The position numbers and the translations under genes were made by a program. A DNA stretch of 64,000 nt. It comes from Ophioderma brevispina (lineage: Eukaryota > Echinodermata > Ophiuroidea > Amphilepidida > Ophiodermatidae). This document shows positions 1 through 64,000 of the stretch, in pieces (position 1 is the stretch's first letter; each line of letters opens with the position of its first letter). The stretch spans positions 1-64,000 of the forward strand of contig JAMKCH010005481.1 in assembly GCA_023653785.1 (NCBI GenBank), written 5' to 3'. A model generated the notes under the pieces. That model was not told where the DNA came from. It did not search any database and saw only the letters and a list, made by a program, of their open reading frames with translations.

Positions 1-1545
1 CGCATGATTCTAATGGGTTTTGGATCTAAACTATCACCCGAAAGTGACACAAATCTCTCCAAAACAAAAGGCTTAAAGTCAGCCCTTACTTTTTCTGTGT
101 CAATTCCCTTTTGTGGAATTTCTTGTTTTTGAACAGAAGAATGAACTTTTGACCTCAAAGTAACTGCACAACCTATTGGTTTTGTCTCACTTTTGGCTCT
201 CTCCATTTGGGATGGATAGCCATGTATCTCCCAACACCGTGACCTTGTATGTCCTGGCTTCTTACAGTGATTGCATGTGAACTGTGATTTGGGTCCCATC
301 TCATGCGTTTGATTATTAGCACCATTACTTTCTTTGCTTCCCTTTTCATGGGAACCTGACTGGGATTTCCCCTCCTGAGTGCTACCATGAGACGCTTTGT
401 TTGAACCCGACTTATTGTTGTACTTGTAACTAGTAAATTCTTGCTAGGCCTACTAGTATGACTTAGTTTGTGAGTCAAAGCATAATCGTCGGCCTTCACG
501 GCTGCTTCACGCAAACTGTCAATTTTGTTTTCATCCAGATGTGTTTTGAAATATGGATGTAGACACTGTTTGAACTCTTCAACTAACATCAACTCCCTAA
601 GTTGACCAAAATTTTGCCCGACTTTCTTTTGAGAGAAGCCACCGATCAAACATTTGTTCCTTTACACGGGCAAATTCAACATGGGTCTGGTCATCCTTTT
701 TCTGACAAGACCTGAATTTTTGTCTATATGCCTCTGGCACCAATTCATATGCTTTGAGCACTGCCTGCTTAACCTCGTCATAATCACTACATCTGTCTAA
801 TGACATGGCCCAATATATTTCTCGGCTTTACCAGTGAACACTGACTTTACAACAAGGTCCAAGACTCCTTGGGCCATTTCAAGCTATTGGCAATTTTCTC
901 AAAGTGTAAGAAGTATTTGTCTACTTCTTGTTCTTGAAATTTTGGAACCAGGCGAATATTTTTCGCCGCATCAAAACCAGTTTTCTTGGAAGAGTCTGAT
1001 GAGCTAGCATGTTGTTTCAATTTTCCTTAGTCTAGTTGAGCTTCAAGCTTTTCTGTTTCATCTCATTTTGCAATTTTGCCTTTTCCAATTCCTTTTCTTT
1101 TCCAATTTGTAATTCCATCTCTTTTTGTTGCATTTCTTTTTGCATTTGCAATTTTATTTTCTTTGTTCTACTCAATTTCCTCCTTTTTTTGTCTTTTTGA
1201 AAAAAGAAAAAAATTTCCCCCTTTGTTTTTGTTCCATCTCTTTCTTTTTTTGTTCCATTTCCATCTTTTCAATTCTATTTTTGTCCAATTCCTTTTGAAT
1301 TTCAAGTTCTTTTAACTTGAATGCATCACTTTTGCCCTGTTCCTTAATTTCTTCTATCCTATCCAAATATGAACTATCCCAAACAAACTTTTCAAACAAA
1401 TTATTCTTGATGACTTGCTTTCTCATAGCATGTTTTGCCTCAAGTCCTAAATGCTTGGCTAGTTCATTAACTCGGGCTTTCTCAGCTCATCAAACTTCTC
1501 CCAAGTTATCTGCCCTATGAACTCTTCTGGATTAAACTACATTGT
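1..1545 (-). pseudogene. gag: Decayed retrotransposon gag with CCHC zinc knuckle
   Basis: Three minus-strand open segments in different frames (about 1426-1172, 806-597 and 649-173) together resemble a Gypsy Gag. The first is a highly charged, Glu/Lys/Gln-rich stretch predicted to be a coiled coil. The second holds a Gag-core-like segment with the motif YDEVKQAVLKAYELVPEAYR. The third continues the core. Near 275-230, in yet another frame, a perfect C-x2-C-x4-H-x4-C zinc knuckle is readable (key residues C, C, H, C within CNHCKKPGHTRSRC); such knuckles bind the element's RNA. Downstream the frame stays open to the window edge, as expected for the Gag-to-protease linker. A start near 1540 would need another frame change. 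Decay is clear: at least three frame changes and in-frame stops. Confidence 0.7.
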
Positions 1546-1730
1546 GATTGTACTCTACAACACAATATACTATTGACTTAATAAATTGAACCAAATTACA
1601 AAGTAGTACATGTAATACACACACAATTTTGTATGCTAAAATGTGCACAATGTTTACAATATTATAACACTATTTAGGTGTGTAAATTCTGAACAATAAG
1701 GCTCAAAAGTTATCTCAATTCAATTCCCAA

Positions 1731-1743
1731 GGACGAGCCCCCA
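1731..1743 (-). other. Primer-binding site, tRNA-Pro type
   Basis: The minus strand reads TGGGGGCTCGTCC immediately inside the putative LTR end. This is the 13-base start of the classic site complementary to the 3' end of tRNA-Pro. After those 13 bases the match ends. It lies 4 bases from the LTR terminus, the usual spacing. Confidence 0.7.
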
Positions 1744-1747
1744 ATTC

Positions 1748-2923
1748 TGTTATGACGTCTAGTGGACGTCTAAGGTCAGAAATATCTTTCAAACACAAAT
1801 AAATGAGCCTTGTGCACAAGTGATCTAAATTTTATATAATACAACAGATTTTAATGATTTCTAATTGGTTCAAGAATTTGGTATGTCCAAAACAACATTA
1901 CATAGATCAAAATTACACAATTACACACAATTAGTTTATTCTTAATAAAAGAATGTCCACTGATGTCCACATGTAGCGTTGCAGTTCAACGATATGTCCT
2001 CACAGCGAAGACTCCAAAATGACAGCATGCAAAGTCACACATATAAAAATCCTCAGGTAATATATTCCAAGGGAATATTCTCAGTCCTGAAGGTAATCTT
2101 GTCCAGCAGTTCAAGACGACGGGGTTTTCCCTCGACGACACTAATGTTCTGCAATACAGTCCAGGTATTCTACCACCATCAGTCTGTCGCTAATGTCCTC
2201 ATTTAGGACCACAAACTGGAATCTCCTTTTGATTCCAAAACTGAAGCTCTTCTGGCTTAAAAGACGACAGCAGACAATCTAGCTATCAAGCTCCGGCGGC
2301 ATCCAAAGTATTAAATCCTGGCACTATGTGGGTTTAAACTAGCTATAACTATACTGTATAGCTCCAGAGCTCTGGTATAGCTCTTGATTTCAACTACTGG
2401 CCTCAGTCCTTCAGTCACAAGTACTATTACCTTCATACAGCTACATTCCCCTTACTAAAATAATCATTACATCATCATCATGCATAAACATAACCTTACA
2501 CTAGCTGACCAATTAAAATTCACATAAATTACATCACTTCATATATAGCTTAATGGGGGAATCCCCTGATCATGCAACATGTTTTGATCTTAAAGCATAA
2601 ACAAGTTGACTCAGTTTCTAAGTTTACATCTTGGGAAATTCCCAATCACCTGTCTAGTTGTCAACAACAGGTGCATCTCTCTCAACACATCACTAGGGGA
2701 AGCCCCTTTCTCTTTTTAATAGTAAACAAGTACTTTTCCCGTGAGAAATTTTTCTCAAATAAAATTAAGAAAATAATATTTTGATCAAAATTTTGAGGGT
2801 AATATAACATAAGCTAATAGGTATTTGGGTATTTTTTTGAAGGACTGCCCCGTGTAGCCTCTCTTTGTAGTCTTATGAGGATAACGGCATAGCTTATGCG
2901 TTCAGCTTACAAGCTCCATAACA
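1748..2923 (-). repeat. Putative 5' LTR of the Gypsy-type element
   Basis: The segment begins TGTTATG on the plus strand and ends CATAACA, giving 7-bp perfect terminal inverted repeats with the canonical TG...CA ends. The inner end abuts the primer-binding site, which fixes it well. The outer end at 2923 is inferred only from the inverted terminal heptamer, because the partner LTR is outside the window. Length is about 1.18 kb. There is no coding potential inside. Confidence 0.55.
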
Positions 2924-3500
2924 AAGAGTAGCTCAAAAACATTTTTGCCGTTTCTTTATTTAAGTAATAAATGTTCTTGAAAATGGAGGCATGCTCTAAT
3001 ATGGGTGTGTCACAAAAGTGGCAAGTATGAATTTTAATACACCCCTCAGCCCAAAATATTGAGACAACCCTACATAAAACAATCTATCTAACCTTTAAAC
3101 AAAATAAATTCAAGCCGATCACCCCCTGTACATAACCCCTAAAGATTTTACCACTAAAAAAGTTAAACACCTGCTGAAAGAGACTGTGTTTGTTAACTAG
3201 CTTGTGCTTTTCACTTGAGTAGGAGCAATACCCAGTGTATTAACAGTAAGTGTGGTGTAAAAGTGTAAAAGCATTTAGGCTCCCCATTTTTGCAGCATCT
3301 ACTTTGCTCGAATATTATTGGAATGAAAGCTACAAGTTATTGACAAAACCGAATTTTAAAAAACTCTCCTTGGAAGAAATCTAATCTGTTATTACTACTT
3401 TGCCTTACTATACAAAAGCGTGTAAATGACAGCTGGTCTGTCCTTATCTCATTATTCAGAGTTTACTGATTATGATTGTGTGCACCTAGTGTATTGGCAT
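2924..3500. other. Non-coding stretch, nothing recognised
   Basis: AT-rich sequence between the LTR and the next inverted-repeat element. No open frame, splice-site pair or repeat match to the rest of the window was seen. Confidence 0.4.
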
Positions 3501-4171
3501 TGTATACTGGTCAAAATAAGTCCCCCATGACAAAGGTACACTTTTTTCTAGAAATGTTAGGAGGCTCTTTACCTGTTACAAAATGTAAAATGTACACTGG
3601 AATGCTATACATTTAATGTGGAAACAAAAAAAAAAAATCACACACAAAAGTTAACCTTCTCCCTGAAATGTCATTTATTAACTTTTGATGATAAATTAAA
3701 AATGACACTTTCGTGTATTGGGATTTTACAGTAGAGAAAATCCCGGAGAAGTACTGACATGTCTAGTACAACATAAATATCCCAGACACTTGTTTTTTGT
3801 GCCAATGGATAGTCTATCAATCATCATCTTATTTCCATTGCTACCAAAATAAGTACCAAACATGCCTTGAATGACGTCAGAATGACGTTATAAAATTTCA
3901 CGAATGTCAGCAAAACCTTTCGAATTTCCCTAAATACACAGGGTAGAATGTTTCCCCTAGTCCTGCACGATAGTGTCACTTAATAATTCGCCATCAAAAT
4001 TTAATAAATGGCGTCATTTCAGGGAGAAGATTAACTGTGTGCGATTTTTTTTTTGCGCCTAAATGTGTAAGATGGCAATGTGTACATTTTACATTTTGTC
4101 ACATCTTAAAGAGCCTAACTTTCCAGAAAAATGTACCTTTGGCGGGGGGGGGACTTATTAATGTTGACGCC
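3501..4171. mobile_element. Inverted-repeat element, family A copy 1
   Basis: The ends are inverted repeats of about 90 bases: the left end carries ATAAGTCCCCC and then GGCTCTTT...TGTAAAATGTACA, and the right end carries the same in reverse complement (TGTACATTTTACA...AAAGAGCC...GGGGGACTTAT). The outermost bases are TATAC / GTATA. A second copy lies at 34610-35602 and a fragment at about 56925-57050. No protein is encoded, so this is a non-autonomous DNA element (MITE-like). The inner part contains TGACGT motifs also seen in the other copies. Confidence 0.8.
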
Positions 4172-7050
4172 GTATATTTCTAAGAGGCCAAGTAGTATCA
4201 TACTGTAGTTGAAACACGGTCACGGCCGTGCAGATGCCACTATGCAGGGCATTAATTCATGGTTGATCAAATATTTTAATTTAAAAAGAATTAATTTTTT
4301 ATTTAAAAACGAATTTCATTTCAAAACAAGATGTTCTCTGATTTTGCTATTTAATCAGTCAATATTTTAGTTGTATAGCTATTTTTCTCTGTCTAACCAG
4401 ATCCATTAAGACAGCAAAGCTACATATGGAAATCAGTTAGTTCTAGCTTTAATACCACTCGGACTTCATATATGCCGCTCTTTTGCTAAATTCTGAAAAT
4501 GGATGCCCGATTTGTGATTATCCCAATTTTTAAAGAAACATCCACAAAAGCTAAAAGTCCCAATAATGTGAAATTCTATTCCTTTGCTGCCCATTTATGA
4601 AAATGCAGCACTGCGATTGATCAGTTCACCACACTGCCCCTTATTCTGCAATATGGGTCGCCAAAGCATTTTCTTATTAAATCAAGCTGGTTTCCGGTAT
4701 AAGAAATAGAATAAAGTGTTGGGCAGTTTCATTTATTGGCTCATAATGTATCCGGGGTGCGGGGGGGGGCCCGGAAACTTTCCAATAATGGGCTTGGCTG
4801 CGCCTACACCCATTATTTAGAGTTTTTTCCGACCCCTGGACACATTATTCGCCCATAAGAGACTGCAAAGACGACCAAATTTTATTTTCTTACCGGTCAA
4901 TCGTGCTTCCGCGGAACAGGAAAAACGGCCCGGCAACTTTGTCATCTCTCCCGCCTTTGTTTCCTGCTTAAGGTATTTAGACGCTTCCGTTGTGGTGTGA
5001 GAGCGACCCCTTGCTCCCTATAAGATAGTGTAGTGGGGACTGGAAAGGGTCGGGGGGGTTTAATGCTTGGGGCGCTTTCCCAGTCTCAGTATCTCTCCGT
5101 CCTGTCCGGGGCGTTCCCCACGCTGCACTGAAACCTATGTGATAGCATGTGATACTTGCTAATGCTTATTTGCTAATGGCACTTTAGTTCATTTATTCAC
5201 ATTGCAAATCTTCCGAGTTTTTGGAACCTTATTGTAAACTTTCAGAGGGTATGAACAGGTGTTAGAATAGCCGATTTCAGTAAAAACTCCATGTTTTTCC
5301 CTTGTTTTTTAGGATTTCTCCATATTTATGAAAACTGGGGTTTTATTTTAATTTTTTTTTAATTATCATATAATTATCACCCCCCCCCCCACTCTAAGCT
5401 TTGCTTTTTCCAGAGAGCATGCCCCTGAAGTTTCTCAGAATTTTCTCATATTTTTTCTTGTACAATTGTATTTTGGTATAAACCTCACCTTGCATACATG
5501 ATAAAATATTGTAAAAACACTCACAACTCAAAAGGGATGGTGAAATATAACAAAGATGACTATAGAGGGCCTCCTTCGCTCTCCTATCCGGCGATGTGCT
5601 TTAAAATAAGCATTTACTTTAGCAATGTTGCCCACTTTTTATTACATAGAGGTTTTGCATTTGAACTCTGGAGTTACATATGAGGTGTTTTTTTCCGCCC
5701 AGCGCATATGGTGAAAACAAGAAAAGAGACACGGATGAAATAAACCAAACAAACAATGAACTATTTCCCCGAAAAATGATGCAAACCTTCTTTGTCCACG
5801 CTATAGCATTAGCAGGGGAGACCATTGATGCAAATAATCCCCAACATAAAAATGTTTAAGACCTTCCTGGCCAATAATACTTATCTCAATTCCAAGGTCC
5901 AATGCTGGTTTTAGAGTATATTGTTCAGTTATATATATACGCACTGCAGCTTATTTACGGCTGATTCCCTGTTCTTTGACCACCATATCGTCTCTCCTTG
6001 TATACCTTTTTAGAGTCTTGCATGCTCAAGAATTTTTTTCCCTTTTTTTCTCTGTTCCTCTTGATTGCCATTTTACTGGGAACCCTACTTTGAGGGAAAA
6101 CGTTTACCCATTCACGATGAACAATGGTCTTTTAACCCAAGAGCAGTTCAGTAGAATATACATTGTCAGAGTCCGCCAATACCATATTGAAAAGTGCGCT
6201 TTAAAACCAAATCATATTTGCAATATTATGGGAGACGGGTTGAGGGGATTTGGGTCACCTTCATTCTGAAGAACAACCGGTAAGTGCATGTTTCGGGTGC
6301 TTTTAGGCAATACATGTGAAACAAATTAATAAATCTGAGGACTTAGTGTGCTCAAATCCATAAGATATTACAATGTCCGTGTATTCTCTGCTTATTGCTA
6401 AGTCGTGGACAAATGTTAGGTTTGTCATCATTTTTTAGGGAAATAGTCAAAAAATCTGAAAAATATTTTTTTCAACCTTTTTCTTTTTTGTTTTCACGCA
6501 TACTTTCAAAGAGTACAACATATTTTCCATAATCTAAATCTAAAACAGGATCATAATTGATTAAGTAAGCAAACATGGCCGTTTCTGGAGGTAACGTTCT
6601 TTCTGAGACAACCCTGTAGTGACATGATTCTCTTCTACTTTATCTTAAAGCCAGAACTTAATGAAGACAATTGTCCACACATTTACGTAAACTGTTTTGG
6701 GTCGTATGCAGTTTCTTCTTTATGAAGTAAATCCCTTTTTTAAAATATAATTCTGTTTCAATGGTGAATAACTAATGCTTAACTATTATATCACCGTTTT
6801 CACTCTACTTAACCAGAAAGTGGCACAACTCGATTTTTGTGTTCCGCCCCCAGTAAAAAACAAACACTGCAATTATACTCCTCGATGGAAACAAGCAAAT
6901 GAGATAAAACACAAACTTATCGGACACCCGGTTTTCGTTCTCTTTAAGTGATAACCCAACGACTTACTTATGTTAATATAATCCCATAATCCATACCGCG
7001 GCTTTAAATCACTCAACTATGGAGGAACCCCTCCTAGAATGTTTCCACAA
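4172..7050. other. Non-coding stretch, nothing recognised
   Basis: No exon or repeat could be supported. A slightly GC-richer patch with G-runs lies at about 4750-5130 and a C-run at about 5380. The short open frames here have no recognisable protein character. Confidence 0.4.
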
Positions 7051-7059
7051 ATCTCTTAT

Positions 7060-9400
7060 CTCTAGCCATTCTTGTCCAAATGGGACGCAAGTTTTTTGTC
7101 ATTTCATAAATAACAACCCTCCTCTTGTTTTTTTGGACGTCCTGCTGGGCTTTCTGGTCCTTCTCTGGGGGTCCACTATGTCACTTCTGATGGTCCACCT
7201 GTTGTCCTGCAGTCTTGCAACGTGGCCTGCCCATCTATTTTTGGCACTCCTAAGGCTTCGATGTATCAGTAACTCCTGTCTGTAATCGGAATCCAGCAGT
7301 TTCTCTTTTATCTTGAAGTCTGATGCCACGCATGATTCGCTCCATCTTCCACTGTGCAACTGCAAGCATCCATCGTGGTGGTATTCAAAGCCCACGTTTT
7401 ACTGCCGTATGTCATGAACAGGAGAATGTACTCGTTTAAAACACCTTTCTCTTTACTCCACTTTTTGCAAATGCAGCCCCAGCCTAGTCCAATTCTACTT
7501 CTGATCTCAGGCAGTAAATCATCATCACGCATCACTGTCTTCCCGTCTACAGTTATCATCGATTTCCTAGTTTGTCATTAATCATCACTTGGTTTTCTCC
7601 CCAACATGCCATGCTGAAGTCCTACAGTTTGCTGGTGCTGTGAATGTCACTTAGCTAGCTTTTCCAATTCCTTCTGGTGACGTGGTACTCAGGATAAGAT
7701 CGTCGGCAAAGATCGGGTGAGAGAGATTTTCATTTTCACCATCACTGTTTAGTCCTCTCTCTTCCTTCCCAGTTACTCTCCTTTATGATGGCATTTGGAA
7801 GACAGAGATAAGAGTTTGGGCGAAATGTTGTCTCCCTGTCCTTGGCTCCCCTCTCTAGCTTATCTTGTCCACTCTCCCCTTGATGGATCTTTTAAAGGTG
7901 GAAGCGGCACCACTGTAAAGGTCACGTTAGAGATCGATGTAGGCTGGGTCAACTCCCTTGGTTTCAAGTTGCTGTGAAGTAGTGGTTTGAATTTCAACAG
8001 AGTCAACGCCTTCCTCAAGTCCAACAAGGCAACGCTGAAGCGGGACTTGATACTCATTGGCTTTCTCTTGTCGCTGGCTCCCAACACGTATGTATTCAGT
8101 GGTAGAAAATCCTGGCTAAAACCACTTAAAAGGCTCTTGGTTTGTGTTGTTCAGAAGTGATTCAGCATTCCTTTTCAGCAGGACCTGTGAGAATACTTTG
8201 TACATTACAGGCAGAAGGCTTTTGCCTGTAGTTATTTGAAAAAAAAATGTCAGATTATCTCCCTTTCATTTGGGAACAACTACAGATGCGTTTCTCCAGT
8301 TGCTGGGGACTCTCTGCCCTCTGTTAAGGCTCCTGTTGAACATCTTTGTAAGTACCGGCCTCTCTCATCTTTTAGTTCTTTACTGCAATCTCTTACTTCC
8401 GCGGCATGATGAAAGGGGGTGGTGTTACCACCTTTTTTTGGTACATGACCAGCAAAGGGTGTTTTCTTGTGGTTGCCTGGTTTCTGTAGAGGTCGGTGTA
8501 GAACTATTACATCTTTTTGACCATCTATCGAGATTTCAGTTAGGTGCCATTTTTTCCTCCCTCCTTCAGGGCTATGACACTGTTCCCGTCTTGTGCTGAG
8601 TTAAGTCAATTTTTTTTTGTTTTTGTTTTTAAACTTTCAGCTGTTTCTTGCTCTTGGTAATGATGTAATTTCCTCTTTCAATACTCCGCCTGATGACTTG
8701 CAAGTCTTCAGTGTATTCTACACGTTGGAAATTCTCCATTTCACTCATCTTCATTTCTGTCGGTCTTTTCTTCTCTCAGGTTGTTTTGTTTCCATAGAAA
8801 GCTTTTAGGTCTTGATGGCTTATCTCTTCCAGCATTTCTACGGCAATCTCCATAATTGGCAGAAGTGAGGTATCGCACCTGTGTGTCGAGATATTTGCAT
8901 GAATCCAACTGCAAGCCTCAAACTGTTGGCCATTAGTTAAATTCCCACAGCCTTAGCTGTGAGTTGCGTCTGCAAGAAAAGGAAGTTTGGTTTCTTCGTT
9001 TGCTTGCTGCTTCATACATCTTTCTCTCTAGTTTTGGTGTTGATCGTAACGGATGCTCGAAGCATGCGTGGTCACTGCCTGTTTTGAACTTATTAATGAC
9101 TATACAATCTGAGAAAGTGTGAGGCTTTATCAGTAAGGAGGTAAATCGAGTTTCGTTCTCTTCTTGACTTCGTTGGGGAATCCATGTCCACCGCCTGTTG
9201 GGCGATTTCTTCTGAAAGTCTTCATGATTTTCAATCGACGTCTTTCAGCAAAGTTAATTAGAGTGTCTCCTCTGCGTGTTCCCACTTCCAAGCCCAAAGT
9301 GTACCTTGCATGACTCTCCTTGATTACCCACTCCAACCTTTGTGTTGAATCGCCATTATGATATGGTATGGTTCTTGCTACTACTGCTGACTAGCTTGTC
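7060..9400 (-). mobile_element. RTE-like LINE (endonuclease-reverse transcriptase), decayed
   Basis: Minus-strand fragments follow the order of an RTE-like LINE protein. At about 9336-9180 is an endonuclease-like segment with the pattern LGLEVGTRRGDTLINFAERR followed by a hydrophilic stretch. At about 8230-7860 are reverse-transcriptase remains: an NYR-like block, then LDLRKALTLLKF where LDFxKAFD is normal. At about 7480-7400 is TYGSKTWALNTTTMD, matching the conserved YGSETW block, and at about 7250-7150 is NRWAGHVARLQDNRWT, the usual 3'-terminal block. The pieces lie in different frames with stops between them, so this is an old inactive copy. The FADD catalytic box could not be found. Confidence 0.8.
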
Positions 9401-12400
9401 TATTTCCCTCATACACAGCATCTACTTCCTCATCAGCGCTGGTGGTTGTTGGTAAGCTACAGTTGGGCTATATTTCGATGACTACTTGTGTTGATCTGGA
9501 CAGTTAGCTGAGCCCACTCTTGCTGAAATTGCCTTTGAAACAAAAAAAACAAAAAAAAAAAACAAAAAAAAAAAAAAAATTGACAATTTGCTGCTTTATT
9601 CTTGTGTATTCTGAACCCCCCACTCCTTTGTGACAGTTGTTGCTTCCTTGAAGTAGGGATTGTGACCACTTCTGTTAATAATACGTAGAAACAATCTGTT
9701 TTGATTGTACCCATTTTTTGAGACACTGTACACTCAGTTTCCATATGTCTCGTCATTTATTACTCTAACGCGTTCTAATTATCTTTTGTATTTTTCTTCT
9801 CAAAATTGATATATCTTTGTTTTTCATTTCACCTAAAACTGGGCCGTACACCAAAACCATTCATTTACACGCGTTTTAATGCGTTTATTTAAACCCTTAA
9901 GTAGATTCTGTTTATTGGCAATGATTACGGTCAAAATTTCAATCAATAAACGATTATTGAATTATTAATTTCAACATACTGTGCGCAATTTGTTCCGTTC
10001 GGGTGGGGCATGTTTTTTTGTTCTCCATACCTTTCGTTCTATTGCACACTTTATGCGTATTCCACAATTGCGCGCTACCATGCATGCAATATATGGAACT
10101 TCGCTTCGCCGTGGCTATTGCTATTTAGGCCTAAAAATATGTTATTTGTTGCCCTTTTGGCCTGAAAAATCGGAGTGGGTCTGTCGGTCGATGTTTTTTT
10201 TTTCTAATACAAGACCTGATGAAATCAATGCATCCAATTTTTTTTGTTATCTAAAAACAAGTATTTAATTTTACTTTCAAAATGACACTTGATTCACCAC
10301 GACCAACATTCTTCCAAGGGCGATTTTGGTATGCAGCCCCCAATACCTTGTTCTAACTGTAGCATTGATACTTTGTACCTAGTAAATTTCTGGTATCTAA
10401 CTATCAAATGTCCGCATCCAAATTGAACAAATGCGACAGGGAATAAAACTTGAGCACCGTATTTGGCTGTGAAACGCACAGCGTATAGCTGTCGGGTGCC
10501 ATCTTTAAATCACAACGCAAATTTGCCGTATTGTCCACGTATTTCATGGACGATATTAACAATTAATATCTAAAGTGTCAAAATATTTTATGAAACAACC
10601 CTTACACCAGAAGTTGCCATTTAACCCATCCCTTTTTTTGTCCGAGTCTGCCCATACCATGTACAAACACAACACCCCTATCGATCGTGGTCGAATGCAG
10701 CTACTCTACCTCTCCCAGAACAGCACATTTCTTGTATTAGTACTCACTCACTCACTCACACACGTGAGGATCTTGTACTACAACGACTGGCAATGAGAAC
10801 GAAGGCAGATTATGGGTGAGACAATATGTTTGAAGACGATATAAAACTATGACTTAGTCATAGACAAGCTCCACATTATATAAAATGATAAATGCAATTG
10901 GGCTGCAACGTGCTTGTTACGAAATAATGTTAATTCTCAACTTTATGAAGTAAAACTATGTTTTCAATACAAAATTCAATTTTTTGGGTTAAGAAACTCT
11001 TTGTGTGCCGTCAAAATAATGATTATGGTTAGCCCTAATCCATGCTGTCTAATTTGGACAATACGAAGATTTTGTTGATCATAGCATTCCTAATTTGATC
11101 TTTTAAACTGTGTGTTTAAAAATGCATGTATTAGCTTTTATTACCAATGGAAACATTCATATTGTTATATATTTGCCGTAGCGGTCGTAAAAAAAGGGAA
11201 AATGGTGGTTTGACTTAGAGCTTCATATTGGTGGTTATGGGCGCAAACCGTACGTGCCGTTATTTTGTAGTGGAAATTCGCCGAATTTATTCAAAGCTTC
11301 GGGTTGGTACATTTTACTGCACCCACTTTGCCTGCTCCCAGTTTGAATTCAGCAGCCTTTACGAATAAAGTACACGTGGATGCTGTACCAATGCGTCCTG
11401 CAGGTTACTTGATTTCTGGGGTTAGATCTTTAAAAAATTGACTCTACCTTTATAACTTTTCAGGGCCAATGTAGCTAACAGTCCCATCTTACCTTACAAC
11501 AAAGAATGTGCTTTGTTCAAAACTTATGGCGCCTGTCACCAAGTGTTGGGTTTTTTGGGGGACAACAACGCTACAACATGCCCTCTGGCTTGTTTTTCTA
11601 ACTACAACTGGTGATCACCAATTTTCTTTTCTAATCAACTTTAGGAAAAGAACTTGGCACCGTTTATCTCATCAATTGGTGGACGTGATGGAAAATATGA
11701 TAATGATGATTATCGTCATCATCATATGACGATCAATCGTGATCATGATGATGATCATCATAATGTCTTTTCCATGATCCTGATCATGATGCTCACCAAA
11801 AATTAGACGTTATTTGTCAATTTTAAAATACAAAATCTGGAGACTTTTCATCCCTTCTCCACCTCTCCTCCTTCTTTATTGTATAGCTTGTTTCTCCTCT
11901 CACGATGTTCTAAACTACTATGATTTAAAAACCTAACCGTTGTTCCACAGATATCATGGGGAATAAATCCATGCTTATATTTTGGCGGGAATCTTCATAA
12001 GGATAACTGGAATCGGCACATTTAAGTATGGTCGTGTTCTTACAACCCAATTCAGAAGATTACCAAGCGTCTACTATCGCCTTGGGAGCATGGATAGGAC
12101 TGTATTAATGGCTGGGGATATTGTGGTACGCTGTTTTATCTGACTTCTACTTTCCTCTTACCATTACCCCCTCATTACTTTTTTAAACTTCTTATTCTCA
12201 GGTCTAGGTCTTCTCAGTTGAAGTTTGAAGTTCTTTTCTCAGTCTTGCAATCCCTATATCATTAATATTCAATATTCCATCCACCAATCTACCCGTCCAC
12301 CCTTTTAATTCTATGTAATCCTATCTCAATTGATAAACCCATCTATCATAGAATCCTCTACGAGTTCATTGTATCGCTTTTGTAATATTATGCAAATTCT

Positions 12401-14990
12401 CTGTCTTACTACAGCACCATTTACTAATTGGGCCTTGTCAAAACCTTCGGCGAGGCGCACGTGATTGTATTTGGGGGTTATTCAACTCTGGTCTGTGTTT
12501 GGCATCGTTTTCATGAATTCTAACCACCTTGTTTGGTATTGCATTGCTTTGGTCCGTTAAGATATACACTTTATTTGTTACCCACTTATTTTATTTTTTC
12601 GAATACACATTTACAATTATATTTTATTTCCTGGTACAGGGGGGGCCAATCAGGTTGTCAAAGGTGGAAACAAAGTAAAGGTATTACAAACAGAAGCCTG
12701 CAAAAACTCAAATAAAAAGAAAATCAATAAGAAACAAACGAAAACACAAAAATAAGGGCCAAATAGAACACACATAACCAGTAAAATAAGGACCGAGATA
12801 AATAACACCACTCAAGCTGGTACCACCCACCAACCATCAAACTAGTCCACGTCCAGCTTTACTCGAAATAAGGCTACTTTGTTGTACTATATTTTTCTGT
12901 TTTTTTTTGTTCTCAATCTCTTGTACTTGTGCACATTTTATCTTAAATGACTTCTGCTGTTTTGATTTTTTTTAATAGCATAGATTTTTTTCTACTCAAT
13001 TTTTCATTATTTATCAAGTTCAGCATCATTTTCTGTATTTACGTTTCTCTAAAACTGGGTTTATAAAGAGATGCTGCTGCTTTGGTTGGTGACAGGTTTC
13101 ATTCGACATGACATGCTGTGTTTTTTTGGATGTACATTGATTTCATGCTGCATGGTGTCTCTCTTTTTCACTATTTTGATCTAAACTATCCCCTCATTTG
13201 ATTTTTTCTTCCTCTAGATCCCATCAAATTATATTGCTGGTATTAAAATTATGATCTACTATTTTTTTGGTACACCCTGTAAAAACAGTTTGCTTAACCT
13301 TCGTCCCGCCAGGGGTTTTTTTTATAAGGGGGGGGGGGGGCGGTAATTAAATGGGCCAAACACGATATCTTCTTCTTAGGTATAGGTGTGTAGATACATA
13401 TGTCCTTTTCTTAATAAAGTCAAACACAATGCAAGTTTTAATTAACCATATGACGTCACAGTGAGTCATAACTGAGTTTATTTTAACGTTATTTGTAAGC
13501 ACATCTCAAACTCAAGGGGTTTTCGACCATTTCCGCCATTCACACAAGCAAAATTGGTATTTATTTGTCAATGATGGGCGCCAATAAGCATATTATGGTG
13601 ATTACTCTAAAAAAATAGACAAAAACAATATTGTCAGTTATTTGCTTACAGTAGCATCTACGTAACATAAATACCATTTTGGGGCATTTTACCACAGTAA
13701 AGTATAGGAAGGTGGCACCCACCTTTCGACTTTGCGGGACAAGAGCCCTGACCTAGCTCCCTTACGAGGGTACCACCAATTGTTTTCGCTAAATTACCGC
13801 AAAGGTAACATACAATTACATAAACGCCTGATTATAATATTCGTTTGCGACAGGGAATCATCCTTGGGAACGGGTACAGTGAAAGTGTCAGGAGACGGAT
13901 TTTTTTTGAGATACGAATTTTCTCGTAATTCTACTTGATCGGCTGTATAGTACACAGCCTATTTCGACACATGGCGTTGCGTTCAATTTTTGTGTTAAAG
14001 CGCTTTTTCAATTGATTTTATTACTTTTGAAGGGTGAAGATTCAAAATGAAACATGTGCATTTTTCTAGACAGTTTAGGGACCTTCAAAATCAGAAATGG
14101 CAGCTGTACGGAAATTCCAGATAAATGTATTCCATTTCATTGGACTTCTTGGCATTTACACACAACTACTAATCTTTTAATGATCATAGAAATAAATCTT
14201 GACATCTTAGGCCAACTGGAATGTATTCTAACTGTAATTTTTCCATCTATCAAATCACCTTTCAAAATGGCTGCATTAGCACAAATGGCGCATTTACGTT
14301 AATGGTAATAATTAATAATACGTTAAACAAAACACACTACTACAAACAAAAATCATCCTTGGCTGGTGAAACCTACCAGACGAAGCACAATCTCATCATA
14401 AAACAACTATAATGAAATAAATACTTCAACAACAATCTTTTTTTTCTGCTATTTCTGTTAAAAATTGCTGCCATTTAGTTCAAAATGGCCGCTATTACCG
14501 TTCATTATTTTAATAAATAGAGAAAATATCCCTATTTCACAAATTGCTATTAAACCGATCACAGCAGATCTAGAATCCATCATAAGCAATTGGATGATAA
14601 TGAGATTGTTTTCTCAGTTGCAGAGGTTATCTTCTTACCTATACAAGTCCAAGGTGTACACTAAGGTCAAGGTAGCTACGACGTGTTTTTTTTGTGGGCT
14701 CCATCTTCCAACTGAAGGATCACTAGTTCCCCATATTTATCGTGCCCACAACATTGGCACTGATATAGGTATCATCACCAATTAGTGGACCGGGTCTTTT
14801 TCCTTCAAACCAGATGAGTATTGAGGATACGCACCGATGCCCACTTTGTTTCAGAGGAAATACCTCCTGGTAGAAACAATCGCGCTGTCACCTTCGGAGC
14901 ATACTTTCCTACCCTTTTTAAGAAAAGCACTCTTGATATATCTCCCACTGTGAAGGTGACTTATTAGGGAAAATCCACCTTATGCAGTAT
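9401..14990. other. Long non-coding stretch; low-complexity patches only
   Basis: No exon could be supported. What can be seen: an A-rich tract at about 9541-9580; a short (CTCA)n run near 10743; an ATG/ATC-rich self-complementary tract at about 11690-11775; an A-rich, strand-skewed patch at about 12660-12780; a 12-base G-run near 13331; and a short resemblance to the end of inverted-repeat family A near 14055-14080. A possible C2H2-like pattern (C-x2-C-x12-H-x4-H) is readable on the plus strand at about 14683-14750 in a short frame, but without any supporting domain. Confidence 0.4.
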
Positions 14991-14999
14991 CACTTTTTC

Positions 15000-16165
15000 T
15001 AGATTAGTTGTGTTCATGGGGTCTCTGTGGCTCTGGACTAATTTTGGCGGGTTAAAGCTGGTTTTGTGAGTCGCTCACCATTCCACTTTCCTCATAGCAT
15101 ATTGCTGGAGTTGCTTATCGCCATATTTGAGCTTCTGCCGTGAGCCAGGAGCTTCGCTCTGAGTGCAATTTTGGATGCTCTATCGGTTATAGCCTTTCTC
15201 CTTTCCTTTAGGACTGGCCCCAAGGATGCCAGGGCATTTGTTGACTGCTGTATTGCAGAAACCCTCTGCTTCCTACTTCATTGGAAAGTGTAGTAGACCA
15301 TCCTCTGCTTTCAAACAGTCGGCCATTAGATCTGGCATTTGCACTTCTTTCAGCATCTGCATTGGATAATTCCCATAGGGACGCGTCACCATCTATGATG
15401 ATCACGGTCTTTGATTTGGTAGAAAAATGGTGATTCTGTCTCTTAGCTGTCTCGTCATTTCTGGAGGGAACTATTTGTTTGTGTTCCTCAATCCATCAGA
15501 ATATCAGTCATTGGCCTTCTCAAAATGTTGGTTGTTCTGTCTTAGTCATGCATATTGGTAAGACTGGATTTCGTATAGGTTTGTACTATCAGCTGTGCGA
15601 AAGGCTATTGTATAGATGGAGTTCAGATTCTCAGTTGCGATGATTATTTGTTTTTTGTTCATTCGGATTATGGTCTCTACGACATCCAAACCTGTAGAGA
15701 TTGCTCGCTCTCAGTGTTTTGGTCTTCGGCACAGTTGTATCTTTCCGCTGTGAGAGTAACTACAGCTATTAAGGATATGAACAGTATACATTACATGATG
15801 CATATTGGCAGGAGTCCCAAAAATTGGTCTTGCCCACAGCTTCAGATTGGCCGGGATGGAGTATGATCATGGATTCATTGAGGTGGAACACTATGCACGC
15901 TCTGGGCGTCAGACATACAAAAATTTTCTTCTTCTTCAGGAGGTGTCGACCTGCATTAGACTCCAGTTCAACCACTGCCCTTTTTTTGCACATCCGTAAA
16001 GGTAAACCAGCATGTCTCTTCCCCTCATCTACTCTACATCGTTTATTTGTCCGGTGAGGCATTTCCCTTGTCCTTGATGACTCATTCCTTCTCAGCTTTT
16101 GGTCTTTTTTGTACCGCAAGACAGGATCTATCCCGTCTGACTCGAGCCATTTTCATTTAGATTAA
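15000..16165 (-). mobile_element. Possible R2-like LINE tail, decayed
   Basis: On the minus strand at about 15410-15290 a segment reads TVIIIDG...RLFESRGWSTTL. It resembles the block after the endonuclease zinc finger in LINEs with a restriction-like endonuclease (R2/NeSL type), where a TVxIIDV strand is followed by an RGYxTTV block. Downstream segments to about 15050 are charged and broken by stops, and upstream segments to 16120 are basic but not recognisable. No reverse-transcriptase motif was found, so this is a tentative call on one weak block. It could instead be an unrelated relic. Confidence 0.35.
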
Positions 16166-16647
16166 TGCCCGTTTTTTCTGTTCTAATTCTTCTATACCAT
16201 TCCATCTTTTGGCTTTCTCTATTTTACTTTCCATCCTTTCCACTCATTTTTCTTTAGAGTGGTCTATGATCGCCATCTTTAGATTTTGAAAATCAAAGCA
16301 CCCAAGCCATAAAAAAATGTGGAGTCAGAAAGGATGTGCTCTGGGAAATTGCACTGTCGAGGCAACAAGTTGCCCTGCTGACAATTTCATGCACATATGA
16401 TTGAACAAATAGAGACACTAAGTGAGGCTGTTGGTTTTGGCACATTTCACATTTATCATTGATTCAGTAACTCATGTTTATTAAGAGCATTATCACCAAT
16501 GGTGGGTATTAATTATGGACGCAGGAGATATATTCGTGGTCAACAGGAAAGGCAGCTGATTTCAGTTCCTGCGGGTTTATATAAAATTACCAATGTCTAA
16601 TTGCGGGTTATGGCCATAGCTATCTATAATTTCGTGATATCAATATA

Positions 16648-17464
16648 ACACTTAAGTGACCAAGTGTTTCAATCCCGTTGGTGCCCAATGGGGGGGGGGA
16701 TCCATGGGGAACCCCCTAGGAACCCTTTCCCCGCGGGATTTTTTGCACTAAATTTATACCACATTTGAAGTGGCACAAACCACCCCAAATCAGCAACAAA
16801 AATACAATTTGTTTATTTTGGCTCAAATTAGGGCAAAACATTGTTTTCACAACACGCGAAATTTGTGGAAAAAAGATGAAAATTAAATTTTAGCCTTGGG
16901 CTTACAAACCCAAACATTTTGAAAACTTATTTTATGTTGATATCTATTCTAGTAAGAACCCAAATTACATATCTTTAACAAAAAACTAGCAGTTTTTTTA
17001 GGGAATCCTGTTATTTTTTAACGTACGGGTGTTGCAAAATACGGCGTCATTTTCCCATAGAGTTTGTACAGTTAACAGTTTAGCAACATCCCAGATGAAA
17101 TTGTTTGTTTTCAGCACATAAAGGGTTATTTTTTTAATGTTCTACTAATTGTTTACGTACTGTATGTGTGAACTTATATATCAGCAAAAAAAATTTGCTT
17201 TGGTTCTTGGTTGCTTATTCCTATTTTTAAAAATATTCCTGAATGACTTCTGTTGTGCCCAAGGGGGGGGGTGTTCCATGGGACCCCCACTAAATTAACC
17301 CTTCAACGGCTTGTGCCGATTTAATTAGTTGGGTATGAACAAAGCGCTTTAAAGTCAGACAATTACAAAAAATTGTGGCGCAAAATCCCACGCGTAAGCG
17401 GCCATCTGAAAACAAATGTTGGGGGTCCCTAGGAACCCCCCCCCCCCCTTGGTCACTTAAGTGT
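16648..17464. mobile_element. TA-flanked inverted-repeat element, family D copy 1
   Basis: The element starts ACACTTAAGTG and ends CACTTAAGTGT. Each end is itself nearly palindromic, and each is flanked by TA, the target duplication typical of Tc1/mariner and related insertions. Just inside both ends are G/C-runs with GGAACCCC-type sequence in opposite orientation. There is no open frame, so it is non-autonomous. A diverged second copy lies at 60673-61339 and also shows TA at both sides. Confidence 0.85.
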
Positions 17465-19098
17465 TATCAGTGGCTTTGGGTTTCTTTTGAATTTTAATTA
17501 TTCATCGTAATTTGTTTTCGATTTAAGGTCTTTTCATATTTTGTTGCCAAGCTCAGATTCAAAATACACTTACAATTAACTTGATCAAAGTAGTTAGGAC
17601 TATTGATGTTGTGAGCTACATTAATGCTTCAGAAAATAGAACTGATTTATCACTATTTGTTGATGACTTCAATTCATCAAGCGTCTAACCAAGCACTTTG
17701 TAATCACTACCAGTGGGTATCCATATAAAACACTTTTCATGCCTATTGTTATTAACAACTAGATGAGGAGCAATGGATTGCACATTTAACAGTTTACCCT
17801 ACCCGTTTTAACCTATGTTAATCCCATATGCGCATGATGTTGAAGGCCTCTTATTTTGAGGCGGCCATCTTGGATTTTACAATTATGAGATGGAAAATGT
17901 CTTTTCAAACGATGCTGTATGAAGAGAGATATGGTCGTTCAAAGTCCTAACAGTTAACATGTTATAACCATTGCATATGATATTCGACAATGCTTCACAT
18001 TACAAAACCATGCATGTTGATACAATCCTTGGTAATTGGCAGCCATTGTTGGCACCATATTGGTGTTTTATAACTTTTTTTGACTACTATAATCTATAAC
18101 ATTAATTGATTAATGTTTTAGTATGAAAGAAATGATTTCCACTCCTTAAAATTCCATTTGGACCGACATTTATATGGTCCTGTGTTATTTTAATATATTT
18201 GTTTGCCCCGCTAATTGATTTTTGGCGGCCATCTTTGATTTCCCACTTACCCCCCTCAGAAAAAATGGCAACATGTTTTTTTGCATTTTATGTCCTCAAA
18301 TGGGACAAAATCAACTTTAAGTTCTCTTGTAAATTTAACACAAAAAATTGAACGAAACTGAACATAAGGCTCTGTACGAGAGTATATGCCTCCGGCCACT
18401 ACCGAAACTTTTCCGGTTCGATGGTGTATTGGACCAACAAATACCAAACCGCAAACTTTGGTTTGAACTTGCCCGCTGTATCGTAATCGTCCCGATATAA
18501 ACCGTGCTTGATTTTCTGTGGTGCACGACAGAAAATACTAAATCATCTTTTTTACTTAAAGACGACGTATTCGGCTTATTCACTTCATGTGTGATCTAAT
18601 AGTGTGGTAAGCATTCCAATATGCAAAAAACCCGTGTTCGAAAAAAATGGGGGGCGCTTCTTCTGACTTGCTAAACCATAGTGATTTTGAAATATTACGA
18701 TGTACATTCACTTGTTGTTTAATACTCATTATTATATATTTTCCGTTTAATCAAATTGCACGGAACCGCATCCTTAAAGATCAAGTTTGTATTTTATTTT
18801 TAGATGTGAAGCCGGGATAGTGAGTAGAATTTAAAACGCAGTATTTGTCTGGATTATATTATTAAACATGCTTAAATCATAAGCACACCCAACATTTGAA
18901 CGGTTGGTACTTTTGGTGTACAGGTCGTCTTGTGGCCTCTTGGAGAATCTGATTTATTTAAGATTATAATGCTCACAAAATTTGCACCGGTGTTTTAAAT
19001 CCTAAGTACATTGTCTACACTTTTCAATAAAATTGTTTTTAATTTCTGATGGCTTTTGATTTACAATATTTTTTTCCTGTGTGTGTGTTTAATTTCAG
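17465..19098 (+). other. Non-coding; upstream intron of the transporter gene
   Basis: No exon was found. Because the exon that follows begins in the middle of a transporter, this stretch is inferred to be intron. It holds two copies of GGCGGCCATCTT (about 17860 and 18224), which match a YY1-type core on the reverse strand. Confidence 0.4.
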
Positions 19099-19919
19099 GT
19101 ATGGGAATTGGTATAGCAAATTTTTCCATTGTAGCTGCTATTCCAAAATATTGTCCGAAAAACATGCACAACGCTTTTGGAATCACCAATGCTGCTGGGG
19201 CAGTAGGCATGATAATATATCCGCCTATCTTTGAGATTCTTATCCAGCAATATGGTTGGAGGGAAGCATTTCTTTTGTTGGGCGCATTTAACGCAAATGT
19301 CATTGTGTGTGGTGCATTGCTACGCCCGATTGTCGATGGAAACCAACACGGATACATTGCAATAGACCAAAGCAACATTATATCCAACAATGACAAGGAG
19401 TCCTCTAATCGCTGGTCTTGGATATCCAAATATATTGCACGGACGATTGGGAACTGTTATTTTCTCCTCATTGATCATCCAAAATTTGTAGTCATTTTAG
19501 TGGCTGAATGTATTTCTGGATTATTACATGCTGTATGGGTGATATTTCTTGTTCCACATGCCGTAATAAGGGCTTGTCTCCCCAAATAGCCTCGTTTCTT
19601 TCTTCTAGCGGTGCAATAGGCACTCTATTAGGCAGGCTGATGATGGGCCCAATCATTCAAAGTGGTTATATCTCTGCAATGCAACTTTATATCATCTTAT
19701 CAATTAGTAATGCTATAGCCTTCTTCATGGATGTGTTTTTCGCACAGTTTTGGATATTAGCAATACTTGCCTTTGTTAATGGTCTTGCTTGTGGAGTATT
19801 AGTTATTCTCTGTTCCAGTGCTTCAGCGGAAATTCTAGACGAAGATCATGCTGTTGAAGGTTACAGTATAGCTATAATGTTTTATCCGATTGGAAATATC
19901 GTAGGCGTTCTTGTAATGG
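19099..19919 (+). CDS. MCT-like transporter, internal exon with frameshift
   Basis: The acceptor TTTCAG ends at 19098 and the donor GGTAAGA starts at 19920. The exon encodes about 273 residues: roughly the fourth to eleventh membrane helices, with the large central cytosolic loop (about residues 92-120 of the exon, rich in Ser, Asn and Asp) between the two six-helix halves. The first frame runs to LVPHAVI near 19570. The correct frame resumes with GLSPQIASFL one base short, so one base is missing in the stretch GCCGTAATAAGGGC. Everything after it to the donor stays open and matches the family. The helix with LLGRLMMGP corresponds to the conserved GxLGR/GP region of the C-terminal half. Confidence 0.85.
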
Positions 19920-22900
19920 GTAAGATATACCATATTTTCTTTATATCATTTTAAGTGCAACCCCACGTAAATATTTAGTATAGCTTGCAAGGTTTCAAAA
20001 ATAGATTTTGCTTATAACTGTGACGGGTGGAAGGGTTTGGGTGGAATGTTGCCGGAATGCAAATGAGGATGGTTGCCATAGGCAACGGCCATTTTGTTGT
20101 TTTGGGCAATTTTAGTATTTTGGAGTTGAAAAAAGTGAAAATTTGCCTTTTAAGAAGGGCCATTGCTAGGACAGTTGACACTATGTTTAAAATTAGTTTC
20201 CATAATCCAAATAAAGCCCCATCTTATTCTGTTCAAATAACAAAATTTGCTCAAATATGATCTTTAATGTGATTTTGGAGAACCCCTGGCAACACTGTCG
20301 TTTTACACACTGAAAAACTGACTTTTTGGCCTATGTTTGTAAGAGAAAATCCACTTGCGCACTCTTCTAGAATATGAATTTCTGCAGTCAGTAAACAGAC
20401 CTTGCCCCAAACATATCTGATTTGAGAACAGCTGAGCGGAAAGATTATTTATCATAAGGCGGAGTGACAGAAAAGAGACATTTGTGAAAAATTCCAATTC
20501 TAATATAGGGACTTTAATTGGCCAAATTGTTGTATGAAGATGCATTCTGGTCTGTTTGCCTACAATTTTTCTATCATTCTGAATGTTCTTGCCGAACCAT
20601 TATTATCAGATTCAGTTGTTGATTGGCAGCTGATACAGTGCTGCCCGAGGCTTAGTATGTGTTATTTTGTACACGTCCATTCGCTATAATCAGGTACATT
20701 AAAGGATTATTGGTTGGATCTATTGGTACATATATAATGAAATATCCCGAATATGACATACTGGATGGTTTGCATGGTCAATGGGGTATCCTTGCGAAGA
20801 AAGAAGCAAACACCCTTTCATGCTTAACTTTTAGAAAGCTAGTACAGGATTTAAGGAAGCCGCAACGTTTATTATTTAAGCTATCATTTTACCACAAGAC
20901 CATGTTAGTCTTTCACACCAATTTGAAAGATGATCGGTGGTTAGTGGTTAGTCAAGTTCTGGCCTGTTTGAAAGACTATCGCGTTTACTTTTAACATTGA
21001 AATTAAAAGCACATGCTTTAATTTACGTTTTCCTTTAATATAATAAAAATTTATCAAAAATGGCATACATTTGTGCAAATGTATGCCATTTGTTTATAAA
21101 GGAGCTTGGGATTTGAGAAATATTAGTTTTAAAATAAAATTAGGAAACTCTTCATTATACAAAGAAGCACTACTCGGAACATTGAAAAGTACGTAGATTG
21201 ATGAAACGCGCAGTAGTGAGTTGCGAAACAAGGGGGTGAAACGATTCCCCCAAAAAACAAGTGTCCGTGCTGGGCGATGACATTTTGAATATTGCACGGA
21301 ATAATAATTATCAGTTTTTGGGTGCGTGTATACCACCACATATGTCAATTCGATACAAACAATGTACACAAAATATCAGTTGGTGGATGTCGGTGCTATT
21401 GGGTGGTTTAAATTTTGTCCTAACCATGGCCACACAAAACTAATTGAAATGACACATCAGTCGTCTTGATTTAAAAATAAACCGCATCAATGAATACATC
21501 TTTTCACCTAAGCGCGCATTGCATATGAGAAAAAATAGTAGCTGAGCACAATGATCAGGTACCCACTTATCATTACACCTGGCCCACCCTATAAACAAAC
21601 AGAAATTAATTTGATCAGACCATTAGGGATATGCAAAGCGGCACCAACAGTATGTCGGAAGAAGAAGCGGAGGCAGCCATTGCTTTCTATTGTGGTACTA
21701 TATGTTTCTTTTGGTCGCCAAAAACCATGCGAGACGGTGAATTTCTAAAAGATAACGTAACGTTTTGACTCTCTAACTATATAGACCTCTGTCGTGTCCA
21801 CACGGTCTGACTTAAGTCACTTAATAACGGTATTAACTCTGATCGGTATTAACGTCGGACTTAAAGTTGCCCGTGGTGGACGCGCACTGATCGGAGTAAA
21901 TCCTCTCGGTATTACTATCGGACTTAATTTTGGTCGTGTTGACGCGTAATTTAACGGCATTGGCGCTTAGATCCGACATAACTTTAAGTTCCGATAAGCT
22001 CATACCGGTACTCTAGCCTGACCGTAATTTGTCATTGCAACTGTCTTCGGAGTTATATAAAACTTTCACACCAAAGAAGGGTTGAATAATGAATTAAATT
22101 GAAAGAACATGTGAAAACATCTGACTCTAATCGAACTATGTTTTACTCATGCACAGTAACCTAAACACCATGACCATTTAAATGGTAATTAAATGGCAAC
22201 AGGGTGAAGGGCCTAGAATGGTGAGGAGAGGGCAGTGGAGGAGGAATATTGGGAATGGGAGTGGGAACTGGATATGATGGGAGAGGGGAGGAGATACGGG
22301 CTGTTCCTCTGTGTCGGGCCCTTTTTCGTGGGCCTGGCAGTTGCCTTGCTCGTATGTCCGTGTGTATCCTTTCCTTTTTTCTTTTTGTCTGTCCGTTTTC
22401 CTCTTTGCGTTTTATTGCCCTTGGCCTTGTGTGGGCGTGTTTCTTGGGGCCGTGTCCTGGTGGTCTTCCACCCTTTCCCCCCACCCCAACCCGGCCCCCC
22501 CCTGTTTTCCCTCGAGGCGACGCTGCCACCACGACCACTAACCGGAGCCAAGGCATCTCACCTGGGAAGGTAGGGGGAGGGGGAATGATGAGGGGAATAG
22601 GGACCTCAAACGTGCATCAATGTTGCAAAAAATCACCTAGCCAAAATAACTGAAATAAGGAGACTTTCTGAAATGCAATGCAACAAACTGAGGAAATGTG
22701 AAATAATAAATATATTATTTTGAAAACTTTATTTTGTATGAATGGTGATAACATAATATAAATCATAAAATATCAACGCTTGAATGTATGCATGAAGGAA
22801 CATAATTACTGAATGGATAAATAATAAATTCCAACTACCTTTATATTATGAATAATAAAAATAACAAAAAAGGAAGAAAAAGGAAAGGGGAAGAGGGGGA

Positions 22901-25900
22901 AAGTGAAGGAAAGGGCCGGGACAGGGTGCAAGGGAAGGTCTGGCGACAGGGCCATGTGGTCGGTTATTAGGGAGGGGTTGCGTGGCCTTGCTACGGCCGG
23001 GCCTGGCAAGGCGCCCAGAGGCTACGGGGGGAGGGGCGGGGCTGGGCCCTTGCCCCCTGCTAGGAGGGGAAGGGAGGTTTAATTGAGGGGGAACCATGTT
23101 AGTCTGAAGTTGGAGGGAAGATGGAGGGGTATGGTAGAGAGGGATGGGGAGGGGTGTAGGGGTGGGGTCTACAGGTGAACCCCGAGGCTGGGCCCGGCCA
23201 GCGGACGCGCGGACTTTCTGGGGGGCGGTGCTTCTTGGCTGGCCTTGGCAGTGGCCCACCTTTCCCCGTGTGCCATTTGCTTAAAATTCGCATGCAACAT
23301 GAAGCTGTTGCAAAGCTTAATTTGTCCCCCCCCCCATCATTGGCGTATCCAGGATTTTGGAAACAATCATGTGGATTTGGGAAACGTTAATGTACTCGCT
23401 TCGCTTTCCGCTTGGCGGCTGACTTAATTTTCTCGTTTGAGATCGCAAATGAGACGGTGGTCCATCCTCTACATGCTGTAAATCATAACTCACAACACCC
23501 CATTCTCCCTCCCTAGGCTTCTCTCCCTTCTCTTTACACTCTTCCTCGCCTTTCCTTTTTTGTTTTCTTGCCCTCCTTGCCCTTCCTTTGCCCCCCTTTT
23601 TCCCTCCTCCCCCCCCCCTTTTTCCCCCCCTTTCCCTGGGCCCCGCCCTTTTCTCCTTGTCTCTTCTCTTCTCTTTCCTCTTTTTCTTTCTCCTTTCCCC
23701 GTTCTTTTCTCTCTCTCCCTTTTTCCTTCAAAATGTCTCCCCATTTTTTTCCAGGGTGCCAGAGTCGCCCCCTTCGCCCACCCCGACTAACTAAAACCAC
23801 ACCACGCGTTCCGTTTTTACTTCAGAAAACACGAAAATGGCCACCCGTTAGTTCCGTATAGAACGCGTCCTCCACACGTACTTACTAATACCGGTATTAC
23901 GTTACGACCGGACTTACCCGCTCTTCTTCGGCATTAATCGTCGGACTTAAGCAAGTTAGGTCCGATAGAGTTTACCCCGACGCGCGTCCACAACGGCAAA
24001 TTTATATCCAACACTACAACCGATCAATTTAGGTCCGGTATAAGTTAGTATGTTCGACCCGCAGTGGAGACATACACACTTGGGGTACAATGGCGTGAGG
24101 GGAATTAGTGGATTTGTTTGTTAATTCCGCGGACTTAGTTAATACCGGTAATACCTACACGTGTGGACACGACTTTTTTGGTTTCGAACACTGATTTCTA
24201 TACAATGGATTGAAACCTGGGCTCCGTACTTGAAGACACTGAGGCCAATTGGTAATCCAAAATGAGCCCAAGCAGGTGGTTAGAGCCCGAGCCGGCCGGT
24301 CCTTTATACAAAATTGGTCCCATTGAAATTGGATCACGACTAACAGACTAACACAGATCAACCATGCAGTAGCTCATTGTATTTGCGCCTATGGGATGGC
24401 ATGTCTTAAAACGTGCACCCGGGATACAACGTCTGTTAAACAGTGTCATCTTGATGGTATTGGTGTTCGGGGTAGACCACGAATGCCCGCCCCGTTGCGG
24501 CTCCATTCATCTAATATAAATTACTGTTGTTACCCAATCTATTGTAATAGAGGAGAGTTGTGGAGTGCCAAATCGTGTGAAACGCATTTCAATACGGAAT
24601 AAACCTAAAACTCGTTCGAAAGACCTCGTCTTCATGGCCAATTCATTCCCATTGAAAAAATCTATGGTTCACACGATTTGGCATTCCTCTATGGTTATAA
24701 TGATCACCGCAGTTGGTTACAGTGCGACTGCGATAAAAATCACGCCACGCACCACGAAAATCACGCGAAAATCAGCACGATCCCGCTGAAAACAAAAACA
24801 ACATCCACACTCGACCGCGTCGCCGCGACCCCCTTTTCAAATGTCCAATCCACCACGTTTTTCATGGTTGTTGTGTTTTTAACGGCTAACTAAAAAGCTA
24901 ACAACAGTTTTTAAAATATCAACCTAACATCTAATCCTCCCGCGCCAACGCGCTCCCTGTCTTACTCCTACCGGCGCTCCCTCCCTCTTAACATTTTTCT
25001 CAAATCACGAGGTTTTAAAAAAGTGTAGTTTTTTTGGCAATAAAAAATTCTACACCGAACTTCGCTCCTATCCTTTGGTGGTGCTCAACGAAGTTCAAAA
25101 GGATGAGGCTTTATTTGGGGCAAACTTGTGCACGTGAGAAATACGCGCGTCATGGGATCTATTTTCGCTGGCTTCTGTTTCGTTCGGTATTGCATGCGGC
25201 TTTGTAAATATACCACAGTGAATAAACTGGTAGCTTCCCTGATTGCTATACATTTGTGTACATTGGTCGAATAATCTGATTTTTTTTTTTTTTTTTCGCA
25301 AGGAATACTCCAATGGCAATGAAAAACATCTGGTACGTTTTTATTTAGGGATATTTCATTATATATGTGGCCATAGATTCATCCAATAATCCCGTTAAAA
25401 TGGTATAGTTTTAATTTTGCATTCCTAGTACATATTCATGTTCCTCATTTTCTAATCTTCTGATATTTTAAACGGCAATCAAAGTAGTTTGGTGATGTTT
25501 GATAGTGTTGCCAGATTCCAAATCCGTTATCATTTTGTGCAATCTACATTGTTATATGGTGTAATAGCTTGAATCAATATTTAAAATATACATAATACTG
25601 CAGTCAGATTTTCTTCAAATTATGCTGCAGTTCAAATCTTGTGGGGAAACATAATGATCATTGAAATATTAAATATGGCTGTCAAAATGGCAACTTGGCA
25701 ACTTTGTTGGCACATTTCCTTAGTGTTATCCTCAAATACTTTCACCCTCCCTCGTCTAACCAACATTTTCTGATACACCTTTAACTCCCACTTTAATTTT
25801 GCTAAGAAAACACGTATGCTAGTTTATTTGATTTCAACATATGACTATGTGTCTCCTCTTCCAATTTGATAGCAAATTAGTAATAACAACCCTCTTTATG

Positions 25901-28900
25901 ATGTCACAATGACATCATAATCATATACTAGTAGGATGTTTTAAATTTAAAACTCATGTTTTAAAAACATCCATGGTTAGACTGGGTTTTATACACTGGA
26001 TACTGCCAAAGCCAGGTATATTTATTTAACCTATCTTAGTCATGTTAATGTAATATTATTTTTTTACACAGTAAAAATAAAATATGGCTGCCAAATGAAA
26101 AAAAAAAAGTGGATAAAATGAAAATACAAATAGTAAAAAAAAATAAATAAAGTGAACCTTTTGAAATTGATTCAGCATGTTTGGGCCTGAATTTCTACAT
26201 TACATCCAAATAGTTTAGAAGCAATCAAAGTGTTTATTGTTCTGTATTTGTGAATGAAGAAGAGATGTGAAACCCCAAACCAACCCACAAATCTCTCCTG
26301 CACATAGTGCAGGCAAGATAATGGAGAGCCAACGGGGAAAGCAACTGCCCTGCCCTGGTTGGGAATCTGATGCAACAATGGCAATTGAAGCGGAGCAAAA
26401 TGACTTCCAAACCCAACCAGGTGAAAAGCGAGAAGGGGACTAAAAGAAGGCACTTAGTGTTGACCTGCTCACCCTAGGAAATGCTTTTCCAGTAGGGAGA
26501 GGAGATAAAGAAAATACTCGTAACCAGGGAGGTGGTGGGTGGGAAGCAGATGCACCTATGGTGAGCACAACTCATATGCCGCTTCACCCTAATATACCAA
26601 CCAAGGGTGCCAACATGGGTGCCACGCATGTAGAGCGAGATAAGAGTAGGACATCCATTGCTTCAACAATAAACCAAGTTAAGAAACCTAACCTTTCCCT
26701 CTTTTTGGTGAAATTTGATAGTGTTCCCAGATTCCAAATCTGTTATCATTTTGTGCAATGTACATCACTATATGGTGCAACAGCTTGAATCAATATTTGA
26801 AAAAAAATAAGATAATACCACAGTCACATTTTCTTCAAATTATATTGCAGTGGGAAGCATCATCATCTTTGAAATAATAAATATGGCTACCAAAATGGCA
26901 ATGTGAATCCTTCATTGAGACATTCCTTTGGTATCGTCCTCAATTGCTTTGATATGTTGAAAGATGATTAACCTTAGTCAACCATCCCGAGTCAATAATA
27001 TGCTAGATATTTTCTGTAACATGTCTAACCCCCAATAGTAGTATATTTATTTGGTGTTAATGTATAATTATGAATTTTCTTTTTCTATTGACAGCAAATA
27101 AGTACCACCGTTCTTCTTTGTGATAACATAATGCGTCATCAATTCCAGGAAGTTACAAATTTTCTGCTATTTTTTTTTTTTTTTTTTGCTGAAAATTGGA
27201 AGATTTTTAATTTTCAGCCACAATCTTGAAATGTAAAAATGGAATCTTTGTCAAGTGTTTGATTTATGAAAGGAAAAAGCTATTTAGAAAAATAGGGACA
27301 GCAGTCCCAAATAGCTAATCGTCCAAGTATGTGGACAAAGAATAAGAGAGCAATATAATGGCCCTAGGTGACCCCAGAATGTCCTTTGACCTTCCCATCT
27401 GTTACCCCACATAAGACCCCTTGTCTCAATGTATAGAGGACTAAAAAAGGTACAGTAAGTTGAAGAGTGTTAATCAAAATGTGTATACTCGAGCAATATT
27501 AAACCCCCTGAATGACCTTTGACCTCAACTGTTACACCACACAAGCCCAATTGTCTCAATGTTTACGCATACCAAGTATTAACATAATCCATCACTGGAC
27601 TAAAAAGTTATAGTAAGTTGAAAAAGAATCAACCAAAAGGTGTATACTAAATGTTTGAGACACACAGACAGGCAGACATAAGGTCTTTCCGATTGCATCA
27701 GACGGCCTAAAAATCTATTTTGACTTAAAAAAAAAGTAAGTTTCATGCTTACATTATTGTGTAAGAATTGGTAATAGGATCAAAAAGGAAGTCTCAGAGG
27801 TTGCATCAACCTCCCCATCCCAGAACTTTGGCCACCTTCTTTTCCCTCCATCCTGGAAAAGGTGGTGTGATTTTTCACTAAACTGAGAGAAGAGCATGGT
27901 CCTACAATTATCCAAAATTCTTATTCAGTGGGCGGGGGTTTAGTAAGCAAACACGCAATATCATTGGTTGTTGCCTATCTTATATGAGACGATATTAGAT
28001 AGTGCGTCGCCGCTCAAATGTTTACGCGCGCGTGTATAAGGTTACGCAGTGCACGCAGGTAGTACGGGTTGCTTCATTTTTTACAGCGGGGGAATATTTG
28101 TGTTTTTTAAACTAATATTATTGAAATAAAACTATTTTCGGTGATTAAAACAACCAAAACTAAATAAGAATGAGAATAAAAGATAGGATTTGTTGTTTTG
28201 TCTATCTAATATCGTGTCATATTGGATGGGCAGTCCAATATTTTTATCGTAGTGGATACCGGCTGTGCCGGCATCCACTACTCAAAATATTGACTGCCAT
28301 ACAATAAATGACACGATAGTAATAATGGAACCACAAATGCTATCTTTTTTCTCTAAATGTTTCGTCATTTATTAGCCTCCGTCATCACTGGCGAAGGTAT
28401 ATAAAAATAACTCAAAAGTTCAATCACATACTTTCACAGAATTTTCTTTACAGTAGGCCTTTGAAAATCGATCCAACATGTTGAATGAATTATTTAGGGC
28501 TATAGTCCTTCATTCTGTATTTTTAGATTGTGTGCTTGCGCCTCTGCCCTGTGGTGTGTGTGGCAAACTTCAAGCACAGATTTTTGTAATACTATATCCC
28601 TTTCAGTGCAAAATTACTTCAATAGGGGCACGATAAGTTTAAAGTAAACCAAATCTACTTTGGCTTGTTCTATAAACCCATCTAACCGTGGAGTTGTTTA
28701 AACACATTTTTAAAATTTAAAACAGCTCTATATATTATCATGAATATCACTGTGACATCATAAAAAGGGTCATTAAGAGGGAGGAGACACTTAAATAAAC
28801 TAGCAAATCGTTTTCTTAGCAACTAAAGTGGCATTTAAGGTGTTTCAGAAAATGTTTATTAACGAGGAGGGTGAAGTAATGAGATGACACTAAGGAAATG

Positions 28901-31900
28901 TGCCAACAAGTACCAAGTTGCCATTTTGACAGCCATATTTAATATTCCATGATCATGATACTTTTCCCACAATATTTGAACTGCAGTAATAATTTGAGGA
29001 ACTGACGCAGTTTTATTTTTTTTTTAATATTGATTCAAGCTATTACACCATATAACGATTTGTAATCTGGCAGCACTATCAAATATCAGCAAAATATTTG
29101 TATGCCTTTAAAATATTCAGAAAGATAGAAAATGAGGAACATGATATGTACAGGAATGCAACATTAAACTATACCATTTAATGTACTGATTATAGTGAAT
29201 GGGCATGTACAAAAATAACAACATACTAAGCATCTGGCAACACTATCAGCCGTCAAGCAACTGAACTGATAATATTTCATCAAAAACATCCAGAATCATA
29301 GAAAATTAGGCACACATGACCAGAAATGCATCTTCATACAACAATTTGACCAATTAAAACGCACAAATTTCACTATATGAGAAATTTCACAATGTCTCTT
29401 TTTCTGGCAACACCGCCATATGATAAATATATTTCCCGAAGCTGTTCTCATCAGATATGCTTGGGGCAAGGTCTGTTTTACTGACATGCAGAAAGTGAAT
29501 ATTCTAGAAGAGTGCGCAAGTGGAATTTTAATCTTGCCAACATAGGCCAAAAAGTCAATTTTTCATAGTTGTAAAACTTACAGTGTTGCTTGGTCCAAAA
29601 TCCATAGTAAAGAGCATATTTTGAGCACAATTTTTGTTTTTTGAACAGAATGAAGATGGGGCTATTTGATTATGAAACTAAATTTTAAACATAGTGTCAA
29701 CTGTCCAGGCAATGGCACCTTCGGAAAAGGCAAATTTTCACTTTTTCAACTCCAAAATAGCTGAAAATTGCCCAAAACACAAAATGGGCCATTGCTATGG
29801 CAACAGGCCTCATTTGAATAAACAAAGTGCATTTCGGCACATTCCACCCAAAGCCCTTCCACCTCACAAGTTATAAGCAAAATCTATTTTTGACCTTGGC
29901 AAGCTATACTAAACATTTACGTGGGATTGCACTTAATAACAACAAAGAACACAAACCCAGTTCCTGTTTATAACTGGATGAATTGAAATATCGGTGTAAA
30001 ACTTTGTCCCCTTTTCGGAGATTTCATCCAAGTTCGATTTTAAGCGACAACGTTGTATTTTTCGAGGATAATATTTCATTTTTGTCGCGCTTCGTGTGCA
30101 TTTATCTGAGACCTGTGATTTTACCTATTCCGAGGCTCGCACCGACTCTTGGCGGCCCTGGCTTCAATTCTTAATGCACTGCTGCTGCAACTGCCAACTG
30201 GACTAACAAACCTTGCAATGCATTTCAATGTAATTCGTGAGCTGAAAAATAAAAGGTTCTAAAAGGTTGATTGGACCCTTGACCTCTCTGGCGTGTGGTT
30301 GTGAATTAAATTCGCGGAGCTTAGGCTGATTTTTATCTTCATAATCTTCGTTATTTAATTTATTATAATCCGGATACTTCTTTGAAATCTTTTCAGGATC
30401 TTGACTCATCCCTTTCTAAATTGCACACAAATTACTGCAACCATTGTTCAATATGGTTGGCTGGCGATTTCAACTTAAGAGATTTAGATTGGGACAAACA
30501 GTCTATCAAACCAAATAGCAAATTCACATCTCAGTATCAGTATTTTTTTGGATACCTGTACAAAATATCAACTTGACCAAGTGGTCAAAATACCCACTCG
30601 TGGCCCTAATACCCTTGATTTATTTCTTACCACAAATCCCACCTTGATCGATAATATACTTTACCCTTACCTGGGATTGGCGATAGTGATCACGATATTG
30701 TGTGCGTGACTAGTTCAAACCTAAGAGGAAGGTATCACCTAGAAGGAAGATTTATCAATACACCAAGGGTGATATCATACCGGGTGTCTAAAAAAAAGGA
30801 AACCCTAAAATCGCCCTCTAATTCAAGAAGAGAAAAGAGTAAAATGCAAATTGATACATATCTGAAAAGTGCATTTCATTAGGTTTCCGACACCGAAAAA
30901 ATCGGGTCCAAAAGGATACTTATTGACCGAGTTATGTCCGATTGAAAATGTGTACCACTTTTTAATTTTATCCACGGATTGTTACTGTCTTTAGACAAAT
31001 TACACCGTCTCCAAGCACATTCTTTCGTTTATGGTTTCTTTTGTTTTTGCGACAAGGATCAGTTCTGATATAGGAAAGGTTAGTTTCAATTATTAGAAAT
31101 TCCAAGATCTTGCCTCATTCTTCTTTACTGCACTGCTCTGCCCCCTCCCCCACTTGGCCGCCTCTAAGACCATTAAGACGGATATATGCTTGCGCTCTCT
31201 TTTCCATTTCAATAATCGACTTCTAATCATTCTTCTCCGTCGGATGCTTGCAAAGGCAGCGGTTAGTCTATTGCGAAGTTCTGGCAAGTCGGTTAGTCTA
31301 TTGCGAAGTCCTGGCAAGTTCGCTGGTGGTTCCTGTACATACTCTTTAATGATTTCCCTTGGGCAAAGTCTAGCGCAGTCAAATCTGGGGATCTTTGCAA
31401 CAGAATAACCGCTGCCTTCGCATGTATCCGACGGACAATAATGATTAGAAGTCGATTATTGAAATGGAAAAGAGAACGCAAGGCTGCATCCGTGTTAGAG
31501 GCCGCCAACTTCCCCAAGTGGGGGATGGGGGGGGGGGGCAGCGCAATAAAGAAGAATGAGACAAGATCTTGGAATTTCTAATAATTGAAACTAAACTTTT
31601 CAATATCAGAACTGGCACTTGTCGCTAAAACAAAATAAACCATAAACAAAACAATGAGCTTGGAGAATGTGTATTGTCTAAAGACTAGTGAAAAATGTGT
31701 ATTGTCTAAAGACTAGTGAAACAGTAACAATCCGTGGATAAAATGAAAAAGTGGTACAAATTTTCAATTGGCCATAACTCCCCTGTGTCCTATTGGAAAT
31801 ATTTTTTCGGTGTCAGAAACCGGTGTCAGAAATGCACTTTTCAGATGTGTAATAATATGTATGGTTTAATTTTTTTCTCTTCGTGAAATAGAGGGCGTTT

Positions 31901-34900
31901 TGAGGGTCTCCGTGAAAACCTCTCAAGTTTTGGTAATCATTTTGTCAGCGACCTATTAAAATATTCAGTACAATAAAATTGGGATCTTTTGAAAAACAAA
32001 ATATCTGATCTAATGGACTTACATATTCCTATTAAATTCAGTTCTAGTTGATATAACTTACCTTGGTATAACGCACGCCTAAGGCGCATGAGACGCAAAC
32101 TTCACAGGCTCTATAATAAACAACGTACCTCAGGTTCAAAAGAGAATGAATTAATATTCAAAGCATGCAAATTTACATATAAAAAAGAACTTCGTCATGC
32201 GCAAGGTGATTACATAAGATCTACTATGACTGCAAATTTGCATCGAAATACAAAGAGTTTTTGGAAAATAATCAAATCAAAAAGAGTTGACAATAGGGGC
32301 ATTCCTCTCTTGAAACATAATGACCAGGTTACAAACAATACCAAAGATAAAGCTGACATCCTTAACAATTATTTCACATCAGTTTACACTCAGGAGGACT
32401 TAGAAAACCTACCTAATTTGCCAGGTACACCCACTCCTTCTATTTCACCTATTGATATTAACCCGGTGGGTGTCCAAAAATCCTCTAATTTGCAGGCAGA
32501 TAAAGCAGCTGGCCCTGATCAAATCCCATGAAGAATACTTACAGAATGTGCTGCCGAATTGTCACTTATATTATCTGCATTGTTTACTCAGCGTTTGGAT
32601 ACGGGGACCTCCCTGACGATTGGCTAATATCTCACATCACTCCTATCCATAAAAAGGGTAATCATAACCTCCCAAATAATTATAGGCCCATAGCCTTAAC
32701 ATCCATATGCTGCAAAGTCTTAGAGCATATTCTCACTAGTCATATTATGTTCCATCTTGATCAGTACAGTATTTTAAATGATTCACAACATGGTTTTAAA
32801 AAAAGGAGGGGGTGTGATACCCAATTAGTTCTCACTACAAATGATTTAGCTAAATCTTTTGAAAACAAGAAGCAAGTCGATGCTGTTCTATTAGATTTTT
32901 CAAAAGCCTTCGATCGCGTTCCGCATACTCGTCTGCTTATGAAACTTAAGCATCATGGTATCACTGGGAAAATTCACAGATGGATTATTTTTTTTTAAAC
33001 AAAACGTAAACAACAAGTTCTTTTGGAAGGTGTTTTGTCCTCAACTGCCGAGGTTATATCCAGCGTACCCCATGGTACAGTGATTGGTCCCTTGTCCTTT
33101 TTGGTTTATATTAATAACATGCCTGATTGTATTTGCCCCGGAACGAGGTCACGTCTCTTTGCAGACGATGCCCTCATATATAGGGAAATTAATACACCCG
33201 AGGACAAAGTCATTTTCCAACGTGACCTTGATGCTCTCTCGAAGTGGAGTAAAGACTGGCAAATACGTTTTAATACAGACAAATGTTATACTACGCATTT
33301 CACATCCAAAAGATCACCAAAAATTACTCCTTACAGCCTATGTGGCAAAGAATTAGACACCACAGAAAGTCATGCATACTTGGGTATACTATTTAGTAAT
33401 GACCTCAAATGGTCAAATCATATAGATTGAGTCACAAAAGCAAGTAGGAAGGTTATTGGTGTCATAAGAAGGAATTTTAAATCATGTACCCCAGCTGTAC
33501 CTATCGCTCGTCCAACCTAAATTGGAGTACGGCTCCGCTGCATGGTTTCCAAATACCAACAAAGACAAACACAAACTCGATATGGTTCAACGTGCTGCAG
33601 CTAGAATGTTTTTAAATAATTACTCCAGAGACGCAAGTGTGACAGATATGATCTCTCTAAACTGGCAAAGCCTTGAAAAACCGTCGGAAATTTACCGGCT
33701 TATCTATGATGTTCAAGATAACGCATCAATTGGTTGATATTGACTGGCAGGAATTTCTTACAAAACCCATCCGCCAACTTTCGCGCACCCATATGTTATC
33801 TTACCGTCGTCAATTGGCTAAAACTATGGTATATTCAAATAGCTTTTTTTCCCCTGGACGACTCGGCACTGGAACAACTTACCTCACCATTTACTTGATA
33901 TTACTGATTTCAATGCTTTTCAAAGTGGGACTCGTTGATTTCGTTAATGATGATGGCAACTCAACTCACAACCCACTAACCAGTTAGTGTCTGGGTCTCC
34001 AAACTCTAGCGTGATGCAGGAACCTGTTTTGTTGGAGTATAAATGATCCAGAACTGACATTTCGGTCGTTTTGAGATATGGACGTTTTAAGTTCGCAAAC
34101 AAAATGTTTAATCAAATGTACATTTTAAAACCTACACAAATTATAAACCATTTGAAAGCTTAACAAATGTAAATTTCAAAAGTATTATCTCACAAATGTC
34201 AGTTAGAACCTAGTAATCATCATCTCACGATTTGCATGATGAGCCCCCTCATACTCTCATTGCTTGGTAAGAGTTAATTTAAGATCAGTAACATAAATTA
34301 CATTTTGACCACGTTATGCAACCAATTGCCATGAAACGTGAACTCATATGACAAGAAATGTTATTAAATATTCGGGATGCCGTCCATTGTCATTTGAGTA
34401 ATGTAAAGTCAAATTGCACAAAGTATCCATTGAGGAGAAATACTAAAAATGCTAGCACGGTGACCTGAACTGGTGGTATTACTTTGTGCGAAAGAATTAA
34501 TGTTTGCGAACAAATGTTGAGACGTAACATAACCTGTTCTGATGGTCTATTTAAAATAAATGTATGTTTTTCAAACACGAAGTGACCAAATTACTTGGAC
34601 CATCGGAAGTATACAGTTAAAAAAAAAGTAAGTCCCCCCCTGACAAATGTGCATTTTTCTAGACAAGTTAGGCTCCTTAACCTATTACAAAAATGTAAAA
34701 TGTACATGGAAACGTTACACATTTAATGGGCAAAAAAGTTTCACACAGCAGTTGACCTTCTCCCTGAAACGACTTCATTTATTAAATTTGATGAAAAATA
34801 AAAAAATGGCACTTTTTTGCATAGGGCTTTAACAGTCGAGAAATTCAAGTTTTAAAGGTTTTTTTAAAGATTCTTTTTCCCTTATTACTGAACATCCGAT

Positions 34901-36070
34901 TCCCATAAATTTGATACCACATGATAGCTTAGAGTTTCTTCTTTCCATTGGTATCAATTTAAGTTCCACCATTCCCATTATGACGTCACTATGACATCAT
35001 AAGTTTAAAAATACGGGATATAGGGTGAAAATTGATATTTCGCAATATTTCCGACTCAAAAAAGTATATCTAAAACTCTCTGAGTATAAATCTAGTCATA
35101 TCCCATCAAAGAGAGCAAAAACCGTGTGGAAATCGGATATTCCAAACATTTTTGGTGAAAAACACATTTTCCTCTATTCTACACTGTGTACTATGGAAAT
35201 TGACAGTTGTGCTGACATGTGAACTTTATAACGTCAGTCTGACATAATTCTAGGCAAATTGGTACTCGTTTTGGTACCAATGGAAGGAAGATGACCATAG
35301 CTATCCATTGGTACCAAAATCAAGTGTCTGTGGTATTCCTGTGTTGTACTAGGCATGTTGGTACTTCTCCGTCCGGGATTTTCTCGATTGATGCACGAAA
35401 GTGCCATTTTTAATTCGTCATCAAATTTAATAAATGACGTCATTTCAAGGAGAAGATTAACTATTGTGTGATATTTTTTTGCACATTAAATGTGTAACAT
35501 TGCAGTGAACATTTCACATTTTTGTAACAGGTTAAGGAGCCTAACTTTTCCAGAAAAATCTACCTTTGTCAGGGGGGGACTTATTTATTTTGAACTGTAT
35601 ATGATAGTTTTACGGGAGAGAATAAGAGCGTGCGTTTGAAAATTGGTCAAAGGGTCATATAAAGGTAGTGAATGTAGATTAACACTGCAAAATGTCATCA
35701 CGGGCCTTAATGATGATCATGCAAGTATTAAACTTTTGTTCAAGTTGGGATAGGTCACCAAACCTGATTTAATTCATTACCACATGTTTTGAACAATGAA
35801 CGGTGTTGCTAATTATATACAAGTGGTAATGTGGTTTCCGATATAAACGTTTGTCTAAATCTAAAATAATTCTAAAACACGGTATGCCCAATATATCATC
35901 CCATCACAAGTAAATGTATATTTGTATTTTTTCTAGGGTACTACTTTGACATAGGATCCGAGGCAGGCTTCACTTTTCTGGGCGAATTGTCTCTAATCCT
36001 TGCCATTTTAATAACAGCTTCAATTTTTACATATGAAAAGCTTGTTCAACATTTCAAAGAGGATAAATGA
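19099..36070 (+). CDS. SLC16/MCT-like major facilitator transporter, C-terminal part
   Basis: Two plus-strand exons (19099-19919 and 35937-36070) encode most of an MFS transporter resembling monocarboxylate transporters (SLC16), plasma-membrane carriers that usually move small monocarboxylates or related solutes with protons. The joined frame (phase 1 at both ends) gives about 317 residues, so the N-terminal exon or exons with the first membrane helices and the conserved DGGWGW block lie further left or outside the window. Family features: GMGIGIANFSIVAAIPKYC at the start of a helix, an AAGAVG helix, GWREAFLLLGA, a long cytosolic loop, then LVPHA before GLSP, and a last-exon helix with GYYFDIGSEAGFTFLG. 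A single-base deletion near 19562-19570 breaks the frame. The substrate cannot be told from sequence. Confidence 0.8.
19955..20705 (+). repeat. Dispersed repeat family B, left part
   Basis: This segment matches the reverse complement of about 29940-29175 over its whole length, starting with GTGCAACCCCACGTAAATA and including GGTGGAAGGGTTTGGGTGGA and GCCATAGGCAACGGCCATTT. It starts about 35 bases after the transporter exon's donor. It has no convincing open frame and its ends lack terminal inverted repeats. Class unknown. Confidence 0.75.
22860..22920 (+). repeat. Purine-rich tract
   Basis: A nearly pure A/G tract of about 60 bases inside the 2.4-kb element. Open frames here reflect composition, not genes. 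Confidence 0.6.
23500..23755 (+). repeat. Pyrimidine-rich tract
   Basis: About 250 bases of almost only C and T, with C-runs, inside the 2.4-kb element. It accounts for several long spurious frames on both strands. Such tracts can form triplex DNA. Confidence 0.8.
24562..24687. mobile_element. Short hairpin element, family G copy 1
   Basis: A 126-bp unit whose ends are 20-base inverted repeats, starting GGAGTGCCAAATCGTGTGAA. The same end sequence, with one or two changes, bounds the element at 61741-62225, and both continue with ATTTCAATA just inside. It is too short to encode anything. Confidence 0.75.
25330..26040 (+). repeat. Dispersed repeat family B, right part, copy 1
   Basis: It matches the reverse complement of about 29200-28630, with landmarks GATAGTGTTGCCAGAT, CTTGAATCAATATT, ATATGGCTGTCAAAATGGCA and ATGACATCAT in that order. 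It is non-coding. Confidence 0.7.
26700..27150 (+). repeat. Dispersed repeat family B, right part, copy 2
   Basis: Same landmarks and order as the copy at 25330-26040 (GATAGTGTTCCCAGATTCC, CTTGAATCAATATT, AAATATGGCTACCAAAATGG), but shorter and more diverged at its right end. Confidence 0.65.
27370..27700 (+). repeat. Imperfect tandem duplication of about 150 bp
   Basis: Two adjacent diverged units share, in order, CCCCAGAATG/CCCCTGAATG with TGACCT, GTCTCAATGT, GGACTAAAAA and AGTAAGTTGAA, then GTGTATACT. The second unit ends with a CAGACAGGCAGACATA stretch. Confidence 0.6.
28211..28318. repeat. Hairpin of about 108 bp
   Basis: A long imperfect palindrome centred on CCGGC-TGT-GCCGG at 28259-28271, with arms that pair GTAGTGGAT, CAGTCCAATATT and ATCGTGTCAT with their complements. 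Its outer arm also has a 13-base inverted partner at 27987. It is probably a foldback insertion in the transporter intron. Confidence 0.75.
28630..29940 (-). repeat. Dispersed repeat family B, longest copy
   Basis: On the minus strand this copy joins both halves seen separately elsewhere: 29940-29175 matches 19955-20705, and 29200-28630 matches 25330-26040. It suggests an element of about 1.3 kb. The motif GATAGTG(C/T)TGCCAGAT occurs several times within it. It has no coding capacity. Confidence 0.7.
30781..31910. mobile_element. Foldback element inserted in the LINE
   Basis: About 1.13 kb, nearly all of it palindromic: roughly 470-base arms (30781-31255 and 31420-31910) pair throughout, including the segments around GAAATTCCAAGATCTTG/CAAGATCTTGGAATTTC and the outer CGCCCTCT. 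The left end starts CCGGGTGTCTAAAAA. The right end has lost that outermost part. The loop contains a 29-30-base tandem pair at 31259-31319. Half of a related element, ending in the same terminal repeat, lies at 57200-57510. No protein is encoded. It splits the LINE's endonuclease region from its linker, so it arrived after the LINE. Confidence 0.85.
32088..33987 (+). pseudogene. LINE reverse transcriptase, frameshifted
   Basis: About 630 codons spread over three frames encode reverse transcriptase fingers, palm and thumb regions. The palm aspartates are present (LDFSKAFDR and FADD), with F replacing the commoner Y in the YADD box, a substitution seen in many LINEs. The GxxxGxxLGP-like turn is altered to VPHGTVIGPLSF where QG is usual. 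In-frame stops near 32530 and 33428 and frame changes block a full-length product. In the living element this protein would copy its RNA into a nicked chromosomal site. Confidence 0.85.
34041..34230 (+). repeat. Dispersed repeat, related to 37497-37700
   Basis: It shares with 37497-37700 the ordered blocks TTTTGAGATAT, GCTTA(A/G)CAAATGTAAAT, ATCTCACAAA and ATGTCAGTTAGAACC. Diverged and non-coding. Confidence 0.6.
34610..35602. mobile_element. Inverted-repeat element, family A copy 2
   Basis: The left end (TATACAGTT, then AAGTAAGTCCCCC and TGTGCATTTTTCTAG) and the right end (GGGGGGGACTTAT, then TTTTGAACTGTATA) are inverted repeats of about 120 bases, matching the ends at 3501-4171. The middle (about 35000-35260) contains a block also found at about 56925-57050. 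It lies in the transporter intron, just left of the last exon, and encodes nothing. Confidence 0.85.
35937..36070 (+). CDS. MCT-like transporter, last exon
   Basis: The acceptor TTTTTTCTAG ends at 35936. The split glycine codon from the previous exon joins in phase, and the frame continues GYYFDIGSEAGFTFLGEL, then the final hydrophobic helix and a short basic/acidic tail ending EDK with TGA at 36068-36070. The GxxxDxxxS/AG pattern before the last helix is the usual place in SLC16 proteins. The exon is short (134 bases) and 16,017 bases from its partner. An AATAAA signal was not found within the next 100 bases. Confidence 0.85.
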
Positions 36071-37496
36071 AAATAATGACTAACAAAAAGTGAACTTAAA
36101 CTTGAATTAAATAGAGACAGTGCATGTTCTGAAAATGACAAAGCTGACTATCGTGACTAGGAACTACAAGACTACATAAGTTCAACACGCACGAATAACA
36201 TCTAGTGGACAGTGGTCGACTTCAAAGAAAAATGGTACACAAACCCGCAACTCAAAAATATTGGCAACTGAACGTTAGCTTTTGTGTTATGCATCATATG
36301 AAGATTTTCGACAAGGGGAATCATAAACATGATATTTTAGGGGCGGCATCAAAATGGGAACTACGAGTTGCTCGTCAGTTCCGTTCGGTTACTTCCGGTT
36401 GCGAGCGGTTTCTTTTGATCTAAACAATGAAACATGATTCAGCCGACATGAACTGCCGGTCAATCAGTGGGTGAGTTTTGAAGCCACCCTTTGGCTAGAT
36501 TTATATCTTAAGATATATATTATAGATCCTCGTTATTTATTTGAATAGACTTATTTCATTGCTTTTTTCATGTTCGTCCAATGTCATTTTTTGTAATAGT
36601 TTGTATCGTTGCAAAATTACGTTACATACGAATTATGATCGTCATCGGTCATCCTTGGGTACAATGGAGGAATTATTATCAGCATACCGCCCATGCTTTC
36701 CTATCAGCTGTGATTTTTGAATGCTGAAATCAATGTCATTTATGATGGTGTCTTCTGCAACGTTTGGTCTTTCCATCAGAGGGAGTCAAGCAGATCAAGG
36801 ACGAGTCGGATATAACTTGAAGTGAAACATGCAAGTTGGTACTAATGCAATATCGTTAAAATTAGTTGGTACTAATGCAATATCGTTGATAAATCTGATA
36901 GAACGGGGTGCCAAGTGGAAAAATCCACTTTGACTTTGACGATATACTCTGCAACACTTCCTACGAAGCTACGCAAAGGGTTGTGAGTGCGCAAGTTGAT
37001 GAACTTATACTCTGTTATGTTGTGATCTCAGATAGTTGGTTACTTCTTGCTTGAAGGTTTCGTGTGCTTTGATGTTAACAATTGCTTCTGGTAATTAACT
37101 GGGTAATTAACTTTGGCGCCCTTGGGTAGTTTGTGTTACTGACATCACAGCTCACATAAGCATATGAAATGTCTAAAATTCTTCAATATAGTTATAAAAT
37201 GTTACATTTTTTTCCTCCAGTCCAAAGCAGTAAAAAGATAATGGTCATGTATTCGAAGGATGCCTAATTAACAAGGTATAGGTCAAAATAGGTAAAACAA
37301 AATAGTTTATAAAGGGGGTTGAATTTGGCTAAATACGTCAAAGTACGTATGAATAGCCTCATTATATTCATCTTGGAAAATGATTTTGAAAATAGGTATA
37401 GGTAGCTAGCACTATATACAGAGGTTCAAGGCCGCGCACACTTTAGGTTGTTTGAGTTTCAGCCATATTTACATATATACATCTAAGATATTGCGA
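36071..37496. other. Intergenic, nothing recognised
   Basis: Sequence after the transporter stop. The only structure seen is a 24-base unit repeated twice at 36833-36887 (AGTTGGTACTAATGCAATAT... with a 6-base spacer). Confidence 0.4.
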
Positions 37497-37610
37497 GCTG
37501 AGAATTACAAAGTACTAACTGATATTTTGGTCATTTTGAGATATTGGCGTTTTTAAGTTCACGAAAAAAAAGGAATTTTACTAGAAGTGGAAACTTTAAA
37601 AATTTTGAAA

Positions 37611-39335
37611 ACAAATTATATATCAATTAAAGCTTAGCAAATGTAAATGTTAAAATTATTATAATCTCACAAAAAAACAAAAAAATGTCAGTTAGAACCT
37701 TGAATTCTATGCCTTAGAAGCCTTGTGTCACGACATATATATGCTACTACTTTCAAATGCGTAAGATGTAGTTTGACCCAGGTACAAAATAGTGTTTGTC
37801 CTTTGACATATTTTGACCTAAATCGTTATGTAGCCATTATGCAGCGCGTCACCGTTGATGTTTTTAATCATTTTGACCTAAGAAGAATTTTCTTAAAGGA
37901 AATATGTCATGATTCTAATTTCCCGCCCAATAGCTTACTCGAAAACGATTCCGACAAATCCACATCGCAGGCAAATGGTGACGTCAAAGTGATGACCATC
38001 CATAATTTACGTCGTTGTGACCATCATATCGCAGTGTTGCCACTTCAATAATAATTAAACACAACGAAATGAAACAAAATATGTCATTCTGTAACTTTTT
38101 TTTCTTATTTTATTATTACTTTCATTAATCCATCAATTTTTTTTTTTTTTTTTTTTTACAAATTATATATCAATTAAAGCTTAGCAAATGTAAATGTTAA
38201 AATTATTATAATCTCACAAAAAAAAAACAAACAAATGTCAGTTAGAACCTTGAATTCTATGCCTTAGAAAGCCTTTGTGTCACACGACATATATATGCTA
38301 CTACTTTCAAATGCGTTACGATGTTAGTTTGACCCAGGTACAAAATAGTGTTTGGTCCTTTGACACTTTTTGACCTAATCGTTCTGTAGTGCCCTTATCC
38401 CAGCACGTCACGTTGATGTTTTTAATCTTTGACTAAGAATGATTTTCTTAAAGGAAATATAGTCCTGATTTGAATCATTTGGAATTTTGGTATGGATGAA
38501 AGCTTAAGTAACGTCGATACATTAAATCAAAATAAGTTGAAAATTGTCTCACATTTTTTGAGTATTTTGCCCTTTAATTTCCCGCCCAATAGCTTACTCG
38601 AAAACGATTCCGACAAATCCACATCGCAGGCAAATGGTGACGTCAAAGTGATGACCATCCATAATTTACGTCGTTGTGACCATCATATCGCAGTGTTGCC
38701 ACTTCAATAATAATTAAACACAACGAAATGAAACAAAATATGTCATTCTGTAACTTTTTTTTCTTATTTTATTATTACTTTCATTAATCCATCAATTTTT
38801 TTTTTTTTTTTTTTTTACAAATTATATATCAATTAAAGCTTAGCAAATGTAAATGTTAAAATTATTATAATCTCACAAAAAAAAAACAAACAAATGTCAG
38901 TTAGAACCTTGAATTCTATGCCTTAGAAAGCCTTGTGTCACGACATATATATGCTACTACTTTCAAATGCGTAAGATGTAGTTTGACCCAGGTACAAAAT
39001 ATTGTTTGTCCTTTGACATATTTTGACCTAAATCGTTATGTAGCCATTATACAGCACGTCACCGTTGATGTTTTTAATCCTTTTGACCTAAGAAGAATTT
39101 TCTTAAAGGAAATATGTCATGATTCTGAATATTTGGAAAATTTGGTATGGATGGAAAGCTTAAGTAACGTAGATTACATATAAATCAAAATAAGTTGAAA
39201 ATTGTCCACATTTGTTTTTTTTTTTTTTTTTTTTTTCACTTCAATAATAATTAAACACAACGAAATGAAACAAAATATGTCATTCTGTAACTTTTTTTTC
39301 TTATTTTATTATTACTTTCATTAATCCATCAATAT
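37611..39335 (+). repeat. Three-copy tandem duplication, 550-660 bp units
   Basis: Three nearly identical units start at 37611, 38158 and 38817 with ACAAATTATATATCAATTAA, and each is preceded by related sequence or a long T-run. Unit 1 lacks about 110 bases near 37917 that unit 2 has. Unit 3 lacks the block TTTCCCGCCCAATAGC...GTTGCCACTTCAATA and has a T-run in its place. Each unit ends with a T-run after CATTAATCCATCAAT. Open frames of about 70-108 codons in units 1 and 2 are copies of each other, with no recognisable protein character. The close identity suggests recent duplication or an assembly artefact. Confidence 0.85.
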
Positions 39336-39912
39336 TACAGTGTCAGCAATAACAATTCGAGTCAACACGATGTTTTTGGTCATCACTTTGACGTCACGCG
39401 GAGAGCAAAATTGGGCGCTTTGATCAATGAAGCCGTGGCGAAAAATCCGCCCGTTTTCTTCGTATGTCAAAAAAGCAAAAATTAAGATGCCTCTATTTTG
39501 TTAATTTTACATCAAATTGTATTATTTTTTTCGGGAATTCGTGATGTATGTACATATATTTTATGAATGTAAGTCAAACTGAGCTTGACAAAATCTTGAC
39601 ATATTTTCTTTTAAGGAACTCCCCATACAGTGGTCTTAGGGACCGCTTCCAGATGTGCCAATGAAATCACGAATCCGACGTTGCCCGATACTTCACGTTA
39701 TGGGTTTATGGATGGAATGTTGCCATATGCAATGGTGTTGGCAACGTGATCTTTCCACCTAATATTCGAAATATACATGTTATCATAGAACCATCTATGA
39801 CATACATGCCCAATTATGAAATGCACTGCATTTAAATATCGTTCTTATGGTGTTTGGATTATGGTGCGAGTAATACAGGGCACAAAGCTGAGTATGGTAA
39901 AATATACATTAC
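39336..39912. other. Non-coding stretch, nothing recognised
   Basis: It shares the 18-base segment GGTCATCACTTTGACGTCAC in inverted orientation with the preceding tandem units, around a TGACGTCA palindrome. Nothing else was seen. Confidence 0.4.
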
Positions 39913-40055
39913 CTTCAAACGCAAATGACAAGTTGTGTCATTTCCGGTAACGTAATAGTAAACACAGTCCTGCGGTAGACTATGTGATCTTGCATATAAC
40001 CCTGCACGGGAATCTGTACAAATTGTGTTCGGGGTTACTAGACAATATTGACCAC
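39913..40055 (-). CDS. Candidate orphan exon with four cysteines
   Basis: On the minus strand a 143-base open segment is bounded by an acceptor (GGAATCAG) and a donor (AAG/GTAATG) and reads through 47 codons without a stop. It has four cysteines (exon residues 4, 12, 30 and 42) in a context such as GGQYCLVTPNTICTDS and QDCVYYYVTGNDTTC, with no long hydrophobic run. This looks like part of a secreted or extracellular domain, but I do not recognise the family. It is on the same strand as the DEG/ENaC gene and 6 kb beyond that gene's last candidate exon, so it could belong to it, to a neighbouring gene, or be chance. Confidence 0.35.
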
Positions 40056-40904
40056 CTGATTCCAAATCTTGATAACGATCGTTAATAATTTTGAGATAGA
40101 GACGGGGTAAATTATTTTTCTGGTCTTAAAAGTTGAAACGGCATAGTTTCCTATATCTACAACCCTTTGTGTTTGCAAGGCAGGCCCAAAAACTGTACGA
40201 TGTCCAATATAGGGCCACCTGGCCCGATTCGAACCGCCAACATTTGTATCACAATCGTTCAAGTCCTTCAAAATTTAAGACGTATATAATGTGTATGTCT
40301 GTATATTTATGCGCGCGTTTGTCAATTTCCTATAGACTACTGTGTAAATGTGAGTTACAGAGGTTTATTACCCTTCGGTTATGACGTCGCCAATTTGATT
40401 TAGGTGAGTGAAATTTTCGGCAGTAATAATAGGATGCGACATTAAAATTTAGTTAAAAAAAAAAATAATGAAGTATTTTTTTTTCTTCATTTTCTGTAGA
40501 TTTTTTAAAATTTATGGTGGCACAGCATTGGATTTCTGTTAAAATATTGAAATTAACTAAATCTCATTCACACGACCTGTCATCGGTGACGTCACAACAG
40601 AGGACAATTTATGTCAGAGCAAACTCGAAAAGAAGCATATTCCAGCGCCCTCGGATGTCGTGTCTTTTAAACCGTTGACCTGAATCATGTGTTTGTTATT
40701 TTGTTATGTTTTATGTATTGTCATATCAAATATTATCAGAGAAGATTCTAGGTAAAGAATATGACACATTCAAATACATTTATCGATTCTGTTTTAATTG
40801 CTTGAATTGTGCATCTAGTTAAACGTTGACAAATGCATACCTTTACATATGCTAACTCTGTTTACGAAGGTGTGGGAAACCATGTTAAGGGAGAGTTCAT
40901 AAAT

Positions 40905-41030
40905 ACTCTGGTGGGGGGTTGGAAAATATGTAGGGGGGCTCAACAAAATTTTAGGTCCCCAAAAGGGGGATCAAAAAATTTCCACCCGGTATTAGGAGGG
41001 GATCAAAAAAATTTAAGGACATTTTTGCTC
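40905..41030 (+). repeat. Degenerate minisatellite, about 28-35-bp units
   Basis: Three units built on GGGG(A/C)TCAA(A/C)AAAATTT separated by short C- or G-rich linkers. Confidence 0.6.
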
Positions 41031-43000
41031 CATTCAAAACATAACTTTACGAAAGTTTCATCCAATTTGCAATTTGGGAACATCAACTTTCCAATTAGAA
41101 AATGTGTCTTGAAAACCGAATATTACAAGGGTTCCGCGCTTCGCTCCTAAGGAGGCACATTGCCTGTGCCCACTCTCGTATAATCGGTGCAATGTCCACA
41201 TTGTGGCCACCCTAGTCTTTTAGTCTAGAAACAACTTTACTACTATTTTACTATGTTGTAGTTCACCATTGTGATTGCAATGTAGCTATAGGCTATCTAC
41301 AATCAGCCACATTATTTTCCATCAGCATTTCTTTTTGAATTGAGGTTTTATTGATTGGAGTATGAACTCTCTACGAACGCTTCGATGCTACATTCAAAAC
41401 AAACCTTACCTATTTAAGATTTTACGTTTTAATACCATTAATGCCCATACTCAAGTATTATCATTTATTGTGAGCCACATTGGAAATTTCAAATTGTATT
41501 ATCTTTGCAAGCATAGGCGTAAATCCTGGGGGGATGTGGGATATATCCACCAATATTTTGATGGGTCAATACAATCACCCCCATGTTGATGCCCGTTCAT
41601 GTGTTTTTGACCAAAAATAACCTCATATTTTACCTTAATAGTTTTAAAATGGTAAATTTCTGTTTGCTTCGCGCACATTTTACAATGTAATTTTACAATT
41701 ACAATTACATTAAACGAGTTTAGCTTCTAAATGGCAAAATATTTAGCGCGCTTTGCGCGCACATGTGCTAATGGGTCTTTTCAGCAAACCCCGTTTATCA
41801 TTCTTAAATTTTCACCAACCCCATCCCCCAATGTCAAAAAGAAACTTACGCCATTGTTTGCAAGAGAAAATACATCTAGGAAAGTGATTGTTGCGAGGCT
41901 CCGCGCTTCGCTCGGGAGGGGAATACCCCCTCCCATACCCTCCCCAGGGTCATCAACACCAATCGTTTTTCTTTTCTAATATTATCCCAATTTCACATTT
42001 GATTGTAGTACACATAGGCTATTGTAAATATTATAGTAGATTCAACCCATAGTGTCACCTCTAGTACTTTTCCGAAGGTATTGGCATTGGATGAGGGGAT
42101 GTGCAGTGGATGAAAAGTAAAATTCTAAGCGAATCTATTGAAACGTGTAGTCCGATAGCAGAGAAAAATCAATTCTGAGCTTAGTGAAATCATTCATGTC
42201 AACGTAAACACATTAATAGCTACATTAACTCTCAATACATTCTGACTAATCGTATTTTCTTCAATGTATTTAATTTAAACAGGTGAGTTGAATGTTACTG
42301 ACTTTTGAAAGCCCGTGTTTTGGATATAGGAATGAAACAAAGTCTTGCATCATGAAAGACCGATTATCTTAGTTATTCATGAAATATGTGATCTGGCCAA
42401 ATATTCTGCCTCCTCTACCAACTATCAAGCTGTCCCAACTTTTCCTCCGTGACACGATATGGTGACTCTACATACCACCCCCCAAAACAAAATTGTGTTA
42501 GAAAATTTCAAGAGTAATGCAATATAATTCATTGTACCCCTGTACAAACTTTGCCCCCTTATTTCTGAAAATGCACAAAGGATTTTTGGGACTTTAAGTA
42601 TGTTATTCTAGACACAGTTCGCACCAATTCTGTTCATTTCAGCTTGTTCCCAGAATTTCCACCTTTCCCGTGTTTATTTTATTAAAACCCTTGCCTAAAA
42701 GCACCAGACTTGCTCCTTTGTATGTCATCCACTTACTATGGTGGCAATAGCTACACACACACAAATCAAGTACAAGAAAGCTGACCCGAGTTTAAAATGT
42801 TCTTTAAAAGGTTTTTAACTGTCGCCGGACCTCAAAACGTTCAAAAACCGTAAACAACGCCATTTTAAAAAGGCTACGGAGAGGGGGGAGGGGAGAAATG
42901 GCGTGGAGGAACCGGGTGGGTGGGTGGGGGGGGTTGAGTGTGGGGTGGGGGGGGGGACGGGGGGGAGAAATGTCTGGGGGGGGGAAAATACAGAACGAGG
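41031..43000. other. Non-coding; GC-rich CGCTTCGC motifs
   Basis: No exon supported. GGTTCCGCGCTTCGCTCC at about 41131 and GGCTCCGCGCTTCGCTCGG at about 41896 are direct repeats. A block at 41513-41540 (GGCGTAAATCCTGGGGGG) resembles the end of a mobile element. A strongly G-rich tract lies at about 42905-42985. Confidence 0.45.
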
Positions 43001-43004
43001 ACTC

Positions 43005-43175
43005 AGGAGATTTCCCGTGAGAGCGCCCTCAATTATCAACAAACTGTGTTTTTTTCATATACATAATGCTTGTCATATAATAATCACTGGGGTGAAATAC
43101 CTAAGCTAAAAATCTTAAGTCCTTCATATAGAAATCACAACTTCCGGATCCTGAATGTTGTTATAACACGGGTCT
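43005..43175 (-). repeat. Partial inverted copy of the element at 57538-57909
   Basis: In reverse complement it matches 57720-57890, including TTCCGGATCC, GAAGGACT, TGTGTTTTTTT and AGGGCGC(T/C)CTC. Only one half of the element is present. Confidence 0.65.
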
Positions 43176-46087
43176 CCTATTCCCTGTTATACTCAACATT
43201 AACATGATTAATGTGGTACTGCATGAGAAGAAAACCGACTCATTGATTGAGCATTTTATGTGGTATCTGAAGTTCTAGTTTACTATTTTTGATTACAACA
43301 CAAAAATAGATATTTCGAAATGTCTGCTCAGCCTTTAACTGGTTGCGAGTCCCGCTGTCAGTTGAAATGGTTTTTAATTAACCATTTTAACAGTGCAGTT
43401 AGGCAATTGATGCGTATCTCCGCGACGGAACATGCCAACCGTTGAATTTTATACGGAATATCATTTTGATGTGTAAATTAACCAACGCTGGTCTTAAGTC
43501 AATACTGAGCGGGATGTTATCTATCTCATATTTACATTTGACCTTTAGGAGCAAAACATCACATGTAGTAAAACGACACCATGACAAAAACCACATATTA
43601 ACTTTTATGACACAAAACCTGAATTTCTCGGTAACGACTGCGCAATAAATGTTTTCCTCTCTAAATAGAGTTAGATATATTTACTCCAGATTCTGAAATA
43701 AACTGCCATATATTATCTATCATCTGTATGTTACTATCATATTTGGCTTGAAATTCGGACTAGAACCCCGATGTGACTAAAATGCACATATGAGGTTTAG
43801 CATTGGGGCCGAATTGTACATATGTGGTTTTGCTTTTGCTTCTAATTTATTGACATTTTTATCCCCGGTAATTAAATAACTGTTTTATATTATTTTGGGC
43901 ATTATCTACGCAAGCTTTACACTAGTGAACGCTCTTCTTCCTACGACGTATTTTAAACACCATGGGCATCACCTGCTTATCTCTCAGATTCAAGCACTAT
44001 TTTGATTGGTTACTGATAGGCAATATCCGGTATGTGCAAATCAGGGGTTCTGTAAGAAATGGTGGTGAAAGTTTACAAAGACAATAAAGCACTGTTTGAT
44101 TGGTTACTCAATGCTCTCTCATGGTGTGTCCTGTAATGAGACGATCAGACCTAGACCACATGACAATAATGCCACCATTCTTACAGCCTCTTGTGAACTC
44201 AGTGCAAGTGTTTGAAATGGATTACTGCATTTTGAAAAGAAAATTGTGGGGATTCTCTTTTAACAAGACAAACATACTAATAGATTGATGCGATACATTG
44301 GAGTACAATGATGACCTTACTTATATTAACCCCTTTGTTCTGTAAAGATATAGAACTTGCAGATACAACAACAACATAAAATAACTCTCGTTTTTCATTG
44401 TGTATTATTATACCATATGACTTGTGAAACAATAATGCCATAACTTTGGTTCAGTTTCCTTTTCAAGGCGTGTCATTTCTTGTATATAATGGAGTTCGAG
44501 ATATGGGACCGAGTGAGCTCTTGGTGCAAGTTAGGTCAACTTTTTATGCTAGCCACATAGATCCACCTAAACGTCGCTTTTACATAAGAACTAAACTGGA
44601 TTGTATGGAAAGCTAATTTGGAGATCAATTTGTTATGCATGTGACGCATAGAGCTTTTGTGGCAGGGTATAATAAATTGGTCCAGGTCAAAGTTGACCAG
44701 AACATTGCTGCATTATTGTATCCCTGTACTTTCCTTACAACTTTCAACTCATTGGCTGTGAGTCAGTGACACTTTGTTCCTGTTAACTGTTCATGTTTTA
44801 ACTGACAATGTACTTTACCCGAGTCTCGCATACCTCAATTATTGCTTTCTTGAACCATTATGCTTTGGACCTTTTTGAAGAAACGGGATCAAAATTCTCG
44901 GTTGTAGTATAAAATAATGATATCGTTACCTACTAATTATACTAATTAAGACGTTTTTCAAGGGTAGAGAAACGAATTGCACACACTTTCTCACTTTAAT
45001 TTTACAATATTGGGAGAATGGAATGCCACATACTTATCTAATCTCGGTGCACTTTGAGGGGGTCTTGTCTGCATCTGTTCCTCTGCGCCTCGTCGTCTTC
45101 AAAATCATGGACAACAACGCGTCGCCACAATTGATAAACTAATATGCGATTCTATAAAGTATGATCGAAAACCGATGTACTACCTGTTTTACCGCCTACG
45201 TCACTGAATTAGGCTATAGAACTGTGTAGAAAAGTACAATTTAGAAAATGTCCTCGATAGGACATCAGATTGTCAGGGTAGATCATGGAACCTTAAACAC
45301 TCTTCCCCTGTTGTTATTTTTTTCTGAAGTCCAAGCTTAATGTTTTACATGAAGGACATAAATCTTTTTGATTTTTTTCTGATATTCCGCGAGAGAATGC
45401 CCCCGGGTTTGTTGGGTCTTGAAGGTTTGAACGGAGGGCATGTACTTAAGAGCATTTCGTCGGCAGCATCATTTCCTGTTTGATTTTCACATTTTGGTAA
45501 ACATGTTTTCACATTTATAATTCTATCTTCTCGTCTTCTATCACGAGTGAATCTAGTTTACACCATTAGAAACACCGATGTAATTTTGCGTCGTAACTTC
45601 CGCGTTTTTCAAGAACTCCAAACTTTAATAGCTTACTACGAGTGTAAAATTGCAGTTTGAAAGTCAGTTATGGTTAAATATTAAAACGGTCATGTTTCAT
45701 CAAAATACAACAAAACCGTTCTTTATTATTGCTTTCAGGGTATAGGCAAGGTATGTCCCTGTAGATTTTCAATCACAATTTTCCCGAAAACACATTTGGT
45801 AAAACACGACAAGTTGTAACGATTTGAATCACTTTAGATGGAACTTCTCTGATGTGTACTTAATTACCATTACGAACAGCAACGCATAATATTCAAATTC
45901 AGTTCGGTTAAGACTAATGAAATTTATCTCATCATGGAAGGCAACATTCATCATTATGTTTGTTTGATGCTAGAAAGCAAAACGACGACTTGCTTGTTTA
46001 CTAGATTATTATATTTTTATGATGTGTTATCACGGAACACGGTACATGTTCTATTTGGAAGGCCGTGACTGTGAGAATAATACTTAC
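43176..46087. other. Non-coding stretch; no exon supported
   Basis: The exon for the second membrane helix of the minus-strand channel should lie left of 46088, but no segment encoding the expected GGxxGLxxG and hydrophobic helix could be found. No repeats recognised. Confidence 0.35.
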
Positions 46088-46165
46088 CGAGTACGCCGCA
46101 TCTTCACGTGTTGTTGCGTAGTTCAAGTTGCTCTGTAGAACACTGCAATCCGCTGACAAATTTCA
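46088..46165 (-). CDS. Candidate DEG/ENaC exon before second membrane helix
   Basis: On the minus strand, acceptor AAAACAG and donor TCG/GTAAGT bound 78 bases. The frame reads RIAVFYRA and then, one base out of register, LNYATTREDAAYS. This resembles the end of the DEG/ENaC ectodomain, where a VxVYYxxLNYxT strand is followed by xxPAYS immediately before the DIGG segment of the second membrane helix. The one-base slip is the fourth seen in this window's exons. Position and strand fit the channel gene, 8 kb beyond its last firm exon, but the connecting cysteine-rich exons were not found. Confidence 0.4.
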
Positions 46166-49100
46166 CTGTTTTATCAAATATCATTACTATACAAATCCGT
46201 ACACTTTGGAATAGAAGAGTAGAACATGCATACGGACCACTTGCATTACGGTTATGCCAACATAAGCTAATATGAGCTCGCATTTCAACAAGGATGCGAA
46301 AGTACAACTGAATATAGCAAAATTAGAAACATTGGGTATTTGGTATAATGTCTAATAAGGGTAAATTGAATGCAAAACAAAGTAAACGATTTCATTGACA
46401 AAGATGTGTTACAGTTAGGGGAAAACAGCATTAAAAGATGCACACCAATTTGTATCATGCTGAAACGGTTTTACAATTTACTTAATTATGAATTTTTATT
46501 ATACCTTATACTATCCATCAGTGTATCCTCCTGATTGGTCAGTTTTTGGCTTAAATTTTGTAATAATGGGTCGCTGATATATTTTCCTGTTAAAGGGTTT
46601 GTAATTCTATGCCTCTTTAAATACGAAAAATAAAACCCTTACCATCCAAAAGCAAAGGGACACCAAAGGGCGTGGTGTTATTTACATTCCAAAAAAATGA
46701 ACAGTAATTCAACACCACGGAAAATGTCCAAGTCATTCCCAGAGAATAGCATTTTCGGATAACGAGAAAATTCAGAGAAAACTGCTCAAAAGGCCTCTGG
46801 TTAATCTAAGTCAGCCAGTGAATGTACTTTTTGTTTTGCTGCTTCAGTCGTTCCCACAATCAGAAGATTGCCAGCGTGATTTAAATTCAAAGCAAGCATG
46901 TCCGTGAGTGGTCAATGTTGCTTGGAACAAAACATTGAGTTCGCCAAGTGGTGGCGCCATACCATATTGCTGTATGCAATTAGGCTTGGCCGGGGGGGGG
47001 GGGGGGCTGCGTGACTCATTATGGCTAGACTTTGTCACATGGCACATTTGCAGTACGATGGTATTTTGCACTGTATGTCGGGAACGCATAACAATGTAAT
47101 GTATGGTTGCCAGTTCCTGAGTTTAAAGTCTCTTTTATAAATATATTGACCCGAATCCGTGGTTACATAACATGCCAATACTTTACTTACAAAGAGTTAT
47201 CTACTATTGAAAATAAATGTCACCTGACTTACATAAATTGAGAGACGACAAAAGAGTTGCATGCTATTATGTTAACTAGTGGGAAGCCCGCGCTTCGCGC
47301 GGTCTCCCGCTAGCTGAGTAAATGTGAGCTATCACTGAAACAGGACCGGTCACTGAAACAGAAGCGATCACTGATGAAGAGGTTACCACAGTGGCGAGAC
47401 ACAGGATCGCAACCACACGAGGCTATAATGATTAACGACAATTTTGACATATTGGTTGCCTGTTCTAGCTAGACTCCCCTCTAGTATATGGATCATGTTT
47501 GGCTATTGTGTATTGCCTGCCAATGAGGACGACTTTGATTGGTACTTCTTGGAAAACTATTTGCCTAACCTTGTGAAGTACCTCACGGAGACTTTCTGAC
47601 CAAATCACAGATGACAATCCTCACATTTTTGTGTTTTGTCAAAAAATAACAAACATCCTTTGATTTCTTGTACAAAACTAAGCTCATGGAGGATCCCCTT
47701 GCCGACATCCGAATAAATTTTAATTTGGTGGCGGTTATTTTTTGACAAGTTGCACACTTTAAATAAGACTACGGGGACAAGAAAATTGATTGAGACGAGG
47801 GGCATGAGATGCACCATATTGCTGGTAATAACTAATATGGGGGGGGGGGCACTCCCATCTTGGAGATGCGGGTATGCAAGGCTGTTAAGACCCCAATTTT
47901 CAGCACCGCTGTCACCCAAAGACCCCATATATTTTGAAAATGTCACCCAAAGACCACATTTTTGGAAAGTTTTACCAATGTCACCTAAAGACCCCCTTTT
48001 TGGGGAAAATTTTTCACCTAAAGACCCCCAATTTTTGGTGAATTTTTGCAAAATTTTCTAAAAAGACCACATGTTTTGGAAAATTTTGCAAACAAATTTG
48101 TCTCTCACCCAAATACCCCTATTTGTTTGAGTCCTCTGTCACCGGGTTTGGAAGCGCCAGCCTTACACCCATATCCATTCATTATGTGATGCCGCCCCCG
48201 GGTATACGGCTATCGTCGACGTAAGTTTCACTCTGAAGTTGTTCCACCCATACTGACGATTACACCATGTCACGGTGTACACGTTTACAATCGTGTAACA
48301 ACGATTCAACTTGGCAACAGGGTTATCAATTCTGCTTACACCACATGCTTACACATTGAAAGCGTGACTAAAATGATGCAAGCAAAATTTAAATGCCATT
48401 AAATAGAATTAAAAAATTAAATGCCTCTATAGATCATATATCTACATCAAATGGTGATTTAATCTTGTGAGGACACCCTCTAGAATTTTTGTAAAAAATG
48501 GTTAAAGTTGCAGCAAATTTCGCATTTTTGCATTGCAGCATTTTTATTAATCTCAGCTAGGAGTCACGCAGGCAGCGGTAGGCTGGGCCGGCATCTATAT
48601 CAAAAGGGATTTTTTTTTATGTTAGTTCTGAGGAACCCGTACCAAAATCTTAACATCGACAAAAATTGAGTTATTTATTGTCTTACTTTTGTGCTAGAAA
48701 TGATTTGGCTAAAATTTAGGTGGGTAAAACCTTATTTTATCTAGACAGTAAAACTTACTCTACGGTGGTTCTGTCATTGATATCAAGTGTCGATGATCGA
48801 AGAGAATGGATATACCGCAGCAAATGTGGCTGTTTTAAAGGAAATAACGTTTCCAAAATGGCTCAATATGACATTCATAGTATATGTTATATCAGTATAA
48901 ACACAAGTATAACTATATTAATAAATCCTCTTTCGAGAAATTTCCTGGTGTGAATAACAAGGATATAATGCATTATTGGCCGGTTGAATGTGCAAAAAAT
49001 GTTGTAAAACATTTTACTCTTTATTCCGTGATTCAATATTCACCCATTACTTTATTATACACACGATTTGCCACTACACATTCTTTGTTTAATATTTGTA

Positions 49101-49999
49101 AACAATTTACCATGACGTGAATCCGTCGAAATTAAGCACATGACATAAAACCCGTCACATTTATGTCATTTGATCACTTGCAAAACATTGAACAGAATGT
49201 AAATGGAGTGAATTGGGAGAAAGTTACATGTAACGGATAGAATCCAGAGGGTGTTTTAAACAAACCCCGTAATGCATTGCAGGGTGCCTGGTATAATGTT
49301 CTAAACTCGTGTAAATACTTTGGGATAAAATGTTCCATTCTCAAAAACGTTAGATAATACAAGAGATTCAATGAGAATTATTTAGATTTCTTACCCGGTA
49401 AAGTTTGAAGGGCATTTTGATTGCGATGTATCGTTGTATAAGTACGTGTTCTGGAGGTAATGATAAGCAAAAAACATACATTTAATATATTGTATGTAAT
49501 CCAGTATTTTAAATGTTCCAGGGTAATCAGTGGTTAAATGGTCTAGAGAGAAAGGAAAAAGGAATAAGGTAAGTAGACTGAATCTTTGCAAATTAATCAA
49601 CAAGACAGATTTCACGTGACATAAGCAGAAAATAGTATTAAAAATTTGTTGAGGCCCACATTGCCCCAGTTTATCCTTTTTAGGATAGGATTAGCAGGAG
49701 AATGCTAAGATTGACATGTATATTGTTTCAAGTTCATATGTGTTTCATATCCACGGAGAACGAAATAAGCCCTGCTTCCAGAAACAAAATCTATAGCGGG
49801 GGGGGGGGCGGTGACTAAGAGATATACAGTGAGAACGGTATTTGATCCCTATTCTAGTATGGGTCACTGTACAATTCTGAGGAAATTCAACTTAAAATAT
49901 ACCCGTGCAGAAGATTAGCACCGACCTTGGTGAAAACTGGTTATGATAATTCAACTGGGATATTTGACAAAACCTGGCATTTAAAAAGGTGGTTGAATG
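46166..49999. other. Non-coding, mostly unrecognised; short repeats
   Basis: A 13-base G-run lies at about 46992-47005. A GC-rich hairpin (GCCCGCGCTTCGCGCGG) is at 47287-47303. A degenerate minisatellite at 47890-48140 is listed separately. No exon was supported. If the candidate exon at 46088 is right, this is intron of the channel gene. Confidence 0.4.
47890..48140 (+). repeat. Degenerate minisatellite, about 30-40-bp units
   Basis: Six or seven units carry the core CACC(C/T)AAAGACC(C/A)C followed by a T-rich or A-rich arm (TTTTGGAAA). The open frame here spells a repetitive SPKDP pattern, which is a consequence of the repeat rather than a gene. Confidence 0.75.
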
Positions 50000-50099
50000 A
50001 GGAGGGTGTCTAGACAGGTACCATCCAAGGTATATAACTAATCACTTTTCCTACCACCGTAATTCACTAGTATTTGATGTTGTATATACTATATTCTTC

Positions 50100-50520
50100 A
50101 AAATAAGCTTTTGGGCCACCCTGATTTGGACTTATAAACAAATTGGCGGCCAAAATACAAAAATCTTTCAATGGCAAAACCGTCGTATTTATTCCGTGAG
50201 AAAATTCACACAAAAAAACCTTAATTGCCCATTTGTTAGGTTAGGTCCATTAAACACCTTATATACTGTTCTATGTGGGAAAAAACAGGGAACCACGAAG
50301 TAGTATTTAAGAATCCGACTTTATCAGTAACAAAGCATAAAAATCATAATCAATATGGCGTGTTACGCTTAGCATTATTTAGGGGTCTTTACGACAATTT
50401 CCAATGCCAACAGTGCAACAAAAAGGACTGTTGATGAAAAAGAGGGGGCGATTTCTTTAGATTCTGAAGAAAGCGCTGACAGTGGCTTTAATAATTTGGG
50501 GAAGTTGCAGGAATGTTCAC
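50100..50520 (+). repeat. Dispersed repeat family H, copy 1
   Basis: It aligns in the same orientation with 53390-53765 through ordered blocks: AACACCTTATAT, TGGCGTGTTA / ACGGCGTGTTA, TCTTTAC, ACAATTTCCAAT, GATGAAAAA(G/T)AGGGGGCG and CAGTGGCTTTAAT. It is non-coding. A minus-strand open frame across it is discounted for this reason. Confidence 0.65.
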
Positions 50521-52358
50521 ACCTACGAATCAAATCACTGACTGTATTTGACATTATGAAAAACCATACCTGCACTGTGAGGCAATCAACAGCCCATAGG
50601 TCACGTGTGTAGATAATACATCAGTTGTTTGCAGGAGAGGGGAGTTGTTAGATTGAACACGAGTGTATGACATGTTTTAAAGAACTTCCAGAGTACATTG
50701 TGGGGGTATTTGTGTATATTTGTAAGTACACAATTACATGTGGGCCGTAGGTACATAGTGGGGGTATCCCAAGTGAAGTGTTTTTAAAACGATCTAAATA
50801 AAAACATTGGTAAGAAAAATAACCCTATATATTTATAGGTTAAGGGTTTGTGTGTTGGGGGGTACACATCACAGCGGTGATGAAGGTCTAAATATATGAA
50901 CAAAACCAGAATAAAACAAAATATATCAACGGCGACACATTTTGAATTATTTGTATCACTGAATTCCTCCTGGGCAAATTTTACGAAATTTTATGCGGGC
51001 AAATATGATGATTTTTCTTTACATTTAAGTTTAACACGTCTCTCTCTGAGAAAGGTGCATAGTAAAGGGCATATAAATACAAATCATGACTTTGTACAGG
51101 CCTTCATGGCAAGATTTCCGCAATGGATTTTTTCTGGAGTTTTATGATACAGTAGTGAGGTGGAGACTTAAATAATTAAATAAAGTCAATCGTGTTTTTA
51201 TATATGCATGGGTGTACCGCATTTTGAAGCGTGAAACGGTAGCCGAAAGAAAAAGAAAATCCTACAGACTTATCATTCATTTAAGCTATTCATTCAATTT
51301 CCAAAATTTGACGTTTCGGTGAATCCCTCACAATGCTTTCTAAGTAAAATGCTCAACTGCAACGTTGATATAAGATTGGTTGAAACGGTAAATGGTTTTC
51401 AATACCTTTGAGGTATAAGCAATTCCATAGTAACTGGATGGTAGCGGTTGACCTTTGGCTACCGTACACGTAGATATGCCAAACGATGGACATTTTTTGG
51501 TTTAATCATTGATCAAGAACGAAAGAATTTGAGCCTATTGTATTTAAATACGAGATTGTGGTATTGACAAACTGTACAGACTGATGTTTTGTCCTTCGAC
51601 ATCCACACTATAATCTCAGGTTAAGGAAACACTTTGAAGACACATGGTCATCGACTTTTTGTTCCTTGTGCAAATAATTAAGAATTTGAACTATAATATG
51701 CAATTGGACATGATTGGAGCATTTTTTTAACCCCCCCCTTGACCCCCTGCATGACTTATGTACCCCTAATTCTCTTGCACTTGATGGGTCTCGCAAATCT
51801 TGAACCCTTTACTAACATTAAAGACATCAAACCTTTTTTATGTTTCATGTGAATAAACTCTCTGGGACTTCTGATTCTAAAACAACCCTGGGTACACACA
51901 ATTCAAAATCCGCGCTAACTGCCACAGTTGGATGCCCGCGCACCTATAGGCTGTCGTAATGTATTGGAATTGCCCAAAACTTAGAGGTGTAAACACTTTT
52001 ACACGGGAATTCCTGAACCTGACCCATCTGGACCACATGTCTTATGAATCCTTTAGGAATAACATGTGCTTTATTCCGTGAAGGGTTCCGCATTCACAAG
52101 TGGGGCAGAAAAGTGTGTTAAATGGTCAGGTTACGTGCAATTGACATCCACACTATTGCGGCTATTCCCTTCAACAATCGAAATTAACTCATACCTTGCG
52201 GGACATTGTGACATTACATCGTGGTTCCTATTAAGTAAGATTGTTGTCGGAAAACAGTCGCAGTAACTTTGTATTCGGTCATGGAGGCCAAGCATTGCAA
52301 GACCTACCTTGTGGATACAATTGATGTTGAGAGATTTTAGTTTAGATTAGCAATTAGA
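50521..52358. other. Non-coding stretch, nothing recognised
   Basis: No supported exon or repeat. A minus-strand stretch around 52250-52130 has scattered cysteines, but no readable frame with splice sites. Confidence 0.35.
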
Positions 52359-53191
52359 TATCGTGGGTGTATACATAGTGGACGGATGTTGAATTTTTAT
52401 CATTTTTACGAATAAAGGGAAATGTAACTTAATGACCAAAATCTTCAAACATGCCAAGTTCCGACATGAAAGTACTAATTAATTAATCATTTTTATTAAA
52501 ATTATTTTGTAATTTTTGACGCATGTTGCATAGCAAAGGCCTTGGTGTATTAACATAGTGGGCGGATGTTAACCCCTATGTTCATAGAAGGGGTACGTCT
52601 TTCCCAGCCAGGCTTTTTTAAATACTTTTGTTTAAAAATTCATTCTTAATTTATAACTGACACAAGCAAAATATGAAATTAATTTATAAATTATTGCTGT
52701 TACTAAAAATTTATAATATATTTACAGTTCAAACCGGTGAATTTCGACAATCCACTCAACATACGTCATTATGTAATAAAACAAATTGAGAAGATTCGCG
52801 ATGACGCACGTTGGTTTGACGGATTTTCGGAAAACGCCGATTGTTGTATTCCATAATGACGGATGTTGATACGCTTTAGTATAGGGAAAATTCAACATCC
52901 GTCACTATGTCATGGACCTAATCGCCAATTTGCGTAAATTTTCGTGTGACGGATAAGATGAGTAACTTTTCCAATGTATTACATCCATTTTATCAAGTAA
53001 GAATTCATGAATATTAGCTGAAATAAATTGTAAATTGTTCATTTCGTTCTTAATCGGATTTGATCGTTTGAATTGTATATGGGGATGTTTACCGACTCTT
53101 TAGAGTTCGCGATCATTCAAATGCGATTTTCTCGACAACAGAAATTCGTAGTTTGTTTAACATCCGTCACTATGTAATACACCCGACGATA
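52359..53191. mobile_element. Inverted-repeat element with repeated internal termini
   Basis: Bounded by TATCGT...GGGTGTATACATAGTG at the left and the matching complement (CACTATGTAATACACCC...ACGATA) at the right. Versions of the core CATAGTG(G)ACGGATGTT recur in both orientations at about 52544-52570, 52755-52780, 52843-52869 and 52892-52914, making six copies in 833 bp. No protein is encoded. This is a non-autonomous DNA element in an intron of the channel gene. Confidence 0.85.
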
Positions 53192-53277
53192 AGTTAATTA
53201 CATGTAATCAAAGCAATGTTGCCACTTTAAACCAAAAAAAAAAATATACAACCCTAGGCCATATTGCGAGTCATGTT

Positions 53278-53315
53278 GTTTGTATAATAAATAATAATAA
53301 TATAATAATAATATT
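53278..53315 (+). repeat. (AAT)n-type microsatellite
   Basis: Interrupted run of ATAAT/AATAAT units. Confidence 0.7.
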
Positions 53316-53389
53316 ACGCACATCAGACGGGTAAAGACAAAAACTTGACCAAAGACTATCTGGTCATAAATATTTAAATCTATGAACGA

Positions 53390-53765
53390 TCGAAATTTAT
53401 ATTAAAGCCACTATCAGTCATTCCTTTAAAATTCAAAATGCATATTTTGTCTATAAATTGCTAGTGTTAGGTCATATCAACACCTTATATTACCGTTCTT
53501 TGTGAAAAACAGACACTAAAGCATTTTAAAGCGGTCATGCCATTTACGACTGTTCTGTTTTCTAACTTCTATTAGTACACATTTCATAAAAATCATCATT
53601 TCTTGAAAAATACGGCGTGTTAAGCTTGGTCACTTACAGGAGTCTTTACTACAATCATTTCCAATAGAACAGTGTAAAAATGGACTTTGATGAAAAATAG
53701 GGGGCGCGATTTGTTTACATTTTGAAGAAATCGCTCATAGTGGCTTTAATTAAATTCATTGTCAT
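53390..53765 (+). repeat. Dispersed repeat family H, copy 2
   Basis: Partner of the copy at 50100-50520, with the same ordered blocks and about the same length. Diverged and non-coding. Confidence 0.65.
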
Positions 53766-54042
53766 GATTGTAACGATATTATTGAGATTTTTTGAACAAA
53801 GGCTTAAGAGATTATTCTGTAATGTCACTGGTACCAAGACTGTCATAGTATATGGACGTAGCAGTTCCACAAATTACCGTTTGGAAACCTCCAATGCCCA
53901 AATCGAGGAAAACCTCATAAGAGGAGGTGTTTTTTTTTTATAGCACGAGAAGTGCTATTCATTAGGGTACAATCTTCAATGATATTGAGGTGCAGTGGAA
54001 AACAGATCCATGAACTCGGAACTACTTAGAAGAAATACTTGC

Positions 54043-54159
54043 CTGTCTATCATAGGCTTCATGTTCACTGAACATAATGGTTCCATCTTTAATAATTTTG
54101 TACTTCTGGTCTTCGGGGGTGCAGTCGCCGTATAAACCACCCTTTCTTGATATGTTCTC
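54043..54159 (-). CDS. DEG/ENaC ectodomain exon with LYGDC motif, GC donor
   Basis: Acceptor AAACACAG, phase 0. It encodes ENISRKGGLYGDCTPEDQ, then an EHEAYDRQ end, 39 codons without a stop. The (P/L)YG(D/N)C motif and the Y-S/D-RQ end that precedes the next conserved cysteine pair are typical of the family. The donor is CAG/GCAAGT, the strong consensus of GC-AG introns. The following exon with AC...SC was not found. Confidence 0.85.
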
Positions 54160-57092
54160 CTGTGTTTATAGAAAAATAACACCAAAACAAAAAACAAAAT
54201 ATAAAACAGTTTTCACTTTAAGTAACTTTAAAGAATACAACGATTGTAGACTGAGTTATAAATAAAATAGAGCACGATATTTCCAAAACAAGTGACAACA
54301 TACTCTTTTACCTTTTACATCTAAAAGCTTAATTTTGTCATAACAAATAGAAGTCACGTTATCTTGAACCTTCAGTTCCACTGAAGACCTTTATCTAATC
54401 ATGAAAAACGTCCAACTAAGAAATTTATCGGTATAACTACAGTAAACAATATTTTTGTTCACGAGAAACAGTATATTAAGCATTTTACAATGACATAATC
54501 AATTGTACCGTCTAAAACATTTATAATGCAAACCCCTGATCATTACGTATGACGCCATCTTATTCAGATTATTCTGGGCATGTTTTGGGAATATCAATCC
54601 ATCTGTGGACTATATAAGCACTTTGCAACACTGAATCAAATTACATTAACTTGAGGGTCCCTGACTCATTCTCCATTTAACATCTTGCACGACTCGGTTC
54701 TCAAGGGTACGTTTTAATGTCCTTCAATATGTTTATTTTGATCGTGTCCCCCATCGCTTTGTTGTAAGCTGAACTTCCTGAGGTCTACCAGCGGATTTGA
54801 TTGGTTATTCATGAAGTTATATGATTTCATTAGCCAATCAGAGACACTCTAAGAAAATATATATTGGGGTAAAGATTGCATCTGCTGGGCTAACGGTCAT
54901 TAAATGTCCACTCACATAACGCAAACCTATAGATGTAACTACACCAGGCTTGATTGTAACGCCTTCTTCTCCTGGTAAATGGTCTCACATCACGAGGATT
55001 TATAACAACACGTACACCGGCTTCTGGACCTGTGAGGCTTATGTACTCATTCTGTTGTAAATTAAGTATCATCCTCAAACCTGAAATAAAGCAAGGAAAA
55101 GCATCAGATCACAACCGCCGGTGCTTTAACCTTGTCCCACCCACCATTTTTTTTTCCAGATTCTCTAGTAAGGTGCTTTTATTGTCAATAGCTCAGTCAT
55201 TCAGACGTCCTATGACGTGTTACGTGATTAGAACTATGAATGCCCAAGATTTCGCACAAATTCAGAAACACAACATGAATGAGACATTATCCGGGAACAT
55301 TTTCTGTGAACTGACAAACTCGTAACCTGCACGGTTCAATCGCTGAATGCAAGTGCATTGTTAACGAACCCGTTTAAGATGTATTTCGGTTTTGCGCAAA
55401 TATTAATTTAGTGACAAACATTTAAAAGAGTTGTATACTACGTGAATCAAAAAAAAAAAAAATGTGCAAGGATTAAAGATGATCTTGACCATAATGCAAT
55501 CACTGTATCATAGATTTGTTGTTGTTTTTATAAAACACACCTAATATACTTCCAAATGTTGAAAAAAATGAAAGAAATCGATTAAATAATAAGCCAGATA
55601 TGACCAAATTTGTAAGAACACCCCTTTTTTCGCCATTCCTATGGGATTTACGCACATTAAACTTGTGTTTGTGAGAATGTACAATATCAATATCATGATG
55701 CCTTTGTCAACGTATTGCTACATTTTCTTGATTATTTCAATTATCGGATTAATCAATGAATTTATTTATACCAATGTGCCAACTGATATGACGAATCCAA
55801 ACACCAATTCGCCTGTTGCAGAGCAAGAAAACAAGATCTTCCCATTGTTTAGGATATTGCAAAGAGTTTAGTCTCTTTAATTGGCATAACTTGTATCTAT
55901 ACCTGGATTACAGTATTAGTGTTGAAAGGAGTTGTGTTTTCATTTACATATCAGGATTAATTGGGTGAGATTTTGTGTGAACAACATTAAATTCTTTTTG
56001 AAGATCAGTGAAGGAGATTATGGCTATTCATAGATCAATTAAAACAAAATAGCATGGGTCATCATTACTTTCTACTGCTATGCCCGTATATCGTACATTG
56101 ACGTGTTCTTGCTTTAACTGTGTAAATCCCATTGGAATGGAGGAAAAAGGGGTGTGCTTACAAAATTGGTCATATCTGGCTTATTGTTTAATCGTTTTCT
56201 TTCATTTTTTCAACATTTGGAAGTATATTAGATTTGCTTTATTAAAACAATAACAAATCTATGATTCAGTGACTTTATCAAGGTCAAGATCATCTGCAAC
56301 CGTTGCACATTTTTTTTTGATTCACGTAGTATATTCCAGTCATCTCGAGATCTAACTCGAGCAATTTGTTTATTTCTTTATCGAATAATCACACAGCACG
56401 CACACATACACACACATACACACACTTACACACACACACAACACACATACTCTCCTACACATTGATTTAGGTACCGGTAGCGAACCAGTTTTACATCAAC
56501 AATTGTGGTACCTGGACTGTGGTACCGCATTAAAAAAATAAATTGTGTGTATGTACGTTTTTAGATTGCTCTGTGTCAGTTCTATGCTTATCCCTGTTTT
56601 TACTCAGCCTGTTCACTTATAGACTAAAGCACACACATACGGCGCACACCGCACCAATTGATTTAAGTACCGGTCCCTATATTGGTGTGTGTATAGGAAT
56701 CTGTGTTATTAGGTGCGTTATGTAGGTGAACTTGATTAAACAGAGTGATGATCACAGATGATTATTTAATAGATGCCGAGCACATGTTCTGACTTCTGTG
56801 TAATTAATGTTCTTATTTATTTTTTTTTAATTTTTGTTTTGTATTATTACACAGCCCTTACACTTGCCGGACTAAGACCGCATGAAAATAGGACATTCGT
56901 AACTTTTCCCTTCTTGGTGAAAAAAAAAAAATTCCCCTATTCTACACTGTGTGCTATGGAAATTGGCAGTTTTGCTGACATGCAAACTTTATGACTGAAA
57001 GAGAAAAAAAATTATGACGTTATTCTGACGTAATTCTAGGTACCCCACGGTAGATAAGGGTTAAATAATCCCATTCAAATGAAATTTATATT

Positions 57093-57183
<91 letters not shown>

Positions 57184-58422
57184 CACACACACACACACAC
57201 AGAATTTTGTTAGGTTTCCGAAACCGAAACAATCTTTCCAAAAGGTCACATATTGACCGAGTTATGGCCGATTGAAAATTTGTACCACTTTTTCATTTTA
57301 TTCACGGAATGTAACCTTTTTAGTTGTCTTTAGACAATACACCTTCTCCAAGCACATTCTTTTATTTTTTATTTCTTTTGTTTTTGCGACAAAGGTCAGT
57401 TCTGATATTGAAAAGGTTACTTTTAATTATTACAAATTCCAAGATCTTGCTTCATTCCTCTTTACTGCGCTGCTTTGCCCTCCACTTCCCATTTTTAGAC
57501 ACCCGGTACAATGGGGCAGTTTTTCGTGTTAACACTTAAAGTCTGACTCAGAGATTTCAAAATATACATTTTTTTGTGTAATATTTAAAAATAGTCACCT
57601 AGAACTAAAGATAGCTACCTCCAATACACAATTTCAAAGCAAATTTTGAGATGAATTGGATATTTCGTTTTGATGCAGTAAACATTTATGTAGAGTATTG
57701 CGTGCCATAGGATACTGTGTATAACAAAAATTCCGGATCCGGAATTTTATAATAAAGTTGTGATTTTCTATAATATGAAGGACTTCGATTTGAGCTTAGC
57801 TATTTCACACAGTGATTAGTATATGGACAAGCATTGTGTACATGCAAAAAAACACAATTTGTTTGAAAATTAAGGGCGCCCTCCTCGAGAAATCTCTGAG
57901 TCAGCCTTTAACTCTATAAGGTCTCGTGCACTCCCCTTGGTGTATATGGGGGGGGGGGTTCATATGGACCCTCCTCTGAAAACAATTTCGCTGTTGTTGT
58001 TGTTGTCGTTTTTGTTTTTGATGGTGTCCGAAAACGGAAATCCACTTTCCCGAAGGACGTTTTCGAAAAAACAAATTCTCATAATATGAGAACATATGAA
58101 ATACATTTACATTGCTGAAATAAAAATTGAAATTGAAATTTCTCTAGTACGATTTAAGGATCAAAACAAGTTTTGAATAGCGCCACCAAAATGCTTGTTT
58201 ATGCTAATCAGCGTAAATTGTGCAAAGTAATTTAGCGTTAAAACATGCCACGCGAAAACAAAATGCTGGGTTCACATAGACCCTCTTATAGACTTAAGTG
58301 TTAAGATTACCGTAATTGGGTCCAGTTTTGGTTGAGTAAACATCCTTTCCACCTGGATTATAGTTGAATGTGTAACAATTACCGAAGTCATCCGTTTCGA
58401 AAGTTGTAAAATTTCTAATATA

Positions 58423-58458
<36 letters not shown>

Positions 58459-61400
58459 CAACTCCTAAAATCGTGTTAGGGCGAAAATATACATATTCAT
58501 TAGGTTATAATGAGTTGTGCGACAGGCTGTCTATAGCAAAATCCTCAGCTCGTGGTACAAAATTTGGAAATTTGCACACATTTGCATAAATTAATCGCCT
58601 CTATTATTAATTATCGGAATAAAACACATCATTATCATACTTCTCAGAGGCCACAACGGGCGTGTTATCACGTCAGGCAATGCCCTCTTACTTTCCTTAT
58701 GATGAAGTCAGGGATGTTTGATAGTTAAATGTTAATGCACACATTGGTTATATTTGCAAAAAAAAAAATAGGCATACATGAAATAATACAGCTGCGTTTA
58801 ATGCGGATATGTTCCTGTTACTTTATTTACTTGATTTGATAACAAAAAAGAAAGAAATATTAGGCATGGAGAAGAGAGAATAAATGAGTTGTTTACAAAA
58901 CATAAGAGATAACATACTCTTCAGTACATTGGCTTTCATCATATGTACATTCCAAGACAAAATCTTTAAATTGATGACCATATTCTCTGATTTCTTCACG
59001 AGATAGGTAGAGCACATCTAATAAATCTTGATAATCGGGAAATTCACTGAAAGTAAAGAAGCTTTTCCAATCAACAGGATCCTCGCCCTTAAAAGAGAAA
59101 AAGGTATTTTTTTTAGATATTGTTATTACTATACAAGCTTGAACAAGTGTAAAGGGATCTCCAACATGTGCTGCATTCATTATTGTTTTATACACCACAT
59201 TCAATAACGATGGGAGCGATACAACTAAAATATCTTTGAAGAGGCCCGTTAGGGATAATCATTCTTCTTGATTGGTTTGTAATCTCAACAATAGAGTGGA
59301 AAAGACAAAGGCAAAATTCAATCTGAACGCGAACAGTCTAAATCAGCCCAAGATAGTTCAAGAAAAATCATGTGATAGACTGGGATAATGCTTTTCTTGA
59401 CAACGTTATATGTTTCTCGTCGCATTGTGTTATCAGTGTTGCATTTCCCCAGTGTTCCATTGTCTGATCGACCGATTGTTCTGCAATAATTATACGAAAA
59501 CCAATCGATGGAAGAAACCATGCATCTAAAAAGATTCATGCATTCCTAACGAACAAGTCTCCCGATGACCCCTGTTAATAATTGCTTAGGAAAAGAGATA
59601 TTTGAGTCCGAGTGTGGCATCAATAGTTGTTGTTGTTGTGCTCACTCGCTAAGTGTGACGAACGTAAAATACTCGCGCGTCTTATAAATATGCATATGGA
59701 TTTTCAAACTGTAAATTCAAACTGATCCAGACCGTTGTGGATTTTTGAAAACCCCGCGAAACTAGGAAAAATAAAGGCTTTTTATTCAAAATCCTCTCGG
59801 GGAACCAGTTGGTTCGCCTAGATGTTTTACTTAAAAATTGATAATCTTCCCTCTCATACCAAATTTACGTTGGTTCAGCGAGCAGAAAAAATGCAATTCA
59901 TCAGGCAAATATCCCTAAATTTCCATCTTGGCCCATTGACTTACGTGAAGGCCGCAACCTCTAAATCACAAATTTAATATCGAACATCATTTGTCCCCCC
60001 ATGATCCTCTTCTAGCTGTTAGTTAGCCCTCTATCGGTGGGAATACACCAGTCAAGAAGAAGGACCATCCATCATTCTGGGGATGCCTGTTGATCAGGAC
60101 AGGCGAAACGTTCAATCATGTAAGTCATTTTGGTTTTGTTACAATATTTTTCCTAACAGCTAAATATTTGTGGATGGCGGTTCATGTCGGTATAACCGTG
60201 TTTCATTATTTAGAAATGAAATCGGCCGAAGCCGGTGAGCAGCCTTCGATTAATTTTTTGAAGCCATCCCTTTGAGAATTTGAAATTCAAATTGCAAAGC
60301 ATTATCTCTTCTTTCTTACCTTAACGCGATTGAACAGATTTGGCTTATAATAATTTTTGGCAAATCATCAAAAACTTCAGGATCGTTATAGAGGTCCCAG
60401 TAGTTTTCATACCAATTCGGATTCTTGAATGGATCTGGGAGTTCCTGGAGTTCTCTGTCTGCCAATAAAATTAAAGAGTGAAGCAACATCAACAAAAATA
60501 ATAATATAATAATGATAATTCGTTTGACTGGCTGAGTATCCCTTAAATCTCTAAATGCAATGTGTTGCCACTTTTTACGTCCAACTAGGTACTCGTGTGC
60601 AGGGCCTACTTTGTTCCATTTAGTACAAAAGTCCATTTTCCGTGATTTCCGTGAAATCAATATAAATCCTTAACACTTAAGTGGCCAAGGGGTTATGGGA
60701 CCCCCCTCCCCAAGGAACCCACTTTCCCTACGGAATTTTTGCACGAAATTTACACCACGTGTGAAGGGTCATAAGATAACCACAAATCAATAAAAATTAA
60801 TTTGGTCGAAAATTTGGCGAAAAGACGGAAAATTTAAATGAGCCTTACGCTTGCACCAAACGTTTTGAACACTTATTTTATGTTGATATTTACTCTAGTA
60901 GACCCAAATTACATTAACACAAAACCTGCAGTATTAGGGAATCCTGTATTGTTACGGGTGTTGCAAAATACACGTCATTTTCTCACAGAGTTTGTATAGT
61001 AACGTTTTAACAACGTCCACGATGAAATTGTTTGTTTTCAGCACATAAAGGGTTAATTACTTTAATGTTACTAATAATTGTTTACTTACACGTATGTGTG
61101 AACATATATCAGGAAAAAAATTGTTTTGGTTCGTTGATTTTTTGAAAATATTCTCAGATGACCTCCGTTAGTGCCCAGTGGGACCCCAACTAATTAAGCC
61201 ATTAACGGCTTGGCCGATTGTAATTATTTTTGGTATGAAAAGAAGCGCATTTAAATGTCAGACAATTAAAAAAAAAAACGGCCAGCGCGAAAACACATTT
61301 TGGGGTCCATAGGAACGCCCTATTTGGTCCCTTAAGTGTTATCAAAACAATCAGAATTTAACAAACTAGCAGAGAGTAAAGACAACATACCAATCATCTT

Positions 61401-62488
61401 ACCCTATGCAGGAAAAAGAAAAATCTTGTTATTTTGAGAAAAAAACAATCTCCCCACACGTTGGAGTCTGAATCAGGAATGCCATACAACATATGACTGT
61501 ATTACAGCAGCCCAGCTCGGTTGTCACAAAAGAATGGACAATGCGCTCTCTGGTAGACAGATTTATCAAGGTATTCCCGAATACGCCCATTCTTCTTGAT
61601 CGCGTTTATTGCAGAAGGAGCGAAAAAAATTCAAATCATCAAAGCAAACATCTATTTGGATATTAAAGACGGTATAAGACCGGCTATAATCGCATTTGGC
61701 TTTGACTGAAACTCTAACATTCTACTTTAGGAGGGTCATAGAGTGCCAAATTGTGTAAACACGTATTTCAATAGACCGTATTCAATAGCCAGCCATGTTG
61801 GTGGACAAGATAGACACATTCCAGTACTAGAATACATTCACCTGTCAATGATCCCTGTGCAATCGCTAAAGATGGATCGATTGACAGGTGAATGTATTGT
61901 AGTCCTGGAATGTATGCATCTTGTCCACCAACATGGCTGGTGGCTGACGTCATATTGAATACGGTCTATAGACCAGTTATCATCCTACGTCACTTCTTTT
62001 GTTGCCTGCGAATGCATTCCTGCGAATCTTTATGGCCCATAGTATTAAAACTCTAACAGATACAATTGCCCAGTGTGTAACAGTCAGGCCGACCTATTTC
62101 AAGATACCAGGCCCTAACATGTTTACAAACATTGCTGTTAACTGGTCTATACGGAATAAATCGCAATCTCATCATAGTGCGCAGTTCACTCTCCGTAGAA
62201 AAACGTTTTACACAATTTGGCACTCGCCAGTGGTGGAAATAGTTACCTGGCCATTTGGTTTAAAGCACGATCTAAATTTCATTACAATTAGAGAAAAAAA
62301 TGAAAGAAATATAGCCTGTAAGTGTAATGTCTTGGGTAATCATACAACGACGAGGAGTGCATTTCACTTACCAAATGTGCAATTGTTTTCGTCCATATTG
62401 TTGCCACAATCATTTACGGTATCACATCGGTAGTAACGAGGTATGCAAATGGGTCGTTCTGGGCATAACCAATAATTTGGCGGGCATG
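54043..62488 (-). CDS. DEG/ENaC channel with LDL-receptor class A module, partial gene
   Basis: Six minus-strand exons (62488-62372, 60458-60320, 59087-58918, 58414-58311, 55080-54916, 54159-54043) join in consistent phases (1-1, 1-0, 0-2, 2-1, 1-0, 0-0) into about 250 residues. Exons 2-6 are the extracellular domain of a DEG/ENaC (amiloride-sensitive) channel, a family of trimeric sodium channels gated by acid, peptides or force. Marks: YGHQFKDFVLECTYDESQC, then DFGNCYTFN, then LRMILNLQQNEY and GVRVVINP, then LYGDC. The first exon is a complete LDLa domain. Missing are the cytosolic start, membrane helix 1 (upstream) and the later cysteine-rich region plus membrane helix 2. Two exons each carry a one-base indel. 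Introns hold at least five foldback elements. The ligand cannot be predicted. Confidence 0.85.
54916..55080 (-). CDS. DEG/ENaC palm/beta-ball exon, one-base insertion
   Basis: Acceptor TTATTTCAG, donor TAT/GTGAGT, phase 1 to 0. It encodes GLRMILNLQQNEYISLTGPE, then AGVRVVINPRDVRPF. The GL.(L)xLNxQQxEY and GVRVVIxxxxxxPFP segments are diagnostic of DEG/ENaC ectodomains. An extra base at 54976 shifts the frame after RPF. Removing it gives PGEEGVTIKPGVVTSIGLRY in frame to the donor, matching the family's PFPxEEGxxxxPG pattern. Confidence 0.9.
55434..56333. mobile_element. Foldback element in a channel-gene intron
   Basis: About 200-base arms (55434-55635 and 56145-56333) pair almost throughout, from TATACTACGTGAATC at the outside to AACACCCCTTTTTT at the inside. 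The spacer of about 510 bases has a 76-codon plus-strand open frame starting with a hydrophobic segment (see findings). Non-autonomous and in intron. Confidence 0.85.
56394..56455 (+). repeat. (CA)n microsatellite
   Basis: Interrupted CA repeat with occasional CATA units. The sequence after it (TTGATTTAGGTACCGGT) recurs at 56657. Confidence 0.85.
56925..57055 (+). repeat. Fragment of inverted-repeat family A
   Basis: The block from CTATTCTACACTGTGTGCTA through TGACGTAATTCTAGG matches the middle of the copy at 34610-35602 (about 35171-35255). Termini are absent. Confidence 0.75.
57095..57201 (+). repeat. 89-base T homopolymer followed by (CA)n
   Basis: T-run at 57095-57183, then CA repeats to about 57201. 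The length is unlikely to be reliable. It may be the poly-A end of a minus-oriented retroelement or a polymerase/assembly artefact. Confidence 0.9.
57202..57510 (+). mobile_element. Half of the foldback family seen at 30781-31910
   Basis: Matches 30885-31150 closely in the same orientation (GTTATG(G/T)CCGATTGAAAAT, TCCAAGCACATTC, GAAATTCCAAGATCTTG-like). It ends TTTTTAGACACCCGG, the complement of the left terminus of the other copy. The second arm is missing, cut at the homopolymer. Confidence 0.8.
57538..57909. mobile_element. 372-bp inverted-repeat element
   Basis: Ends are AAAGTCTGACTCAGAGATTTC and its near-perfect complement (GAAATCTCTGAGTCAGCCTTT). It is non-coding. A partial inverted relative lies at 43005-43175. 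It lies in an intron of the channel gene. Confidence 0.85.
58311..58414 (-). CDS. DEG/ENaC ectodomain exon with FGNCYTFN motif
   Basis: Acceptor TATTAG, donor G/GTAATC, phase 2 to 1. It encodes NFTTFETDDFGNCYTFNYNP, then GGKDVYS...GPNY. The GNCYTFN motif is among the most conserved in DEG/ENaC proteins, and GPxYG before the next exon's GL is also usual. NFT is a possible glycosylation site. The acceptor's upstream tract is an (ATT)n microsatellite instead of a normal pyrimidine tract. Confidence 0.93.
58424..58456 (+). repeat. (AAT)n microsatellite at a splice acceptor
   Basis: Eleven or so AAT units followed by AAC units. On the gene's strand this is (ATT)n immediately upstream of the acceptor of the exon at 58311-58414. 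Confidence 0.9.
58918..59087 (-). CDS. DEG/ENaC ectodomain exon with GHQ-LECT motif
   Basis: Acceptor TCTTTTAAG, donor GA/GTATGT, phase 0 to 2. It encodes FFTFSEFPDYQDLLDVLYLS, then REEIREYGHQFKDFVLECTYDESQC. The GH-x-xxDFxLECxxDxxxC pattern is a hallmark of the DEG/ENaC ectodomain finger region, upstream of the FGNCYTFN motif that opens the next exon. The frame is intact through all 56 codons. Confidence 0.9.
59088..60319 (-). other. Channel-gene intron, nothing recognised
   Basis: The minus-strand open frame at 59318-59539 has no recognisable domain and no coherent splice context. A short GTT run lies near 59625. Confidence 0.4.
60320..60458 (-). CDS. DEG/ENaC ectodomain exon, one-base deletion
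   Basis: Acceptor TTGGCAG, donor AAG/GTAAGA. It encodes an aromatic, acidic segment (PDPFKNPNWYENYWDLYNDP, then VFDDLPK). The frame then slips by one base in a run of five A (60354-60358 on the plus strand): with one more A it continues NYYKPNLFNRVK to the donor and joins the next exon's GEDPVDWK. Without the correction the frame would still be open but would lose phase with the next exon. This segment probably lies in the finger region after the first membrane helix. It shows less family resemblance than the later exons. Confidence 0.65.
60673..61339. mobile_element. TA-flanked inverted-repeat element, family D copy 2
   Basis: Starts ACACTTAAGTG and ends CCTTAAGTGT with TA on each side. Its interior aligns with 16648-17464 (GCACGAAATTTACACCAC, GATGAAATTGTTTGTTTTC, CAGCACATAAAGGGTTA) in the same orientation. 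It lies between the LDLa exon and the first channel exon. Confidence 0.9.
61741..62225. mobile_element. Foldback element, family G copy 2, with inner palindrome
   Basis: Outer inverted repeats begin GAGTGCCAAATTGTGTAAA at 61741 and end CACAATTTGGCACTC at 62225. Inside, 61782-61975 is a second long palindrome: arms around GACCGTATTCAATA, AGCCAGCCATGTTGGTGGAC and ACATTCACCTGTCAATG pair around a ~35-base loop. Same family as 24562-24687. It lies about 150 bases from the LDLa exon. Confidence 0.85.
62372..62488 (-). CDS. LDL-receptor class A exon
   Basis: Acceptor CTTTCAG, donor G/GTAAGTG. The 117 bases encode one complete LDLa domain with six cysteines at exon residues 1, 8, 14, 21, 27 and 36, and the acidic calcium-binding cluster (CDTVNDCGNNMDENNC). 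The exon is symmetric phase 1-1, the usual form of this module as an exon-shuffled unit. Its terminal split G joins AC of the next exon to give Asp, continuing in frame into the channel ectodomain 1.9 kb further along the strand. LDLa domains bind ligands or partner proteins outside the cell. It could instead end a separate upstream gene, but the phase match and strand favour one gene. Confidence 0.8.
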
Positions 62489-63099
62489 CTGAAAGAATGA
62501 TGACGAATATATTGTGATATAACTGAAGTGTACGAAATAGAAATAAAAATAACAAGAAGAAGCAGTAGAAGAAGAAGAAGAATAGTTTTAATTTTTTGAG
62601 AAAGAAATGTCACATGCGGCGCTATTTACATTTGGGCAAGAGTTCCATATGTACCCCCTTCGAAGTTTTACATGTAACAAATTATTTTTTTTATATTTGG
62701 CCTTAGGGCCAGGTGTTTATGTTAGGCCATAAATAAAAAGAATTTGTTTCATGTAGAATCATATATTTGTTATGCTCAATATCTCGGAAATTAAGGAAAT
62801 TAAAAATGTTAACACTAGTGTAATATGTGCATTTAAATCCATTATATTGTAGATTCCACCCAAAAAAGTCAATTACGACATCTTGCGTTCAGCCGCAGAT
62901 ACATTGTAATGGGTAAAATGTGGAATTCCCGCTTAAAATACAAATTCCCTATCCAATATACTTGTGTAAGGTTCTCAAATTCTGCAGTGATTCTTGTTTT
63001 TATGCGCCTGTGAAAAAAAAGATAAAAAATAGTATCCCTGGAGCCATAGTACGGACTCCATAGACGACAATGGAATAAAGCATAAAAAAATAGCGTTGC

Positions 63100-63835
63100 G
63101 TGAAGAGTCAAGTGAATCGAGTGCCCTATTTTTCATCGTTGCAGATGGACAATGACTCGGGAGGACTAGATGTCCTGCCACACCTGAATTGGCAACATAT
63201 TGCGGTATTCGGCAACATTGTAGGATCCGGCATCGGCCGGACTATTATAGTTGGTTGGTTGATCGATCCCGTCGTGACTGACAGCTCGCGACTGCAACTA
63301 TAACATGCCATTTCTGACAACCCTTGCAAGGTCTAGGTCTTGTAGACGACGTACAACCAAAAATTTAATTAAGTTCGTCAATCCATCTGGTCTTAGGTCT
63401 TCGAGGCTGTCTGTTACTTTCCACGCGCCCTTACATGATAGCTTTCTCTAAAGAATCTCCTCCATGCCTCACAACGTTTCGCTATGGATATGGGACCACA
63501 CGCGCGTTTAGGCTGTATCTCCTTCAAGATGCTATAATTTTGTTCGTTTCATAATCCATGAAATTCGAAGTATGTGCCACATCTCAAAGAGTTTATCCTG
63601 CCCTTTTCAGCTTTTATTAGGGTCCAAGATTCAGACTGCAGTAACAAGACGCTTCTCTGTTGATTTCGTAATTCCTCTATCTTCCCACATCTTACATAGG
63701 CTAACCATTGCAGCCTTGGCCATGGCTAAGCGCCCGCTGGCGTCAGTTGAGCAGCGGACTATAGTAGATAGAGATCCCTCTAAAGCCTTTGTCAGCTAAA
63801 CTACTATGGTGTGGTTGGCAAACGCAAGGTAAGGT
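63100..63835 (-). mobile_element. RTE-like LINE 3' tail, decayed
   Basis: Minus-strand fragments in changing frames give the usual end of an RTE-like LINE protein: a SxSWTLIKAEKGRIN-type block near 63640, RISWIMKRTNYSILKEIQPK near 63570-63510, a CEAWRRFF-type block near 63465, KTRWIDELN near 63380, and a Trp-His, basic C-terminus near 63310-63250. The reverse-transcriptase core would lie beyond the right edge. It is distinct from the LINE at 7.0-9.4 kb. Confidence 0.75.
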
Positions 63836-64000
63836 GATCCCCTGCTCTGACCATTAGATCCAGCAGAGTGCTTTTTTACCCCAGCAACCGCCATGGCAAA
63901 GTGAGACGCCTACTGTACCTGTGATGTGGGTTACTTAACGACATTTATTTATTCAATATTTTATCATTTTTTTCTACATAAAATATTATGAAATGTCTCG

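What the first reader, a model, noticed from the sequence alone, without database searches (positions are those of the whole stretch)
54043..62488. Predicted LDL-receptor class A domain spliced onto a DEG/ENaC channel ectodomain
A complete six-cysteine LDLa exon (62372-62488, symmetric phase 1-1) lies on the same strand directly upstream of the channel exons. Its split codon joins in phase with the next exon (G + AC gives Asp), and all later junctions are in phase. Typical DEG/ENaC channels have no LDLa module. Because LDLa is extracellular, it would have to sit between membrane helix 1 and the finger region, or the protein would need an unusual N-terminus. Such a channel could be gated or tethered through a ligand or partner bound by LDLa. 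Seen: exons, cysteines, phases. Known: family motifs. Inferred: one transcript.
Basis: partly seen in the sequence, partly recalled or inferred. Interest (0 to 1): 0.75.

Follow-up and report, generated by a model that had tools for sequence, protein, structure and literature searches.

The report
Sodium channel carrying receptor modules
The stretch is part of a gene, probably from a brittle star, for a sodium channel of the ENaC/ASIC type that carries receptor-like binding modules in its outer domain; relatives in sea stars, brittle stars and acorn worms have the same unusual build.

Summary
The six-cysteine LDLa exon and the downstream channel exons are real and, by homology, belong to one gene. 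The best homologue (Amphiura filiformis, 52% identity) has SRCR + LDLa + channel in one protein. Of 79 proteins retrieved, 47 carry LDLa plus the DEG/ENaC (ASC) domain: 46 from hemichordates and echinoderms, 1 crustacean. A paralogue on contig C61054 shows the order exon by exon. The window holds only a piece; no TM1 was found on its contig. As assembled, two window exons are frameshifted, so 'all later junctions are in phase' fails. Patchy short indels against a second copy suggest assembly noise, but several family copies in this genome carry breaks and decay is not excluded. New here: 8 of 8 SRCR-bearing members have a furin-type motif 3-20 residues after SRCR, in the region where ENaC gamma has its own. 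Ten literature searches found no description. Function is untested.

The parts
62372..62488 (-). LDLa exon, phase 1-1; equivalent to the last LDLa before the finger in relatives
   Evidence: 64% identical to Amphiura P0001 287-325
60320..60458 (-). Start of finger domain (DPFKNPNWYENY...); frame changes within the exon as assembled
   Evidence: matches P0001 327-374 in two frames (E 9e-4)
58918..59087 (-). Finger/ectodomain exon GEDPVDWKSFFTFSEF...
   Evidence: 74% identity to P0001 366-431; E 1.1e-26
58311..58414 (-). Ectodomain exon with FGNCYTFN motif
   Evidence: 83% identity to P0001 431-466
54916..55080 (-). Palm exon GLRMILNLQQNEYISLTG...; frameshifted within the exon as assembled
54043..54159 (-). 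Ectodomain exon ENISRKGGLYGDC...; GC-type splice donor
50604..50783 (-). Weak match to the cysteine-rich exon (CKQLMYYL)
   Evidence: HMM E 0.003; E 2.8; order fits C33502
48758..48832 (-). Exon QPHLLRYIHSLR...NDRTTVE
   Evidence: E 1.4e-4; E 1.9e-5
46070..46144 (-). Weak match to the exon LNYATTRE.AAYSV before TM2
   Evidence: P0002, E 0.52; E 0.27
45086..45205 (-). Weak, broken match to the TM2 exon (SDVGGKTG...)
   Evidence: (E 2.1); not among the HMM hits; position fits the order

Best explanation
The region is the middle and 3' part of a gene for a DEG/ENaC channel subunit with a mosaic insert: cytoplasmic N-terminus, TM1, first palm strands (FPxVTxC motif), then an array of LDLa modules (plus kringle and SRCR in echinoderms; CUB, PAN, F5/8C, TSP1, HYR or kringle in other members), then finger, palm and TM2. 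Shown: gene order in relatives and in a paralogue, ASIC/ENaC-type fold of a predicted relative, and a conserved furin-type motif behind SRCR. Inferred: the subunits form trimeric cation channels; the calcium-binding LDLa array projects from the finger and binds a secreted ligand, matrix or partner protein; furin cuts the insert during maturation, as in ENaC, and so primes gating. The frameshifts in this copy are more likely than not noise in the draft assembly.
Against: No transcript evidence. No TM1 or first strand on this contig. The window copy has frame changes and stops as assembled; its second copy (C58568/C45226) has others, including a stop codon in an otherwise well-matching stretch. 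The finger exon is broken in the window, in C58568 and in paralogue C33502. C61054 shows stops in the kringle stretch, a degraded 'NEY' exon and, beyond a match to the start of the 'ENIS' exon, no later exons to the contig end, a second TM1-like piece with stops and a degraded extra LDLa. 16 of 47 relatives, P0001 and P0002 among them, have no TM1 match as annotated. Channel activity, ligand binding and cleavage are untested.
Confidence: 0.64

Rival explanations
1. The window copy is a decaying pseudogene of this family, kept with its introns; working members are elsewhere in the genome.
For: Frame changes or stops in kringle, SRCR, two LDLa, finger, 'NEY' and TM2 stretches. In the well-matching stretch 55.1-53.9 kb the window has a one-base frame change and the second copy a stop. 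The finger exon is broken in three copies: window, C58568 and C33502.
Against: Most lesions seen are private to one copy: SRCR and kringle are open in C45226 but broken in the window, while 'GEDPVDW' is open in the window and broken in C58568. Differences are patchy: 244 short indels against 212 substitutions in 3282 aligned bases of noisy blocks, 22 against 51 in 1979 bases of clean blocks (blocks were sorted by total differences, so only the indel share is informative).
Confidence: 0.32
2. A TM1-less single-pass receptor: the module array plus a channel ectodomain anchored by TM2 alone.
For: 16 of 47 relatives have no TM1 match as annotated; in P0001, P0002, P0003, P0005 and P0008 the ASC profile match starts at 111-140.
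Against: 31 of 47 do have a TM1/first-strand match ahead of the array, 28 of them covering TM1 itself, and C61054 has both exons upstream. Missing 5' exons behind long introns would explain the short models.
Confidence: 0.04
3. Chance neighbourhood: the LDLa exon ends another gene and the channel exons start later.
For: No transcript in hand; introns are long.
Against: The same LDLa (64-68% identity) sits directly before the same finger sequence within single proteins of Amphiura and before the finger exon on C33502 and C61054.
Confidence: 0.02

Closest known systems
ENaC gamma subunit
   Different: ENaC has no LDLa/SRCR/kringle array; its cleavage-controlled gating is recalled, and nothing of the kind was tested for this family
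ASIC1 and the molluscan/annelid FaNaC peptide-gated channels
   Same: Two helices and palm/finger fold; GFS at the GxS filter in P0001, P0002, P0007 and P0028, HG motif before TM1 in P0007 and P0028
   Different: No extracellular modules (recalled); proton or peptide gating not tested here
Module-bearing DEG/ENaC predictions in NCBI, e.g. Amphiura P0001/P0002, Patiria P0021, Asterias P0025, Saccoglossus P0007, Ptychodera P0006
   Same: LDLa array before the finger; closest relatives
   Different: Other modules beside LDLa differ by lineage (SRCR, kringle, CUB, PAN, F5/8C, TSP1, HYR); labelled only uncharacterized, degenerin-like, ASIC-like, ENaC-like or LRP2-like
Neto and LEV-10 (CUB + LDLa auxiliary proteins of neurotransmitter receptors; recalled)
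   Same: LDLa, and in some relatives CUB, used outside the membrane beside an ion channel
   Different: Those are separate subunits; here the modules are built into the channel chain

Membership tests
DEG/ENaC (ASC, PF00858) | ASC profile match of the ectodomain | tested here: met
   Joined window exons 72.3 bits over cut-off 23.6 (the join also held the later rejected stretch); P0001 216 bits
DEG/ENaC (ASC, PF00858) | TM1 with HG motif and FPxVTxCN strand | tested here: inconclusive
   Not found on the window's contig (best E 1.3), which may end before it; match in 31 of 47 relatives, 28 over TM1, and on C61054
DEG/ENaC (ASC, PF00858) | TM2 with GxS filter motif | tested here: inconclusive
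   Weak broken match at 45205-45086; GFS in P0001, P0002, P0007 and P0028
DEG/ENaC (ASC, PF00858) | Cation current through a trimeric pore | not testable with these tools
   needs expression
LDLa (PF00057) | Six cysteines and acidic calcium-site residues (CD..DC....DE; pattern recalled) | tested here: met
   Sequence CIPRYYRCDTVNDCGNNMDENNC; 30.4 bits over cut-off 24.1
Module-bearing DEG/ENaC group of hemichordates and echinoderms | Array between the first palm strands and the finger | tested here: inconclusive
   LDLa directly before the finger in the window; the upstream side was not found on the contig
Module-bearing DEG/ENaC group of hemichordates and echinoderms | Closest sequence relatives within that group | tested here: met
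   P0001 E 1.7e-95, 52%; P0001 falls inside the 42-row group (the window itself was not in the tree)
Furin-processed ENaC-like channels | R-X-K/R-R motif in the insert | tested here: inconclusive
   8 of 8 SRCR relatives. In the window's contig three motifs in the first 6 kb behind SRCR, none in an evident exon. Cleavage not tested

The most novel reading that the evidence does not exclude
Hemichordates and echinoderms evolved a large family of receptor-channels: DEG/ENaC subunits whose finger hosts an interchangeable array of LDLa and other binding modules, cut by furin behind SRCR, so that binding of foreign surfaces, matrix or lipoproteins to the array directly gates a sodium current.
Probability: 0.3. 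Interest if true: 0.87.

Novelty: new variant of a known kind. Interest (0 to 1): 0.62.

Why it matters
ENaC gating by proteolysis and degenerin gating by tethers are usually studied in vertebrates and nematodes (recalled). Here an animal lineage has put swappable receptor modules, with a conserved furin-type motif in echinoderms, into the finger region that holds ENaC gamma's cleavage motif. That allows a direct test of whether the finger is a general input port for ligand or force, and it gives an example of receptor and channel in one chain.

Tried and rejected
Open stretch 59482-59381 as an exon: I included it in the first joined translation; P0001 has nothing there, so it is dropped. The query therefore carried it, plus the LDLa of contig 119.6 kb, plus C-terminal filler from another ASC gene (L001); only residues 1-325 were scored. 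Its listed '95% covered' is against that composite.

LDLa at contig 119629-119524 as direct neighbour of the window LDLa: P0001 has two other LDLa there, found degraded at 66.2-64.9 kb. It may be an upstream LDLa of the same gene; its best matches are LDLa of Patiria P0019. Not settled.

TM1 in the contig: none (best E 1.3, open stretches of 20 residues or more).

Plain pseudogene reading: held at first, then lowered after comparison with the second copy. A first block comparison used gap costs that turned indels into substitutions; one search replaces it. I had also taken paralogue C33502 as free of breaks; the check shows a frame change and a stop in its finger exon, while kringle piece, SRCR, three LDLa, GEET, FGN, NEY, Cys, HLLRY and DNL stretches are open. 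For that reason I raised the pseudogene odds from 0.27 to 0.32 and lowered the main reading from 0.70 to 0.64 after drafting. Its 'ENIS' and TM1 exons were not found.

Control for assembly noise with HSP70 (PF00012): not completed, so the noise rate of the assembly in an unrelated gene is unknown.

Sea urchins and sea cucumbers: no protein so named among the LDLa-ASC hits; absence was not tested further. Tree: 57 of 79 proteins kept (match long enough), 22 left out; the outgroup is only what the searches returned, and several outgroup branches are long.

Furin-type motifs behind SRCR in six paralogue loci of this genome were picked by eye from scans of all frames in which chance hits also occur; I give them no weight.

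Literature: ten searches listed no paper on LDLa-bearing DEG/ENaC channels; one search showed 10 of 36 and one search listed 11 of 12. Passages only were read of PMC10507113, PMC9949801, PMC9822975 and PMC13409769. The first three have no word beginning 'LDL' in the main text. The fourth reports LDL-receptor-related and SRCR proteins on starfish coelomocytes and does not use the words 'sodium channel'; whether any of them is a member of this family was not checked. The library holds open-licence papers only.

Full report
What is in the window. The window is bases 1-64000 of contig C5480 (127,288 bases) of a 2.5-Gb draft genome. On the minus strand, the LDLa exon 62488-62372 has AG/GT borders, phase 1-1 and six cysteines, with the acidic residues of a calcium site (that these bind calcium is recalled). 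Downstream follow 60458-60320 (start of the finger), 59087-58918, 58414-58311, 55080-54916 and 54159-54043, in family order. Weaker matches to the cysteine-rich exon, 'HLLRYIH', 'LNYATT' and TM2 lie at 50.8-45.1 kb.

What it is. The first protein search gave four proteins with E at most 0.001: two Amphiura proteins with SRCR, LDLa and ASC domains, a Ptychodera protein with PAN, LDLa and ASC, and a mammalian LRP3 with CUB and LDLa domains but no ASC. Aligning the first three and searching again gave 13 proteins, and an eight-protein alignment gave 68. Of 79 distinct proteins in all, 47 carry both LDLa and ASC in the precomputed Pfam column; by name 46 are from Saccoglossus, Ptychodera, Glandiceps, Patiria, Asterias, Acanthaster, Amphiura and Anneissia, and one from the crab Petrolisthes (P0055). 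The 47 include partial models and possible isoforms. Other modules in the same proteins are SRCR, kringle, CUB, PAN, F5/8C, TSP1 and HYR.

Where the modules sit. By 'first strand' I mean the stretch with the FPxVTxC motif behind TM1. A profile of TM1 plus this stretch matches 31 of the 47 (28 of them over TM1 itself). In all 31, every LDLa core lies after it; in the 30 with a finger landmark, before the finger. The genome itself shows the same on contig C61054 (+): TM1 exon ending at 64605, first-strand exon at 76.3 kb (FPSVTVCNTNKLRRSK), LDLa at 76.9, 78.1, 81.8, 83.0, 88.8 and 90.2 kb, kringle at 94.3 kb, SRCR at 95.3 kb, LDLa at 96.5, 97.05 and 100.1 kb, finger at 101.8 kb, then two more ectodomain exons. 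Its last LDLa exon is phase 1-1, like the window's. That locus is not clean: the kringle stretch has stops, an extra degraded LDLa lies at 79.6 kb, a second TM1-like piece with stops at 69.5 kb, the 'NEY' exon at 120.0 kb is degraded, and beyond a short match to the start of the 'ENIS' exon at 121.4 kb no later exon was found to the contig end. First-strand exons also lie upstream of SRCR and finger exons on C6524 and C65455, on the right strand.

Kinship. In a tree of 57 of the 79 proteins, 41 LDLa-ASC rows plus P0046, a partial Saccoglossus model without annotated LDLa, form one group with support 91/98. Bootstrap 91 is short of the program's star, and the outgroup is thin.

A furin-type motif. 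P0001 and P0002 have basic clusters behind SRCR. I then counted R-X-K/R-R between TM1/first strand (or residue 1 where none was found) and finger: 25 in 15 of 45 proteins against a shuffle mean of 5.2 (maximum 12 in 200 shuffles), and 5 against 2.5 (maximum 8) in the channel part behind the insert. P0002 alone supplies 6 of the 25. All 8 members with an annotated SRCR domain have the motif 3-20 residues after its end; 4.6% of all 25-residue windows in those proteins hold one. ENaC gamma P0012 has RKRR at 140, between the FPxVTxC motif (94) and YGNC (286). The distance count was made after one search had already listed the motifs, so it is a description rather than a blind test; the idea came from two of the eight.

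Is this copy intact? As assembled, no: kringle, SRCR, two LDLa, finger, the 55-kb exon and TM2 show frame changes or stops. A second copy (C58568, 15.8 kb, plus C45226), an allele or a recent duplicate, matches some stretches almost perfectly (146 of 148, 150 of 151, 197 of 201 columns) and others poorly with many short gaps (151 of 172, 205 of 234, 327 of 352, 222 of 246). SRCR and kringle are open in C45226 and broken in the window; 'GEDPVDW' is the reverse; the finger exon is broken in both. Noisy blocks hold 1.15 short indels per substitution, clean blocks 0.43. Such patches fit unpolished long reads better than decay. Against that, one lesion in each copy lies in a clean patch, paralogue C33502 is open in eleven stretches examined but broken in its finger exon, and no read data or unrelated control gene could be examined. 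On locus L019 (C54196) the finger, 'GEDPVDW' and 'YGNCYTFN' exons all align without a break.

How it probably works (inference). A trimer of two-helix subunits makes a sodium-permeable pore. From each finger a rod of calcium-bound modules projects. Furin cuts behind SRCR during transport, leaving a two-part subunit held by the palm, as cleavage primes ENaC. Binding of matrix, a secreted ligand or a foreign surface to the modules moves the finger and shifts gating. Shown are the order of parts, the fold and the motif; not shown are current, ligand and cleavage.

Literature. Ten full-text searches listed no description of such channels; three DEG/ENaC papers, of which I saw passages only, have no word beginning 'LDL' in their main text. 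The proteins themselves are public predictions, so the parts are known and the family, as far as I could search, undescribed.

Noticed in passing
window 61789-61940: Inverted repeat, 61-nt arms 92% complementary with a 30-nt loop, inside the LDLa-finger intron: a MITE-like element.
   Followed up: no
contig C5480 119629-119524 (-), outside the window (L014): A second intact LDLa exon, phase 1-1, 57 kb upstream; possibly an upstream LDLa of the same gene.
   Followed up: partly
window 55433-53863, 59205-58215, 61252-60168 against L018, L057: Patchy sequence quality: stretches up to 98-100% identical to a second copy alternate with stretches full of 1-3-base indels.
   Followed up: partly
P0055 (Petrolisthes manimaculis): A crab protein with LDLa and ASC domains, 22% identical to P0007: independent fusion, distant relative or model error.
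   Followed up: no
One search hit list: No protein named from a sea urchin or sea cucumber among the LDLa-ASC hits, although sea stars, a brittle star, a crinoid and acorn worms are there: possible loss.
   Followed up: no
P0026, P0051 (Amphiura): HYR domains and no annotated SRCR in the insert, so modules other than LDLa differ within one species.
   Followed up: no
own genome: 66 exon-level matches to the ASC family in this genome, a lower bound: a large DEG/ENaC set.
   Followed up: no
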